NCBI RefSeq assembly: GCF_019880225.1
Contig: NZ_CP082284.1
Coordinates: forward strand, 1 to 64,000
Reading direction: 5' to 3'
DNA length: 64,000 nt
From: Halobaculum rubrum
Lineage (GTDB): Archaea > Halobacteriota > Halobacteria > Halobacteriales > Haloferacaceae
Shown: positions 1 to 64,000 of the stretch, one piece after another
Layout: each line of letters starts with the position of its first letter
Position numbering within the stretch: position 1 is the first letter of the stretch
Program-made: the position numbers and the translations under genes
The notes under the pieces: model-generated
What the model was told of the DNA's origin: nothing
Databases searched by the model: none
The model's input: only the letters and a program-made list of their open reading frames with translations

Positions 1-2264
1 TGAAGCTCACTGTCAAACCGCTGAAACAGAAGGACGCAGGGCGTCGTCTCGCCGCTATCGACCGGGTCGCCGCCGACGAGCTCGGGCTGTCCGGCGGGGA
101 TTATCTCCGCATCGAGGGCGACTCGACCGGGATCGCTCGCGTGTGGCCGGGGTACCCCGAGGACGACAACACGGGCGTCATCCGCATCGACGGGCAGCTC
201 CGGCAGGAGGCCGGCGTCGGCATCGACGATCGGGTGACGGTCGAGCCCGCGGACGTCGAACCCGCAGAGCGGATCACGATCGCGCTCCCCCAACAGTTCG
301 GGATCCGCGGCAACATCGGCTCGATGATCCGCGATAAGCTCTCAGGACAGCCGGTCACGCAGGGACAGACGATCCGGTTCCCGCTCGGGCTGGGGCTGAT
401 GGGCGGCGGGTCGCAGGCGGTGCCGCTCAAGATCGCCTCGACGGCCCCGTCCGGGACCGTCGTCATCACCGACTCCACCGAGGTGGAGATCTCCGAGAAG
501 CCGGCCGAGCAGATCGCCGAGACCGCGGCGACGGGCGGCGGCGCCGAGACGCCGGACGTGGCCTACGAGGACATCGGCGGGCTCGACGACGAACTCGAGC
601 AGGTGCGCGAGATGATCGAGCTCCCGATGCGCCACCCGGAGCTGTTCAAGCGCCTCGGTATCGAGCCGCCGAAGGGCGTCCTCCTGCACGGGCCGCCGGG
701 CACCGGGAAGACGCTCATCGCGAAGGCAGTCGCCAACGAGATCGACGCGCACTTCCAGACGCTCTCGGGCCCCGAGATCATGTCGAAGTACTACGGTGAG
801 TCCGAGGAACAGCTCCGTGAAGTGTTCGAGGAGGCCGCCGAGAACGCCCCCGCGATCATCTTCATGGACGAGCTGGACTCCATCGCGCCCAAGCGCGAGG
901 AGGCCGGCGGCGACGTGGAACGCCGCGTCGTGGCCCAGCTGCTCTCCCTGATGGACGGGCTCGAGGAGCGCGGCGAGGTCGTCGTCATCGGCGCGACAAA
1001 CCGCGTCGACGCCATCGATCCCGCACTGCGCCGCGGCGGGCGCTTCGACCGCGAGATCGAGATCGGCGTCCCCGACCGGGACGGCCGCAAGGAGATCCTG
1101 CAGGTCCACACGCGGAACATGCCGCTGGCCGACGATATCGACATCGACGAGTACGCCGAGACGACCCACGGCTTCGTCGGCGCCGACATCGCGAGCCTCG
1201 CGAAGGAGGCCGGGATGAACGCCATCCGGCGCATCCGTCCGCAGATCGACCTGGAGGAAGACGAGATCGACGCGGAGATCCTCGAGTCGATCGAGATCAC
1301 GAGTCGCGACATGAAGGAGGCGCTGAAGGGGATCGAACCCTCGGCGCTCCGGGAGGTGTTCGTCGAGGTTCCGGACGTCACCTGGAACGACGTGGGCGGC
1401 CTCGAGGGCACCAAGGACCGCCTCCGGGAGACGATCCAGTGGCCCCTCGACTACCCCGAGGTGTTCGAGGCCATGGACATGGAGTCCGCGAAGGGCGTGC
1501 TCATGTACGGCCCGCCGGGCACGGGGAAGACCCTGCTCGCGAAGGCCGTCGCCAACGAGTCCGAGTCCAATTTCATCTCGGTGAAGGGGCCGGAGCTGTT
1601 GAACAAGTTCGTCGGGGAGTCGGAGAAAGGCGTCCGCGAGGTCTTCAGCAAGGCCCGCGAGAACGCGCCGACGATCATCTTCTTCGACGAGATCGACGCC
1701 ATCGCGACCGAGCGCGGACGCAACTCCAGCGACTCCGGCGTCTCCGAGCGGGTGGTCTCCCAGCTCCTGACGGAACTGGACGGCCTGGAGACGCTGGAGG
1801 ACGTGGTCGTCATCGCGACGACGAACCGGCCGGACCTCATCGACAGCGCGCTGCTGCGGCCGGGTCGCCTCGACAGACACGTCCACGTCCCCGTGCCCGA
1901 CGAGGAGGGTCGCCGTCGGATCTTCGAGGTCCACTCCGACCACAAGCCCCTCGCCGACGACGTCGACCTCGACGCGCTCGCGAGCCGTACCGACGGTTAC
2001 GTCGGCGCCGACATCGAGGCGGTCTGCCGCGAGGCCTCGATGAACGCCTCCCGCGAGTTCATCCAGTCGGTGTCGCCCGAGGAGGTGAACGACTCCCTCG
2101 GCAACGTCCGCGTGACGATGGCCCACTTCGAGGAGGCGCTGGAGGACGTTCACCCCTCCGTCACCGAGGAGACGAAGGAGCGCTACGAGGAGATCGAACA
2201 GCGGTTCCAGAGCAGCGAGCCCCGCGAGGAGGGGCAGGGCGAACTGGGACGGACCTTCCAATGA
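1..2264 (+). CDS. cdc48: CDC48/VCP-type AAA ATPase (first base of the ATG lies outside the window)
   Basis: This is a cytosolic AAA+ unfoldase of the Cdc48/p97/VAT family, which extracts and unfolds proteins, typically for the proteasome. The window opens on TGAAG, so only the A of the start codon is missing, and the frame gives about 754 residues, the usual haloarchaeal length. An N-terminal double-psi-barrel domain is followed by two AAA modules. Each module has a Walker A (GPPGTGKT, near residues 231 and 503) and a Walker B (IIFMDELD and IIFFDEID). A GTG internal start at 141 is not the true start, because the upstream residues continue the N domain. A strong hairpin follows the stop codon. 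Confidence 0.96.
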
Positions 2265-2269
2265 ACCTC

Positions 2270-2318
2270 TTTTGACGGGGTCCTCGCGCGCCTCCGGCGC
2301 GCTCGAACCCCGTCAAAA
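2270..2318. terminator. Two-tier hairpin between convergent genes
   Basis: A perfect 12-bp inverted repeat (TTTTGACGGGGT at 2270-2281, ACCCCGTCAAAA at 2307-2318) encloses a second 7-bp stem (GCGCGCC/GGCGCGC, 2286-2292 and 2296-2302) with a TCC loop. It begins 6 nt after the cdc48 stop and lies between cdc48 (plus) and the minus-strand gene ending at 2417. A bidirectional terminator or mRNA-stabilising hairpin is the likely role, by inference. Confidence 0.55.
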
Positions 2319-2416
2319 CCCGTTCATGCCAAAACGCCGCTCGTTCGCCACCCTTCGGCTGGCTCACTCGCGGTACAACTGCTGGCGATCTCGGCACCGC
2401 GACTGCTCCCGCCCTG

Positions 2417-2719
2417 TTACTCCCGCTTCAGTCCGCCCCGCTCCTTGATCTGCATGATCCGCCGTACGTTCAGATAGATCTCCTCGGGGGAGGTGTCCTC
2501 GTCGGGATCGTACAGGTCCGAGACGCGATAGAGGATCGCCGAGAGCTGTTTCGACTCGCCGGAGTCGCCGCGGACGTTCTCGGCGATCGCGCGAAGGAAC
2601 TCCCTCGCCTCCGCGTCGGCGACGAACTCCTCCTCGGAGTCCGGCGCGAGCTGCCAGTCGGGGTCGTCCTCCCGAAGCGCGTCCGGGAGTTCGTCGGCGT
2701 TCGCGTCCTCGTCGCTCAT
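2417..2719 (-). CDS. Conserved acidic haloarchaeal protein, function unknown
   Basis: This small acidic protein of 100 residues has no motif I can name. The first 30 residues are rich in Asp and Glu and probably disordered. The rest looks helical (around residues 35-70), with a short basic C-terminus containing the segment RRIMQIKERGG. It is predicted to be cytosolic, with no signal peptide and no membrane segment. It stands alone on the minus strand between cdc48 and mrp and reads toward the terminator after cdc48. The ATG at 2719 is the only reasonable start. The G+C and residue bias match a real halophile gene. Confidence 0.7.
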   Translation of the reverse strand: MSDEDANADELPDALREDDPDWQLAPDSEEEFVADAEAREFLRAIAENVRGDSGESKQLSAILYRVSDLYDPDEDTSPEEIYLNVRRIMQIKERGGLKRE

Positions 2720-2835
2720 ATTTCGGATTCGGCGGGCCCGCGGCTAATCACTTTCCGACTCCGCCGGATACTCCGGAAAACTGGTGTAGTCGCCGCGGGG
2801 GCGCCACGAGTCACCGGGGGTCGCCGTCCAAACAG

Positions 2836-3909
2836 CTACTGCGTCGGGGAGTTCTGATTCGCGCGGCGGCTCACCTCCCGGCGCTGGACGACGCCGACGT
2901 TGTTGGCGACGTTCTCGGTGACGATCTTGAACGCGTCGCCGACCTCGCCCGGCTCGTCGTCGAGGACGACCGGTTCCCCGCCGTCGCCGCCCGCGCGGAC
3001 CGACGGGTCAAGCGGGATCCCGCCGAGGAACGGGAGATCGTTGTCCGCGGCGAACTGCTTGCCGCCGCCCTTGCCGAAGATCTCGTGCTCGTTCCCGCAG
3101 TCGGGGCAGACGAACCCCGACATGTTCTCGACGATGCCGAGGACGTTCGTGTCGTGCTTGCCGAACATCCGCAGCCCCTTGTTGGCGTCGTCGAGCGCGA
3201 CCTCCTCGGGCGTCGTGACGATGACCGCGCCCGTGAGCGGCAGCGTCTGGAGGATGGTGAGCTGCGTGTCGCCGGTCCCCGGCGGCAGGTCGAGCACGAG
3301 GTAATCGAGCGCGCCCCACTCCACGTCCTCGACCAGCTGAGTGAGCAGCTTGTGAACCATCGGACCGCGCCAGATGACGGGGTCGTCCTCGCCGACGAGG
3401 AACGCCATGCTCATCAGCTTCATGCCGTATTTCTGGGGCGGGATGATCGTCTCCTGATCGGTGGCGTGGGGCGCCTCGTCGGCGTCGACCATCCGCGGCA
3501 CGTTCGGCCCGTAGATGTCCGCGTCGAACAGGCCGACGCGCGCGCCGAGCTGTGAGAGCCCGGCCGCGAGGTTCACCGCGACCGTCGACTTCCCGACGCC
3601 GCCCTTCCCGGAGGCGACCGCGATGACGTTCTTCACGTTCGGCAGCACCTCCTCCTCCGACGACAGATCCGACTCGACGTTCGCGGAGATGTCGAGCGCG
3701 TAGTCCGTGTCCGCGAGCGCGTCGCGAACGGCCTCGGCGATGGCCGTCTCGGTGGGCGCGTACGGCGCGCCGAGCGCCAGCGACACCCGGATCACGCCGT
3801 CCTCGTCGTCGACCTGTACCGCGTTCACCAGGCCGAGCGAGACGATGTCTTCCCCGAGGTCGGGGTCGGCGACGCCCTCGAGTCGCTCGCGTACGGCGGC
3901 TTCGTCCAT
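2836..3909 (-). CDS. mrp: Mrp/NBP35-family iron-sulfur carrier P-loop ATPase
   Basis: This ATPase of the Mrp/ApbC/Nbp35 family acts as a scaffold or carrier that delivers iron-sulfur clusters in the cytosol. The 357-residue protein has an N-terminal MIP18/DUF59 domain (about residues 1-80). The deviant Walker A GKGGVGKST lies at 101-109, a Walker B-like DLPPGTGD near 208-214, and a CPDC cluster-binding pair at 268-271. The frame is open for a further 96 codons upstream. That part is basic and low quality, so the ATG at 3909, which begins the DUF59 domain, is chosen. The gene is divergent from moaA, a radical SAM enzyme that itself needs 4Fe-4S clusters. Confidence 0.93.
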   Translation of the reverse strand: MDEAAVRERLEGVADPDLGEDIVSLGLVNAVQVDDEDGVIRVSLALGAPYAPTETAIAEAVRDALADTDYALDISANVESDLSSEEEVLPNVKNVIAVASGKGGVGKSTVAVNLAAGLSQLGARVGLFDADIYGPNVPRMVDADEAPHATDQETIIPPQKYGMKLMSMAFLVGEDDPVIWRGPMVHKLLTQLVEDVEWGALDYLVLDLPPGTGDTQLTILQTLPLTGAVIVTTPEEVALDDANKGLRMFGKHDTNVLGIVENMSGFVCPDCGNEHEIFGKGGGKQFAADNDLPFLGGIPLDPSVRAGGDGGEPVVLDDEPGEVGDAFKIVTENVANNVGVVQRREVSRRANQNSPTQ

Positions 3910-3982
3910 GGCTTGCCGTCGGCGAGCGCCCCGAATAAGGGTTTCCCACGGCGCGATCCGCGACGCGCCGATCGCGATCGTT

Positions 3983-3998
3983 GTATCCACATAGATAC
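3983..3998. promoter_or_regulatory. Short palindrome in the mrp/moaA divergent region
   Basis: GTATC (3983-3987) and GATAC (3994-3998) form a 5-bp inverted repeat with a 6-nt A/T-richer spacer, in the 170-bp region between the divergent mrp and moaA genes. Its position suits an operator or core promoter element. Its shortness makes chance occurrence possible. Confidence 0.25.
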
Positions 3999-4079
3999 GT
4001 CGAACGTAAACCCGAACAGTTACTATCTTGCCCGATCGTCCCATACGTTCAAGTACACACGAACGAAGATCGCTACATA

Positions 4080-5090
4080 ATGCCGACACCGCTGGTCGAC
4101 GACTTCGGGCGGGAGGTGACGGGGGTCCGCGTCTCGCTGACCGACCGGTGCAACTTCGACTGCGTCTACTGTCACAACGAGGGATTGGGGGACACACGCG
4201 GCCCGATGGACGCGCAAGACGACGAGATGTCCACCGACGACGTGGTCCGCTTTCTGGAGGTCGCCGCCGAGTTCGGCGTCGACGCGGTGAAGTTCACCGG
4301 CGGGGAGCCGATGCTTCGCGACGACCTCGAGGAGATCGTCCGTCGAACCCCCGACTCGATGGAGGTCTCTATGACGACGAACGGGACCTACCTCCCGGGT
4401 CGCGCGGAGGACCTCGTCGAGGCGGGTCTCGACCGGGTCAACGTGTCCCAGGACGCGCTCGATCCCGACGCGTTCGCCGAGATCACCAAGTCGGGCGCCT
4501 ACGAGCAGGTGCTCGAGGGGGTGCGGTGCGCCGTCGACGCAGGGCTCGCGCCGGTGAAGCTCAACATGGTGGTGTTCGAGCACACCGCCGGCTACGTCGA
4601 GGGGATGGTCGACCACGTCGCCGAGAACGACGGGCTTCAGCTCCAGCTCATCGAGTACATGCCCGAGTTGACCGGGAAGCCGGAGTGGAACATCGACATC
4701 GGGCGCGTTCACGACTGGCTGTCGGACATCGCGGTTCGCGTGGAACACCGCGAGATGCACGACCGCAAGCGCTACTACGTGGGCGACGCGGACGCCGCGT
4801 CCGCGGAGTCGCCGGACCCCGCCGGGCTCGGGATGGTGGAGATCGTCGATCCCGTCGGGAACGACGACTTCTGTGCCAACTGCGGTCGCGTCCGTGTCAC
4901 CCACGAGGGGTACCTCAAGGGCTGTCTCAACCGCAACGACGACCTGAAGTCGATGGGCGAGATGACGACCCCGGAGATCCGCGAGGCGCTTCGGGAGGTC
5001 GTCGCGGACCGCGTCCCCTACTACGGCGAGTACCTCGTCGAGAACGACCGCGGCGAGTGGGAGATCAACGAGGAGTACATCGGCGCCTGA
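4080..5090 (+). CDS. moaA: GTP 3',8-cyclase MoaA (molybdenum cofactor synthesis, step 1)
   Basis: This radical SAM enzyme converts GTP to 3',8-cyclo-GTP, the first step of molybdopterin synthesis. The 336-residue protein has the N-terminal SAM cluster motif C24-x3-C28-x2-C31. It has a second C-terminal cluster site, [18 protein letters not shown], near residues 265-282. The TGGEP-like segment (FTGGEPMLR) is the SAM-binding region. The frame extends 33 codons upstream, but the ATG at 4080 starts the conserved [11 protein letters not shown] segment. The protein ends in YIGA rather than the Gly-Gly tail known to be needed in several MoaA proteins. Confidence 0.95.
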
Positions 5091-5203
5091 AGGAACGCCG
5101 GCACGGACGGTCCCGTGCACGTCGCCCGACCGCTCGGTCGGACGCCGCCCGTCGCCGTCAGCCACCGTGTGACTCCACCCCATCCGGCCCGCGGAACGCA
5201 CCA

Positions 5204-5209
5204 TTTATA
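5204..5209 (+). promoter_or_regulatory. TATA box for rpl21e-rpoF
   Basis: TTTATA lies 31 nt before the rpl21e ATG (5240), preceded by an A-containing BRE-like stretch. This spacing puts the transcription start only a few bases before the ATG, giving a very short leader. Confidence 0.6.
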
Positions 5210-5239
5210 CCCGAGACGGGAGAAGGCGTGCGCACGACT

Positions 5240-5533
5240 ATGCCGAGCTCCAACGGACCCCTTCACAGCACGCGCGGAAAGCTCTCGAACGACCCCCGAG
5301 ACCGCGGCACCTCGCCGCCCCAGCGCGCCATCGCGGAGTACGACGAGGGACAGAAGGTCCACCTGAAGCTGGACCCGTCGGTCAACGACGGCCGGTTCCA
5401 CGCCCGATTCAACGGCCACACCGGCACCGTCGTCGGCAAGCAGGGCGCCGCGGTCAAAGTCGAGATCGTCGACGGCGGCAAGACGAAGACGATCCTCGCC
5501 ACGCCCGCGCACCTGAAGGCGCAGACCGAGTAG
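5240..5533 (+). CDS. rpl21e: 50S ribosomal protein L21e
   Basis: L21e is a large ribosomal subunit protein found in archaea and eukaryotes. The 97-residue protein carries the family signature segments [16 protein letters not shown] and [10 protein letters not shown]. The ATG at 5240 gives the normal family length; the same frame is open far upstream as a shadow of moaA. It is the first gene of the conserved archaeal cluster L21e, RpoF, DUF655, KsgA, HemK2, and rpoF begins 5 nt after its stop. A TATA box lies about 31 nt before the start. Confidence 0.96.
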
Positions 5534-5538
5534 ACCCG

Positions 5539-5895
5539 ATGACGATCTTCAAGGAGAAGCTGAGCGAGGAGTTCCTCACCGTCTCCCAGGCGAAGGAGCT
5601 GCTCGGCGCCGTCGAGGAGGACCGCGCGACCGAGGAGGACCGCGAGATGCGCTACGAGCTGGCGCGCGCGGTCGACCACATCAACCGGTTCGCCTTCCTC
5701 GAGGCCGACGAGTCGCTGGAGCTCGTCGAGGAGCTGCTCGAGCTCGAGAAGGTCGACGAGCCGCAGGCGTACAAGATCGCGGACCTCCTCCCGCGCGACC
5801 GCACGGAGGTCCGCGCGGTGTACGCCCAGGAGCGGTACGCGCTCGACGGCGACGAGCTCGACGAGATCCTCGACGTCGTCGCGAAGTACGCCTGA
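5539..5895 (+). CDS. rpoF: DNA-directed RNA polymerase subunit F (Rpb4)
   Basis: RpoF (Rpb4) pairs with RpoE (Rpb7) to form the stalk of archaeal RNA polymerase, which helps open-complex formation and binds the exiting RNA. The 118-residue protein is nearly all helical and acidic, with a C-terminal HRDC-like fold and the typical segment KIADLLPRDRTEVRAVYAQE. It follows rpl21e by 5 nt and is surely co-transcribed with it. The order rpl21e-rpoF is conserved through most archaea, which supports the call. Confidence 0.95.
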   Translation: MTIFKEKLSEEFLTVSQAKELLGAVEEDRATEEDREMRYELARAVDHINRFAFLEADESLELVEELLELEKVDEPQAYKIADLLPRDRTEVRAVYAQERYALDGDELDEILDVVAKYA

Positions 5896-5967
5896 CGCGG
5901 TCCCCGACTCGGCGACGCCCCGGTCCCCGCTCGTCGCGGCCACGAGAACGCGGCGACGGCGACGACC

Positions 5968-5974
5968 TTTTATC
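5968..5974 (+). promoter_or_regulatory. TATA box for the DUF655 gene
   Basis: TTTTATC sits about 28 nt before the ATG at 5999, the spacing expected for a leaderless transcript. Confidence 0.55.
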
Positions 5975-5998
5975 ACCTCCGACGACCTATCGCAGGGC

Positions 5999-6658
5999 AT
6001 GAACGACGAACCCGACCCCGCAAGCGTGAGCGACCCGCCCGACGCGTCGGGAGACGCCACTGACAGCGGCGCCGAGAGCGCCGACGCCGACGACTCGGTT
6101 TACGCGTACGTCCTCGAGTATCTCCCACACGGGCGGGCGGACGACGACCGACCCCAGCACCGGCGATCCGCGGTAGCGTACGGGCTCGGCGAGCGGGACT
6201 TCCGGCTGTTCGAGTTCGATCTGACCGACGACGCCGAGTTCGGCATCGACGACCGCGTGGCGATCGAGCCCGAAACCGCGCCCGGGATCGAGCGAGCGAG
6301 GCGGGTGGAGTACGACGACCTCAACCACGGCGCCCGCCAGGAGTTGGAGTACGTCGTCGAGGACATCATCGAGGCGGACGAGTCGCGGTTCGTCGGCTTC
6401 TACAACGACGCCGAGCCGATCTCGCTGCGGCTCCACCAGCTCAATCTCCTCCCCGGGATCGGCAAGAAGCTGCGGAACAACGTCCTCGACGCGCGCAAGC
6501 GTGGCCCCTTCGAGTCGTTCGCGGACCTGAGCGATCGGGTGTCCGGGCTCCACAGCCCCAAGGAGACGCTCGTCGAGCGAGTGATGGAGGAACTGCGCGA
6601 CGACGACCTGAAGTACCGCATCTTCGTCGGCGTCGACGCCCCGACGGCGAACAAGTAG
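5999..6658 (+). CDS. DUF655 family protein (predicted RNA/nucleic-acid binding, helix-hairpin-helix)
   Basis: DUF655 proteins are archaeal, contain a helix-hairpin-helix-like fold and are presumed to bind nucleic acid; their exact function is unknown. The 219-residue protein has an acidic, probably disordered first 35 residues. An OB-like segment follows (YVLEYLPHGRADDD onward), and then the HhH region LNLLPGIGKKLRNNVLDAR near 150-168 and FESFADLSDRVSG. It sits between rpoF and ksgA, as in many archaea, which suggests a role in transcription or ribosome assembly. Its own TATA box indicates an additional leaderless promoter. Confidence 0.88.
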   Translation: MNDEPDPASVSDPPDASGDATDSGAESADADDSVYAYVLEYLPHGRADDDRPQHRRSAVAYGLGERDFRLFEFDLTDDAEFGIDDRVAIEPETAPGIERARRVEYDDLNHGARQELEYVVEDIIEADESRFVGFYNDAEPISLRLHQLNLLPGIGKKLRNNVLDARKRGPFESFADLSDRVSGLHSPKETLVERVMEELRDDDLKYRIFVGVDAPTANK

Positions 6659-6745
6659 CCCGGCCGACGGTCGCGCCCTCGAACCGGATTCGGCGGCCCG
6701 GACGGAATGAACGGATTTACCGCCGCCGACGGTCAACGGGGAGTA

Positions 6746-7606
6746 ATGACCGACGCTACCCCGGAGTTTCGCGACCCCGACGACCTCCGGCGGCGCGCTG
6801 GCGTCCGCGGCGACCCCGACCGCGACCAGCACTTCCTCGTGGACGACCGTGTCCTCGATCGGCTGCCCGGTTACCTCCCGGAGGACGCCGATCGCTCGCA
6901 TCTCCTGGAGATCGGCGGCGGCACGGGCGCGCTCACGGACCGGCTACTCGCTGCCGGCGACCGGGTGACCGTCGTCGAGCGCGACCGCGACCTCGCGGCG
7001 TTCCTCCGCGAGGAGTTCTCCGACGCCGTCGACGGCGGCGGGCTCGACGTGGTGACGGGCGACGCGCTCGACGTCGACCTTCCGGAGTTCACCGCGTCCG
7101 TTTCGAACCTCCCGTACGGCGTCTCCTCGGAGATCGCGTTTCGCCTGCTCCCGCTCGGGCGGCCGCTCGTGTTGATGTTCCAGGCGGAGTTCGCCGACCG
7201 GATGGTCGCCGACCCGGACACGTCAGCGTACGGACGCCTCTCGGTGTCGGCACAGCACTACGCCGACGTGGAGGTCGTCGAGCGGATCCCGCCGGCGGCG
7301 TTCGACCCCCAGCCGCGCGTCGACAGCGCGGTCGTCCGTTGCGTGCCGCGCGAGCCCGACTACGAGATAGACGACGAGGCGTTCTTCCTCCGGTTCGTCA
7401 AGGCGCTGTTCACACAGCGGCGCAAGACCGTCCGCAACGCGATCCGGAACACGGCCCACATCTCGGGGCTGGCTGACGCCGACGCCGTCGTGGTGGCGAC
7501 CGACGAGGACGTGCTCTCGCGGCGGCCGGGAGAACTCCCCCCGGCGTCGTTCGCGGCGCTGGCGCGGGTGGCGCGGGGCGCGAGCGAGGTCGGCCCGGGA
7601 CAGTGA
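6746..7606 (+). CDS. ksgA: 16S rRNA dimethyladenosine transferase (KsgA/Dim1)
   Basis: KsgA/Dim1 dimethylates two adjacent adenosines near the 3' end of 16S rRNA during small-subunit assembly. The protein (286 residues from the ATG at 6746) carries DQHFLVDD, the SAM loop LLEIGGGTGALT and the catalytic motif IV SNLPYGVS. The C-terminal domain includes FTQRRKTVRNAI. An ATG at 6707 would add 13 residues. The TTTACC element near 6715-6720 sits about 28 nt before 6746, so the later ATG as a leaderless start is more likely. The stop overlaps the start of the MscS gene by 4 nt. Confidence 0.94.
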   Translation: MTDATPEFRDPDDLRRRAGVRGDPDRDQHFLVDDRVLDRLPGYLPEDADRSHLLEIGGGTGALTDRLLAAGDRVTVVERDRDLAAFLREEFSDAVDGGGLDVVTGDALDVDLPEFTASVSNLPYGVSSEIAFRLLPLGRPLVLMFQAEFADRMVADPDTSAYGRLSVSAQHYADVEVVERIPPAAFDPQPRVDSAVVRCVPREPDYEIDDEAFFLRFVKALFTQRRKTVRNAIRNTAHISGLADADAVVVATDEDVLSRRPGELPPASFAALARVARGASEVGPGQ

Positions 7607-8850
7607 CACAGAACGGAACGTCCACGCCCGTGAGCGGCACCGCGACACCGAACGTCCCCGGCGGCGACGCCGCGGCGTCGGCCGCGACCGAGATCGTCTC
7701 GTGGATCCAGTCGCTGTTCCCGACGACCGGCGGGCAACTGGCGGCCACGATCCTCGCGACGGCGGCGCTGGCCGCGTTCCTCGTCGGGATTCGGCGGGTC
7801 GGTCACCCCCTCAAGGACCGGTTCGACGACCGGGATCTCGCGATCGAGTCGCTACAGGCGGCCGCCGTCGCCACGACGGTCGTCGCGTTCGGGTTGTTCG
7901 TCGTGGTCGTCTGGCGGGGTGTGTCGCTGCTCGACACCGCAGTCCCCACCACGGTGTTCTCCGGGCGCAACGTCGTCCGAACGGTCCTGACGGTCGGCAT
8001 TCTGGGGGCCGCCACGCTGATCACCCGTATGACGAAGCGGACGATCCGCAAGCTTGGAATGGACCGAAGCGCGCTGTCGGACCACCAAAGCGAGATCGCC
8101 CACCACATCGTCCAGGTCACGGTGTACGCGATCTCGTTGGTCGTCGTGTTCGCCGTCTGGGGGGTCAATCCCGGCAGCCTCCTCGTGGGCGCCGGCTTCG
8201 CCGGTATCGTCCTCGGGCTCGCCGCTCGCCAGACGCTCGGGGCGGTGCTGGCCGGGTTCGTCGTCCTGTTCTCCCGGCCGTTCGAACTGGGCGACTGGGT
8301 CGTCATCGACGACCAGGAGGGCGTCGTCACCGATATCACGATCGTCAACACCCAGATCCGGACGTTCGACGACGAGTACGTGATGATCCCCAACGACCTC
8401 GTCACCGACACGAACGTCGTGAACCGATCGCGGAAGGGTCGCCTGCGTCTGAACGTCGACGTCGGCGTCGACTACGACACGGATCTCGACGAGGCCATCG
8501 AGGTCGCCGAGGCGGCCATGCGCGACCACGACCTCGTGTTGTCGCCGCCGGAGCCCCACGCGGTGCTCACGGGATTCGACGACTCGGAGATCGGCATGCG
8601 GCTGCGCTTCTACATCAGCAACCCCAGCGCCCGAAAGATGTGGAAGGCGCGAACTCGGGTGACGCTCGCGGTGAAACGGGCGTTCGAGGACGCCGGGATC
8701 AAGATCCCGTTCCCGCAGCGGGAGCTGTCCGGACGACCTGACTCCGACGACCGCCGGGTCACCGACAGCGGCGTTCCCAGCGACGACGCGGGCCCCGGGG
8801 ACGGCCGGTCGGGTGTGAACGGGGGAGATCGGGGGACCGACGATGCCTGA
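7603..8850 (+). CDS. Small-conductance mechanosensitive ion channel, MscS family
   Basis: This membrane channel of the MscS family releases solutes when membrane tension rises, as during osmotic downshock. The 415-residue protein has about four or five membrane segments (around 45-65, 85-110, 120-140, 165-185 and the pore helix near 195-225). The pore is followed by the conserved beta domain FELGDWVVIDDQEGVVTDI. The C-terminal 35 residues are acidic and probably disordered. The GTG start at 7603 overlaps the ksgA stop (GTGA), so translation is coupled. It interrupts the otherwise common ksgA-hemK2 pair. Two more MscS-domain genes lie at 46151 and 50050. Confidence 0.92.
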   Translation: MTQNGTSTPVSGTATPNVPGGDAAASAATEIVSWIQSLFPTTGGQLAATILATAALAAFLVGIRRVGHPLKDRFDDRDLAIESLQAAAVATTVVAFGLFVVVVWRGVSLLDTAVPTTVFSGRNVVRTVLTVGILGAATLITRMTKRTIRKLGMDRSALSDHQSEIAHHIVQVTVYAISLVVVFAVWGVNPGSLLVGAGFAGIVLGLAARQTLGAVLAGFVVLFSRPFELGDWVVIDDQEGVVTDITIVNTQIRTFDDEYVMIPNDLVTDTNVVNRSRKGRLRLNVDVGVDYDTDLDEAIEVAEAAMRDHDLVLSPPEPHAVLTGFDDSEIGMRLRFYISNPSARKMWKARTRVTLAVKRAFEDAGIKIPFPQRELSGRPDSDDRRVTDSGVPSDDAGPGDGRSGVNGGDRGTDDA

Positions 8851-9472
8851 GGACGCCGAGGAGTCCGGGGGACCGACGGGGACCCGCGACGCGCTCGCCG
8901 AGCGACGAGGACTGGACGCGCCCGTGTACGAGCCCGCCGAGGACTCGGGCTTGCTCGCCGAGGCGGCCGTCGAGCACGCCCGCGGCGTCACGCTCGAGGT
9001 CGGCACCGGATCGGGATGGGTCGCCGAACGGGTGCGGGCCGAGGGCGGCGCGACGCGAGTGATCGGCAGCGACGTGAACCCGCATGCGTGTGAACGGGCC
9101 CGAGATCGGCGCGTCGAGGCCGTCCGCGCCGACCTCCTCGCGCCGTTCCGCGACGGCGCGCTCGACACGGTCCTGTTCAACCCGCCGTACCTTCCGACCG
9201 ATCCGGACAACGAGTGGGACGACTGGCAGGAGGTGGCGCTGTCGGGCGGGGAGACGGGGCGCGAGCTGATCGAGCCGTTCCTCGACGACCTGCCGCGCGC
9301 GCTCGCGCCCGACGGCGTCGCGCTCCTACTCGTCTCGTCGCTGACGGGGTTCGCCGACGTGGTCGAGTACGCCGTCGCCCGCGGCCTGCGCGCGGAGACC
9401 GTCGTCGAGGAATCGTATCCGTTCGAGACCCTCTCGATCCTCGCGCTGCGACAGCGGGACGACGAGACATAA
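8843..9472 (+). CDS. HemK2/PrmC-type protein N5-glutamine methyltransferase
   Basis: This SAM-dependent methyltransferase belongs to the HemK2 (Mtq2) family, which methylates the GGQ glutamine of the peptide release factor aRF1 in archaea, probably with Trm112. The 209-residue protein has motif I LEVGTGSGWVAERV, an acidic residue in VIGSDVNPHACE, and the signature FNPPYLP that marks N-methyltransferases acting on Gln or Asn. It overlaps the MscS stop by 8 nt and closes the rpl21e-hemK2 run. The association with translation genes fits release-factor modification. Confidence 0.9.
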   Translation: MPEDAEESGGPTGTRDALAERRGLDAPVYEPAEDSGLLAEAAVEHARGVTLEVGTGSGWVAERVRAEGGATRVIGSDVNPHACERARDRRVEAVRADLLAPFRDGALDTVLFNPPYLPTDPDNEWDDWQEVALSGGETGRELIEPFLDDLPRALAPDGVALLLVSSLTGFADVVEYAVARGLRAETVVEESYPFETLSILALRQRDDET

Positions 9473-9531
9473 CTGAGGAGCATTCATTCGAACAAGAAGT
9501 ATTATGCGTCGGCATTTCGTACCGACTGTCG

Positions 9532-10563
9532 ATGACCGACATAGTCGCCACCACGCCGGGGCTGTATCCGCTCCCGGACCGGGCGAAAGACGACCTCTCC
9601 GACCTGAAAGGCCACCAGAAACACGACCTCATCGACGGCGAGGAGGGCGGCGCCGTCGCGGACGCGTACGACGACGTGCGCGCGGCGTTCGTCGCCGACC
9701 AGCGCGACGCCGGCCTCGACCGGGTCGTCGAGGGACAGGGTCGCTGGGACGACATGCTCGCGCACCCGCTGACCGTCCACGCGAACGTCGAGACGGGCGG
9801 GATCGTGCGCTACTACGACAACAACAACTTCTACCGCGACCCGCGCGTCGTCGGCGACCTCGACGCCTCCGGCGACGTGGCGGCGGAGCTGTCCGCGGCG
9901 GCCGACCTCCTGGACAACGACGTCCTGCAGGCGGTCCTTCCGGGCCCGTACACCCTCGCCGATCTCGCGACGGACGAGCACTACGGCGACGAGGCCGAGT
10001 TCCTCGACGCCGTCGGCGACTTCCTCGCGGGCGAGGTCGAGGCGTTCCCGGCCCACGAGACGCTGTTCCTGCTGGAGCCGTCCTACGTGACGAACGCGCC
10101 GGGCGACGACCTGAACGAGCTCGCGAGCGAGACGATCGACCGGGTCGCCGCCGCGACCGACGCCGACGTGGTCGTCCAGACGTACTGGGAAGCGTTCGAG
10201 GAGACGGCGTACGCCCACCTCATGGACGCGGACGTGGACGCCGTCGGCTTCGACTTCGTCGCCGCCGACCGCGATACCAACCTGGAGTACGTCAACGAAC
10301 TCGGGACGAAAGCCGACATCGCGCTCGGGCTGGTCGACGGACAGAACACGCTCGTCGAGGACCCCGAAACGGTCGCCGAGCGCGTCGACTGGGTCCGCGA
10401 CCAGATCCCCGCACAGGAGTTCGACACCACCTACGTGACGCCCAACACCGAGACGTTCTACCTGCCCGTGAACAAGCACCAGGCGAAGCTGTCGGTGCTC
10501 GCCGAGGCGGCCGAGATCGCCGCCGGCGACGCCGACGCCGCGGAGACGGAGGTGGAGGCATGA
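9532..10563 (+). CDS. Methionine synthase component, MetE/UROD-like (first of a pair)
   Basis: This is a TIM-barrel protein of the cobalamin-independent methionine synthase (MetE) and UROD superfamily. In haloarchaea two adjacent MetE-like genes are thought to provide methylation of homocysteine. The 343-residue protein starts MTDIVATTPGLYPLPDRAK and contains LPGPYTLADLA, similar to its neighbour. The ATG at 9532 fits an AT-rich box (TATTAT) about 30 nt upstream. The frame is open earlier only as a shadow of the methyltransferase gene. Its stop overlaps the next start (ATGA). It lacks the obvious His-x-Cys/Cys zinc set that the next protein has, so it may be the substrate-binding partner, by inference. 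Confidence 0.82.
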   Translation: MTDIVATTPGLYPLPDRAKDDLSDLKGHQKHDLIDGEEGGAVADAYDDVRAAFVADQRDAGLDRVVEGQGRWDDMLAHPLTVHANVETGGIVRYYDNNNFYRDPRVVGDLDASGDVAAELSAAADLLDNDVLQAVLPGPYTLADLATDEHYGDEAEFLDAVGDFLAGEVEAFPAHETLFLLEPSYVTNAPGDDLNELASETIDRVAAATDADVVVQTYWEAFEETAYAHLMDADVDAVGFDFVAADRDTNLEYVNELGTKADIALGLVDGQNTLVEDPETVAERVDWVRDQIPAQEFDTTYVTPNTETFYLPVNKHQAKLSVLAEAAEIAAGDADAAETEVEA

Positions 10564-11642
10564 GTCGACACCCCGAGAACCGCGAGCAGTTCCGCCCGGA
10601 GGGCCACGACAACGATCACTTCCTGCTGACGACCGTCGTCGGCTCGTACCCGAAGCCCAAGTGGCTGAACCGTGCCCGCGATCACTTCGAGGACGACGAC
10701 CACTCCTTCGGCGAGTCGGAGTGGGCGGAGGCGACCGACGACGCCTGTCGCGTCATCACCCACGAGCACGAGCGCGCCGGCCTCGACACCGTGGTCGACG
10801 GCGAGATGCGCCGCGAGGAGATGGTGGAGTTCTTCGCCGAGCGCATCGACGGCTACGAGTTCAACGGGCCCGTGAAGGTGTGGGGCCACAACTACTTCGA
10901 CAAGCCGTCGGTCGTCGAGGGCGTCGAGTACGACGAGCCGTGGCTGGTCGACGAGTTCGAGTTCGTCGACGACGTGGCGACGCGTCCGGTGAAGGTGCCG
11001 ATCACCGGCCCGTACACCCTCGCGAACTGGGCGTTCAACGAGGCGTACGACGACGACGAGGCGCTGGCGTACGACCTGGCGGACCTGGTGAACGAGGAGA
11101 TCGAGAAGCTCGTCGAGGCGGGCGCGCGCTACATCCAGATCGACGAGCCCGCGCTGGCGACGACGCCGGACGACCACGCCATCGTCGGCGAGTGTCTGGA
11201 GCGCATCGTCAGCGACATCGACGAGGAGGTCCGCATCGGCCTCCACGTCTGCTACGGCGATTACTCGCGCGTCTACCCCGAGATCAACGACTACCCGATC
11301 GACGAGTTCGACGTGGAGCTGTGCAACGACGACTACGAGCAGATCGAGACGTTCGCGGACGGCGAGTTCGCGCCCGACCTCGCGCTCGGCGTCGTCGACG
11401 CCCACGTCGCCGAGGTGGAATCCGTCGAGGAGATCAAAGAGAACATCCAGCAGGGGCTGAAGGTCGTGCCTCCCGAGAAGCTCACCGTCAGCCCCGACTG
11501 CGGGCTGAAGCTCCTGCCCCGGGAGGCCGCCTACGGCAAGATGGAGAACATGGTGCAGGCCGCCCGCGAGGTCGAGGCCGAGCTCGACGCCGGCGATATC
11601 GACGTGCCCGCCGTCGAGGACGTCGCCCCCGCCGACGACTAG
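10560..11642 (+). CDS. metE: Methionine synthase catalytic component (MetE C-terminal-like, zinc enzyme)
   Basis: This is a homocysteine methyltransferase related to the C-terminal catalytic half of MetE. The 360-residue protein has the start segment LLTTVVGSYPKP. It also has GPYTLANWAF, IQIDEPALAT, and likely zinc ligands in HVCYGDY (His and Cys) and in SPDCGLKLL (Cys), as in MetE enzymes. It is translationally coupled to the preceding MetE-like gene through an ATGA overlap, so the two halves are probably made in equal amounts. The methyl donor is not clear from sequence: archaeal short MetE proteins often use a methylated corrinoid or protein donor rather than folate triglutamate. Confidence 0.88.
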   Translation: MSRHPENREQFRPEGHDNDHFLLTTVVGSYPKPKWLNRARDHFEDDDHSFGESEWAEATDDACRVITHEHERAGLDTVVDGEMRREEMVEFFAERIDGYEFNGPVKVWGHNYFDKPSVVEGVEYDEPWLVDEFEFVDDVATRPVKVPITGPYTLANWAFNEAYDDDEALAYDLADLVNEEIEKLVEAGARYIQIDEPALATTPDDHAIVGECLERIVSDIDEEVRIGLHVCYGDYSRVYPEINDYPIDEFDVELCNDDYEQIETFADGEFAPDLALGVVDAHVAEVESVEEIKENIQQGLKVVPPEKLTVSPDCGLKLLPREAAYGKMENMVQAAREVEAELDAGDIDVPAVEDVAPADD

Positions 11643-11936
11643 GGCGAGGCGTGAGCGACCGGCGGGAGCGAACGCCTCGGTAGGACGGCGTTCACAGATC
11701 GCGCCGCGATCTGTGAGCTCTCGAGAGCTTTGCTCTCGCGAACGGCGGGGTGTGCGCGGCGAAGCCGAGTCGGCCGAGACGCCGACCGGGACGCGGACCG
11801 AGACGACCGGTCCCGGGTTCGGACCGGTGACGGCGGGAGCGGCGGTTGCGGTTGTGGTTGCGATCGCGACGACGGGCCGTCGGTCGTGACCTGACGCGAC
11901 CGCCCGTTTATCAGTCCTCCATCGAAACACGTCGCC
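11643..11936. repeat. Intergenic region with REP-like palindromes
   Basis: No gene is visible in these 294 bases. They contain a perfect 11-bp inverted repeat CACAGATCGCG/CGCGATCTGTG with a single centre base (11693-11715), followed directly by a CTCTCGAGAG palindrome and a 6-bp hairpin GAGAGC-TTT-GCTCTC (11723-11737). The cluster begins about 50 nt after the metE stop and may end that transcript. The rest is G/C-rich with no clear signal until the TTTATC box at 11907-11912 for the next gene. Confidence 0.5.
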
Positions 11937-12674
11937 GTGATCCGATACGATCTGGACGGCGAGGTCGCGACGGTGACGTTCGACCGCCCGGAGAAACGCA
12001 ACGCGTTGACGCTCGAGGCCCTCCGCTCGTTCCGCGAGGCGCTCGACCGCGGCGCCGAGGAGGCGCGCGTGGTCGTGCTCAAGGGCGCCGGCGACGCCTT
12101 CTGTGCCGGCGACGACATCGCCTCGGTCGCGGGGCTCGGCGATGATGTCGCGCCGGGGACGCTGGCGACCCGGCTGTACGACGCGCTGTTCGGCCCCGAG
12201 CAGGTCGAGGTCCCCGTGATCGCCGCCGTCGACGGGCCGGCGTACGGCGGCGGCTTCGAGATCGTCGCCGCGGCGGATCTCGCGGTCGCCACGGCCGACG
12301 CGACGTTCGCGCTCCCGGAGGCGACGATCGGGGCGTACCCGCCGTACGCCGTCGCGCGCGTCGGCGAGGCGTGCGGCCGCAAGCGGCTGCTCGAACTCGC
12401 GCTCACCGGCGAGCCGATCGACGCGGCGACGGCCCGCGAGTGGGGACTGTGCAACCGCGTCGTCGACGACGGGGAACTGGACGACGCCGTCGCGGAGCTG
12501 TCCGAGGCGGTTCGTGCCGCGCCCGCGCCGTCGGTGGCGCTGGTGAAACGATACGTACGGGCGGCGACGGCCGATCCCGACGAGCGTGCTCGGCTGGTTG
12601 AGGGGTTCTCCGCGGTCGCCGACGAGCCCGACTGCCTCGCCGCGGCCGAGCGGTTCCTCTCGGACGGGGCCTGA
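11937..12674 (+). CDS. Enoyl-CoA hydratase/isomerase family protein
   Basis: This crotonase-fold enzyme most likely hydrates or isomerises enoyl-CoA esters in fatty acid or amino acid breakdown. The 245-residue protein contains the oxyanion-hole segments AFCAGDDIASV (near 58-68) and DGPAYGGGFEIVAAADLAVA. The position equivalent to the first catalytic Glu of hydratases is hard to fix, so the exact reaction stays open. The GTG at 11937 lies 25-30 nt after a TTTATC box, fitting a leaderless transcript. A CoA carboxylase locus follows 4 kb downstream. Confidence 0.87.
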   Translation: MIRYDLDGEVATVTFDRPEKRNALTLEALRSFREALDRGAEEARVVVLKGAGDAFCAGDDIASVAGLGDDVAPGTLATRLYDALFGPEQVEVPVIAAVDGPAYGGGFEIVAAADLAVATADATFALPEATIGAYPPYAVARVGEACGRKRLLELALTGEPIDAATAREWGLCNRVVDDGELDDAVAELSEAVRAAPAPSVALVKRYVRAATADPDERARLVEGFSAVADEPDCLAAAERFLSDGA

Positions 12675-12719
12675 GTCGGACCCGACCACTGATTACCCAT
12701 CGCCGCCAACGAAGGGGGC

Positions 12720-13721
12720 ATGACCAGCGACCCTCCGCTCTCGGGCACGGTCGACGACACCGCCGCCGACATCGCGACGATGGAGATCCGGGGCGCCGCC
12801 ACCATCGCGCGCGCGGCCGCAGACGCTGTCGCGGCCCAAGCGCGCGAGACGGCCGACGAGACTGCAGACCCCGCGCAGTTCGAGCGGGCGATGCGCCGCG
12901 CCGGTCGCCGGCTGTACGACACCCGCCCGACGGCGGTGTCGCTGCCGAACGCGCTGCGATACACGCTCGGCCGGATGGAGGGCCACGATGTCGACACGCT
13001 CCGCGACTCGGTGCTCGCGGCCACGACCGCGTTCACGGACCGGCTCGACCGCGCCCAGCGGGACCTCGGGCGTGTGGGCGCGAACCGCATCCGCGACGGC
13101 GACACCGTGATGACGCACTGCCACTCGACGGACGCGCTCGCGTGCGTCGAGCACGCCGTCGAGCAAGGGAAGGACATCTCGGCGATCGTCAAGGAGACGC
13201 GCCCGCGAAATCAGGGGCACATCACCGCGAGCGAACTCCGTGATATGGACGTCGACGTGACGCTGATCGTCGACTCGGCGGCTCGTCGGTACCTCGACGA
13301 CGCCGATCACGTGCTCGTGGGCGCCGACTCCATCGCCGCCGACGGCGGCGTCGTCAACAAGATCGGCACCTCCGGACTGGCCGTCAACGCACGCGAGCGC
13401 GGCGTCCCGATCATGGTCGCGGCCCAGACGATCAAGCTCCACCCCGACACGCTCACGGGCCACACCGTGGAGATCGAGATGCGCGATGAGGCGGAGGTCA
13501 TCGACGCCGACGCGCGCGAGGAGATCGGCGAGATCACCGTCGAGAACCCCGCCTTCGACGTGACGCCGCCGCGGTACGTCGACGCCATCGTCACCGAATC
13601 GGGCCAGTTCCCGCCCGAGAGCATCGTCACGTTGATGCGCGAGCTGTTCGGCGAGAGCGCCGACCGACCGTGGGAGGAGCCCGACGCGACGACGACGGAT
13701 GCGACGGGACCGACCGCATGA
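12720..13721 (+). CDS. Ribose 1,5-bisphosphate isomerase (eIF2B-like)
   Basis: This enzyme isomerises ribose 1,5-bisphosphate to ribulose 1,5-bisphosphate in archaeal nucleoside and nucleotide degradation. The 333-residue protein belongs to the eIF2B/MtnA/R15P isomerase superfamily. It shows GDTVMTHCHSTDAL, with the Cys/His pair expected of the R15P isomerases, and the segment VLVGADSIAADGGVVNKIGT, typical of the family. The stop overlaps the start of a PfkB-family kinase (ATGA), so the two act together. Direct eIF2B activity is unlikely given this neighbour. Confidence 0.9.
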   Translation: MTSDPPLSGTVDDTAADIATMEIRGAATIARAAADAVAAQARETADETADPAQFERAMRRAGRRLYDTRPTAVSLPNALRYTLGRMEGHDVDTLRDSVLAATTAFTDRLDRAQRDLGRVGANRIRDGDTVMTHCHSTDALACVEHAVEQGKDISAIVKETRPRNQGHITASELRDMDVDVTLIVDSAARRYLDDADHVLVGADSIAADGGVVNKIGTSGLAVNARERGVPIMVAAQTIKLHPDTLTGHTVEIEMRDEAEVIDADAREEIGEITVENPAFDVTPPRYVDAIVTESGQFPPESIVTLMRELFGESADRPWEEPDATTTDATGPTA

Positions 13722-14695
13722 GTAACGGCGCCACCGGCGACGAAACCGACGGCATGGACGGCGATCCCGCGTCGATTCCCGGACCGAGCGTGCTGTGTGT
13801 CGGCCACGTCAACTGGGACGTGACGCTGATCGTCGACCGACTCCCCGCACCCGACGGCGAGGTGAAGATCCGCCGGCGCCACCAGGCCGGCGGCGGCAGC
13901 GCGGCCAACGTCGCCGCCGTGCTCGCGGGACTGGACCTCGACGCGTCGCTGTTCGGCTCCGTCGGCGCCGACGAGTCGGGCGCGCTCGCCGGACGGGAGC
14001 TGTCGAGCGCGGGCGTGCGGACCCACCTCGTCGAGGCGGACGGCGAAACCGCGGTGAAGTACCTGATCGTCGACGCCGACGGCGAGGTGATGGTGCTGTC
14101 CAACGAGGGCGCCAACGAGGCGTTCACGGCCGAGGACCTCCCCTCGGGCGCGCTGACGGCCGACACGGACCACCTGCACGTGACGAACCAGCCGCCGGCG
14201 GTCGCGGCCGCGTTGGCCGAGCGCGCTCGCGAGGTCGGGGCCACGGTGAGCGTGGCGCCCGGCCGCCAGTTCGCCGAGCGCGACTTCACCGAGGCGCTGT
14301 CGCTGGCGGATCTGGTGTTCTGCAACCGCCGGGAGGCGGCTGCGCTGCTTGACGAGGACGCCGACGGGGCGACCAGCTACGGCGCGCTCCGGGCGGACGC
14401 GACGCTGGTCGTCACCCACGGCGGCGACGGCTCGGAGGCACACGACCGTGCCGCGGGCCGGACGTACACCCACGACGGCTTCGACGCCGACGTGGTCGAC
14501 ACGACCGGCGCCGGCGACGCTTTCGCCGCGGGGTTTCTCGCGGCGCGCCTCGGCGGAACGGGGCCGGAGCGGGCGCTGGCGGTCGCGAACGCCTGCGGCG
14601 CGATCGCGGCCGGCGAGGTCGGCGCGCGCGTCGAGATCACGCGGGACCGGATCGAGTCGGTGCTCGACGCCGCCGACGACGGCGGAACGGTTTAG
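13718..14695 (+). CDS. PfkB-family sugar kinase, probable ribose-1-phosphate kinase
   Basis: This PfkB/ribokinase-family kinase has 325 residues. Its signatures are GHVNWDVTLIVDRLP, the Gly-rich AGGGSAANVAAVLAGL, and the catalytic DTTGAGDAFAAGFLAARL near the C-terminus. The start at 13718 overlaps the R15P isomerase stop by 4 nt. In halophilic archaea a PfkB kinase phosphorylates ribose 1-phosphate to ribose 1,5-bisphosphate, the substrate of the adjacent isomerase, in a non-carboxylating pentose bisphosphate pathway. This context makes that role the best guess. No RuBisCO gene is in the window. Confidence 0.85.
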   Translation: MSNGATGDETDGMDGDPASIPGPSVLCVGHVNWDVTLIVDRLPAPDGEVKIRRRHQAGGGSAANVAAVLAGLDLDASLFGSVGADESGALAGRELSSAGVRTHLVEADGETAVKYLIVDADGEVMVLSNEGANEAFTAEDLPSGALTADTDHLHVTNQPPAVAAALAERAREVGATVSVAPGRQFAERDFTEALSLADLVFCNRREAAALLDEDADGATSYGALRADATLVVTHGGDGSEAHDRAAGRTYTHDGFDADVVDTTGAGDAFAAGFLAARLGGTGPERALAVANACGAIAAGEVGARVEITRDRIESVLDAADDGGTV

Positions 14696-14719
14696 TTCAG
14701 CGGCTAACACGACATCGGC

Positions 14720-15649
14720 GTGTCTCCGGATCGACCGACGTTCGAGTTCGTCACCGCGGACGACCACGTCCGTGCTCGTCCACTCGACTCAGAGGCCGAG
14801 CCGGTTCTCCTCCCGGCGGGATGGGCCGACCCCACGTCAACGAACGGCACGTGGACTGCCGCGGTCGACGCAGTCGTTCGGGCGGCAGTATCCGGATCGG
14901 GTCCGTCCACGCCCCCGGTCCAACGGGACGGCGTGCTCGTCGTTGACCACGTCGTGATCCGGGAGGCCCTGTCGAGGGAGGGCGTCGTCTCGGCGGATGC
15001 CGCCCCCGCAGCGTCCGCGTATCTCGCGGGATCGGGGATCCTTCCGGCCGACGACGACACGGCGACGATCGTCGCGGCTGGCGACGACTCCACCGCGGGC
15101 GTGTACCGGTGGGCGGCGTTGTGTGACGCCGTCGCGGACGCGGTCGCCGACCGGGCCGAACGACTTCGAGACGCCGTCGACCGGAGCGGCTCCGACGGAA
15201 CGGGCAACCGGAGCGAGCGGCTCCAGGAGAAGCGTGCGGGGATCGAGGCGGAGATACTCGATCTCGCGGGCGACGTCGACGGGTCGATCGAGGAGGCGCT
15301 GTCGCCCGACGAGCTCGAACGGTTCGAACGGCTTCGCGAGGAGTATCACTACTACGACAGTCTTCTGGACGGCGTCTCGCGGGACGCCTCACCCCTGTCG
15401 ATCGACCCGATCCCGGCGATCGACCGCGCGGCGGCCGCCCTCGACGTGACCGCGGCCCGACTCGCTGTGCGGGCGGGAGCGCTCCGAACGGCCACCGGGA
15501 GTTCGACGCCCGAGGCCCCCGGAGCCGAGGCGGTCGCCGCCGCCGAAACCGCGGTCGGGATCCTCCGTGAGGAAGGGCCCGGAATCGACGGTGAGTCGGT
15601 GCATCGGCTGGTCGGGGCCGGCTACCGACTCGCGGTCGCGGACGCCTGA
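14720..15649 (+). CDS. Haloarchaeal protein of unknown function
   Basis: I do not recognise this 309-residue acidic protein. It has no membrane segment and no signal peptide. Residues around 155-215 look like a coiled coil or helical hairpin (ERLQEKRAGIEAEILDLAG, then LERFERLREEYHYYDSLL). The last 70 residues are Ala-rich helix. The N-terminal 110 residues contain mixed strand-like segments (FEFVTADDHVRARPL, DGVLVVDHVVIREAL). It starts with GTG 24 nt after the kinase stop and may be the third gene of the pentose bisphosphate operon, but nothing in it suggests an aldolase or phosphatase. Confidence 0.7.
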   Translation: MSPDRPTFEFVTADDHVRARPLDSEAEPVLLPAGWADPTSTNGTWTAAVDAVVRAAVSGSGPSTPPVQRDGVLVVDHVVIREALSREGVVSADAAPAASAYLAGSGILPADDDTATIVAAGDDSTAGVYRWAALCDAVADAVADRAERLRDAVDRSGSDGTGNRSERLQEKRAGIEAEILDLAGDVDGSIEEALSPDELERFERLREEYHYYDSLLDGVSRDASPLSIDPIPAIDRAAAALDVTAARLAVRAGALRTATGSSTPEAPGAEAVAAAETAVGILREEGPGIDGESVHRLVGAGYRLAVADA

Positions 15650-15706
15650 GGGAGTAACCTGTTACGGAACCCATAAGGCCCGCCTCGCCGCACCGTGCAC
15701 TCAACA

Positions 15707-15739
15707 ATGACCGCTCAGACCCGAGGTGACCTGCCGTGA
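15707..15739 (+). CDS. Ten-codon upstream ORF (possible leader peptide of pccB)
   Basis: An ATG at 15707 opens a 10-residue frame, [10 protein letters not shown]. Its TGA (15737-15739) overlaps the GTG start of pccB (15736) as GTGA. An ATAAGG element lies about 30 nt before this ATG, at 15673-15678, so the mRNA may begin at or near the mini-ORF. Terminating ribosomes could re-initiate on pccB. Whether the peptide is made is unknown. Confidence 0.35.
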
Positions 15740-17286
15740 CGATGGACGACCGGATCGAGGAACTCCGCGAGAAGCGCGCGAACGCCGAGAAGGGCGGCGG
15801 AGAGTCCCGCATCGAGGCCCAACACGAGAAGGGGAAGATGACCGCGCGCGAACGGATCGACTACTTCCTCGACGACGATACGTTCCACGAGTTCGACCAG
15901 TTCCGCACCCACGACACCCACAAGTTCGGGATGGAAGAAAAACGGATCCCGGGCGACGGGGTCGTCACCGGCTACGGCGAGGTGAACGGCCGCAAGACGT
16001 TCGTGTTCGCACACGACTTCACCGTCTTCGGCGGCTCGCTGGGCGAGGTGTTCGCCGAGAAGGTGTGCAAGGTGATGGACAAGGCGATGGACGTCGGCGC
16101 GCCCGTCGTCGGCCTCAACGACTCCGCGGGCGCGCGGATCCAGGAGGGCGTCGGCTCGCTCGCGGGCTACGCGGAGATCTTCCGGCGAAACACCGAGGCG
16201 TCGGGCGTCATCCCGCAGCTCTCGGGCATCATGGGTCCGTGTGCCGGCGGCGCGGTGTACTCCCCCGCGATCACCGACTTCACGTTCATGGTGAAGGAGT
16301 CGAGCCACATGTTCATCACCGGCCCGGACGTGATCAAGACGGTTACGGGCGAGGAGGTCACCTTCGAGGAACTCGGCGGGGCCCAGACCCACGCCAGCAC
16401 CTCCGGCGTCGCCCACTTCGCGGAGGATTCCGAGGAGGAGGCGCTCGATCACATGCGCCGACTCCTCTCGTATCTCCCGCAGAACAACGTCGAGGACCCG
16501 CCGCGCGTCGACCCGTGGGACGACCCCGAGCGCCGCGACGAGGAGCTGACGGAGATCGTTCCCGACCAGCCGCGCAAGCCCTACGACATCACGAACGTCG
16601 TGGATCGCGTCGTCGACGAGGGGTCGTTCTTCGAGACGCACGCCGACTTCGCGAAGAACATCGTCACCGGGTTCGCCCGCCTCGACGGCCACTCGATCGG
16701 CGTCGTCGCGAACCAGCCGCGCGTGAACGCCGGGACGCTCGACATCGAGTCCTCCGAGAAGGGCGCGCGGTTCGTCCGCTTCTGTGACGCGTTCAACGTC
16801 CCGATCCTCACGTTCGTGGACGTGCCCGGCTTCATGCCCGGCACCGACCAGGAGCACAACGGGATCATCCGCCACGGCGCGAAGCTGCTGTACGCCTACT
16901 CCGAGGCGACGGTCCCGCTGCTCACCGTCATCACGCGCAAGGCGTACGGCGGCGCGTACGACGTGATGGCCTCGAAGCACATCGGCGGCGACGTGAACTA
17001 CGCGTGGCCGACCGCCGAGATCGCCGTAATGGGCCCGAAGGGCGCGGTGAGCATCCTCTACGACGACGAACTCGCCGACGCCGACGACCCCGAGGCGAAG
17101 CGCCAGGAACTGATCGACGAGTATCGCGAGGAGCTCGCGAACCCCTACACCGCCGCGGACAAGGGGTTCATCGACGACGTGCTCGAACCGACGGAGACGC
17201 GCCCGCGACTCATCGACGATCTGGAGATGCTGCTGTCGAAGCGCGACTCGCTCCCGGACAAGAAACACGGCAACATCCCGATCTGA
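15736..17286 (+). CDS. pccB: Acyl-CoA (propionyl/acetyl-CoA) carboxylase carboxyltransferase subunit
   Basis: This is the carboxyltransferase (beta) subunit of a biotin-dependent acyl-CoA carboxylase. It moves the carboxyl group from carboxybiotin to propionyl-CoA or acetyl-CoA. The 516-residue protein has two crotonase-like halves. The acyl-CoA site motif [20 protein letters not shown] lies near residues 119-138. The C-terminal half shows [29 protein letters not shown] and the later [14 protein letters not shown]. The start is GTG 15736 or ATG 15742. pccX begins 1 nt after its stop and pccA follows. Confidence 0.95.
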
Positions 17287-17287
17287 G

Positions 17288-17566
17288 ATGGCGGACGACG
17301 ACGAGCCTCCGGTCGCCGAGCGCCTGACGCTGCCAGACGACGCCGACGACGAGGAGGCCGCGGCGATCCTCGCGGCCGTCGGCGCGCACGTCCGCGACAG
17401 CGAGGCCGCCGCTGCCGCGGCCGCTGCGGGCGGCGAGGAGACGTGGGACGGCAAGCGCTGGGCGTTCGCGGGTCGCCTCGAATCGCTGGGCGGTCGAGGC
17501 GCGCGCGTGCCCCGCGGCGCGCCCACCGACGCGTGGACGGCCAGCGGGCGGACGGACCGGTTCTGA
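17288..17566 (+). CDS. pccX: Small (epsilon-like) subunit of propionyl-CoA carboxylase
   Basis: This 92-residue protein resembles actinobacterial AccE and the haloarchaeal PccX, a small subunit reported as required for propionyl-CoA carboxylase activity in Haloferax. Features seen are an early helix [19 protein letters not shown], a long Ala run, and a conserved end with [16 protein letters not shown] and a terminal [12 protein letters not shown]. It begins 1 nt after pccB, so co-expression is certain, and lies 150 nt before pccA. The assignment rests on size, composition, the terminal W..SGR pattern and position. Confidence 0.82.
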
Positions 17567-17612
17567 GGCGTCGCCCGGGGGCGCCGCTCTGCGTCCGCGG
17601 ACATCGAATCCG

Positions 17613-17628
17613 TACTCGCATTCGAGTA
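17613..17628. promoter_or_regulatory. TrmB-type operator palindrome upstream of pccA
   Basis: TACTCG-CATT-CGAGTA is a perfect 6+6 palindrome and matches TACT-N7-GAGTA, the motif reported for Halobacterium TrmB. It lies 90 nt before the pccA ATG in the 151-nt gap after pccX. The same pattern occurs at 37395 and, with an asymmetric left half, before trmB at 45072. Confidence 0.65.
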
Positions 17629-17717
17629 GCGATCCCGACAGCGACGGCGTCGGCGCCGGTGTGGGCGATCACGAACCGACGGTTTGAGTAGACGGCCTGC
17701 GGAAGCACATCCCAAGA

Positions 17718-19577
17718 ATGACCGAAACTCAGGAGTTCGACAAGGTACTCGTCGCGAACCGCGGGGAGATCGCGGTGCGCGTGATGCGCGCGTGTGAGGA
17801 ACTCGGCATCGACACGGTCGCGGTGTACTCCGAGGCCGACAAACACGGCGGCCACGTCCGGTACGCCGACGAGGCGTACAACGTCGGCCCGGCGCGCGCG
17901 GCCGACTCCTATCTCGACCAGGACGCGATCGTGGAGGCCGCCCGGAAGGCCGACGCCGACGCGATCCACCCCGGATACGGCTTCCTCGCGGAGAACGCCG
18001 ACTTCGCCGCGAAGGTCGGCGACGCCGAGGGTATCACGTGGGTCGGCCCGGACGCCGAGGCGATGGAGTCGCTCGGCGAGAAGACGAAGGCGCGGTCGAT
18101 CATGGACGACGCCGACGTCCCCATCGTTCCCGGGACGGCCGACCCGGTCGACACCGTCGAGGAGGTCACCGACTTCGGCGACGAGTACGGCTATCCCGTC
18201 GCCATCAAGGCCGAGGGCGGCGGCGGCGGCCGCGGGATGAAGGTGGTCGAGTCGGCCGACGACGCCGCCGATCAGCTCGAATCGGCCAAACGCGAGGGCG
18301 AGGCGTACTTCTCGAACGACTCGGTGTACCTCGAACGCTACCTGGAGAACCCCCGCCACATCGAGGTGCAGATCGTCGCCGACGAACACGGCAACGTCCG
18401 CCACCTCGGCGAGCGCGACTGCTCGCTCCAGCGGCGCTACCAGAAGGTGATCGAGGAGGGACCGTCGCCCGCGCTTACCGACGAGCTACGCGAACAGATC
18501 GGCGAGGCCGCGCGCCAGGGCGTCAGCGCGGCCGAGTACACGAACGCCGGCACCGTCGAGTTCCTCGTCGAGGAGGACACCGACCGCGAGGACGGCGAAC
18601 TGCTCGGGCCGGAGGCGAACTTCTACTTCCTCGAAGTGAACACCCGGATCCAGGTCGAGCACCCCGTCACGGAGGAGCTGACCGGCATCGACATCGTGAA
18701 AGAACAGCTGCGGGTCGCGATGGGCGAGGAGATCGGCTTCTCGCAGGACGACGTGGAACTGGAGGGTCACGCCATGGAGTTCCGGATCAACGCGGAGAAC
18801 GCCGCCAACGACTTCGCGCCGGCCAACCGGGGCAGCCTGGAGACGTACGACCCGCCGGGCGGCATCGGCGTCCGCCTCGACGACGCGCTCCGGCAGGGCG
18901 ACGACCTCGTGACCGACTACGACTCGATGATCGCGAAGCTGATCGTCCACGCGAGCGACCGCGAGGAGTGCATCGCCCGCTCGAAGCGCGCGCTCGCCGA
19001 GTACGACATCGAGGGCGTCGTCACGGTCGTCCCGTTCCACCGGCTGATGCTCACCGACGACCGCTTCGTCGCCGGCAAACACACGACGAAGTACCTCGAC
19101 GAGGGGATCGACCGCTCGCGCTTCGCGGAGGCCCAAGAGCAGTGGGGAACCGGCGACGTCGACACGGGCGACGACGACGGGGAGTCGACCGAGCGCGAGT
19201 TCACCGTCGAGGTGAACGGCAAACGCTTCGAGGTGAGCCTGGAGGAGCGCGGCGCGCCCGCGATCCCGACGCCGAACGGGGGCGGCTCCGGCTCCGGTCG
19301 GATGGAGCGCCCCGACGTGGCCGAGGCGGACGACGGGGGCGACGAGGTCGTCGTCGAGGGCGACGGCGAGGCGATCGCCGCCGAGATGCAGGGCACCATC
19401 CTCTCGATCGACGTCGAGGAGGGCGACGAGGTCGCCGCCGGCGACGTGGTGTGCGTGCTGGAGGCGATGAAAATGGAGAACGACGTGGTCGCCGACAAGG
19501 GCGGCGTCGTGAGTCAGCTGCTCGTCGGCGAGGGCGACTCCGTCGACATGGGCGACGTGCTCGTCGTGCTGGAGTAG
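17718..19577 (+). CDS. pccA: Acyl-CoA carboxylase biotin carboxylase / biotin carrier subunit
   Basis: This alpha subunit carboxylates its own biotin with ATP and bicarbonate. The 619-residue protein contains the biotin carboxylase N-domain ([20 protein letters not shown]), an ATP-grasp domain with [13 protein letters not shown] near 164-176, [13 protein letters not shown] and [15 protein letters not shown]. After a Gly/Ser/Asp-rich linker, the C-terminal biotinyl domain carries [10 protein letters not shown], whose Lys is biotinylated. No pyruvate-carboxylase-type central domain is present, so with PccB it forms an acyl-CoA carboxylase. It has a separate 151-nt upstream region with a TrmB-type palindrome, which suggests regulation by carbon source. 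Confidence 0.95.
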
Positions 19578-19603
19578 GCGGCCGTCGGCTGACCGACCCC
19601 GAT

Positions 19604-20707
19604 TCAGATCCCGAACGTCGCGCGCAGCATGTCCCGGGTTCCGGGACCCATCCCGACCGCCGTCACCGCAACGAGCAGCAGGACCGCGTAGCGCGGCGAC
19701 TCATCGAACAGTTCCTCCTCGAAGATCGCGAGCACGAACACCGCGGCGGCGAGCTTTACGACGAGGAACGGCCACGCCGCGCCGGCGGTGTCGACGATGA
19801 ACTGGTTGACGGGATGTTTCGGGACGAGGTTCGGTCCGGCGCCCAGCGCGACCATGTAATCGAGGCCGATCACGTTCGCGACGCCGTCGAGCGCGTGGGC
19901 CGCGAGGACGACGATCCCCGCCGTGCCCGTGCCGGAATGGACCCACGGGATCCACGCCCTCGTCGCGTACCACGTCGCTGCCGTCGCGACCGCGGTGCCG
20001 ACGAGGATAGTGCCGATCACCTGCGGGTAGAACGTGACCGGGTTCCCCGGGGTCACCGCGAGCGCCACGAGGAACCCGATCGTGACGACGTCGAGCGCGA
20101 TCCCCCCCAGGAGTATCGGGCGTTCGATGCCGTCGACAGTCCCGCGGCGGTCCAGCCAGACGGCCACGACGACGAGCGCAAGCGTGATCCCGAAGACGGT
20201 GAAGTAGATGAACGGGCTGATGATCAGCGTGTCCCACGGGTACGGGAGCAGCGCGTCCGACATCGCGTTGTCGGCGTCCTCGACGACGCGCAGTGCCCCG
20301 CCGAAGAGGAACAGCGGAACGAGCGCGAGGAAGAAGTCGGTCGTCCGGGCGATATCCAATCGGCGAAGCAGCAGCGAGACGCCCGCGAGCGCGACCAACA
20401 GGATGACGACGTATCCGACCTCCGACACCAGCGTGTAGCCGGGATACGCGACCGGCTCCGCCGCGGCCGAACACTCCGCGCTGGAGTAGAGGTACTCGAC
20501 GGTGCTGCCGGGGCGGATCGCACACACCGCGGAGTTGGCGTCCGCCTGCACCGGGCCCCAGAAGTAGTGCCAGACGAAGCCGTCGTACACCGCCTCCGGG
20601 AACGCGAGCGCGGCCGCGACGATCGCGAGCACGGCCGCGGAGACGCCCCCGAGGTACGCCGCCTCCGGGGACGTTCCCAGCCGGTCCGCAAGCGTTGAAC
20701 TCGACAT
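19604..20707 (-). CDS. DUF63 family integral membrane protein
   Basis: DUF63 proteins are archaeal polytopic membrane proteins of unknown function. The 367-residue protein shows about eight to nine hydrophobic segments. Two family-like features are the acidic loop [15 protein letters not shown] near 145-159 and [15 protein letters not shown] near 260-274. Two Cys (AVCAIRP and SSAECSAA) lie in an early outside loop and could pair. It is convergent with pccA (27 nt between stops) and stands alone. Acidic and aromatic residues inside predicted helices suggest transport or catalysis, but nothing specific. Confidence 0.85.
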
Positions 20708-20803
20708 ATCGGGGACGGGCGGCCCGCGTCGTTCAACCTATCGGTTGAGACCGCCGGCGCGGCCGCTCCGCGGTCCGGATCGCGTGAGAACTCGCCGATC
20801 AGG

Positions 20804-20998
20804 TTACGCGGACGCCGCGCTGCCGGCCTTCTTGCGCGTGATGTAGCCCGCGATGCGGTTGCGGACGCCCTTCGACTCCACGTTGGTCAGTTTCGTGACG
20901 TTCTCCTTGTTCGTCTCGAAGTCTGTGTTGAACGACTGCGGGTACTTCTCCAGGAGCAGCCTCCCGAGTTGCTTGACGTACTTCGGTTTGATCGCCAT
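20804..20998 (-). CDS. rps17e: 30S ribosomal protein S17e
   Basis: S17e is a small ribosomal subunit protein shared by archaea and eukaryotes. The 64-residue protein matches the short archaeal form: MAIKPKYVKQLGRLLLEKYP at the start, then FETNKENVTKLTNVESKGVR and NRIAGYITRKK. A TTTTAG-type box lies about 28 nt upstream on the minus strand (near 21024), supporting the ATG at 20998 as an almost leaderless start. It is monocistronic as far as can be seen. Confidence 0.95.
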   Translation of the reverse strand: MAIKPKYVKQLGRLLLEKYPQSFNTDFETNKENVTKLTNVESKGVRNRIAGYITRKKAGSAASA

Positions 20999-21062
20999 GC
21001 CCGATAGTACAGGAAACGCGAACTAAAAGCGTTCGTTCCGGGCTGGCGCTGTCGCTCCGTCG

Positions 21063-21782
21063 CTACCGGCCGTCACGGCGTTCGCCGTCCGCGTCGGGGC
21101 TGCGGTCCCCGCTGTCCCACCCGCTCACCTCGCGTAACGTCTCGAACGCCTCGCGTTCGGCGGGTCCGCCGCACCGATCGACCACGTCGGCGAAGTACCG
21201 CAACCGAGCGAGCAGTTCAGCGGTATCGTACGACGGCACGTCCAGCCGAGAGACGGCGACCGTCGCGTCGATCACGGCGCCGAACCCGCGGTTGATCGTT
21301 CGAACGTCCGTCCGCTCGACAGCCGCATCTGTCACCCGGAGGTGCCAGTCGACCCACTCGGTGCCGCCGCGCTCGCCCGAGCCGACCCGCTCGACCTCGA
21401 GTTCGGCCCACGCGTCCGCCGAGTCGAGCACCGGCTCCCGTTCCTCGCGGACGGTCGCCGCGGCGTCGACGAAGTCTCGCGGGTCGGTCACGAACTGGAC
21501 GACGCCCTCGCCGCGCTCCGTGAAGTTCCGCCAGGTTCGGGTCCGGCCCCACGTCCGCGCCCGCACCGGCGCGTCGGCGGGCCGGCTGTCGTGCTCGGGG
21601 GCGTGAAGGCCGAGCGCGGCGAGGTTCCACAGCCCGTTCGGCCCGAGCGTCGCCACCACCGACTCGGTGACGCCGGCGAGATCGACGGGCCAATCGCCGA
21701 CTGCGTCATCGCCGCCCCGGCCGTCGTCGCCGTCATCGTCCCCGTCACCGTCGCTGATCCCCTGGAGCGGCTCGTCGCTCAC
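21063..21782 (-). CDS. DUF447 family protein (flavin-binding split-barrel type)
   Basis: DUF447 proteins are archaeal. Solved members have an FMN-binding split beta-barrel fold resembling flavin reductases, but no reaction is assigned. The 239-residue protein has an acidic, Asp/Gly-rich start (residues 8-30), then ESVVATLGPNGLWNLAALGLH, the typical first strands. TERGEGVVQFVTDPRDFVDAA and INRGFGAVIDATVAVSRLD follow. The GTG start (21782) overlaps the stop of the CitG-like gene (GTGA). It is the last gene of the cofD operon, which puts it in a flavin/deazaflavin context. Confidence 0.85.
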   Translation of the reverse strand: MSDEPLQGISDGDGDDDGDDGRGGDDAVGDWPVDLAGVTESVVATLGPNGLWNLAALGLHAPEHDSRPADAPVRARTWGRTRTWRNFTERGEGVVQFVTDPRDFVDAAATVREEREPVLDSADAWAELEVERVGSGERGGTEWVDWHLRVTDAAVERTDVRTINRGFGAVIDATVAVSRLDVPSYDTAELLARLRYFADVVDRCGGPAEREAFETLREVSGWDSGDRSPDADGERRDGR

Positions 21783-22672
21783 ACCGACACCCCGCGTTCG
21801 AGCGCGACGAACAGCGCCGCGGCCGTGACGTCGGCGGTCGTCCCGGGGTTGATCCCACGATCGGCCAACTCGTCGGCCCACCACTCCGCCTCGTCGAGGG
21901 AGTCGATCCTCGCCGCTTGCTCGCGCACCTCGGCGGCGGTTTCGGGACCGTGCTGTGTCCGGACGAGGGTGTCCTCGGCCTCCGCGAGCAGGTCGAGGAA
22001 CGCGCGGGCCGCGCGGTCGGCGATCGGTCCGTCGTCCGCGCGGATCGCCTCGGCCGCGCGGAACGTCCGGGGGTATCCCTCGACCCACTCGCGGGCGTTC
22101 GCGTCGCCGGGCGTCCCGCGCTCGTCGACCGGTGCGGCCGACTCACGCATCACGTCGAACAGGGTCACCTCACGCTCGCGCAGCGCCGGAACCGCGTCGG
22201 CGCCGCGGCGCACGTCGAGCGCGTCCATCCCCTCGGGCGGGTCGGTCACCGCCACGTCGACGTGCTCGAACGCGCGGTAGAACCCGGCCGCGTCGTCGAC
22301 GGTCGTCGACTCACACACTGCGGCGACGCCGTCTGGCGCGAGCGCGCGGTCGTCGGCCGCGGCCGCGCGCACGAGCGGCGTCAACAGGAGAAGACAGCCG
22401 AACTGCGTGTTGCCGCCTGACTGCTCGCTCATCCCGGCGACAGCCGTCCCGAACGCCTCGCCGACGGGGTCGCCGGCGGCCGCACGTTCCAGCCCCGGCC
22501 GGGCGCCGACAGCGCCCGCGAGGAAGTGCTCGAATCGGAGCTCCGCGAGGTCGCGCGCGCGGTCGACGTTGCCGGGTTTCGGCGTCCCCGCCACCTCCAG
22601 GAGCAGGGCGAGTTCGGCGTTCGCCGCCGGGCCGCGCCGCGGGGCGTCCGCGACGACAGCCTCGTCGGTCAC
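21779..22672 (-). CDS. CitG/MdcB-like triphosphoribosyl-dephospho-CoA synthase family protein
   Basis: The 297-residue protein belongs to the CitG/MdcB family, whose bacterial members make 2'-(5''-triphosphoribosyl)-3'-dephospho-CoA from ATP and dephospho-CoA. The family signatures GTPKPGNVDRARDL (near 31-44), SGGNTQFGCLLLLTPL and INPGTTADVTAAALF are clear. No citrate or malonate lyase is encoded nearby. Its archaeal job is probably different, perhaps another nucleotidyl or ribosyl transfer for a cofactor. It overlaps both neighbours by 4 nt (GTGA at each end). Confidence 0.85.
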   Translation of the reverse strand: MTDEAVVADAPRRGPAANAELALLLEVAGTPKPGNVDRARDLAELRFEHFLAGAVGARPGLERAAAGDPVGEAFGTAVAGMSEQSGGNTQFGCLLLLTPLVRAAAADDRALAPDGVAAVCESTTVDDAAGFYRAFEHVDVAVTDPPEGMDALDVRRGADAVPALREREVTLFDVMRESAAPVDERGTPGDANAREWVEGYPRTFRAAEAIRADDGPIADRAARAFLDLLAEAEDTLVRTQHGPETAAEVREQAARIDSLDEAEWWADELADRGINPGTTADVTAAALFVALERGVSV

Positions 22673-23529
22673 CGCGACACCCCCGGCGGCTCCGCTCGGA
22701 TAGTCGCGTCCGCCGGACCGTCGCCGTCGGCCCACTCGTCGACCGCCGCCCGGACCCGGCGCATGACCTGCGGGTCGTCGCTCGGGCGGCCGACGCTCAC
22801 CGCGTCGGCGCCGGCCGCGAGGTACTCGCGGACCGTCCGCCGGTCGCGGACGCCGTTGTTCGCTATCACGACCTGGCCGGGCGCTGCGGCCTTCACACGC
22901 CCCACGACGCCCTCCGAGTCCATCGCGTCGACGTGGATCACGTCCGCGCCGGCGGCGGCGACCGCGCGGGCGGTGTCGGCGAGGTCGACGCCGTCGACCT
23001 CCGCGCGAACCTTCACGCTCACGTCCGCGCCCTCTCCGGCCGCCGCGGCGACGTACTCGGACAGCCGACCGGTGTCGGCCAGCAGCGTCTCGCCGCAGCC
23101 GACGGCACACAGCTCCGCCTGCCGGCAGTGGGCGTTCACCTCCAGGATCGCGTCGCGGTCGGCGCACACGGCGGCCGCGTCCCGGACCGCTCCCGCGCTC
23201 GTCGCCCGGACGTTCACCCCGGCGCGGAGGTCGTGTTCGTCATCCACGATCACGTCGAGTTGGTCGGCGATCCACGCGAGCGGATCCACGGGGAGGAACT
23301 CCGAGCGGCCCCGGTCGGCGACCGTCGCGCGGGCGGCCGCGCGACTCTCGGCGTCGAGCGCGATGCCGCCGATGAACGCCGCGCCGGCGAACGGGGTGCC
23401 GGCGCGCGCCCACTCGGCGTCCGCCTCGCCCGAGAGGCTCGCGAGCGCGACGGGCGGGTCGATGTCGAGGTCGGCCGCGGTCGCCGTGGTTGCCGCGGAG
23501 TCGGACCGCCCGTCCGCCTCCTCGCTCAC
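22669..23529 (-). CDS. Dihydrouridine-synthase-like TIM-barrel flavoprotein
   Basis: The 286-residue protein resembles archaeal proteins annotated as tRNA-dihydrouridine synthase or dihydroorotate-dehydrogenase-like. A barrel with [21 protein letters not shown] is followed by [53 protein letters not shown] and [10 protein letters not shown], matching an FMN phosphate site (the Asn-Gly and Gly-Arg loops). The first 35 residues are acidic and disordered. Three Cys in the [12 protein letters not shown] stretch are unusual and could hold a catalytic Cys or a metal. The position between cofD and citG-like suggests cofactor metabolism rather than tRNA. Confidence 0.75.
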
Positions 23530-24518
23530 TCGGCCACCTCCAGCGCCGCTCGACAGGCCCGCGCCACGCGCTCGGCGTCGTCCGGACCGTCCATCCGCGT
23601 GTCGGTTCGGACGACCGGCCGGCCGAGGGCCGTTCCGTCGTCGTCGTCGAGCACGAACGCGTCCGCGAACGGGTAGGCGTCGGCGACGCCCCGAGTGTTC
23701 GGGTCGCGGCCCACGCCGCGCATGAGCTCCGCCGCGGGTCCGGAGAACACCCGGTCCTCGACGAACGGGGAGACGGCGACGACGGTCGTCTCCGCGAGCG
23801 CCTCGCGGACGCCCTCGAGCGCGAGCATCGGGCCGATGCTCGTCACGGGATTCGAGGGGCCGATCACCACGTCGTCGCGCAGCGCCGCGCGGACCGCGTC
23901 GGTCGCCGCCGCGGCGTCGCCGCCGCGGAACTCGACGTCCTCGACGGCGGGCTCGCCGCGGTTCGCGACCCAGTACTCCTGGAAGTGCATCGAGCCGTCC
24001 TCGGTGTGGACGATCGTGGCAACGGGGTCGTCGCTCATCGGGATCAGTTCGATGTCGAGGCCGAACGCCTCCGCGAGCGTGCGCGTCACCGCGGTGAGCG
24101 TGCGTCCTTCGTCGAGCAGCGAGGTTCGAGTGACGTGGACCGCCCGGTCGCGGTCGCCGATCTCCATGAACTCCGCGACGCCGGAGAAGCGCCGCCAGCG
24201 GGCGATCTCCCGCCCAGTGATCTGGGCCTCGTCCGGGAGGTACCGCGGACCGCCCCCGAGCCCCCCGGCGTCGGCGAGCCGTACGAGCTCCTCGTGGGTC
24301 TCGGTCGTGTCGTCTGCGATCCCCCACCACGTCTCGCGATCGAGGACACCGCCGCCGTGGAACAGGACCGTGTCGACGTCGGGGCACACGAGGTGGCCGC
24401 CGATCTCGACGTCGTCACCGGTGTTTCCGACGACGGTCGTCTCGGCGGGGGCGAACACGCCCGCGGCGCCCTCCAACAGCTTCGGCGTGCCGGTGCCGCC
24501 GGCGAGAAACGTGACCAT
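23526..24518 (-). CDS. cofD: 2-phospho-L-lactate (LPPG) transferase, coenzyme F420 synthesis
   Basis: CofD joins the activated 2-phospholactyl (or phosphoenolpyruvyl) group to Fo to make F420-0. The 330-residue protein shows the N-terminal [20 protein letters not shown] and [19 protein letters not shown]. Other family segments are [20 protein letters not shown], and [18 protein letters not shown] near 215-232. It heads a four-gene minus-strand operon in which every junction overlaps by 4 nt. The ATG at 24518 is the natural start. Confidence 0.95.
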
Positions 24519-24578
24519 AGGCGGGATAACACGGGGGCGGGCTTGTATGCTGTCGTTGGCAACGGGTGATCGCGGTCG

Positions 24579-24869
24579 TTATTCGTCGCCGTCGGGGCCG
24601 CCGTCGCCGTCGTCGCCGTCGTCGCTCCCGGCGTCGCGCTCGGCGTTCGCGTCCCGTCGCGACACGAGGAACTCCAGCAGCGCGCCGACGGCGACGAGCA
24701 GCGAACTCCAGCGCGTCAGCGAGACGTACCAGTCGCTGGGTTCCAGATCCTCGGGGTTCTCGTAGCCCGCGAGGACGAGTCGCTTCGCGTAGTCGATGGT
24801 GCGCTCGGGGAACGCGAACCCGGCGATACCGAACACGACCGTCGTGAGTGCGGATGCCTGTCGCTTCAC
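24579..24869 (-). CDS. Small haloarchaeal membrane protein
   Basis: The 96-residue protein has two hydrophobic stretches (ALTTVVFGIAGFAFP near 7-21 and WSSLLVAVGALLEFLVS near 54-70) and a disordered Asp/Gly-rich tail. The longest frame begins with a TTG at 24896. The GTG at 24869 is preferred because a TTTTGC box lies about 25-28 nt before it, the leaderless pattern common here. Function is unknown. It is upstream of cofD on the same strand, with 60 nt between, but no functional link is evident. Confidence 0.65.
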   Translation of the reverse strand: MKRQASALTTVVFGIAGFAFPERTIDYAKRLVLAGYENPEDLEPSDWYVSLTRWSSLLVAVGALLEFLVSRRDANAERDAGSDDGDDGDGGPDGDE

Positions 24870-25016
24870 ACCGAACGGTACGTGTCGGACGCGCAAAAGG
24901 ACGCGGATGAACCGGCCGCTACGGAACCGGGTTTCCGGGAGAAATCGGGGAACCGTAGCCAGCAGTCGAGTGACGCGCCCCTCGGTCGTAACGGTACTCG
25001 GCCCTCGGTCGGCGCG

Positions 25017-25487
25017 TTACTCGTCCTCGTAGACCCACGACGCCGCGTCGAGGTTCCAGTCGACGAGTTCGTCCTCGTCGAAGAACAGGGCGATCTCGCG
25101 CTCGTTGGCGCCCTCGTCCTCGTGGTCGGAGCCGTGGATGACGTTGTGGCCGAGATCCAGGCCGAAGTCGCCGCGGATCGTGCCCGGGGCGGAGTCGGCG
25201 GGATCGGTCTCGCCCATCATCTTACGGACCTGCCGCGTCGCGTCCGCGCCCTCCCAGACCATCGCGAAGACCGGTCCGGAGGTGATGAACTCGACGAGGC
25301 CCTCGAAGAACGGCTTGTCCTCGTGTTCGCCGTAGTGCTCGTGGGCCAACTCCTCGTCGATCTGCATGAACTTCGCGCCGACGAGCTTCAGGCCGCGCTG
25401 TTCGAACCGGGAGACGACGTCCCCGATGAGCCCGCGCTGGACGCCGTCGGGCTTGACCATCACGAACGTTCGCTCGTCGTGGCTCAT
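25017..25487 (-). CDS. ndk: Nucleoside diphosphate kinase
   Basis: Ndk passes the gamma phosphate from ATP to other nucleoside diphosphates through a phospho-histidine. The 156-residue protein has [20 protein letters not shown] at the start and the catalytic His in [17 protein letters not shown]-like sequence near residue 119. The start at 25487 overlaps the L24e stop (ATGA); the frame runs 22 codons further upstream only as a shadow. The order L7Ae-S28e-L24e-Ndk is a classic archaeal operon. Confidence 0.96.
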
Positions 25488-25660
25488 TCGCGACCCTCGG
25501 CGGTCCAGTCGAGGTCGCGCGCCTCGCGACCCAGATCCGCGTTCTTCTCGCACTTCGCCGAACAGAAGTGCGTGACGCTGCCGTTGACGGCGACGAACAT
25601 CGTGCCCGTGCCGGGCTCGATGTCGGCGCCGCAGTAGTCGCAGTCTCGTTGCTGGGGCAT
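25484..25660 (-). CDS. rpl24e: 50S ribosomal protein L24e
   Basis: L24e is a zinc-ribbon large-subunit protein. The 58-residue protein contains [17 protein letters not shown] and [20 protein letters not shown], giving the four Cys (C7, C10, C33, C37) that bind zinc. It lies 4 nt after S28e and overlaps ndk by 4 nt. The acidic surface is typical for a halophile. Confidence 0.95.
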
Positions 25661-25664
25661 TGGC

Positions 25665-25889
25665 TTACTGACCTCCGATGGAGTCGGCGTCGCGCTGGGT
25701 CTCTCGCAGCTGGAGGATGTCCCCCATCTGGACGGGGCCCAGGACGTTTCGCGTGATGATGCGGCCCTGGTTTTCGCCCTCCTGGATGCGGCACTTGACC
25801 TGCATGGCCTCGCCGTGCATCCCGGTCTTGCCGACGATCTCGACGACCTCGGCGGGCGTGGAGCCGCTCTCTTGCTCTTCAGCGGACAT
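25665..25889 (-). CDS. rps28e: 30S ribosomal protein S28e
   Basis: S28e is an archaeal/eukaryotic small-subunit protein with an S1-like OB fold, located near the mRNA exit. The 74-residue protein has the hallmark [20 protein letters not shown] and [18 protein letters not shown]. It begins 6 nt after the L7Ae stop and is followed 4 nt later by L24e. The N-terminal extension of about 12 acidic residues is a halophile feature. Confidence 0.96.
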
Positions 25890-25895
25890 GGTGGC

Positions 25896-26258
25896 TTACC
25901 GCAGTTCCTCGACCTTACCCGCGATATCGTCGATGTCCTCCTCGGCGTCGCCCGTCTCGGTGACGGCCGCGGCCGCGGAGCCGACCTCGAGGCCGGCGGC
26001 GTGGCCGACATCGTCCTGTGTCTCGATGAAGACGTAGGAAATGCCCTTCTCCTCGCAGAGTTCGGGAAGGTGCATGACGATCTCTTCGGGTTCGACGTCC
26101 TCGGCGATGTACACGAGCTTGGCGTTGCCGCGCTCGACCGCCTTGGTCGTCTCGTTGGTTCCTTTCTTCACGATACCGGTGTCGCGGGCGACCTCGAGCG
26201 CGTCGAGGCTTCGCTCCGCGAGGTCCGCAGGGGTCTCGTAATCGACGTAGACTGACAT
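25896..26258 (-). CDS. rpl7ae: 50S ribosomal protein L7Ae (kink-turn binding protein)
   Basis: L7Ae binds kink-turns in 23S rRNA, box C/D and H/ACA guide RNAs and RNase P RNA. The 120-residue protein has [20 protein letters not shown] (near 28-47), the RNA-binding signature, and [20 protein letters not shown]. The ATG at 26258 is the normal start. The open frame above it is the leader, which contains structure but no domain. The transcript has a leader of roughly 90 nt, unusually long for this genome, with a stem that can be drawn as a kink-turn-like motif. Confidence 0.96.
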
Positions 26259-26266
26259 TGTTGTGT

Positions 26267-26334
26267 GGCTTCCCGCTCGGTGGCTCGACACCTCCGCCGG
26301 TCGTAAGTCCCTGACGACGGAGCGGGTCACGACC
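26267..26334 (-). promoter_or_regulatory. Kink-turn-like structure in the L7Ae 5' leader
   Basis: On the minus strand CCCGCTC (26326-26320) pairs with GAGCGGG (26278-26272). Directly before the first arm lie G-A (26328-26327) and a 3-nt bulge CGT (26331-26329). Directly after the second arm lie A-A (26271-26270). GGT (26334-26332) can then pair with GCC (26269-26267). This is the kink-turn layout (C stem, 3-nt bulge, G.A plus one non-G.A pair, NC stem), with A in place of the usual second G. The loop holds a further GTCGT/ACGAC hairpin. Confidence 0.45.
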
Positions 26335-26372
26335 CCGAGCAGGTCGTACTGACTGGGTACTCGGGTCGGCTG

Positions 26373-26378
26373 TATAAA
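26373..26378 (-). promoter_or_regulatory. TATA box for the rpl7ae-ndk operon
   Basis: TTTATA on the minus strand at 26378-26373. Transcription should start about 25 nt downstream, near 26350, leaving a leader of about 90 nt before the L7Ae ATG (26258). Confidence 0.6.
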
Positions 26379-26487
26379 CGTGTTCAATGCTTCGCGCCCG
26401 TGTGACCCCCCACCACGACAGTTCCCGGTCGTGTACGACCGACGAACGGCGACGCAGTCGGTCGTACGGGTCGGTCACGGTACCCGC

Positions 26488-27162
26488 TTACTCCGGCCCC
26501 GTCGGCCGCTCGGCGACCGCCCGCACGGGCGCCCCGTCGGCTCCGACGCGGAGCGGATACGCACGAAGCGTGAACCGCTCGGGCAGATCCGCGGAGAGGC
26601 CCAGGTTCTCGACGATGAACGCCCCGGCCCCGAGGAGTTCGTGATGCGCGGGCGTTCCCTCGGGCTCGTCGTCCCCTGCTTGCGCCGTCGGCGTCGGGTC
26701 GGGGTTGATCGTGTCCAGTCCGACGGCGCAGCCGAGGTCGGCGACGTGGCGTGCGGCCTCGGGCGTGAGGTACGGGTGATCGAAATACCGCTCGTCGCCC
26801 CAGTGGTCGCCCCACCCGGTTCGAAGGACCAGCATGTCCGCGTCCGGGGCGTCGTCCGGGAGCATTCCCGGCTCGATAGCCTCGCGCGCGTCGAGTTCGC
26901 TGTCGCCGCTCTCGCCCACCAAGTCGACCAGCCGGGCGTCGAACCGGAAGTCAGCGATCCCGTACTCGTCGAGCGTCGCCCCCTCGGGTTCCATGTGCGC
27001 CGGCGCGTCGATGTGCGTCCCGACGTGGGTCGTGAACGAGAGGTGCGTGACGCGGTAGCCGTTCGACTGCATCGTCGCGCTCGACTCTGCGGAGACGCCC
27101 GGATCACCCGGATACACCGGCATCCCTGGCTCGATACGGCGGGTGAGATCGACTGGGTTCAT
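26488..27162 (-). CDS. Cyclase family protein (kynurenine formamidase-like metal hydrolase)
   Basis: This protein of the bacterial/archaeal cyclase (kynurenine formamidase-like) family, a metal-dependent hydrolase fold, has 224 residues. The metal motif HVGTHIDAPAHM lies near residues 46-57 and MLVLRTGWGDHWG follows. The substrate is not clear: arylformamides and other amides or lactones are possible. The ATG at 27162 starts MNPVDLTRRIEPGMPVYPGD, the standard opening of the family; the frame above is a shadow. It is divergent from tmcA with about 100 nt between. Confidence 0.85.
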   Translation of the reverse strand: MNPVDLTRRIEPGMPVYPGDPGVSAESSATMQSNGYRVTHLSFTTHVGTHIDAPAHMEPEGATLDEYGIADFRFDARLVDLVGESGDSELDAREAIEPGMLPDDAPDADMLVLRTGWGDHWGDERYFDHPYLTPEAARHVADLGCAVGLDTINPDPTPTAQAGDDEPEGTPAHHELLGAGAFIVENLGLSADLPERFTLRAYPLRVGADGAPVRAVAERPTGPE

Positions 27163-27264
27163 ACGGCAACTCCCGCCGACGGCGACGAGAGGCTGACGAT
27201 CGTGGGGCGCAGATCCCACCCGCGGTCGAAACGAGCAAGCCCCCGGCCCGCGGACACCCCGGAC

Positions 27265-29586
27265 GTGACACGCGACGCCCTCGCCGCGCTCGCGGCGGAC
27301 CTCCGCGCGGAGGCGCGCCGGACGGACCAGCGACGCCTGATCGTGCTTCACGGCGAGCGCGACGACTGCCTCGACGCCGCCTTCACAGTCGTCGAGGCCG
27401 CCGGGATCGCCGACGACGAGGCGACGCTGCTGTCGACGCGCGAGGGAGTCCGCTTCGAGCGCCACCGACCCAAACACGCCGCGCGGCTGCTCGGGACGAC
27501 CCGCCAGGCCGTGATACTCGACGCGTTCGTGGAGTTCTCGCCCAACGCCGTCGGCCAGTCGGTCGGCGCCGTCGACGGGGGCGGGCTGTACGTCCTGGTC
27601 GCGCCGCCGCTCGACGAGTGGCCGGACCGCCGCGACGACTTCGACGAGTCGCTCGCGGTGCCGCCGTTCGGTCTCGACGACGTGACCGCTCGGTTCCGGT
27701 CCCGGCTGGTCGAGACCCTGCGCCGGCACCCCGGCGTCGCGATCGCCGCGGTCGGCCCCGACGGCGCCGTCGGCCCCGCCGGCGCCGACGACACTGCGCC
27801 CGACGAGATCGAACGCGACGGCCTGACCGGCGACGAGGCGCCCCCGCCGGAGCCCGGCCCGACGACGCCGGCGAGCTCCGCGTTCCCCGCCGTCGCCTAC
27901 GAGTCGTGCCTCACTCGCGACCAGTCGCGCGCGCTCTCCTCGCTTGAACGGCTTCGCACGCCGGGTTCGGCCGTCGTGGTCGAGGCGGACCGCGGACGCG
28001 GGAAGTCGAGCGCCGCCGGCCTCGCAGCGGCGTCGCTCGCGGCGGCCGGCCGCGACGTACTCGTCACGGCACCGTCGTTCGCCGGCGCGAGCGCGCTGTT
28101 CGAGCGCGCGCGAGCGCTGCTTGCAGACCTCGATGCACGCCTCTCGGTCGACGAGGAGCGTCGGATCGAGGTCGGGCCTTCCGAGGCCGGACCCGCCGAG
28201 GACACGACCGGCCGAGGGCGGATCCGCTATCTCCCGCCGGCGGAGGCGGCCGACGCCGCCGGCGACGCGGACGTCGCGATCGCCGACGAGGCCGCCGCAC
28301 TTCCGGTTCGCCTACTCGCGGACCTGCTCGCGGCGCCCGCGGCGGCGTTCGTCACCACCGTCCACGGCTACGAGGGGGCCGGGCGTGGCTTCTCGGTCCG
28401 CTTTCGCGGCCGTCTCGACGACTCGGACCGCCGCGTGACAGACGTGCGGATGGACGACCCGATCCGGTACGCCCGCGGCGACCCCGTCGAGGGGTGGGCG
28501 TTCCGCGCGCTCATGCTCGACGCCCGCCCCGGCGTCGACGCCGCGGTCGAGGACGCGGCGCCCGACACCGTCGACTACCGCGCCGTCGACGCGGACGACC
28601 TGCTCGCCGACGAGCACCTGCTTTCGGAGGCGTTCGGGCTGCTCGTGCTCGCGCACTACCGGACCGAGCCGGACGACCTCGCGCGCCTGCTCGACGCGCC
28701 GAACCTCTCCGTGCGGGCGCTGACCCACGAGGGGCACGTCGTCTCGGTCGCGCTGCTGGCGCGCGAGGGGGGGCTCGACGCGGCGACGCGCGGAGCGATG
28801 TACGACGGCGAGCGTGTCCGGGGCAACATGCTCCCGGACGTGTTGACGAGCCAGCTTCGCGACCCCGAGGCGGCCGCGCCGACGGGAGTGCGGATCATGC
28901 GCATCGCGACCCACCACGCCGTGCGGAGTCGCGGGCTCGGCTCGAAACTGCTCCGTGAGATCGAGCGGGAGGTCGGCGACGACGTCGACTACCTCGGCAC
29001 GGGGTTCGGCGCGACGCCCGACCTGCTCGACTTCTGGGCGGGGAACGGCTACCGCACGGTCCACCTCGCGACCACGCGCAACGCCGCCAGCGGCGAGCAC
29101 TCGGCGCTGATGATGAGCCCGACGAGCGAGGGCGGCCGGGCCCTCGCGCGTCGACACGCCCGGTGGTTCCGCGAGCGGATCGGCGCGGTACTTTCGGACG
29201 CGCTCCGGGATCTGGATCCGGACGTGGTCCGCGCGGCGCTGGCCGCCTGCGACGCCGCCGGCGACGCTGTCGTCGACGTCTCCGAGTACGAGTGGCGCCT
29301 GACCGTCGCCGCGGCGTACGGACCCGGGCTCGCGGACACGGCGCCGCGACCGTTCCGTCGCCTCGCCCTCGCGCACCTGCTCGACGGCGAGTGCGATCTC
29401 GCGGCGCGAGCGGAGCGCCTGCTCGTCCGGAAGGTGTTGCAGGCGCACGACTGGGAGTCCGTGACCGACGAACTCGACTACGTCTCGACGGCCGAATGCA
29501 TGCGGAGCCTCGGCCGGACGCTCCAACCGCTGGTGGACCGCTACGGCGACGCGGTCGCGGTCGCGGAGCGCGAGCTGTACGAGTGA
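27265..29586 (+). CDS. tmcA: tRNA(Met) cytidine acetyltransferase TmcA
   Basis: TmcA makes N4-acetylcytidine in RNA, using acetyl-CoA and ATP. The 773-residue protein combines a helicase-like module with Walker A VEADRGRGKSSAAGLAAASL near residues 239-258, AIADEAAALPVRLL as Walker B, and VTTVHGYEGAGRGF. The GNAT acetyltransferase module shows MRIATHHAVRSRGLGSKLL and YLGTGFGATPDLLDFWAGNG near 575-594. In archaea the enzyme can modify many RNA sites. The GTG at 27265 gives the family length. The frame is open 295 codons further upstream, but that region is the antisense of the cyclase gene. Confidence 0.93.
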   Translation: MTRDALAALAADLRAEARRTDQRRLIVLHGERDDCLDAAFTVVEAAGIADDEATLLSTREGVRFERHRPKHAARLLGTTRQAVILDAFVEFSPNAVGQSVGAVDGGGLYVLVAPPLDEWPDRRDDFDESLAVPPFGLDDVTARFRSRLVETLRRHPGVAIAAVGPDGAVGPAGADDTAPDEIERDGLTGDEAPPPEPGPTTPASSAFPAVAYESCLTRDQSRALSSLERLRTPGSAVVVEADRGRGKSSAAGLAAASLAAAGRDVLVTAPSFAGASALFERARALLADLDARLSVDEERRIEVGPSEAGPAEDTTGRGRIRYLPPAEAADAAGDADVAIADEAAALPVRLLADLLAAPAAAFVTTVHGYEGAGRGFSVRFRGRLDDSDRRVTDVRMDDPIRYARGDPVEGWAFRALMLDARPGVDAAVEDAAPDTVDYRAVDADDLLADEHLLSEAFGLLVLAHYRTEPDDLARLLDAPNLSVRALTHEGHVVSVALLAREGGLDAATRGAMYDGERVRGNMLPDVLTSQLRDPEAAAPTGVRIMRIATHHAVRSRGLGSKLLREIEREVGDDVDYLGTGFGATPDLLDFWAGNGYRTVHLATTRNAASGEHSALMMSPTSEGGRALARRHARWFRERIGAVLSDALRDLDPDVVRAALAACDAAGDAVVDVSEYEWRLTVAAAYGPGLADTAPRPFRRLALAHLLDGECDLAARAERLLVRKVLQAHDWESVTDELDYVSTAECMRSLGRTLQPLVDRYGDAVAVAERELYE

Positions 29587-29638
29587 GGTCCGCGCCCGCG
29601 ACGCCGGTGCTTATTGGTCCCCGTCGCGGATCTTCGCC

Positions 29639-30130
29639 ATGGTCGACCTGGTCACCGCAGCAGCTCTCCTCCTCCTCGTCGCCGGCGTGGTCGGGAGCGT
29701 CGTACCGCTCGTTCCCGCGGGACCCCTCTCGGCCGCCGGCGTCATCGTCTACTACGTCCTCGCGCCGCCGTCGGCGCCGGCGCTCGGCGTCGGCTGGCTC
29801 GTCCTGTTCGTGCTCGTCGGGCTGATCGCGTTCGCGGTCGAGCACCTCGGCGGCGCGATCGCCTCGAAGGTCGGCGGCGCCGAGACGACGACGATGGTGA
29901 TCGCGGGCGTCGCGTCGCTCGCGCTGTTGTTCGTACTCGGCCCGCTCGGGATCGTCGTCGGCACCGGCCTCGCCGTATTCGGCGCCGAGCTGTACGCCGG
30001 CAAGGAGCCGGCGGCGGCCGCCCGAGCCGCCGGCTACACGCTCGCCGGACTGCTCGCCTCGTCGGTCGCCCAACTCGCGTTGACGCTGTCGATCCTCGCC
30101 GGGTTCGTCGCGGTCGTGTTCCTCCTGTGA
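29639..30130 (+). CDS. DUF456 family small membrane protein
   Basis: The 163-residue protein is almost entirely hydrophobic with about four to five membrane segments and Gly-rich turns. It matches the DUF456 pattern (AGVVGSVVPLVPAGPLSAAG near 15-34, AFAVEHLGGAIASKVGGAET near 64-83, and GPLGIVVGTGLAVFGAELY). Function is unknown; the Gly-zipper-like repeats suggest packing or oligomerisation. The ATG at 29639 lies 52 nt after tmcA and about 29 nt after a TTATTGG box, so it may have its own promoter. Confidence 0.85.
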   Translation: MVDLVTAAALLLLVAGVVGSVVPLVPAGPLSAAGVIVYYVLAPPSAPALGVGWLVLFVLVGLIAFAVEHLGGAIASKVGGAETTTMVIAGVASLALLFVLGPLGIVVGTGLAVFGAELYAGKEPAAAARAAGYTLAGLLASSVAQLALTLSILAGFVAVVFLL

Positions 30131-30218
30131 GGACGACCCCGTCCGCCGCGCTGTTCGAGTCCCCGACGGAAGCGCTGAGGGGACCGCCGTTCGGGCCCCG
30201 GCGACGACTCCAGGGGAC

Positions 30219-31064
30219 TCAGCGCCGAGACTCGACGCCGAGGAGATCTCGCGCCTCGGCCGGCGACGCGACGGGGCGACCCAGCTCCTCCGCGATTCGG
30301 GCCGCCCGCGCCACGAGCGCCTCGTTCGTCGCCAACTCGCCTTTCCGAAGGTAGCTGTTGTCCTCCAGCCCGACCCGGACGTGCCCGCCGAGGATCAGCG
30401 CCTGCGTCGTGAGCGGGAGCTGGTGGGGGCCGAACCCGATGACGTTGAACTCTGCACCTCCCGGAAGTTGGTCGACCATCCGCTGGAGGTTCGCCGGCGA
30501 CGGCGGCGCGAGCGTCCCCGGCCCGAAGATGAGGTTGAGGTACGGGGGGTCGGCGAGGTCGTCGTAGATTCGGAACGCCTCGTTGAGGTGGCCGTTGTTG
30601 AACACCTCCAGCTCCGGCTTGATCCCTCGCTCGCGCATCTCGGCGTGGAGGCCGTCGATGGTGTCGCGGGTGTTCTCGCTCGTCAGACGCCGGCCGCGGT
30701 TCATCGGCCCCATGTCGAGGCTCGCCATCTCGGGTGCCGGATCCGTCCGCAGCGGCTCCGCGCGGAGGGAATCGGGCGCGGCGGTGCCGCCCGTCGAGTG
30801 TTGGACGATCGCGTCCTCGGTCGCGTCGCGGACGGCGTCGGTCACCGCCTGAAATCGCTCGGTCGAGAACGCCCGCTCGCCGTTGTCGCGGCGAGCGTGC
30901 AGGTGGACGACCGCCGCGCCGGCCTCCTCGACCGCCGCGGCCGCCTCGGCGATTTCCGCGGGCGTCTCCGGGAGATCTGGGTGCGCCTCCTTCCCCTGTA
31001 TCCCGCCCGTGAGCGCCGCCGTGATCACGACCGGGTTGCCGTCGAGGTACTCCTCGTAGGTCAT
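30219..31064 (-). CDS. Beta-keto acid cleavage enzyme (BKACE; 3-keto-5-aminohexanoate cleavage family)
   Basis: BKACE enzymes (DUF849) are zinc TIM-barrel enzymes that condense a beta-keto acid with acetyl-CoA and cleave it to acetoacetate and a new acyl-CoA. The 281-residue protein has TAALTGGIQGKEAHPDLPET near 15-34 and AAVVHLHARRDNGERAF with the HxH zinc ligands near 55-57. STGGT, SLDMGPMNRG, LEVFNNGHLNEA and ALILGGHVRVGLEDNSYL follow. The keto acid is not predictable. The start overlaps the stop of an upstream 64-residue Cys protein (ATGA). Confidence 0.92.
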   Translation of the reverse strand: MTYEEYLDGNPVVITAALTGGIQGKEAHPDLPETPAEIAEAAAAVEEAGAAVVHLHARRDNGERAFSTERFQAVTDAVRDATEDAIVQHSTGGTAAPDSLRAEPLRTDPAPEMASLDMGPMNRGRRLTSENTRDTIDGLHAEMRERGIKPELEVFNNGHLNEAFRIYDDLADPPYLNLIFGPGTLAPPSPANLQRMVDQLPGGAEFNVIGFGPHQLPLTTQALILGGHVRVGLEDNSYLRKGELATNEALVARAARIAEELGRPVASPAEARDLLGVESRR

Positions 31065-31255
31065 TCGTCCCAGTCCAGTCCCGCGTGCTCACGGAAGATC
31101 TCGCAGTCGGATTCCGGGTCAAGCCCGTAGCGCTCGGTGCAGATGTCTGCGTGCACCGGCTGGACGAACTCGCCGGCGACCGTACAGAAGGCGCGGGCGG
31201 TGTCGAACGCCCGATCGGCGTCCGACTCGCGGTACTCGAGGTGTGGACAGGCCAT
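31061..31255 (-). CDS. Small four-cysteine protein coupled to BKACE
   Basis: The 64-residue acidic protein has Cys at 3, 24, 39 and 51, with the opening MACPHLEYR and the segment HADICTERYGLDPESDCEIF. The spacing could bind zinc or an iron-sulfur cluster, but it fits no family I can name. It precedes the BKACE gene with an ATGA overlap, so the two are made together. No membrane segment is present. Confidence 0.75.
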   Translation of the reverse strand: MACPHLEYRESDADRAFDTARAFCTVAGEFVQPVHADICTERYGLDPESDCEIFREHAGLDWDE

Positions 31256-31354
31256 ACGCGACGCTCGGCGCCCGGCGTCATGAAAGCGCGCGTCGGTGAC
31301 GCCGGCGTCACCGGGCGGCGTACGACGACCCGAGCAGGCTCTCCCTCCGGTTGC

Positions 31355-31747
31355 TCACCCCAGGACCACGCCCTCGAACCCGCCGGTGAGCACGACCTCG
31401 TCGCCGTCGCGGTGACAGACGACATCCGCCTCGATCGCCGCTCGGTCGTCGTCGTCCCGGTCGACGGTCTCGACGGTCACTTCGCAGCCGATCCGCTGGC
31501 CGGTGTAGACGGGTCGGTGGAAGTCGAACGTCATCGTCCGCGCAAGCACGTCGAGGTCGCCGCCGATCTTCGTCGGCATCGTCGCCGTCAACAGTCCGTG
31601 GACGAGCAGCCGGCCGTCCTCGTCGGGCACCTCGTGGTGCTCGCCGCGGTCCTCCGAGAGCTCGGCGAACGCCTCCACTTCCTCGACCGTGAAGGTTCGC
31701 TCGTATCGCAGCGTCTCCCCGGGTGACGGCAGGTCGTCGGGATCCAT
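31355..31747 (-). CDS. MaoC-like hot-dog fold dehydratase
   Basis: The 130-residue protein fits the MaoC/R-specific enoyl-CoA hydratase family. It begins PSPGETLRYERTFTVEEVEAF and contains VPDEDGRLLVHGLLTATMPT, where the hydratase-type Asp and His motif would fall. FHRPVYTGQRIGCEVTVETV follows. The acyl substrate is unknown; the usual order D-x4-H is not exact, so it may be a thioester-binding hot-dog protein with another reaction. It stands alone between the Cys protein and the amidohydrolase operon. Confidence 0.8.
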   Translation of the reverse strand: MDPDDLPSPGETLRYERTFTVEEVEAFAELSEDRGEHHEVPDEDGRLLVHGLLTATMPTKIGGDLDVLARTMTFDFHRPVYTGQRIGCEVTVETVDRDDDDRAAIEADVVCHRDGDEVVLTGGFEGVVLG

Positions 31748-31838
31748 GCTCGCCGCATCGGTCGCCCGTGGTTTGGGCGTGTCGACGCCGTCCGCCGGAC
31801 CGATCGTCGGCGTCGATGGGGCCGACGGGACCGGTCGG

Positions 31839-32921
31839 TCAGGGAACGACCGCTTTCACGTCGCCCTCGCCCGCGCGGCGAACGACCGCGCGGACCGGAT
31901 CGCGAACGCCCGAGAGGTTGTCGCTGTCGCCGTCGAGGACGAACAGGCGGGCCGGGCGATCCTCCGCTATCACGCCGCAGTCGAGCCCCGCGATCTCGGC
32001 GCCGTTGGCGGTCGCCATCCGCAGCACCTCGACCGCGGAGGCGTCGGTGAGCTTGGCGGCGAACTCCATCTCGCGGAACATCGAGGGGCTGTTGAGCATC
32101 ACGTTGTCCGTTCCCAGCGCGACCGTCGTTCGGTCGAGAAGTTCGCGCACGGGAGGAACGCCGACGCCCGTTACGAGGTTCGAGCGCGGGCAGACGACGA
32201 CGGGCCACTCGGCGTCCGCGAGCCGGTCGAGGTGCGTCTCGTCGGGGTGGACCATGTGAACGATGTGGTCGGGGTCGAGATCCATCGCGGCCCCCACGTC
32301 CAGCGGATCGCGCTCTCCGGCGTGAATCCCGAACAGTTTCCCCGCCCGCCGGGCGGCGTTGCGCTCGGCGTCGAAGTCGGCGTCGCGGGCGCCGCTGGCG
32401 CCGAACCCGGCGGCGAACGGATGCTCCATCGCGTCCACCGTCTCGCGGCCGAGCACGACCGACTCGACCGGCAGACCGTCGACGGCGGCCTCGATCGCGT
32501 CGACGCCGGCGACGCCGCCCTCGCGGAACTCCACGTGCGCGGTCGTTCCCGTCGCGTGCATGTACCGCAGCGAGCGGCGCATCGCGGCCACCATCTCCTC
32601 GGCGGGCGTACTGCGGAGAATACGATGTTTCAGCCCGTCCGGCGGCGCGACGAGTTCGTCGAGGTCGAGCCCCCGGCCGGCCTCCTTCGCGACTGAGTCG
32701 CCGACGTGCGTGTGGGCGTTGACGAACGCCGGGCAGACGATGTCGTCGCTGGCGACCGACGTCTCCTCGATCGCCGCGACCGTCCCGTCCTCGACCAGAA
32801 GTCGACCCTCGAGGGCCTCGAACTCGCTGCCGACGAGGATCGTCCCCTCGTAGGTGGTGGCGCCCGGAGTGTCGGCGGTACCCCTGTCGGCCGTCGGCTC
32901 GCCGTCGTGCTCGCGGCTCAT
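31839..32921 (-). CDS. Amidohydrolase family metal-dependent hydrolase
   Basis: This metal-dependent TIM-barrel amidohydrolase has 360 residues and is related to cytosine deaminase and chlorohydrolase-type enzymes. Metal ligands are visible in VCPAFVNAHTHVGDS (HxH near 70-72), FGIHAGERD, HIVHMVHPDE and ALGTDNVMLN (Asp). The substrate is unknown; nucleoside-like deaminations are typical. The start at 32921 overlaps the stop of the HD protein (ATGA), so the pair may act on related nucleotides, which is inference. The first 20 residues are acidic and disordered. Confidence 0.88.
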   Translation of the reverse strand: MSREHDGEPTADRGTADTPGATTYEGTILVGSEFEALEGRLLVEDGTVAAIEETSVASDDIVCPAFVNAHTHVGDSVAKEAGRGLDLDELVAPPDGLKHRILRSTPAEEMVAAMRRSLRYMHATGTTAHVEFREGGVAGVDAIEAAVDGLPVESVVLGRETVDAMEHPFAAGFGASGARDADFDAERNAARRAGKLFGIHAGERDPLDVGAAMDLDPDHIVHMVHPDETHLDRLADAEWPVVVCPRSNLVTGVGVPPVRELLDRTTVALGTDNVMLNSPSMFREMEFAAKLTDASAVEVLRMATANGAEIAGLDCGVIAEDRPARLFVLDGDSDNLSGVRDPVRAVVRRAGEGDVKAVVP

Positions 32922-34165
32922 TCGCCGGCCCCCGCGCCGTCGGACTCGAACTCGTCGAGCGTCGCGTGGACGCGCCGACGCACGTCCGAGACGAGCGTCC
33001 CGTCGATATCCAGTCCGAGCACGTCGACGGCCGCCTTCCCGACCCGGTCGGTCGCGTCGGCGACGGTGTACACGCCCATGCGCCACTGCTGCTCTCGGGC
33101 GGTCCGAAGCGCGGTCACGAGCGGGGAGTAGTCGCCCAGCCGGCGGACCTCGCCCCCGACGAGCACCTCCGAGGTCGACTCCGCCATCGCCGGCTCCGCG
33201 GGCACGTCGAGGACGACCGCCGAGGGGTCGACCGCGGCGCGCTCGGCGATGTCGGCCTCCAGATCCCGAACCGTCTCGTGGTCCGCCTCGCGAAGCGATT
33301 CGGGCGTGTCGTCGTACTCGGCCCAGACGGCGCGTTTGAACAGGTCGCGGCGGTCGTAGCGGTCGGCGAACGTCTCCGTTTCCGGTGTCATCCGCAGCGC
33401 GCCGATCAGATCGTAGTCGTCCATCCGGCGAACGCGCTCGGCGGTGATGTCCGGCGTCGCGAGCAGGCGCTCGGTCGCCCGACGAAGCATCGCCTTCGAG
33501 ATCCGCGCGACGGGATGGGCGTACACGGTCGGCGTCATCAGCGCGCGCGCCATCAACAGCGACTCGGCGGTCTGGACGTTGCCCTCGGCGAGCACGAGGT
33601 CGCCGTCGGCGAACGTCAGTTCCCGCACGAGGCGCTCGTGGTCGATGGTGCCGTAGGGGACGCCGGTGTGGTGGGCGTCGCGCACCAGGTAGTCCATCCG
33701 ATCCACGTCGAGTTCGCCCGACACCAACTGGCCGTACTGCCCCTCGCCGGCGATGAGGCCCGCCACGCGTTCGGGGTCGAGCTCGTGGTCGACGAGCACG
33801 TCGCCGACCTCGGTGTCGACGAGCAGGTCCGTCACGTCGTCGTGGTAGAGGCCAGTGTGGCGGTGGATCAGCTCCTCGACGTTGTGCGAGAACGGCGCAT
33901 GTCCGATGTCGTGCAGCAGCGCGGCCGCGCGGACGCGCTCCGCCTCGACGCCTTCGACACCCAGCGAGTCCAGCGCGCGGTCGGCGAGGTGGGACACGCC
34001 CAGCGAGTGCTCGAAGCGGGTGTGGTTCGCGGAGGGGTACACCAGCGTCACCGTCCCGAGTTGGGCGACCCGGCGGAGCCGCTGGACCGGCCCCGTGTCG
34101 AGGAGGTCCGCCGCGACGCCGTCCACGGAGATGTGGTCGTGGACGGAGTCTTTGATCGTCGTCAT
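32918..34165 (-). CDS. HD-domain phosphohydrolase, paralogue 1
   Basis: This 415-residue HD-superfamily phosphohydrolase is similar to dGTPase and SAMHD1-like archaeal proteins. Metal ligands are seen in NHTRFEHSLGV (H53), LLHDIGHAPFSH (H85-D86, H94) and the later ELDVDRMDYLVRDAHH (Asp). The ATG at 34165 is preferred over 34186 because TTTATG (34196-34191) lies about 29 nt upstream, fitting a leaderless start. It is closely related to the next gene, including identical DNA tracts. It is coupled to the downstream amidohydrolase by an ATGA overlap. Confidence 0.9.
   Translation of the reverse strand: MTTIKDSVHDHISVDGVAADLLDTGPVQRLRRVAQLGTVTLVYPSANHTRFEHSLGVSHLADRALDSLGVEGVEAERVRAAALLHDIGHAPFSHNVEELIHRHTGLYHDDVTDLLVDTEVGDVLVDHELDPERVAGLIAGEGQYGQLVSGELDVDRMDYLVRDAHHTGVPYGTIDHERLVRELTFADGDLVLAEGNVQTAESLLMARALMTPTVYAHPVARISKAMLRRATERLLATPDITAERVRRMDDYDLIGALRMTPETETFADRYDRRDLFKRAVWAEYDDTPESLREADHETVRDLEADIAERAAVDPSAVVLDVPAEPAMAESTSEVLVGGEVRRLGDYSPLVTALRTAREQQWRMGVYTVADATDRVGKAAVDVLGLDIDGTLVSDVRRRVHATLDEFESDGAGAGE
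33622..33697 (-). repeat. DNA tract identical to one in the neighbouring HD paralogue (copy 1)
   Basis: About 75 bases coding GTIDHERLVRE and DRMDYLVRDAHHTGVPY in paralogue 1 match copy 2 at 34918-34992 with no mismatch. A second identical run of about 42 bases lies at 33559-33600 (matching 34849-34890). The rest of the genes has clearly diverged. Confidence 0.7.
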
Positions 34166-34283
34166 TGGTCGGCGCTTCGCCGGCATCGTTCATAAACTGT
34201 GGGCGATGCGATCGGGTCCCCGTCCGCAGCCGGTCGGCGTCCGTCGACACCGCAGGCGGTTCCGTTGGCTCCCGACGATCAGG

Positions 34284-35459
34284 TCAATCCCGGATCGGGT
34301 CGGCACGCGCGCCGAGCACCTCCTCGGCGGCGGCGGCGACGGCGTCGGTGTGTTCGGCGGGCGCGTACACGCCCATCCGCCAGCCGGCGCGTTGGGCCGC
34401 CCGCAGCCCCGAGACGAGTTCGGAGGCGTTCTCCAGCCGCTGCGGGACGCCGTCGACGACGACGCGGCTGCCCGCCTCCTTGAACGTCGGCCGATCGGGC
34501 ACGTCGACGATCACCTCGCGGTCGTCGACGCCGGCGAGGTCGGCGATCTCGCGCTCGGCCGCACGCTCGTCGGCGTGTTCGAGTTCGACTACGTCGGCGG
34601 GCGTCCCCGAGAGGTCCGTCCAGATCGCTCGCTTGTACAGGTCGCGGTACTCGATCCGCTCGCCGAGTGCGGGGACGTGCTCCCGCAGCGCGACCAGCAG
34701 ATCGTGATCTGCCATCCGGCGGAACCGCTCCACGTCGATGCCGGCGTCGGCCTCCAGCAGGCGTTCCGAGGCGCGTTCGAGCATCGCGCCCGCGACGCGG
34801 GAGACGTGATGCCGGTAGACGGTCGCGTCCATGAGCGCCCTCGCGAGCAGCAGCGACTCGGCGGTCTGGACGTTGCCCTCGGCGAGCACGAGCGCGCCGT
34901 CTCGATACTTCAACTCCCGCACGAGGCGCTCGTGGTCGATGGTGCCGTAGGGGACGCCGGTGTGGTGGGCGTCGCGCACCAGGTAGTCCATGCGATCCAC
35001 GTCCAGTTCGCCGGAGACCAGTTGCCCCAACTCGCCCTCGCCGCGGACGATCGCGGCGACGCGGTCGATCGAGAGGCCGTGCTCGCGGAGCACCTCGCCG
35101 GCGTCGGTGTCGCCGAGGAGGTCGCCGAGTTCGTCGTGGTCGACGCCGGTTCGGCGGCGGATCACCTCTTCGGTCTGGTGGCCGTACGGGCCGTGCCCGG
35201 CGTCGTGGAGCAGGGCGGCCGCCCGGAGGTGGCGTGCACGGTCGCCGTCGACGCCGAGGTATTCGAGCGCGCGGTCGGCGAGATGATACACGCCCAGCGA
35301 GTGCTCGAAGCGGGTGTGGGAGGCGGAGGGATAGACGAGGCGGACGGTGGAGAGCTGCTTGATGTGGCGCAGCCGCTGGAGGGTCCGCGTGTCGAGCAGG
35401 TCCTGCGCGACGGGGTCGAGGGTGATGTAGTCGTGGACGCTGTCCTTGATCGCCTTCAT
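34284..35459 (-). CDS. HD-domain phosphohydrolase, paralogue 2
   Basis: This 391-residue paralogue of the preceding HD protein shares the opening KDSVHDYITLDPVAQDLLDT, SASHTRFEHSLGVYHLADRAL, LLHDAGHGPYGH and LVSGELDVDRMDYLVRDAHH. All expected metal ligands are present, so both copies should be active. Upstream (35460-35541) is T/G-rich on the plus strand, without a clear TATA box. The C-terminal domain differs more from paralogue 1 than the HD core, which suggests different substrates or partners. Confidence 0.9.
   Translation of the reverse strand: MKAIKDSVHDYITLDPVAQDLLDTRTLQRLRHIKQLSTVRLVYPSASHTRFEHSLGVYHLADRALEYLGVDGDRARHLRAAALLHDAGHGPYGHQTEEVIRRRTGVDHDELGDLLGDTDAGEVLREHGLSIDRVAAIVRGEGELGQLVSGELDVDRMDYLVRDAHHTGVPYGTIDHERLVRELKYRDGALVLAEGNVQTAESLLLARALMDATVYRHHVSRVAGAMLERASERLLEADAGIDVERFRRMADHDLLVALREHVPALGERIEYRDLYKRAIWTDLSGTPADVVELEHADERAAEREIADLAGVDDREVIVDVPDRPTFKEAGSRVVVDGVPQRLENASELVSGLRAAQRAGWRMGVYAPAEHTDAVAAAAEEVLGARADPIRD
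34918..34992 (-). repeat. DNA tract identical to one in the neighbouring HD paralogue (copy 2)
   Basis: This tract is the partner of 33622-33697; see that entry. The identity includes third codon positions, which argues for recent gene conversion or recombination rather than protein-level selection alone. Confidence 0.7.
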
Positions 35460-35541
35460 GCTGGATCGGTGGTGTGCGTGTCGCGTGTAGTGCTGTCGGT
35501 GTGTAGTGTGGGGCGGCGCCGGCGCCGATGGTTGGCTCCGA

Positions 35542-35991
35542 TCAGATCGGCACGCCCGGCTCCTCGTAGTCGGTCCCGAGGATCACCATCGTCTGCGAGC
35601 GGTCGAACCCGTCCATCGTCGCGATCTGGCCGAACATCAGATCCCGCAGGTCGTCGGTCGACTCGGCGTACACGCGCATCATCACGTCGTACTCGCCGGT
35701 CGTGAGGTGGACCTCGCGGACGCCGTCCACCTCCCGAAGCGTTTCCAGCGCCTCCTCCTCGTGCCCCTGCTGCACCCGCAGCCCGACGAACGCGGAGACG
35801 CCGTAGCCGAGCGCCTTCGGGTCGACCTCCGCGCGGTAGCCCCGCAGCACGCCCGCCTCCTCCATGCGCGAGACGCGGTCGTGGACCGTCGCGCTCGACA
35901 TGTCGATGCGGCGCGCGACCTCGCTGAACGGCGTCCGCGCGTCCTCCTGGAGGATCCGGAGGATCTCCCGGTCGGTGTCGTCGAGTTCCAT
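35542..35991 (-). CDS. Lrp/AsnC family transcriptional regulator
   Basis: The 149-residue protein has an N-terminal winged helix-turn-helix (DDTDREILRILQEDARTPFS, then EVARRIDMSSATVHDRVSRM near 24-43). A C-terminal RAM ligand-binding domain follows (SAFVGLRVQQGHEEEALETL, HLTTGEYDVMMRVYAEST). It should form dimers to octamers and respond to amino acids. The ATG at 35991 starts the canonical MELDDTDREIL. The target is unknown; the divergent or neighbouring HD and IMPase genes are candidates. Confidence 0.93.
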   Translation of the reverse strand: MELDDTDREILRILQEDARTPFSEVARRIDMSSATVHDRVSRMEEAGVLRGYRAEVDPKALGYGVSAFVGLRVQQGHEEEALETLREVDGVREVHLTTGEYDVMMRVYAESTDDLRDLMFGQIATMDGFDRSQTMVILGTDYEEPGVPI

Positions 35992-36059
35992 AGCGGCTTC
36001 TGCCGCCTCGGCACCTTTGCGGTTTGGGTTCGCGTGACCGGCGCCGCTCGATCGACCGG

Positions 36060-36881
36060 CTACTCTCCAGCCACCGACCGAACCGCCCGCGCGGCCGCGA
36101 GCGCCTCCCCGTGCACGCCGCCGTTCGAGGCGACCAGCCCGACCGAGTCGTGGCGCCACGGGTCGCCGTCGAGGTCCGTCACCGTCCCGCCGGCCGTCCG
36201 GACCATGTGGACGCCGGCGACGGTGTCCCAGGGGTTGCAGTCGACGTTCGTGATCGTCGCGTCGAGCGCGCCCTCCGCGACCATCGCGAGCGTCACCTGT
36301 GCCGAGCCGAACCGCCGCATGTCGCCGAAGCGCTCGACGATCTCGCCGCACGCGCGGGCGTACTCGTCGCGGGCGTCGAAGTCCCACCAGACCGTCGGCG
36401 TCGCCGCCGCGGTCTCCGGGTCCGTCCGGTCGCTGACGGTCACGCGCGTCCCGTTTCGGTACGTCGCGTCCGCGTCGGCGACGTACACGTCGTCCATCGC
36501 GGGCAGCGCGTTCGCGGCCGCGACGGGCTCGCCGTCGACGACGGCGGCGACGGCCGTCGCGAACGCGCGGATGTCACGGACGTAGTTGTTCGTCCCGTCG
36601 ATGGGGTCGATCACCCATGCGGCGCCGGTGTCCGGCACCGCCTTCAACTCGTCCTCCTCCTCGCCGACGATCGCGTCGTCCGGGAACGCCTCGCGGATCC
36701 GTTCGATGACGGCCCGCTGTCCCGCCCGATCCGCCTCGGTCACCACGTCCGTCTTCCCGTTTTTGTGCTCCACGTCGATGCCGTCGCGGAACCGCTCGCC
36801 CGCGACGGCCGCTCCCGCCCGCGCGGCCGCCTCCGCGACCGTCGCCCTGTCGGCCCCGTCGTCGGACCCCTGCGCTGTCAT
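36060..36881 (-). CDS. Inositol monophosphatase / fructose-bisphosphatase family protein
   Basis: This Mg-dependent phosphatase of the IMPase superfamily has 273 residues. Metal sites are GEEEDEL (Glu near 70), WVIDPIDGTNNYVRD (the DxxDGT motif near 88-102) and CNPWDTVAGVHMVR (Trp-Asp near 215-216). Archaeal members often act on both inositol phosphate and fructose 1,6-bisphosphate. A GTG at 36899 adds six residues. The ATG at 36881 is chosen because a CTATTC box lies about 31 nt upstream of it. Confidence 0.9.
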   Translation of the reverse strand: MTAQGSDDGADRATVAEAAARAGAAVAGERFRDGIDVEHKNGKTDVVTEADRAGQRAVIERIREAFPDDAIVGEEEDELKAVPDTGAAWVIDPIDGTNNYVRDIRAFATAVAAVVDGEPVAAANALPAMDDVYVADADATYRNGTRVTVSDRTDPETAAATPTVWWDFDARDEYARACGEIVERFGDMRRFGSAQVTLAMVAEGALDATITNVDCNPWDTVAGVHMVRTAGGTVTDLDGDPWRHDSVGLVASNGGVHGEALAAARAVRSVAGE

Positions 36882-37052
36882 GCGCGTTCGCTCGGACACC
36901 AGCCCGGAATAGCCGTCGGTTCCGGTCAGCGCGTCGCTCCGGGCGGCAGGTCGTCGCCGCGACTGAGGGCTCGGTTAGTCGACTGGACGCCGCAGTCGGT
37001 TCACCCCCGCCCCCGCGGGAGTTTTATTCTCGCGTGTCACAACCTCCCGAAC

Positions 37053-37370
37053 GTGTCCGACGACGACGAGAACGAGGCGCGCGACGCGGCCCGCCTTCCG
37101 GCGTCCACGGATCCGGATGAGTGTCCGGCGGACGTCGAGTCGGTGCTCACGCAGTTGGTGGAATCGGCGCGCGTCGCCGTCCGCGACGGACGGCCGGAGG
37201 ACGCCGTCGCCGCCGTCGAGACGGTTCGAACGGTGGCTCGGAACAAGCTATCCGACGGGGACCACAGGCGACGGCTCGTCCACGGCTGTGACCGTGTCGC
37301 CGACCTCGCGGCCGACGATCCGCCGGTCGCGGCCGAGTACCTCGACGCGATGTCCAGACGACTCCCGTGA
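37053..37370 (+). CDS. Small helical haloarchaeal protein
   Basis: The 105-residue acidic protein is of unknown function and looks all-helical (SVLTQLVESARVAVRDGRPE, then DAVAAVETVRTVARNKL). The GTG at 37053 lies about 26 nt after TTTTATTC (37022-37029), a typical leaderless arrangement. Without this promoter the choice of start would be arbitrary, because the frame is open for about 340 codons upstream as the antisense of the IMPase gene. It may act as a small interaction module. Confidence 0.65.
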   Translation: MSDDDENEARDAARLPASTDPDECPADVESVLTQLVESARVAVRDGRPEDAVAAVETVRTVARNKLSDGDHRRRLVHGCDRVADLAADDPPVAAEYLDAMSRRLP

Positions 37371-37394
37371 CGTTCGGTGCCGCCGGATCGAGAC

Positions 37395-37410
37395 TACTCG
37401 AACGCGAGTA
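37395..37410. promoter_or_regulatory. TrmB-type operator palindrome
   Basis: TACTCG-AACG-CGAGTA is a perfect 6+6 palindrome of the TACT-N7-GAGTA class, 107 nt before the gene at 37517 and 24 nt after the stop of the previous gene. Confidence 0.6.
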
Positions 37411-37462
37411 TCGGTTCGGCTTCGAACGGCGATATCGGCCGGGAGCGACCGAGAGGACTGTT

Positions 37463-37478
37463 TACTCGCATTCGACTC
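37463..37478. promoter_or_regulatory. Near-match to the TrmB-type operator, next to a TATA-like box
   Basis: TACTCGCATTCGACTC shares its first 13 bases with the operator at 17613 and differs from the full palindrome only in the right half-site. It ends 8 nt before the CTTAAG box (37487-37492) of the gene at 37517. Confidence 0.45.
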
Positions 37479-37516
37479 AGACCGAACTTAAGACGCAGTA
37501 CGTGGACGGATAGTGT

Positions 37517-37768
37517 ATGCGCCCAGGCGAGGCGGTCAGACAGATCGAGTACGTCATCGACGCGACGACGACCGACGGCGGCCGACGCTGTGCGGCCGGC
37601 TATCGCCCGGCGTTCGAGCGCGTCCACGCCGCCGGGGACGGCGACGACGTCGCCGATCTCGCGGCCGCTCTCGGCGACGAGGTTCGCGACGGCGCGCGTC
37701 CGGACCCGGCGGCCGCCGGCCGCGTCGCCGACGAACTGCTCGGCGTCGCGACCGACGGCGGATCGTAA
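37517..37768 (+). CDS. Small haloarchaeal protein behind two TrmB-type sites
   Basis: The 83-residue protein, opening MRPGEAVRQIEYVID, is probably helical and cytosolic; I do not recognise it. The CTTAAG box is about 27 nt before the ATG, which fits a leaderless transcript. Two palindromes of TrmB type upstream suggest that its expression follows carbon source. It is the last gene before the repeat-rich tRNA-Leu region. Confidence 0.65.
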   Translation: MRPGEAVRQIEYVIDATTTDGGRRCAAGYRPAFERVHAAGDGDDVADLAAALGDEVRDGARPDPAAAGRVADELLGVATDGGS

Positions 37769-37852
37769 CGACACCGGAGGACGGCGGAGCGCCTTCTCAC
37801 ATCTCGCAGTCGAGAGAGTCACGGCTCCGGGGGTACTGGTGTCGGCTTCGAA

Positions 37853-37939
37853 GTGAGTTTTGCGAGCGAAGAGCGCTCCGCGAGCGTCTTCCGCATCACG
37901 GGGGATGACCCCGGCGATGCGAGGGAAGGGATTTGAACC
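37853..37939. repeat. 87-bp direct repeat, copy A (tRNA-Leu 3' end plus flank)
   Basis: This copy is 350 nt before copy B (38203-38289) and differs at one base (C at 37867, G at 38217). It contains the last 22 bases of tRNA-Leu (37918-37939, minus strand) and 65 bases of its downstream flank. This is the form of a duplicated attachment site left by site-specific integration at a tRNA 3' end. Confidence 0.75.
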
Positions 37940-38016
37940 ACGGTCGCAGCGAGCTGCTCCCTGCTTCAAATCCTTCCTCAGTGCATCTCGCTCGGCCTCT
38001 GAGGGCCTCGCTGCGA

Positions 38017-38172
38017 TGCGAGGGAAGGGATTTGAACCCTTGGACCACGGGAAGACGGTCGATCGCTCGCTTGCGGTCTCACTTCGTTCGACCGCGTCTC
38101 GCCCACGCTGCGTCTTCCCTGCTCTCGTTCGCTACGCTCACGAGACCTCTACAGGAGCGGATCTTGAGTCCG
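38017..38172 (-). pseudogene. Interrupted, truncated tRNA-Leu copy
   Basis: Bases 38017-38046 match the 3' end of the intact tRNA-Leu, and 38144-38172 match its variable and anticodon arm, including the CAA anticodon. The two parts are separated by 97 bases flanked by GACC direct repeats. The 5' half of the tRNA (D arm, 5' acceptor strand) is missing. The insert holds GGGAAGACG/CGTCTTCCC and CGGTCGA/TCGACCG inverted repeats. It cannot form a working tRNA. Confidence 0.75.
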
Positions 38173-38202
38173 TAGTACACCCGTTGCTCATCGGTGTTTC
38201 GA

Positions 38203-38289
38203 GTGAGTTTTGCGAGGGAAGAGCGCTCCGCGAGCGTCTTCCGCATCACGGGGGATGACCCCGGCGATGCGAGGGAAGGGATTTGAACC
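38203..38289. repeat. 87-bp direct repeat, copy B (overlaps the intact tRNA-Leu)
   Basis: This copy covers the last 22 bases of the functional tRNA-Leu and 65 bases of its downstream flank. It matches copy A at 37853-37939 with a single mismatch. Confidence 0.75.
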
Positions 38290-38351
38290 CTTGGACCTCT
38301 ACAGGAGCGGATCTTGAGTCCGCCGCCGTTTCCGAGCTTGGCTACCCTCGC
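38268..38351 (-). tRNA. tRNA-Leu (anticodon CAA)
   Basis: The 84-nt gene has a 7-bp acceptor stem GCGAGGG/CCCTCGC with discriminator A. The anticodon stem is GCGGA/TCCGC around the loop CTCAAGA (anticodon CAA). A long class II variable arm (about CTCCTGTAGAGGT) and a T-arm AAGGG-TTCAAAT-CCCTT complete the fold. No intron is present. A TATATG element lies about 31 nt upstream. This is the only intact copy in a cluster of three related fragments. Confidence 0.93.
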
Positions 38352-38381
38352 ACGCGGTTCCGGGGACGGTTCCCCGGCGGG

Positions 38382-38386
38382 TATAT
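38382..38386 (-). promoter_or_regulatory. TATA box for tRNA-Leu
   Basis: ATATA on the minus strand, about 31 nt before the first base of tRNA-Leu, with a G/C-rich context on both sides. This fits a start a few bases before the mature 5' end. Confidence 0.5.
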
Positions 38387-38464
38387 GCTCCGATTTGGCT
38401 CTGCTGAAATCCTCTTCTTCAGACATATTATCGCTTGAAATAGCCGGTCGATGAAAGCCGCGTA

Positions 38465-38662
38465 TCACTCAGAAGAGTCGGATTCTGGGCTCTGACTCAC
38501 AGCGCTCAGCGACGAAAAGAAACTCCCAATAAGTCCAATCAACCCAATCCCAAGTGAAGCGAGAACAATAGTATTCGAGGCACCGTATCCACTGGCTTCA
38601 ATTCGGACTGCCAACAGCATTAATACAATACTGAACAGGAGGACATCTCTTGACAGGGACAC
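38465..38662 (-). CDS. Small two-helix membrane protein in a low-G+C patch
   Basis: The 65-residue protein has two predicted membrane helices (LLFSIVLMLLAVRIE near 8-22 and TIVLASLGIGLIGLIGSFF near 31-49) and a Ser/Glu-rich tail. The GTG at 38662 is the start of the longest frame; a shorter ATG start is possible. The DNA is much A/T-richer than neighbours and codon use differs, which suggests acquired DNA. It is divergent from a second two-helix protein at 38915 with a similar second helix. Confidence 0.5.
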   Translation of the reverse strand: MSLSRDVLLFSIVLMLLAVRIEASGYGASNTIVLASLGIGLIGLIGSFFSSLSAVSQSPESDSSE

Positions 38663-38914
38663 ATATCTCCTGCTACCAGCAAACTGTTTAATTTTCTCGA
38701 TTGGGTTGCCTCGTCCACTGCAATACCGATACTTAGGAAGCGATCTATCCCATTGAGGCGGGTTCTCACCACCTGATTTGGTTCGAAACAGCCGATCGGC
38801 AGATGTGCAAACGCACCACCCTACTTGGATGCAGGTGATGCTATGACGTGTTAAACTACAAGCAAATTTTGACTGTCCAAAGTACCTATCATCTTTTCAT
38901 GAATACCACCAGAC
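38663..38914. other. A/T-rich spacer between two divergent small genes
   Basis: This 252-base spacer has clearly lower G+C than the flanks. It contains several TATA-like runs, such as TTTAATTTTC near 38687-38696, that could drive either gene. I see no RNA gene and no mobile-element end. Confidence 0.4.
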
Positions 38915-39100
38915 ATGGTTGAGGATAGAATGTCGAAGATAGTGTTAGGTATCGGAACAGTTGGGATAATAGCAGGGTTGCTCGTCATCATTCAATTGCC
39001 ATCTGCCAATCAATATCACGAAACGACACTTTCAGCCGCTGGGATCGGGGTTCTACTTGTTCTATTCGGTATCAAAGCTCTCGCTGAGTCAAAGAGGTAG
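38915..39100 (+). CDS. Small two-helix membrane protein in a low-G+C patch
   Basis: The 61-residue protein has two predicted membrane helices (KIVLGIGTVGIIAGLLVIIQL near 8-28 and TTLSAAGIGVLLVLFGIKAL near 38-57) and a short Lys/Arg end. An alternative ATG (38930) would remove five residues. Size, two-helix design and the second helix resemble the protein at 38465, but homology is unproven. Low G+C suggests foreign origin. Function is unknown; small two-helix proteins can be phage, toxin or membrane-stress factors. Confidence 0.55.
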   Translation: MVEDRMSKIVLGIGTVGIIAGLLVIIQLPSANQYHETTLSAAGIGVLLVLFGIKALAESKR

Positions 39101-39208
39101 AGCGTTACTGCGCTTCGTGCCGACACTGTATTGACCGCAACCTGAGCGAGACATCTCACTTGCTGAGGATTTCAACAGAGCCTCCGATTTTCGACCGGGG
39201 CCTGCGCG

Positions 39209-39490
39209 TCAGCGTCCCCGTCGAGGCGCCGTCCCGGCCTGCCGCAGCGACATGTACAACACGATCCCGAACGAGCCCATGAGGAGTCCGAACTCTACCC
39301 CGTCCGGGCTCCCGCCGTCGCCCGCGAGAAACAGCAGGAAGCTCGCTCCCGCCGTCGCGAGCGCGAGCGCGTACAGCACGGCCGGACGCGCCCCCGGATC
39401 GCTCAGCACGCGCCACGTCCGGGCCGCGTCGCGTCGGGCTCGCCTCCCCATCGACCGCGTCCACGCCGCCACTCGTCGCAGTAGGGCCAT
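39209..39490 (-). CDS. Small membrane protein, function unknown
   Basis: The 93-residue protein has a strongly basic N-terminal part ([19 protein letters not shown], unusual for a halophile) and then two hydrophobic stretches ([20 protein letters not shown] near 37-56 and [16 protein letters not shown] near 67-82). The basic start should lie on the cytosolic face. It is divergent from the DUF309 gene. G+C has returned to the chromosome average. Confidence 0.6.
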
Positions 39491-39621
39491 CGAGTACGCG
39501 TCCCTCGGCGCCGATGACAGTAAAACCGTTCGCCGGGTTCCACATCCGCGGCGATACGCCGTCCCGATCGATGGCCCTCCGCGGCGATGGTGTTACGGCC
39601 GTCGCGCGCGGATCCGACGAC

Positions 39622-40107
39622 ATGGACGACCACACGCGCGATCTGAGCGTCGCGCCGCCGTTGGGCAACCCGGCCGGCTGGCGCGCCGACGAGCGCGTCT
39701 GGGAACACGCTACCCTCCGGCGAGCCACCGAACACGGCGTCCGACTGTTCAACGCCGGAGACTACCACGAATCGCACGACTGCTTCGAGGACGAGTGGTA
39801 CAACTACGGCGGCGGATCCGTCGAGAGCGCGTTCCTCCACGGGATGGTGCAGGTCGCCGCCGGCGCGTACAAGCACGTCGACTTCGAGAACGACGACGGC
39901 ATGCGCAGCCTCTTCGAGACGGCGTTGCAGTACCTCAACGGGGTCCCGGGCGACTTCTACGGCGTCGCCGTCGACGACGTGCGCGAGACCCTCCGTCGCG
40001 CGCTCGAGGACCCGGCCGTCCTCGACGGGTGGGAGATCGAACTCGATGGCCAGCGCGCGACCGCCTACGAGGCGGACTACGAGTACGTCGAGTCGCTGGA
40101 GCACTGA
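39622..40107 (+). CDS. DUF309 family protein
   Basis: DUF309 proteins are small helical proteins of unknown function. The 161-residue protein shows the hallmark [20 protein letters not shown] (near 36-55) and [18 protein letters not shown]. The conserved His/Glu set suggests a buried metal or acid cluster. The frame extends 36 codons up to 39514, but the ATG at 39622 starts the usual family length. A membrane gene lies divergently upstream. Confidence 0.88.
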
Positions 40108-40193
40108 TCGGAACGGCGGGGCCGCGCCGTCCGAACACCGCCCCCGACGGCCGCGACCCCCGCGCTTTTCGCCACGCGGGCGGACCGACCGAT

Positions 40194-41288
40194 ATGGACG
40201 GATTCGACCTGCTCCGTGATCTCACGGAGTCCCACGGCCCCGTCGGCTTCGAGACTGAACCGCACGAACTCGTCGCCGACGAACTCGGCGGGCACGTCGA
40301 CCATATCAGGACCGACGCCATGGGCAACGTCGTCGGCACCGTCGAGGGAGACGGGGAGGGCCCCGAACTCCTGATCGCCGCACACATGGACGAGATCGGG
40401 TTCATGGTCCGCCACGTCGACGACGACGGCTTCGTCCGCGTGAGCCCGCTCGGCGGCTGGAACCCCGAGATCCTTCGTTCGGCTCGCGTCCGCGTCCACG
40501 CCGACGCGGGTGACGATCCGATCGACGGCGTCATCGGCGCGATCCCGGCACACGTCCGCGACACCGAGTCCGAGCAGGACGTCGAGGACGTCGCGATCGA
40601 CCTCGGACTCGACGGCGGGACGGCGCGCGAGCGGGTCGCCGTCGGCGACGCGGTGACGATGCGCGCGCCGACCGAGCGCATCGGCGAGTGTGTGAGCGGC
40701 AAGGCGCTCGACGACCGCGCGGGCGTGTGGGCGGTGCTCCGGGCGGCCGCCCGGGCCGACCCCGACGCGACGGTCCACTACGTCGCGACCACCCAGGAGG
40801 AGGTCGGCCTCCGCGGGGCCGAGGGCGTCGGCGTCGACATCGACCCTGACGTGGCCATCGCGGTCGACGGGACGCTCGAACGGGCGGTCCCCGGCGTCGA
40901 CGCCGCCGATCACGTGACGACGCGCGGCGACGGCGTCGCGATCAAGCGCAAGGACGCGACCGTCGTGCCGACGCCGGCGGTTGTCGAGCGGCTGGAGGCG
41001 CTCGCGGACGACCGCGAGGTGCCGTTCCAGCGCGAGGTCGCCGCGAGCATCGGCACCGACACGGGCGCGCTCCAGACGGCCGCGGGGTCGACACCGGTCG
41101 GCGCCGTCTCGATTCCGGTGCGGTATCATCACTCGACCGTCGAAACGGCCCACGCTGACGACCTCGCGGCGACGGTCGACCTGCTCGTGGCGGTCGCCGA
41201 GGCCGGGGCGGCAGGGCTGTGGTCCGCCACGGACGGCGCCGTCGGCAGTGTCGCCGCCGACGAAGCTGACGGCGAAGCCGACCCCTGA
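40194..41288 (+). CDS. M42-family metallopeptidase (TET-like aminopeptidase), copy 1
   Basis: M42 peptidases form large tetrahedral TET complexes that trim peptides from the proteasome. The 364-residue protein has the two-metal site residues in LLIAAHMDEIGFMV (His-x-Asp near 64-66), SGKALDDRAGVWA (Asp), TTQEEVGLRGAEG (Glu-Glu), IAVDGTLER (Asp) and RYHHSTVETA (His). The ATG at 40194 gives the correct start. A second M42 protein follows at 42628, so the two may have different specificities or form a mixed complex. Confidence 0.92.
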   Translation: MDGFDLLRDLTESHGPVGFETEPHELVADELGGHVDHIRTDAMGNVVGTVEGDGEGPELLIAAHMDEIGFMVRHVDDDGFVRVSPLGGWNPEILRSARVRVHADAGDDPIDGVIGAIPAHVRDTESEQDVEDVAIDLGLDGGTARERVAVGDAVTMRAPTERIGECVSGKALDDRAGVWAVLRAAARADPDATVHYVATTQEEVGLRGAEGVGVDIDPDVAIAVDGTLERAVPGVDAADHVTTRGDGVAIKRKDATVVPTPAVVERLEALADDREVPFQREVAASIGTDTGALQTAAGSTPVGAVSIPVRYHHSTVETAHADDLAATVDLLVAVAEAGAAGLWSATDGAVGSVAADEADGEADP

Positions 41289-41341
41289 GGCGGCGGCTCC
41301 CGAACCACGTCGCTCAAATGCGTCCCCGACCCACAACAGAT

Positions 41342-42196
41342 ATGCAAGTTTACCAGCTCGGCGATGGCGTTCCCGAGGTGGCCGTCGTGGCGGGGATCCA
41401 CGGCGACGAGCCCTGCGGACCGCGAGCGGTCGAGCGACTGCTGGCGGCCGACCCCGACGTGGAGCGTCCGGTGAAGCTGATCGTCGCGAACGAGGCGGCG
41501 CTCGAGGCGGGCGTCCGCTACACCGATGAGGACCTGAACCGCGCGTTTCCCGGCGATCCCAACGGCGACACCCACGAATCGCAGCTGGCACACCATCTCC
41601 TGGCCGAACTCGAGGGCTGTACGGTGCTCGCGCTCCACTCGACGCAGTCGACCGACGAGCCGTTCGCGGTCGCCGAGTCCGTCGACGAGATCGCCCGCGC
41701 CATCGTCCCGCACCTCCCGGTATCGAAGCTGCTGCGGACGGAGGGGCTCGCGAAGGGCCGGCTCATCCAGCACCCGCACACGATCGAAGTCGAGTGCGGC
41801 CTGCAGGGAACAGACGCCGCCGCCGAGAACGGCTACCGACTGGTTCGGGGGTTCCTCGCGGCGACCGGCGCGCTTTCGACGGCGTCCGTCGATGGCGACC
41901 CCGAACCCGCTGTCGACGGCGGATGTCCCGAAGGCGAGCGGTGTTCGACCTCGAACGCGGCGGTCGAGGTGTTCGAACTCATCGAGCCCGTGCCGAAGCC
42001 CGAGGCCGACGAGTACGAGGTGTTCGTCGAGAACTTCACAGAAGTGGCCGTCGGCGAGCGCTTCGCCGCCGCCGACGGCGAGGTGTTCACCGCCGCCGAG
42101 TCGTTCTATCCGGCGCTGATGTCGCCGTACGGCTACGCCGACGTGTTCGGCTACGCGGCCGACCGCGTCGGCGTGCTCGCCGATCGATCCGCGTAG
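41342..42196 (+). CDS. Succinylglutamate desuccinylase / aspartoacylase family protein
   Basis: This zinc carboxypeptidase-fold hydrolase has 284 residues. Zinc ligands are visible in VVAGIHGDEPCGPRA (His-x2-Glu near 17-20) and VLALHSTQST (His near 101), and TDEDLNRAFPGDP is the typical Asn-Arg loop. The C-terminal part (EVFELIEPVPKPEADEYEVF onward) is a beta barrel domain. The ATG at 41342 is favoured over 41318. The substrate is an N-acyl amino acid or similar; the family does not allow a closer call. It sits between two M42 peptidases. Confidence 0.88.
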   Translation: MQVYQLGDGVPEVAVVAGIHGDEPCGPRAVERLLAADPDVERPVKLIVANEAALEAGVRYTDEDLNRAFPGDPNGDTHESQLAHHLLAELEGCTVLALHSTQSTDEPFAVAESVDEIARAIVPHLPVSKLLRTEGLAKGRLIQHPHTIEVECGLQGTDAAAENGYRLVRGFLAATGALSTASVDGDPEPAVDGGCPEGERCSTSNAAVEVFELIEPVPKPEADEYEVFVENFTEVAVGERFAAADGEVFTAAESFYPALMSPYGYADVFGYAADRVGVLADRSA

Positions 42197-42214
42197 GCCT
42201 CGGGGCAGTCCGAC

Positions 42215-42493
42215 TCAGATCTCGTCGTCCAGCTCCTCGAGCTCCTCGATCGGGTCCAGGTCGTCGCTCAGTACTTTCTTCGCGCCGACGGCGAGCGCGA
42301 CGAGCGCCGCCACGACCGCGAGGACACCCAGGGCTTTCCCGACGCCCGACCCGGACGACTCGGCCTCCTCGCCGGCGTCGCCCGCGTCGGGGGCGTCAGC
42401 CCCGTCGGTGCCGTCCGTCGTGCCCCCGATCGCGGAGGGGCCGATGTCGATCCCGTCGTGGAAGTGCAGCTCGAACAGCGTGAAGTTCGCCAT
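42215..42493 (-). CDS. Small single-helix protein with an ELHFHDG start
   Basis: The 92-residue protein opens MANFTLFELHFHDGIDIGPS, then has an acidic, Gly/Asp-rich linker, one membrane helix (ALGVLAVVAALVALAVGAK near 54-72) and an acidic end. The conserved-looking start with two His, followed by a tethered linker, suggests a short recognition segment outside the membrane. I cannot name the family. It lies opposite the peptidase genes. Confidence 0.7.
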   Translation of the reverse strand: MANFTLFELHFHDGIDIGPSAIGGTTDGTDGADAPDAGDAGEEAESSGSGVGKALGVLAVVAALVALAVGAKKVLSDDLDPIEELEELDDEI

Positions 42494-42627
42494 GTCGGAT
42501 GGATGGTCCGGTATCCTGTTATTGGTTTGGATCGTGTCGTCCCGCCCGGAGCGTCCCCCTTCTCTCGTCCCGCGGCCCGTACGCGCGGACCGGCGGCTTC
42601 ATTTGGGGTCGGACCCGGGACACCCAT

Positions 42628-43692
42628 ATGCACGCAACCCGCAGGGCGTTCCTCGACGACCTCCTCACAACCCCCTCTCCATCCGGGTTCGAAACCGACG
42701 GACAGCGCGTCTGGGTCGACTACGTCCGGCAGTTCGCCGACGACGTGTGGACCGACGCCTACGGCAACGCCGTCGCGGTACACGAGGGAGACGGTGACGG
42801 TCCCCGGGTGGCGTTCACCGGCCACGCCGACGAGATCGGGTTCATGGTTCGGCGGATCACCGACGACGGCTTCCTTCGCCTCACTCGCGTGGGCGGCTCC
42901 GACCGGACCGTCTCGAAGGGGCAACACGTCACGGTCCACGCGGCTGACGGCCCGGTACAGGGCGTGATCGGCCAGACTGCCATCCACCTCCGCGACCGCG
43001 ACGACGACGAGATCGAGGACGTGGCCGAACAGTTCGTCGACGTCGGCGCCGCCGACGAGGCCGAGGCGAGAGAACTGGTCGAGGTCGGCGACCCCGTGAC
43101 GTTCTCCTCGACGGTCCACGACCTCCACGGCGACCGGATCTCCGCGCGCGGAATGGACAACCGCGTGGGCACGTGGGCCGTCGCCGAGGGGCTCCGGCGG
43201 GCGGTCGAGGCTGACGTGGACGCCACGGTGTACGCCGTCTCGACCGTTCAGGAGGAGATCGGGCTCAACGGCGCGGAGATGATCGGCTTCGACCTCGACC
43301 CGGACGTGGCCGTCGCCGCGGACGTGACCCACGCGACGGACAACCCCGACGTGAACGACGAGTACCGCGGGCCGGTCGAACTCGGCGCCGGACCGGTCGT
43401 CGCCCGCGGCTCCGCGAACCACCCCCGCGTCGTCGAGCTGGCGCGGGGGGCCGCCGAAGCCGACGACATCGACTCCCAACTGCAGGCGGCGGGCATCCGC
43501 ACCGGGACCGACGCCGACGCGTTTTTCACCAGCCGCGGGGGGATCCCCTCGCTGAACGTCGGCATCCCGAACCGGTACATGCACACACCCGTGGAGGTGA
43601 TCGACGCGGCCGATCTCGTCGCCGTCGCGGACCTGTTCGGCGCGATGGCCGCTCGCGCGCCCGACTACGCGCCGTTCACTGTCGACATCTGA
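42628..43692 (+). CDS. M42-family metallopeptidase (TET-like aminopeptidase), copy 2
   Basis: The 354-residue paralogue of the peptidase at 40194 has VAFTGHADEIGFMVRRI (His-x-Asp), SARGMDNRVGTWA (Asp), STVQEEIGLNGAEMIG (Glu-Glu), VAADVTHATDNPDV (Asp) and PNRYMHTPVEVID (His). The ATG at 42628 follows CACCCAT and gives the standard length; the frame above it is a shadow. It shares only moderate similarity with copy 1, so the duplication is old. Confidence 0.92.
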   Translation: MHATRRAFLDDLLTTPSPSGFETDGQRVWVDYVRQFADDVWTDAYGNAVAVHEGDGDGPRVAFTGHADEIGFMVRRITDDGFLRLTRVGGSDRTVSKGQHVTVHAADGPVQGVIGQTAIHLRDRDDDEIEDVAEQFVDVGAADEAEARELVEVGDPVTFSSTVHDLHGDRISARGMDNRVGTWAVAEGLRRAVEADVDATVYAVSTVQEEIGLNGAEMIGFDLDPDVAVAADVTHATDNPDVNDEYRGPVELGAGPVVARGSANHPRVVELARGAAEADDIDSQLQAAGIRTGTDADAFFTSRGGIPSLNVGIPNRYMHTPVEVIDAADLVAVADLFGAMAARAPDYAPFTVDI

Positions 43693-43746
43693 TCTCCGGG
43701 CGACGGCGCTTGCTTGCGGCGGAAGTCGCGCCGCCGGGGACGCCGG

Positions 43747-51682: not shown

Positions 51683-52963
51683 TTATTCCTCGTCCGCAAA
51701 GCGCGTCCGGACGCTCTCGGCGTGCGCCTCCAGCCCTTCGGCCTCCGCCAGCGTCGTCACCGTCCCCGAGAGGTCGCGAAGGCCGTCCTCCGAGAGCCGC
51801 TGGACGGTCGACGAGCGCAGGAACGTGTCCGTCGACAGCCCGCCGAACGCCCTCGCTCCGCCGTTCGTCGGCAGCACGTGGTTCGTCCCGGAGGCGTAAT
51901 CGCCGGCGGCGACGGGCGTGAAGCGGCCGAGGAACGCCGAGCCGACGTTCGAGATCCGGTCGAGCAGCGCCTCATCGTCGTCGGCCTGTATCGAGAGGTG
52001 TTCAGCGGCGTACTCCTCTGCGAACAGCACCGCCTCGGACATCGAGCGGGCGACCAGCACGCCCGAGGCGTCGTTAGCGAGGGCGGACTCGATCGTCTCG
52101 GCCCGCTCGCGCTCCGGTACCTGCGCGTCGATCTCCGCACAGACGGCCTCGGCCGTGGGCCCGTCGTCCGTCACCGCCACCACGGAGGCGTTCGGGTCGT
52201 GCTCCGCCTGCGCGATCAGGTCGGCGGCGACCGCCGCGGGGTCGGCCGTGTCGTCCGCGAGCACCAGCACCTCCGAGGGGCCGGCGAGGAAGTCGATCTC
52301 CACGTCCCCGCGGACGGCCGCCTTCGCTGCGGTCACCCACTTGTTGCCCGGCCCGACGACTTTCCGGACGCTCGTCACCGTCTCGGTGCCGTACGCGAGC
52401 GCGGCGACGCCCTGCGCGCCGCCGACGGAGTAGACGGCGTCGGCGCCGGCCTCGTGGATCGCCGCCAGCGTCGCGGGGTTGATCTCCTCGGCGGGGGGAG
52501 TCACGACGGCGACGTGGTCGACGCCCGCGACCGTCGCGGGGACGACGCCCATGATCGCCGACGACGGGTACGCGGCGGTGCCGCCGGGGACGTACGCGCC
52601 GACGCGGTCGAGCGGCCGGAAGCGCTTGCCCAGCACGCGCCCGTCGTCGAACTGGCGAGTCCAGTCCTCCGGTAGTTGCGCCTCGTGGAACTCGCGGACG
52701 TTCCCGATCGATTCGCGGATCGCCGCGAGCACCCCCCCGTCGACGGCGTCGACGGCGCGCTCGGCCTCGTCGGTGATGTCGATGTTCGCCACCTCGACGT
52801 CGTCGAACTCGCGGGAAAACTCTCGGACGGCGGCGTCGCCCTCGTCGCGGACGCGGTCGACGATGTCGCGCACGTCGTCACGGACGGCGTCGACGCCGGC
52901 GTCGCGCTCGAAGAACGCCCGCCGCTCGTCCGGCGAGAGATCGGCGACCTGTCTCGGATCCAT
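51683..52963 (-). CDS. hisD: Histidinol dehydrogenase
   Basis: HisD oxidises histidinol in two NAD-dependent steps to histidine. The 426-residue protein shows VGAYVPGGTAAYPSSAIM near 121-138, VRKVVGPGNKWVTAAKAAV and IDFLAGPSEVLVLADDTADP. The active-site stretches are LIAQAEHDPNAS (Glu-His) and AEEYAAEHLSIQ (Glu-His). The ATG at 52963 starts MDPRQVADLSPDER; upstream is not conserved. No other his gene is nearby. Confidence 0.95.
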   Translation of the reverse strand: MDPRQVADLSPDERRAFFERDAGVDAVRDDVRDIVDRVRDEGDAAVREFSREFDDVEVANIDITDEAERAVDAVDGGVLAAIRESIGNVREFHEAQLPEDWTRQFDDGRVLGKRFRPLDRVGAYVPGGTAAYPSSAIMGVVPATVAGVDHVAVVTPPAEEINPATLAAIHEAGADAVYSVGGAQGVAALAYGTETVTSVRKVVGPGNKWVTAAKAAVRGDVEIDFLAGPSEVLVLADDTADPAAVAADLIAQAEHDPNASVVAVTDDGPTAEAVCAEIDAQVPERERAETIESALANDASGVLVARSMSEAVLFAEEYAAEHLSIQADDDEALLDRISNVGSAFLGRFTPVAAGDYASGTNHVLPTNGGARAFGGLSTDTFLRSSTVQRLSEDGLRDLSGTVTTLAEAEGLEAHAESVRTRFADEE

Positions 52964-53110
52964 GTGTGTGGTCTGGAGGTCCGGGGGTAAACCGTTCCCG
53001 GAACGCGCATCTGGAGGGGGCCAACCGGCGGTGGTGTGAGCCACGACCGCCGCCGGCGATCCCGAAGTCGATACCGCCGGGGACCGCTGCGCCCGGGGAC
53101 GGGCGCCGAA

Positions 53111-53875
53111 TCAGGCGCCCGGTTCGGGGTCCGGACCGTCACTCTCGGGGGGTCCATCCGACGCGTCCTCGGACTCGGCCGCCCCGCTCGCGTCGCGCCA
53201 GTAGAAGCGCGGCCCGAGCACGAGGTAGCCGAGCGCGAGAAACAGCAGGGCGAACGCGAACGACTCGCCGGCCATCCCCGTAAACAGGATCGCGCACGCC
53301 TGCACGGCTCCCATCACGAGCGCGTCCTGCGGGTGGAGATCCTGGTACCGTATCGGTGTCACCATCAGCGGCGCCGACACGGCGGCGAGGCCGAGCACCA
53401 CCGCGGGCGAGTCCAGCCCCGCGAGCACGGACGCCGCGATCACCGTCGCCGCGAGCGTCGTCTGGACGCCGTGGGTCGTTTTCGCCCCTTCGTCCTCGAC
53501 GGTATAGACGGCCAGCCGGATCACCGCGAACGCGACGTACGCCGCGGGGACGACCAGTCCGGCGACGAACAGGACGGGCGAGGAGTCGAGCGGGTACGCG
53601 GCGGTCACCGTCGCGGCGACGATCAGCGCCGGGGCGACGCCGAAGGAGGCCACGTCCGCCAGCGAGTCGAGGTGGGGCCCGATCGCGGTCCCGCCGTACC
53701 GGCGCGCGAGCACCCCGTCGAGGCCGTCGGCGACCGCGCCGAGGAGAACCAGCCGCGCAGCCAGCGTCGGATCGAACGCCACCACGGCGGCCGCGAGCGT
53801 TCCGAGTGCGGCGTTCCCGGCGGTGACGGCGTCCGCCAGCCCCAGCCGGGAGCAGAAGCGCGGCCGGTCGGTCAT
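53111..53875 (-). CDS. pssA: CDP-diacylglycerol--serine O-phosphatidyltransferase (CDP-alcohol transferase)
   Basis: This membrane CDP-alcohol phosphatidyltransferase probably adds serine to CDP-archaeol, giving archaetidylserine. The 254-residue protein has the signature in DGLDGVLARRYGGTAIGPHL followed by DSLADV (near residues 50-75), a series of about six to seven membrane helices, and an acidic C-terminal tail of 35 residues. The ATG at 53875 is natural; the frame continues upstream through the antisense of halocyanin. It is divergent from the halocyanin gene. Confidence 0.88.
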   Translation of the reverse strand: MTDRPRFCSRLGLADAVTAGNAALGTLAAAVVAFDPTLAARLVLLGAVADGLDGVLARRYGGTAIGPHLDSLADVASFGVAPALIVAATVTAAYPLDSSPVLFVAGLVVPAAYVAFAVIRLAVYTVEDEGAKTTHGVQTTLAATVIAASVLAGLDSPAVVLGLAAVSAPLMVTPIRYQDLHPQDALVMGAVQACAILFTGMAGESFAFALLFLALGYLVLGPRFYWRDASGAAESEDASDGPPESDGPDPEPGA

Positions 53876-53944
53876 GGTCTGGTCGGGCCGACGGCACCGC
53901 CGGTCGTATGGCTTTCCATCCCATTCGAGGCCCGGACCGATCGG

Positions 53945-53951
53945 CATAAAG
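53945..53951 (+). promoter_or_regulatory. TATA box for the halocyanin gene
   Basis: CATAAAG ends 24 nt before the ATG at 53975, giving a leaderless transcript. Confidence 0.5.
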
Positions 53952-53974
53952 CGATCCGCCTCTACGATCCACGT

Positions 53975-54394
53975 ATGGACCGACGCCGCTTCCTCGCGAC
54001 CGCGGGCGCCGCAGCGTCGCTCTCGCTGAGCGGTTGTGCGGCCGTCCTCCCGGGATCCGCGAGCGACGACTACGACGTCGGCATGACCGCGGAGGCGTTC
54101 CGCCCGTACGAGATAACGGTGTCCGTCGGCGACACGGTAGTCTGGGAGAACACCTCCACGCGCGCCCACTCGGTGACGGCGTACGAGGACCAGATCCCCG
54201 AGGGCGCCGAGTACTTCGCCACCGGCGGGTACGACTCCGAGGCCGCCGCCGTGGACGCGTGGGACGGGAGCAAGGGAGCGATCTCCGCGAACCAGCGGTT
54301 CGAACACACCTTCGAGGTCTCGGGCGATTACACGTACTACTGCATCCCGCACGAACAGGCGGGAATGGTCGGTATCGTCCACGTCGAGGAATGA
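53975..54394 (+). CDS. Halocyanin-like blue copper lipoprotein
   Basis: This is a membrane-attached blue copper protein that carries electrons outside the membrane. The 139-residue protein begins MDRRRFLATAGAAASLSLSG with a Tat twin-arginine signal and the lipobox LSGC (C21), so the mature protein should be exported folded and anchored by lipid. Copper ligands are the His in TRAHSVTAY (near 67), then YYCIPHEQAGMVG (Cys near 125, His near 128, Met near 133). About 25 nt upstream lies an AT-rich box. Confidence 0.92.
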   Translation: MDRRRFLATAGAAASLSLSGCAAVLPGSASDDYDVGMTAEAFRPYEITVSVGDTVVWENTSTRAHSVTAYEDQIPEGAEYFATGGYDSEAAAVDAWDGSKGAISANQRFEHTFEVSGDYTYYCIPHEQAGMVGIVHVEE

Positions 54395-54531
54395 CGCTCC
54401 GAGCCTGACGTTCCGGACCTGCTGTCGCGACGTGTCGGTCAACCATCCCGATCGACACCGGATGTCGATCCGGCACGACGCGTCGCTGCCCGACGTGGCT
54501 CCGTCGGCGAAAAACGTCGGTGATCGGTCGC

Positions 54532-55173
54532 CTACTCGTCGACGGCGACGTCGTCGTCGTCCACGTCGACGGCGGTCTCCTCCTCGGCGGCGATCTCCTC
54601 GGGCCGTGCCTCGAGCGAGAGCTTCTTGATCTCGACGCGGCGAAGCGGGTACACCGTCTTCGCCTCGCCGTAGATCGCCGACGAGAGGCGCCCCTCGACG
54701 ACGGAGTCGATGAGCTCCGAGAACGAGCGGTCCTCGGCGGCCTGCTCGACCAGGTCGGTCATGATCTGGCGGATGGCGTGCTCCTGGGAGCGGTCGGCCT
54801 TCTTGGTCGTGAACGCCACCGAGCTGACGCGAACGCGGTAGTCGTCGGTCGTGCGCACGGTGATGTGCAGGTCGATCTTCGAGGCGCCGCGGCGCACCAT
54901 CGAGCGGAGGTAATCGCGCGTGAGTTCGTGCTGGACGAACTCGGTGTACGCGGCGTCCGACCCGACGTCCGTGATCTTGAACGTCAGCTTGACGTTGTCC
55001 TGTCCCTGGTCACCGGTGATCTCGCCCAGCGTGGTCTCGACCGTGCGGCCGACGACCTGCTCGGGCTCCTCGGCCATCGTGTCGCCGAGCTCGGCTCGGT
55101 CGAACTGCTCGGGCGCGAGGACGGTGTACCAGCGCTTCCCCTGTCGTTGTCGTGAGACTGATCGTTCGCTCAT
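54532..55173 (-). CDS. rps3ae: 30S ribosomal protein S3ae (S1e)
   Basis: S3ae is an archaeal/eukaryotic small-subunit protein. The 213-residue protein opens MSERSVSRQRQGKRWYTVLA and contains GRTVETTLGEITGDQGQDNV, LTFKITDVGSDAAYTEFVQH and VRRGASKIDLHITVRTTDDY. The C-terminus is acidic. The start at 55173 overlaps the Pcc1 stop (ATGA). It ends the S15, RecJ-like, Pcc1, S3ae operon. Confidence 0.95.
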   Translation of the reverse strand: MSERSVSRQRQGKRWYTVLAPEQFDRAELGDTMAEEPEQVVGRTVETTLGEITGDQGQDNVKLTFKITDVGSDAAYTEFVQHELTRDYLRSMVRRGASKIDLHITVRTTDDYRVRVSSVAFTTKKADRSQEHAIRQIMTDLVEQAAEDRSFSELIDSVVEGRLSSAIYGEAKTVYPLRRVEIKKLSLEARPEEIAAEEETAVDVDDDDVAVDE

Positions 55174-55517
55174 GTGTCGTGTGTGTCTGTGTCTGCGGTG
55201 TCGCGTGTGTCGTTCGTGTCGCGGATGCCGTCCGCGTCGCGGAACCGCTCCGCGATGTTCGTGTCGCCCTCCCCTCCCCGTCCCGTCGCGACCACGTCGT
55301 CGGCCACGTCGAGGTTCACGAGGTAGTCGTCCACCGAGGCGAGAAACCCGCCGGTCGTGTCCCGCGCGATGCGGGTCGCAACCGTCGCTCCGTCCGCCTC
55401 CGTCCGGATGTCGTCCGTGTTGTCCGGCGAGATGGCTGCCGCGATCGTCGCCGCAGCCTCGGCGTCGGCGTGGGTCGTCTCGACCACCCCGGTTCGAGCG
55501 AGGTCGCTGCCAGTCAT
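55170..55517 (-). CDS. KEOPS complex subunit Pcc1
   Basis: Pcc1 dimerises in the KEOPS complex that makes t6A in ANN-decoding tRNAs. The 115-residue protein has HADAEAAATIAAAISPDNTD and GATVATRIARDTTGGFLASV, the family core, and then LASVDDYLVNLDVADDVVA. The last 30 residues are a low-complexity tail of Asp, Thr and Asn repeats not found in structured homologues. It overlaps both neighbours by 4 nt. Confidence 0.88.
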   Translation of the reverse strand: MTGSDLARTGVVETTHADAEAAATIAAAISPDNTDDIRTEADGATVATRIARDTTGGFLASVDDYLVNLDVADDVVATGRGGEGDTNIAERFRDADGIRDTNDTRDTADTDTHDT

Positions 55518-56752
55518 CGCAGGACCTCCCTGAACGCGCCGATGAACGCCTGCACGTCGCCGCCGTCGAAGCGCGCCTCGCCGAGCCTGTCGTCGCCGAC
55601 GACGTCGATCGGCTGTTCGTCGGGATCCATGCCGTCGGACCCGGTCTCGCCCGAATCGGTCGACTCATCGACGTCTCCGGCCGCCGTCGCCTCGACGCCG
55701 GCTCGAAGAGCGGCGGTCACGTCGGTCGTCCCGTCGCCGGCGGCGGCGGCCGCGTCGTCGGAGACGACGAGCGCGACCGGCTCCGGCGAGGCGTAGTCGC
55801 GAACGAGTCGGGCGGCGGTAGCGAGCGCGGGTGCGTCCGCCGGCGACGCCTCAACGCGGGCGACGAACGCGCCGTCGTACCGGCCCGTCGTCGGATCCGC
55901 GAGCGCCTCGTGGACGCTTGCAGCGTGGTCGCGCCACGTCGACAGCGCCGCGTCGGTCACGTCCGCGCCGAGCGCGACCGCCACGCCGAGTCCCGGGCGC
56001 TCGCGTGCGAGCGCGTCGAGCACGTCGGCGTGGCCGCCGAGCGTGGCGAACGGTCCCGTCGGCGTCTCGTACGGGCGCAACGCCCGTTCAACGGCGGACA
56101 CCGCGCGGTCGGGCGCGTCGGCGGTCGCGTCGAGCGCGACCGCGGAGGCGAGTCGGCGACGGTCGTCATCGCCGACCTCGTCGGGCCTGTCGGCGTCGCT
56201 GCCGATACCGAGGTCCGCGAGCAGCGCGCCCGCGGCCTCCACGTCGCCGGAGTACGGCGTCCAGATCCGCGTCGAGTGGGCGAGCCCGTCGGCGAGATCC
56301 GCCGTGGGGACCGCCACGCCCGGGCGTCGATCGACGACGCCGCGGCGTTCGGCCTCCTCCAGCAGGCTCCCGCTCCCGTTCTCGCCCGGGACGGTTCCCG
56401 CGGCGACGACGCCCGCGAGCCCGACGATCGGGTCCGGTTGGACGTCGAGCGCGTCGACGACGGCGGCCGCGACGACCGACACCGGCCGCGATCCGGGCGC
56501 GATGCCGGTCGCGTTCGGCGCGGTCCAGCCCAGCGCGAGCGCGCTCCCGTCGCCGTCGGGGACCGCACTCTCGCGTGTGGCGCGAACCTGGAACGGCGTG
56601 GCCCGCGCGTCGAGCGCGCGGGCGAGCAGTCCCGCCGCGGCGAGCGCGTCGCCGGTGGGTCGGGGGTAGAGCCGGACGAACTCCGCCGTCGCCAGCGCCG
56701 AGGCTACCCGTTCGGGGTCGGCCTCGGTCGGCGTGTCGGCGGCGGTGGACAT
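55514..56752 (-). CDS. RecJ/DHH-family protein with a degenerate active site
   Basis: This 412-residue protein sits where archaea encode a DHH-family RecJ/GAN/Cdc45-like protein, between S15 and Pcc1. The opening RLYPRPTGDALAAAGLLARA corresponds to DHH motif I, but the Asp-x-Asp pair is absent. Later VAAGTVPGENGSGSLLEEAE and RYDGAFVARVEASPA fit the DHHA1 part. It may have lost nuclease activity and act as a structural Cdc45-like partner of GINS, or be bound to translation. It overlaps pcc1 by 4 nt. Confidence 0.78.
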   Translation of the reverse strand: MSTAADTPTEADPERVASALATAEFVRLYPRPTGDALAAAGLLARALDARATPFQVRATRESAVPDGDGSALALGWTAPNATGIAPGSRPVSVVAAAVVDALDVQPDPIVGLAGVVAAGTVPGENGSGSLLEEAERRGVVDRRPGVAVPTADLADGLAHSTRIWTPYSGDVEAAGALLADLGIGSDADRPDEVGDDDRRRLASAVALDATADAPDRAVSAVERALRPYETPTGPFATLGGHADVLDALARERPGLGVAVALGADVTDAALSTWRDHAASVHEALADPTTGRYDGAFVARVEASPADAPALATAARLVRDYASPEPVALVVSDDAAAAAGDGTTDVTAALRAGVEATAAGDVDESTDSGETGSDGMDPDEQPIDVVGDDRLGEARFDGGDVQAFIGAFREVLR

Positions 56753-56782
56753 CGGTGTGGTTCGTGAGTGGGGGTGGGTGTC

Positions 56783-57256
56783 TTACCGGTCGTCCTCGAG
56801 GAGGTCGACGGCGACGTCGTAGCTGTACCGGAAGTCGTCGTCGAGCTTGTCGCCGCGGTAGTAGTCCGCGAGGCGACGGATCTTCGACTCGGTGTTCTGG
56901 AGCGCGCGCTTGTTCTGCGCGTCCTGCTGGTTCTCCTCCATGTGCTCGCGGAGGCGCACGGCGCGCTCCATGAGGTTCCGGATGTCCTCGGGCAGGTCGT
57001 TGCCGGCGTCGTGCTCCTCGAGGATCTCGGTGACCTTCTTGCCGGTCGCGAGCTTCACGTTCGGAATCGGCGTGCCCTTCACGCCCTCGTCGCGCAGTTT
57101 CAGGCCGATGACGCTCGGGTCGTGGCCCTGATCGGCGAGTTCGACGACGCGTTCCTCGACGTCCTCGGTATCGACGTCGCTCCACTCCGGGGGTTCGTCT
57201 GCCGCGGGGTTGTCCGAACCGGACGACCCTCGACGGCGGGTGTGCATTCGTGCCAT
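56783..57256 (-). CDS. rps15: 30S ribosomal protein S15
   Basis: S15 binds 16S rRNA at the central domain. The 157-residue protein is the archaeal form, with an N-terminal S13/S15 domain (GHDPSVIGLKLRDEGVKGTP, IPNVKLATGKKVTEIL) and the S15 core (LREHMEENQQDAQNKRALQN, IRRLADYYRGDKLDDDFRY). The ATG at 57256 starts MARMHTRRRGSSGSD. It is the first gene of the four-gene operon ending in S3ae. Confidence 0.95.
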   Translation of the reverse strand: MARMHTRRRGSSGSDNPAADEPPEWSDVDTEDVEERVVELADQGHDPSVIGLKLRDEGVKGTPIPNVKLATGKKVTEILEEHDAGNDLPEDIRNLMERAVRLREHMEENQQDAQNKRALQNTESKIRRLADYYRGDKLDDDFRYSYDVAVDLLEDDR

Positions 57257-57500
57257 TGTCTGTAGTTGGAACGTCGGCCGCAGAAGCGAGCCACCGCCGG
57301 CTGTCGCTCCCGAGCGCGCCTCCGGCGCGAGCGGGCAGTCCGACGGGGGCACATCCGCAATCCCAAGCCCACCGCGGGCGAGTCGGAGTTGCGGCCGTGC
57401 TGTTCCCATTCACTGGCTCACGGCCGCGGGCCTAAGGGCTTTCTATCGCTGACTCGACCGTGGTGATCCGTGGCGAGGAGGTACGCAGTCGAAGCCCTTA

Positions 57501-57526
57501 ACTACCGAACCGCGATATTCGGTAGT
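57501..57526. repeat. Inverted repeat directly before tRNA-Ala
   Basis: ACTACCGAA (57501-57509) and TTCGGTAGT (57518-57526) form a perfect 9-bp inverted repeat with an 8-nt spacer that contains GCGATA. It ends 6 nt before the tRNA and overlaps the place where a promoter is expected. It may be an operator, or a hairpin on the short leader. Confidence 0.5.
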
Positions 57527-57532
57527 GTAGGC

Positions 57533-57604
57533 GGGCTCGTAGATCAGTGGTAGATCGTTCCCTTGGCAGGGGAAAGGCCGCGGGTTCAAATCCCGCCGAG
57601 TCCA
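57533..57604 (+). tRNA. tRNA-Ala (anticodon GGC)
   Basis: The 72-nt gene has an acceptor stem GGGCTCG/CGAGTCC (one G-U) with discriminator A. The D arm is GATC-AGTGGTA-GATC, the anticodon arm TTCCC-TTGGCAG-GGGAA (anticodon GGC), and the T arm GCGGG-TTCAAAT-CCCGC. No intron and no encoded CCA are present. Confidence 0.95.
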
Positions 57605-58081
57605 CTCGAAATTTACGCTCCGGAGCGGGAGCGCTCTCCTCCCGTTCGCCGGCTATTCGGCCCGCTATCGGCAGGCCCCTCGAGAGAGATGCCCCCACGC
57701 GAGCGAATCGCCTCCAGTCGGAGTTCGCGTCGACGCAGTTCGCTGATCATCACACGGGAGCGTCTGAGTTCCGACCCCGTCGTGGTGCGCCTCGTATCCG
57801 CGAGTTCTGTCGGTTACCGATTCATAGCGGACTGAACTAGCCGGTTGTGACGAGAACTCGGGACGTGATGCCCGATCCAGTGGTGTTCGGACACCTGTTC
57901 CGAGCGATGCGTTCGAAACAGATACTTAATTGGAACAGAAACGGGATCTAGTCTGGTATACCCATACAGTTATTGGATATGATTACTACACCGGTCCACT
58001 TATCTTATGAGAAGGCTACCTACGTCTTGTACAGTACTGCCGGGGGGCGACTCCCTTCGGGGAGGACTGTGGAACAATACA
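57605..58081. other. Gene-free region between tRNA-Ala and the pilin gene
   Basis: The open frames here overlap the tRNA and have no coding character. The first 230 bases are G/C-rich with nothing recognisable. From about 57900 the sequence becomes A/T-rich, with candidate TATA boxes at 57975-57985 and 57998-58009. It ends in the structured leader of the pilin. Confidence 0.6.
58031..58070 (+). promoter_or_regulatory. UUCG-capped hairpin in the pilin leader
   Basis: CTCCC (58051-58055), the tetraloop TTCG and GGGAG (58060-58064) make a very stable hairpin. ACAGT (58031-58035) can pair with ACTGT (58066-58070) around it. The GGAGG at 58061-58065, the best Shine-Dalgarno-like stretch in the leader, is in the paired arm; the ATG follows 16 nt later. 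Confidence 0.45.
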
Positions 58082-58498
58082 ATGAATTTCAACGCACTCT
58101 TCGACGACGACCGTGCAGTCAGCCCGGTGATCGGCGTGATCCTGATGGTGGCGATCACGGTGATCCTCGCGGCTGTTATCGGCTCGTTCGTCCTCGGCCT
58201 GGGGAACAGTGTCCAACAGACCGCGCCGAACGCGAACTTCCAGTTCGATTTCGCAGAAAACGATACCGACTCCTCTAATTACGATGTTACCGCAACCCAC
58301 ACTGGTGGGGACACGATCACCGACGCTGAGAGCGTTAATCTGACTGGTGGCAGCGATTCAATTGAATTCAATACACCAGTATCCGCTGGTAACTCAGAGA
58401 CCCTGAATAACGTCACGAGCGACACGACCGTCCGCGTGATCTGGACCTCGGAGAACGGAGACAGCTCGCAGACGCTGGCCGAGGAGTCGACGCCGTAA
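58082..58498 (+). CDS. pilA: Type IV pilin (PilA-like)
   Basis: This 138-residue adhesion-pilus subunit of the haloarchaeal PilA family has a class III signal: short Asp-rich leader DDDR, predicted PibD cleavage before AVSPVIGVILMVAITVILAA, and the single hydrophobic assembly helix. The mature part has three N-glycosylation sequons (NDT, NLT, NVT) and Gly/Thr-rich strands. Its DNA is A/T-richer than neighbours, as for fast-evolving surface genes. The ATG at 58082 is the right start; the earlier frame start at 58007 is the leader. Confidence 0.9.
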   Translation: MNFNALFDDDRAVSPVIGVILMVAITVILAAVIGSFVLGLGNSVQQTAPNANFQFDFAENDTDSSNYDVTATHTGGDTITDAESVNLTGGSDSIEFNTPVSAGNSETLNNVTSDTTVRVIWTSENGDSSQTLAEESTP

Positions 58499-58646
58499 GT
58501 CGGTTCCAGGCGCGACGACCCTTCAGTATCTTTTCGCCGCAGCCTACACCGGAGACCGGAATGTCCGGCTCGCTCCCGAAGCGCTCGAATTCGGTATTGA
58601 TACGCCGGAACGAACCCTTATCCCGCTTGTTTTCGAATACGTCTTC

Positions 58647-60068
58647 ATGGGTTCCGGGGGGACGGGCAACAGTCGGGCACAGGGCGACGTCATCAGCGTC
58701 GTCCTTCTGCTGGCCATTACGATCGCGGGCGCGACCGCCGTCGTCGCGCTCGGCGGCGACGCGATCACGGGCATCCAGCAGTCGGCGACCAACGGGGCCG
58801 CCGAGCAGTCGATGACGCAGTTCGATTCGAAGGCGAGCCTCGTCGCCCACGGGGACAGCGACAGCCAGCGGGTGCGGCTAGCCGGCAGCGGCGACGCGAC
58901 GCGGCGGGTCGACGCCGAGGCCGGCTGGATGAACATCTCGGTGTACAACGCCAGCACCGGGGAGTTCGAGTACGAGATCACGAACACGACGCTCGGCGCG
59001 GTCGTCTACCGTGACGACGACACCGCCGTCGCCTACCAGGGCGGGGGCGTCTGGCGGCGAACCGGCAACGGAAGCGCGATGGTGTCGCCGCCGGAGTTCC
59101 ACTATCGCGGCACGACGCTGACGCTCCCGCTCGTGCGCGTCGGGGGCGACGAGCGGCTCGACGGCGAGGTCGTCGTCCGACAGTCGAGTGACCCGACTGC
59201 GGTGTACCCCGACGAAGCCGCGGGCCGCACGAACCCCCTCGATGCGGGAGTCGTCGTGATCACCGTCGGCAGCGAGTACTACGACGCGTGGGGCCGGTTC
59301 TTCGAGCAGCGCACCAGCGGCGAGGTGGTGGTCCACCACGACAACCAGACCGCGACGGTGGAGTTGGTCGTTCCGTCGAACACCGACTTCGAGAACGTCG
59401 TCGCCGCGACCTCCTCGGGCGGGATCGCTGCCAACCCGGGACCGCCGCCCGAGCCGTACCGCGACGGGGTGGTGCAACCGTCCGCCGACGACGTCATCGA
59501 GTCGCACATCGAGGAGTGCGAGACGAACTCGAGCGCGTGCGTCGACGAGGGGAACTTCTCGACCGACCAGATGAACGACAGCGAGACGTACTTCTTCGAC
59601 GGCGACTACGCCGGCGACCTCTCGATCGACACCTCCGACGGGAACGTCTCGGTCGTCGTCGACGGCGACGTCGACGCCGGCGACGTCGACGTGACCGGGG
59701 GGAACACGACCACGTTCTACGTCCGCGAGGACTTCTCGGTGAACGGCGACGTCAACGCCGACGGTCCCGCCGACCAGCTCCGGGTGCTCGTCCACTCCGA
59801 CGGAGACGTGTCGTTCAACGGGAACTACAAGTTCATCGGGTTCGTGTACGCGCCCGGATCGGACGTCGACCTCAACGGCGGCGGCGGGTCGGGGACGAAC
59901 TTCAGGGGTGGCCTCGTCGGCGACACGATCGACGTGAACGGGGACCCGAACGACTTCGAGTACGACCCGTCGGTCGGAACCGTCGAGCTCGACGTGAGTG
60001 CGTCGAACGCCCCGCGTATCACCTACCTTCACGTCTCGGTCACCGAAATCGAGGTCAGCGAGGACTGA
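58647..60068 (+). CDS. Pilin-like surface protein with beta-helix end (DUF7289-like)
   Basis: The 473-residue exported protein has a class III pilin-like start (SRAQGDVISVVLLLAITIAG near 9-28, cleavage after the Arg-Ala-Gln region). A large extracellular part with repeated Asn-x-Ser/Thr follows. From about residue 350, DGNVSVVVDGDVDAGDVDVT, FIGFVYAPGSDVDLNGG and FRGGLVGDTIDVNGDP form a repeating beta-helix pattern like minor pilins of the PilX/DUF7305 type. It probably caps or decorates the pilus. A TTATCC box lies about 32 nt before the ATG (58647). Confidence 0.78.
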   Translation: MGSGGTGNSRAQGDVISVVLLLAITIAGATAVVALGGDAITGIQQSATNGAAEQSMTQFDSKASLVAHGDSDSQRVRLAGSGDATRRVDAEAGWMNISVYNASTGEFEYEITNTTLGAVVYRDDDTAVAYQGGGVWRRTGNGSAMVSPPEFHYRGTTLTLPLVRVGGDERLDGEVVVRQSSDPTAVYPDEAAGRTNPLDAGVVVITVGSEYYDAWGRFFEQRTSGEVVVHHDNQTATVELVVPSNTDFENVVAATSSGGIAANPGPPPEPYRDGVVQPSADDVIESHIEECETNSSACVDEGNFSTDQMNDSETYFFDGDYAGDLSIDTSDGNVSVVVDGDVDAGDVDVTGGNTTTFYVREDFSVNGDVNADGPADQLRVLVHSDGDVSFNGNYKFIGFVYAPGSDVDLNGGGGSGTNFRGGLVGDTIDVNGDPNDFEYDPSVGTVELDVSASNAPRITYLHVSVTEIEVSED

Positions 60069-60110
60069 CGCCGAGTGTCGCACTCGGACAATTCTACCCG
60101 ATAGCTTGCC

Positions 60111-60866
60111 TCACCCTTCCAACTCCACCGAGACGGTGGTCTGTTGGACGAGCACGCTGTCTACCTCGAACCGGTAGGTGACCTCCCCGTCGTCGGGGTC
60201 GCTGTCGACGGCCGTGAACCCCTCGGCCTCGAAGTAGCGCTTCCAGGCGTCCGCCCGTGGCGACGCGACAGTGACGGTCACCGTCACGTCGTCGCCAGCG
60301 CCGGAAGCGAGTTCATCCGCGACGCCCCGCCCCGTCACCTGCCCGCGGATCAACACGGTCGAGCTCCCGGCGAACGCGACGCGATCGCCCGTCCGGTCGG
60401 TGACGACCAGCGGGATCAACGCGTGCCCGTCGTCGATCACCCACCCCGGAGTCGAGCGCATGAACGCGGCCTCGCCGTCCTGGCGGAGTACCGCGCCGTG
60501 TGCGGAAACGATAGTCGTGTCGCCCTGGCTGTACGTGATCGGCGTGCTCTCGCCGGCGACGGTGAAGTTCGCCCCCTCGACGGCGTCCGTCGTCGTCGCG
60601 TTCACCGTGATCGTCGTGGACCCGTTCACCGCGAGGCGTCCGCCGTTGAGCTTGATCTCGGTGGCCCGGCTCGGCGCGCCCTCGCGCGCGAGGTCGTCGA
60701 GGTTGTCGTCGAGCACGTCGAAGGCCCGCTCCATGTTCTCGAGCTGTTCGTCCGTCCGGAACTCCTCCAGCGCGGGATAGCCCGCGGCGTACACGGTCCC
60801 GACGGTGAGCACGATCAGTGAGAACACCAGCACGAACCCGAGCGCGTCGCTTTGTGCCCGACTCAC
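60111..60866 (-). CDS. Pilin-like exported protein (DUF7289-like)
   Basis: The 251-residue protein opens MSRAQSDALGFVLVFSLIVL, a class III pilin-like signal and assembly helix, then a mostly beta extracellular part with several Asn-x-Ser/Thr. ADAWKRYFEAEGFTAV resembles YDAWGRFFEQRTSGEV of the protein at 58647, so the two are probably related. The GTG at 60866 overlaps the stop of the upstream gene. It is the last gene of the minus-strand pil operon. Confidence 0.72.
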   Translation of the reverse strand: MSRAQSDALGFVLVFSLIVLTVGTVYAAGYPALEEFRTDEQLENMERAFDVLDDNLDDLAREGAPSRATEIKLNGGRLAVNGSTTITVNATTTDAVEGANFTVAGESTPITYSQGDTTIVSAHGAVLRQDGEAAFMRSTPGWVIDDGHALIPLVVTDRTGDRVAFAGSSTVLIRGQVTGRGVADELASGAGDDVTVTVTVASPRADAWKRYFEAEGFTAVDSDPDDGEVTYRFEVDSVLVQQTTVSVELEG

Positions 60867-61363
60867 GCGCCGCGCACCTCCAGTTGGCCGCCGCTGTACA
60901 CGATCGCCACGTCGCCGCCAGACACCGTCGCGTCGGCGACGGGCGTGCGCGTCGCGGTCCCCACAGCGACCGAGACCCTCGTGCCGGTCGCGGTCAGTTC
61001 GATCGTCGTCGGCGGGCCGGACCGTACCGCGATCGAGTAGGTGCTGCCGGCGATGGTCTCCGGGTACGAGCCCCGAACGCTCACCTCGCTCCCGCCGGCG
61101 GCGACGAGACGGTCGGCCGCCATCAGCCGCGCCGAGAGCTGCTGGCCGACCACCTCCATCGCCTCGCGCGTCGTGTCCTCGCGCTGGCTCTCAACGGCGC
61201 CGCCGGCGGCGACGAGCAGGCCGCTGATCAACAGCGCCGTGATGCCGAGCGTCAACACGTACGACAGCGCGGTCGCCGTACCGCGATCGCGACGGGGCCG
61301 GGACGGCTTCGACGCCCGCCCGACCGGCGGCGAACCGTCGTGCGAGCGAGGCGGGTCAGTCAT
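60863..61363 (-). CDS. Pilin-like exported protein (DUF7266-like)
   Basis: The 166-residue protein has a basic N-terminus ending in RPRRDRGTATALSYVLTLGI and a membrane helix (residues 32-55), then a beta-rich domain (GSEVSVRGSYPETIAGSTYS). The fold and size fit the small pilin-like proteins of haloarchaeal pil loci. The ATG at 61363 overlaps the stop of its upstream neighbour by 8 nt. The exact family number is uncertain. Confidence 0.72.
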   Translation of the reverse strand: MTDPPRSHDGSPPVGRASKPSRPRRDRGTATALSYVLTLGITALLISGLLVAAGGAVESQREDTTREAMEVVGQQLSARLMAADRLVAAGGSEVSVRGSYPETIAGSTYSIAVRSGPPTTIELTATGTRVSVAVGTATRTPVADATVSGGDVAIVYSGGQLEVRGA

Positions 61364-62423
61364 CGCGTTCCCCCGGCGCGACGCGGACAGTCTCCGCATA
61401 GGTCACCTCGCTGGTCTGGTACCGAATCGGTACCTCGACGGCGTAGACGGCGGGGACAGCGTACGGCTCGTCCGCCGACGGTGGTGCCGTCACGTTCCCC
61501 GTAGAAACCGAACCGGCCCCGGCCGTCCGGATCGTCAGGTCGTAGCCGCCGGCCGCGCGGTCGCCGTTGCGAACGAGCACGTCGTACCCGTCGGTCGTCC
61601 CGCTCTCGGCCACGGCGCCGCCGAACGCCAGCCCGGGGCAGTCGACGCCCCCGAGCGTTCCTCCGGTGAAGTCGACGGTCGCGTTCGACGCCGACACCGA
61701 GCAGACCTCGGTCGTCGCCGACACCGGCTCGCCCGCGGGTTTGACGCCGACGGCGATCGCTCCGCTGCTGTGTTCGTACACGTACGCGTGCCACGCCGCG
61801 CTCCCGTTGGTCACGACGACGTGGAAGGCGCCGTCGGGGTCGCTCGCGGAGGCCGGCTCCAGCGAGGTGTTCGTCACGACGGCGACGAACGCGCGCGTCG
61901 CATCCCCGTCGGTGGCGTTCTCGAGATCGGTCGCGACCGTCCAGTTCGCGTCGCCGCCGGCGTTCGTGAACTGCCGCGGGTCGCTTGCGGTGCCGTTCTG
62001 GCGCACCAACGAGCCGTTGGTGTAGGTCGCGGCAGTGACATCCGCGCGCGCGCTGGCGGCGCTCCGGCCGGCAATGTCTCGCAGCTGTGAGTCGAGGGCG
62101 TCGAGTCCGGCAGTGACGTTCTTCTCCAGCGTGGTCCGATCGACGTACTCCGCGGCGTTCTCGCGGTCGATGATCCCGCCGGCGCCGTCGACGATCGAGG
62201 CGCGGTACCCGAGAACCTCTCGCTCGCCGACGCCGTTGTCGCGGGTCGCGAGGTTCTCCGTAAAGATCGCGGTGTTCGCGAGCAGCACCAACGCGACGAG
62301 GACGACCGCGAGCGCGAACCCCGCGACGAGCACGAGTTGTCCGCGGTCGCTGCCGTCGCCGCCACGGGCCGGATGGTCGGCTGCGTGACCGTTCTCGGGG
62401 CTGTCCGTAGTCAACTCGTCCAT
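61356..62423 (-). CDS. Pilin-like exported protein of the pil operon
   Basis: The 355-residue protein has a disordered start, then GSDRGQLVLVAGFALAVVLV (class III-type signal and helix near 25-44) and a long extracellular region rich in Asn-x-Ser/Thr. Two Cys (EVCSVSASN and GGVDCPGLAF) could form a disulphide. The ATG at 62423 makes a TGATG overlap with the previous stop; an ATG at 62435 would add four residues and overlap by 13 nt. Function is unknown beyond pilus association. Confidence 0.72.
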   Translation of the reverse strand: MDELTTDSPENGHAADHPARGGDGSDRGQLVLVAGFALAVVLVALVLLANTAIFTENLATRDNGVGEREVLGYRASIVDGAGGIIDRENAAEYVDRTTLEKNVTAGLDALDSQLRDIAGRSAASARADVTAATYTNGSLVRQNGTASDPRQFTNAGGDANWTVATDLENATDGDATRAFVAVVTNTSLEPASASDPDGAFHVVVTNGSAAWHAYVYEHSSGAIAVGVKPAGEPVSATTEVCSVSASNATVDFTGGTLGGVDCPGLAFGGAVAESGTTDGYDVLVRNGDRAAGGYDLTIRTAGAGSVSTGNVTAPPSADEPYAVPAVYAVEVPIRYQTSEVTYAETVRVAPGERDD

Positions 62424-63004
62424 CAGATCCGCCATACGACGATGCGCACCTCCATGACGCCGTACAGCGGCCCGTCGGCCGTGTCCTCCACGTAGAACTC
62501 ACGGTCCGGATCGGCACCGATCTCCGCGAGGGTTCCGGACCCGTCGCCCAGGCGGTCGTCATCGAACAGTACCACCGTCCGGGTCGCGGCGACGGCGTTG
62601 TCGCTGGGCGACCCCATGTACACCATCCGCGTTCGACCGCGACCGCCGGCGGTTCGATAGCTGACCTCGACGTTGAACGCGATCCGCTCGGCGCCGAACG
62701 TCTCGTTCAGCGTCGCCCCGAACGCGGTGGACGGGCCGCCACCGGTGTACACGCTGTCAGATCCCGAGCCGATGAACCGCTCTCCGGTCGCGTTCCAGTG
62801 TAGCAGCGTCGGCGCGAGCGTCCCGTTCGCCTCCGCGGCCGCCAGGGTCCCCTCGGCGACGGCCGCCTGCTGATTCTCGATGTGCTGGTTCGACGTACTC
62901 GCGGTCAGCGGGGTCACCGCCGTCGCCTGTAGCGCGAAGAGGACGCCGCTCAACAGGATGATCGCGGCCGCGAACCCCTCGAGCGTGTGTGCCTGCGCGC
63001 GCAT
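62423..63004 (-). CDS. Pilin-like exported protein of the pil operon
   Basis: The 193-residue protein opens MRAQAHTLEGFAAAIILLSG: a short leader with Arg-Ala-Gln before a hydrophobic helix. The outside part contains SNQHIENQQAAVAEGTLAAA and a beta domain (NVEVSYRTAGGRGRTRMVYM). The ATG at 63004 follows the previous stop by 2 nt; an in-frame GTG at 63013 is possible. The segment N-Q-x-x-A-V-A resembles pilin core helices. Confidence 0.72.
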   Translation of the reverse strand: MRAQAHTLEGFAAAIILLSGVLFALQATAVTPLTASTSNQHIENQQAAVAEGTLAAAEANGTLAPTLLHWNATGERFIGSGSDSVYTGGGPSTAFGATLNETFGAERIAFNVEVSYRTAGGRGRTRMVYMGSPSDNAVAATRTVVLFDDDRLGDGSGTLAEIGADPDREFYVEDTADGPLYGVMEVRIVVWRI

Positions 63005-63006
63005 GG

Positions 63007-63567
63007 TCACCACACCCTCACGATCACCGTCGCGTCCGACCCGTCGAGCAGGACCGCCCGACGAGCGGTCGACACGCCCGCCCCGCGCGGCGGAGCCGGT
63101 CCGGCCGCGAGCGGAACCGCATCCGCGCCGTCCCCGAGCACCCGGATACCGCCGTCACTGACGACGGTCACGTTCGCCGTCCGATCCGGCGAGACGATCC
63201 CGAGCGCGCCCCGGAGATCGCTTGCGTCGGTCTCGTACCGGCAGTCGGTGTCGACGGCCTCGTCGGTATCGAAGAATCCCGCGGTACAGTCGGCGTCGAG
63301 GACGGACGGACGCGCGGGGTCGGCGACCAGCAGATCGTTGGCGATCCGGTCCGCAGAGCGGTCGGCGACCACCACCGCGTCGGTCGCATCGCTCGTGAAC
63401 GGCGCCGTGAGCGAGGGAGCGAACGCGAACACGAACGCGACGACCAGCAGAAACACGCTCACGCCGACGGCGTAGTCGATGGTCGTCTGCCCGCGGTCGC
63501 GGGCACGGGTGCGCTCGACGCCGCTGCCGGCGGCGGGGTCCGTCGCCGGATATCCGTCGTCGCTCAC
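63007..63567 (-). CDS. Pilin-like exported protein of the pil operon
   Basis: The 186-residue protein has a class III-type start, DRGQTTIDYAVGVSVFLLVV (near 24-43), and continues with ADRSADRIANDLLVADPARP. It has two Cys in DADCTAGFF and VDTDCRYET, which probably pair outside the cell. A C-terminal beta domain ends TVIVRVW. The GTG at 63567 overlaps the PilC stop (GTGA), which shows direct coupling to the pilus motor gene. Confidence 0.74.
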   Translation of the reverse strand: MSDDGYPATDPAAGSGVERTRARDRGQTTIDYAVGVSVFLLVVAFVFAFAPSLTAPFTSDATDAVVVADRSADRIANDLLVADPARPSVLDADCTAGFFDTDEAVDTDCRYETDASDLRGALGIVSPDRTANVTVVSDGGIRVLGDGADAVPLAAGPAPPRGAGVSTARRAVLLDGSDATVIVRVW

Positions 63568-64000
63568 GCCACCACCACCCACACACCCAGCGCGACGGTG
63601 AGCAACACGACCACGTACTTCATCCCGGAAATGATGTCGGCGCTGCGGATGTACCCCGCGATGACCCCCGACAGCACCGCCTGTATCGTCACCGCGTGGA
63701 AGAACAGCACCGACAGGCGGTCGACGTCGACGTTGCCGCCGAACCCGCCCGAGCCGAGTCCGCCGCCCCCGCCGGTCGCGGCGCCGCCCCCGCTCGCCTG
63801 TGTGGTCAGTCCCGCGAGGATGTCGAGGAACCGGAGCTTCAGGATCGCCATCACCGCCAGCAGCGTGAGGTACGTCATCAGGATGATCGCCACCTGCATC
63901 CGGGTCCGGGAGATCCGCTCGCGCTCGATGTCGTCCTGGTTCTCCGAGGCCTGGGCGGCCGTCGTCAGGACGTCGGTGATCTGGCTGGACGCCTGCTGCG
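63564..64000 (-). CDS. pilC: Type II/IV secretion system membrane protein PilC (5' end beyond the window)
   Basis: This is the C-terminal end of a PilC/TadC-type inner membrane platform protein, which anchors the pilus ATPase PilB and drives assembly. About 145 residues are visible. QITDVLTTAAQASENQDDIE, then ERERISRTRMQVAIILMTYL and three more hydrophobic segments separated by a Gly-rich linker fit the end of the family (SVLFFHAVTIQAVLSGVIAG is typical). The frame is open to the end of the window. It leads an operon of five pilin-like genes. Confidence 0.85.
   Translation of the reverse strand, partial: QQASSQITDVLTTAAQASENQDDIERERISRTRMQVAIILMTYLTLLAVMAILKLRFLDILAGLTTQASGGGAATGGGGGLGSGGFGGNVDVDRLSVLFFHAVTIQAVLSGVIAGYIRSADIISGMKYVVVLLTVALGVWVVVA

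Follow-up and report, generated by a model that had tools for sequence, protein, structure and literature searches.

The operon and its proteins

The window, that is the whole 64,000-nucleotide stretch of Halobaculum rubrum DNA analysed here, contains on its minus strand an operon of four overlapping genes. It begins with cofD (23526..24518), encoding the 2-phospho-L-lactate transferase of F420 synthesis, and continues with genes for a Dus-superfamily FMN-type TIM barrel (22669..23529), a CitG-like protein (21779..22672) and a DUF447 protein (21063..21782). All four open reading frames lie where the first-pass annotation had placed them, and each of the three junctions is indeed a 4-nt GTGA overlap, in which the GTG start and the TGA stop are combined (minus strand, 23526..23529 for cofD/Dus-like, 22669..22672 for Dus-like/CitG-like and 21779..21782 for CitG-like/DUF447). 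The Dus-CitG-DUF447 order is repeated in many families of the phylum and is therefore not due to chance; in haloarchaea cofD is located upstream of the trio.

CofD passes the TIGR01819 equivalog model with 384 bits (cut-off 257). The Dus-like protein corresponds to the barrel of MJ0144 and methanogenesis marker 9; it matches TIGR00736 with 121.7 bits, under the cut-off of 218.7, and its predicted structure (pLDDT 88.7) has Dus enzymes and dihydroorotate dehydrogenase as top PDB matches. A profile search did not find TIGR03277, the methanogenesis marker 9 C-terminal domain, in the window protein, whereas the domain is found in methanogen-side homologues. The methanogen-side operon is alike in families and gene order, but the haloarchaeal one lacks the marker-9 domain and has cofD added. 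A Cys-x5-Cys-x3-Cys cluster, singled out earlier as odd for a tRNA enzyme, was abandoned as a family feature: C135 (in NAHCRQ) alone is conserved, being nearly invariant, while close relatives lack C141 and C145.

The Dus-like protein shares with tRNA dihydrouridine synthases the FMN-type barrel fold, the superfamily GR motif and a loop cysteine, C135, which was equated with the Dus catalytic Cys by eye. In tRNA dihydrouridine synthases, however, a C-terminal helical domain binds RNA, and this domain is missing in the model, where the barrel is followed by one helix (residues 253-270). Dihydrouridine was reported to be absent from the tRNA of H. volcanii (PMC2584109), the genome of which contains a TIGR00736 match, possibly not a neighbour of cofD. 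It is unlikely that the Dus-like protein acts on tRNA.

The CitG-like protein belongs to PF01874 (202 bits), and its motifs PKPGNVDR, NTHFG and INPGTTAD are similar to those of E. coli CitG. Since family and motifs are shared with the triphosphoribosyl-dephospho-CoA synthases CitG and MdcB, it probably performs a ribosyl transfer. It differs from these enzymes in remaining under their equivalog cut-offs (MdcB, 23.3 against 282.35 bits; CitG, 17.8 against 272.3 bits) and in clustering with proteins from tetrahydromethanopterin (H4MPT) clusters in a clade of its own, from which canonical CitG and MdcB are split off with support 100/100. Citrate or malonate lyase genes were not seen among the neighbouring genes examined, in agreement with the first-pass annotation, and its view that this protein is not a helper of either lyase is borne out by the cut-offs and the tree.

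The DUF447 protein, from a flavin-reductase-like split barrel family, scores above the cut-offs of both PF04289 (72.9 bits) and PF20766 (65.7 bits), and its relatives include proteins with solved structures (2iml, 2nr4, 2ptf and 3b5m). Elsewhere in the window, the plus strand encodes a split MetE methionine synthase, a possible user of a methyl carrier, with the first subunit at 9544..10560 (a match range with inexact ends) and the catalytic subunit matched over 10578..11618 (NF003317, 539 bits, cut-off 406).

H4MPT clusters outside haloarchaea

In Bacillota and Proteobacteria, CitG-like and DUF447 genes are located within H4MPT clusters together with mptG, a DHPS-like gene and mch. The cluster of Desulfosporosinus, in which every gene is annotated, contains mptG, an AfpA/DmrX-like gene, a DHPS-like gene, DUF447, fwd, ftr, mch, an MptN-like ligase and CitG, and the compared genes of Moorella and Formimonas are ordered in the same way. 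H4MPT clusters with both genes are also carried by Azoarcus, Phyllobacterium and Azospirillum plasmids, and cofD was absent from the bacterial cluster stretches examined. Archaeal clusters from three families have DUF447 and CitG beside TIGR00284 DHPS-like genes and DmrX or AfpA. In the control genomes DUF447 and MptG have an identical distribution (M. jannaschii, H. volcanii, S. acidocaldarius and M. acetivorans); CitG is shared by these four and is otherwise present in E. coli only. Two acidobacterial DUF447 loci (L052 and L053) contained no pathway neighbours.

The CitG-like and DUF447 genes track mptG and H4MPT clusters, not cofD, and it can be said with considerable assurance that they belong to an H4MPT-type pathway, the type of route by which methanogens make their one-carbon carrier methanopterin.

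The association of both families with H4MPT clusters is already known, the CitG-like gene occupying the orf7 place in the methylotroph “archaeal-like” cluster: the order mch-RimK-CitG-fae in proteobacterial loci parallels the published mch-orf5-orf7-fae (PMC3615186). Every gene of the methylotroph cluster was reported to be essential for growth on methanol (PMC8141765). Among openly licensed papers, none naming CitG or DUF447 in the methanopterin pathway was found. Identification of CitG with Orf5 of M. extorquens and of DUF447 with Orf22 was considered and dropped, as Orf5 is a glutamate ligase and Orf22 is MfnB (PMC8141765); this would leave Orf19 or Orf20 as the likely counterpart of DUF447.

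The methylotroph H4MPT or dephospho-H4MPT cluster resembles the haloarchaeal set in bringing the CitG-like, DUF447 and mptG families together, and its CitG-like proteins are on the same side of a strongly supported branch as the haloarchaeal ones. However, haloarchaea have no DHPS-like gene, their set is accompanied by cofD or mer, and they are heterotrophs to which tetrahydrofolate has been assigned.

Retention, loss and linkage in haloarchaea

DUF447 is present in 318 of 322 haloarchaea. Among the 79 tested for all three genes, 73 contain CitG-like, DUF447 and MptG, the four DUF447-less genomes have none, and two lack one (G425 without CitG, G330 without MptG); a CitG search in the mptG locus of G425 (L138) gave none. 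The same four genomes have no Mer over cut-off, so that the absences of Mer and DUF447 coincide exactly in the 50 genomes tested. The Fisher p value of 3e-6 to 2e-5 would be valid if genomes were independent; the four losses fall in three genera, in two of which (g3 and g9) other members retain the set, and the evidence of co-loss amounts to about three events. The comparison shows that CitG-like, DUF447 and mptG, the gene for beta-RFAP synthase, form one H4MPT-pathway set, kept or lost with Mer in haloarchaea. In the three CitG/DUF447-less genomes whose loci were read, cofD and the Dus-like gene are retained, and the Dus-like gene can in turn be absent where the rest of the operon is kept. 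The operon is thus made of separable modules, two in number, and is not a single F420 pathway. Mch is retained in the three set-losing genomes tested for it, and MetE in one of the set-losing genomes, G422.

The mptG gene of G000 (C1:1756109-1757050, 148.7 bits, cut-off 113.5) is unlinked to the operon. In most genomes the conserved neighbours of haloarchaeal mptG are ilvD and transcription factor S, which are uninformative. Haloarchaeal MptG shows only moderate similarity, with R26 kept and Asn in place of D19; the D19N variant of MTH0830 is still active (PMC6787355). In Haloferax volcanii, mptG is HVO_2628 and mer is HVO_1937. Linkage of mer, DUF447, mptG and split metE was found in two haloarchaeal genera, the arrangements being metE-metE / mer-CitG-DUF447-mptG in genus g111 and npdG / mer-DUF447-mptG-metE-metE in G425, while G017 has mptG-phosphoesterase-cofE-mer. 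TIGR00284, the methanopterin DHPS-like coupling enzyme, was over cut-off in none of 33 haloarchaea. The haloarchaeal set is therefore classed as functioning in the manner of H4MPT biosynthesis and not as a true instance of it. This leaves the folate enzyme FolP as the sole candidate for the coupling step, and the compound formed may be something other than a pterin-RFAP.

A proposed carrier pathway and its alternatives

On the whole, the operon appears to join F420 synthesis (cofD) with two genes of a methanopterin-type pathway, and it is reasonably likely that the mptG-CitG-DUF447 set serves Mer. Weighing against this reading are the lack of a DHPS-like enzyme, the limited similarity and the D19 replacement of haloarchaeal MptG, the discordant genomes G425 and G330, and the small number of loss events. 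Of the F420- or pterin/flavin-linked modification suggested in the first-pass annotation, the involvement of a pterin-linked pathway stands, but not a single pathway of four genes. MptG would combine an aromatic acid (pABA in methanogens) with PRPP to yield RFAP or a close analogue, which would then be coupled to a pterin. The DUF447 split barrel might reduce the ribofuranose ring to deoxyribitol, although its assignment as a ribose (flavin) reductase is tentative and rather doubtful. The CitG-like protein would add a 5-phosphorylated ribosyl group to the ribitol in alpha linkage, in a reaction comparable to that of CitG on dephospho-CoA; its role as ribosyl transferase, proposed from family and motifs, has about an even chance of being correct. 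The dH4MPT of M. extorquens contains neither phosphate nor hydroxyglutarate (PMC8141765), and CitG is found in related methylotrophy clusters, so that CitG would suit the ribosyl transfer better than a later step, provided that the bacteria with those clusters produce the same form. The end product would be a methanopterin-like carrier, the methylene group of which would be reduced by Mer with F420H2, and cofD would be paired with the set because Mer needs F420H2. The methyl group would pass to homocysteine, perhaps via split MetE, while the Dus-like barrel would have its own substrate, apart from this pathway. The full proposal, a second, methanopterin-like carrier for Mer and methionine synthesis in haloarchaea, which the literature credits with tetrahydrofolate alone, with a different pterin-coupling enzyme and with the CitG-like protein as the missing ribosyl transferase of archaeal and bacterial methanopterin biosynthesis, is plausible, though with odds slightly short of even.

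It is very improbable that the four genes together serve the synthesis or modification of F420, with the CitG-like protein adding a phosphoribosyl group to it and the flavin proteins reducing it. The place of cofD at the head of the haloarchaeal operon, its proximity to CitG-DUF447 in three non-haloarchaeal loci and the co-loss of the F420 user Mer would suit such a function, but in most non-haloarchaeal loci cofD is not beside CitG-DUF447, the bacterial pair lies among H4MPT genes in stretches without cofD, and three genomes have cofD-Dus without the pair. That the CitG-like protein is an ordinary triphosphoribosyl-dephospho-CoA synthase for some acyl carrier protein is hardly credible: the shared Pfam family and motifs are offset by scores of 23 and 18 bits where the equivalog models require 282 and 272, the 100/100 split in the tree, the lyase genes not being seen alongside and the position of its relatives in H4MPT clusters. 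For the second gene only, the Dus-like protein could be a dehydro-F420-0 reductase, needed if archaeal CofC and CofD use phosphoenolpyruvate. Its FMN-type barrel, the 4-nt overlap with cofD and its persistence beside cofD after loss of CitG-DUF447 point in this direction, archaeal CofC reportedly accepts phosphoenolpyruvate, and archaeal CofE is not known to carry the FMN domain of FbiB. This function is nevertheless improbable, since G017 has cofD-CitG-DUF447, cofE and mer in a genome without a Dus-like match, the non-haloarchaeal L036 and L041 have cofD in genomes without a TIGR00736 match, and 2-phospholactate is regarded as the substrate of the classical route in archaea (PMC8498797).

The remaining alternative, which is unlikely, is that mptG-CitG-DUF447 makes an RFAP-derived compound other than the carrier of Mer, that Mer acts on tetrahydrofolate, and that the co-loss reflects several dispensable functions lost in the same lineages. 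It agrees with the lack of a DHPS-like coupling enzyme (0/33), the retention of Mch in set-less genomes and of MetE in G422, and the published assignment of haloarchaea, Mer and Mch included, to tetrahydrofolate (PMC8305020). Against it are the exact match of Mer and DUF447 absences over 50 genomes and the operons in two genera that combine mer with DUF447 and mptG. Haloarchaeal Mer itself is well above the equivalog cut-off (276 bits) of the F420-dependent methylene-H4MPT reductase, even though its substrate is given in print as methylene-tetrahydrofolate (PMC8305020).

The joint loss of the set and Mer among haloarchaea and the steps put forward here are the new elements. About seven proteins of the methanopterin pathway were counted as unknown in 2011 (PMC3087415), and DUF447 and the archaeal CitG family now have concrete candidate functions. 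The proposal contradicts a published curation rule under which haloarchaea have no methanopterin-specific enzymes (PMC8305020). The importance of F420 in haloarchaea has been termed enigmatic (PMC8305020), and a carrier reduced by Mer would help to explain its retention; the question of the carrier used by Mer and split MetE becomes directly testable in the genetic model Haloferax volcanii.

The operon and its separable modules

On the minus strand, the operon comprises cofD (24518-23526, TIGR01819), a Dus-like gene (23529-22669, matching TIGR00736 below threshold), a CitG-like gene (22672-21779, PF01874) and DUF447 (21782-21063, PF04289 and PF20766). As the first-pass annotation described, a GTGA overlap joins each gene to the next in the window sequence, at all junctions of the four-gene run. 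The genome is ~3.06 Mb, and its acidic, GC-rich proteins and its relatives point to a haloarchaeon. A split methionine synthase (MetE) pair lies at about 9544-11618 of the window.

The annotation's further proposal, that the four genes form a single pathway, is contradicted by the separation of their modules. In the phylum sample, the CitG-like gene is next to DUF447 in almost every case, usually with the Dus-like gene ahead of the pair; haloarchaea, and three of the non-haloarchaeal loci read, have cofD there as well. In genomes G008, G049 and G104, cofD-Dus is followed by asd, with CitG-DUF447 absent from between. The G017 run is cofD-CitG-DUF447, without an intervening Dus-like gene, and its genome has no match to the Dus-like family. 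The units are separable, and the four genes therefore do not constitute a single obligate pathway. In several families, marker 9-CitG-DUF447 is divergent from the coenzyme F430 (cfb) genes (loci L034, L038, L040, L043, L044 and L045).

The structure model of the Dus-like protein is a confident TIM barrel (pLDDT 88.7). Among PDB structures it resembles tRNA dihydrouridine synthase and dihydroorotate dehydrogenase most closely (TM about 0.6); the C-terminal helical domain of the former is missing from the model. Methanogenesis marker 9, the Dus-like protein of the methanogen side, contains an extra C-terminal domain, which the window protein lacks. Dihydrouridine is reported absent from H. volcanii tRNA (PMC2584109). 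The protein probably does not act on tRNA; it could take part in F420 synthesis, but such a role is not required in G017. A marker-9 homologue at L042 9362-10312 has a barrel without the HCRQ motif and retains the Cys-rich C-terminal domain.

CitG-like proteins and DUF447 in H4MPT clusters

Named genomes were scanned with the DUF447 alignment, and bacteria were among the matches. The Desulfosporosinus lacus locus contains mptG (beta-RFAP synthase), an AfpA/DmrX-like flavoprotein, a DHPS-like TIGR00284 protein and DUF447, together with formylmethanofuran dehydrogenase subunits, formyltransferase, mch, an MptN-like ligase and CitG; the gene order in Moorella and Formimonas is identical for the genes compared. 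Azoarcus, Phyllobacterium and Azospirillum plasmids show two groups, one of mch, a RimK-type or unnamed gene, CitG, fae and mptG, the other of a flavoprotein, DUF6513 and DUF447, and no cofD is annotated in these cluster stretches. In three archaeal families DUF447 adjoins the DHPS-like gene and a dihydromethanopterin reductase or AfpA. Archaeal CitG-like proteins and those from bacterial tetrahydromethanopterin (H4MPT) clusters separate from CitG and MdcB in the tree (support 100/100) and have motifs in common with those enzymes. By gene-order comparison, the CitG-like gene occupies the position of orf7, as given in PMC3615186. CitG-like and DUF447 are members of the H4MPT pathway, an association which, given these clusters and the orf7 match, is already known at the cluster level; no named pathway step for either was found in the literature searched.

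Several features of related loci were also observed. DUF447 homologues in Acidobacteria MAGs (L052, L053) are nearest to the 3b5m sequence and have no recognised pathway neighbours. In Moorella (L054:13252-14535) and Desulfosporosinus (L056:13187-14497), fwdB from the H4MPT cluster contains an in-frame TGA in the conserved context PxSY-U-HGPG, which is consistent with a predicted bacterial selenocysteine formylmethanofuran dehydrogenase; the same ORF split occurs in L055 and L058. In three archaeal families the DHPS-like gene has a PHP-domain protein beside it (L032 9897-10562, L041 11069-11740, L046 6920-7555); this protein is a candidate phosphatase, or a candidate for another of the missing steps in methanopterin synthesis. 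YfcE-type metallophosphoesterases, with weak mutual similarity, lie beside CitG (L036 6792-7466, L041 7017-7694) and beside mptG (L149 8879-9436, in G017), and are candidate phosphatases for the ribosyl phosphate.

Proposed steps

In the CitG reaction, a hydroxyl of dephospho-CoA receives a 5-triphosphorylated ribosyl group through an alpha linkage. Methanopterin carries on its deoxyribitol an alpha-ribofuranosyl 5-phosphate, which a phosphodiester connects to hydroxyglutarate. This chemistry, set against this structure, would suit the CitG-like protein to ribosyl transfer, and by analogy it is the natural candidate for the ribosyl transferase that would act on the deoxyribitol of a methanopterin-type carrier. 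The M. extorquens form is without phosphate and without hydroxyglutarate (PMC8141765), and CitG is present in related proteobacterial clusters. Provided that the bacteria with these clusters produce that form too, the two facts together point to the ribosyl step. Solved relatives of DUF447 are 2iml, 2nr4, 2ptf and 3b5m. The family is considered flavin-binding, and DUF447 might act as a ribose reductase, a guess that we consider doubtful. In haloarchaeal MptG, the Arg of the pABA-binding region is kept and D19 is replaced by Asn; the D19N variant of methanogen MptG is active (PMC6787355).

Linkage, co-loss and a proposed haloarchaeal carrier

In genus g111, two metE genes are divergent from mer-CitG-DUF447-mptG, where mer encodes the F420-dependent methylene-H4MPT reductase. 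Genome G425 has the run npdG, mer, DUF447, mptG, metE, metE (L138), despite which no CitG-like gene was found in that genome; G425 may do without the CitG step or have a substitute for it. The run in G017 is mptG, metallophosphoesterase, cofE, mer. The linkage of mer, DUF447, mptG and CitG supports the set of DUF447, CitG-like and mptG as a unit.

DUF447 is present in 318 of 322 haloarchaeal genomes. Those without it, G422 (genus g3), G104 (g9), and G008 and G049 (g7), also lack CitG-like and MptG (79 genomes tested), and Mer over the cut-off is missing in exactly the same four (50 genomes tested). The Fisher values for co-loss, 3e-6 to 2e-5, treat genomes as independent, the fair count being about three loss events. 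Loss calls rest on assemblies and were confirmed at the locus level in three of the four genomes. Discordant cases are G425, without CitG, and G330, without MptG (an assembly of 70 contigs). Catalytic-type MetE over the cut-off is absent from three of the loss genomes and present in G422, and MetE is therefore tied to the set loosely. Internal stop codons are reported in Mer/MetE matches G216:C1:2096738-2097694 and G116:C16:32624-33604; these could reflect pseudogenes, recoding or errors in the sequence.

According to PMC8305020, which does mention the haloarchaeal MptG homologue, methanopterin-specific enzymes are absent from haloarchaea, and Mer and Mch use tetrahydrofolate. A methanopterin-like carrier conflicts with this view. 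Its weak point is that no DHPS-like enzyme, the methanopterin-type coupling enzyme, was found over the cut-off among the haloarchaea tested, and the haloarchaeal product is therefore not classed as H4MPT. Mch is retained in genomes without the set and may use folate. The parsimonious account is that haloarchaea possess a methanopterin-like carrier, which Mer would reduce with F420H2, and this use of F420H2 would explain the pairing of the set with cofD.
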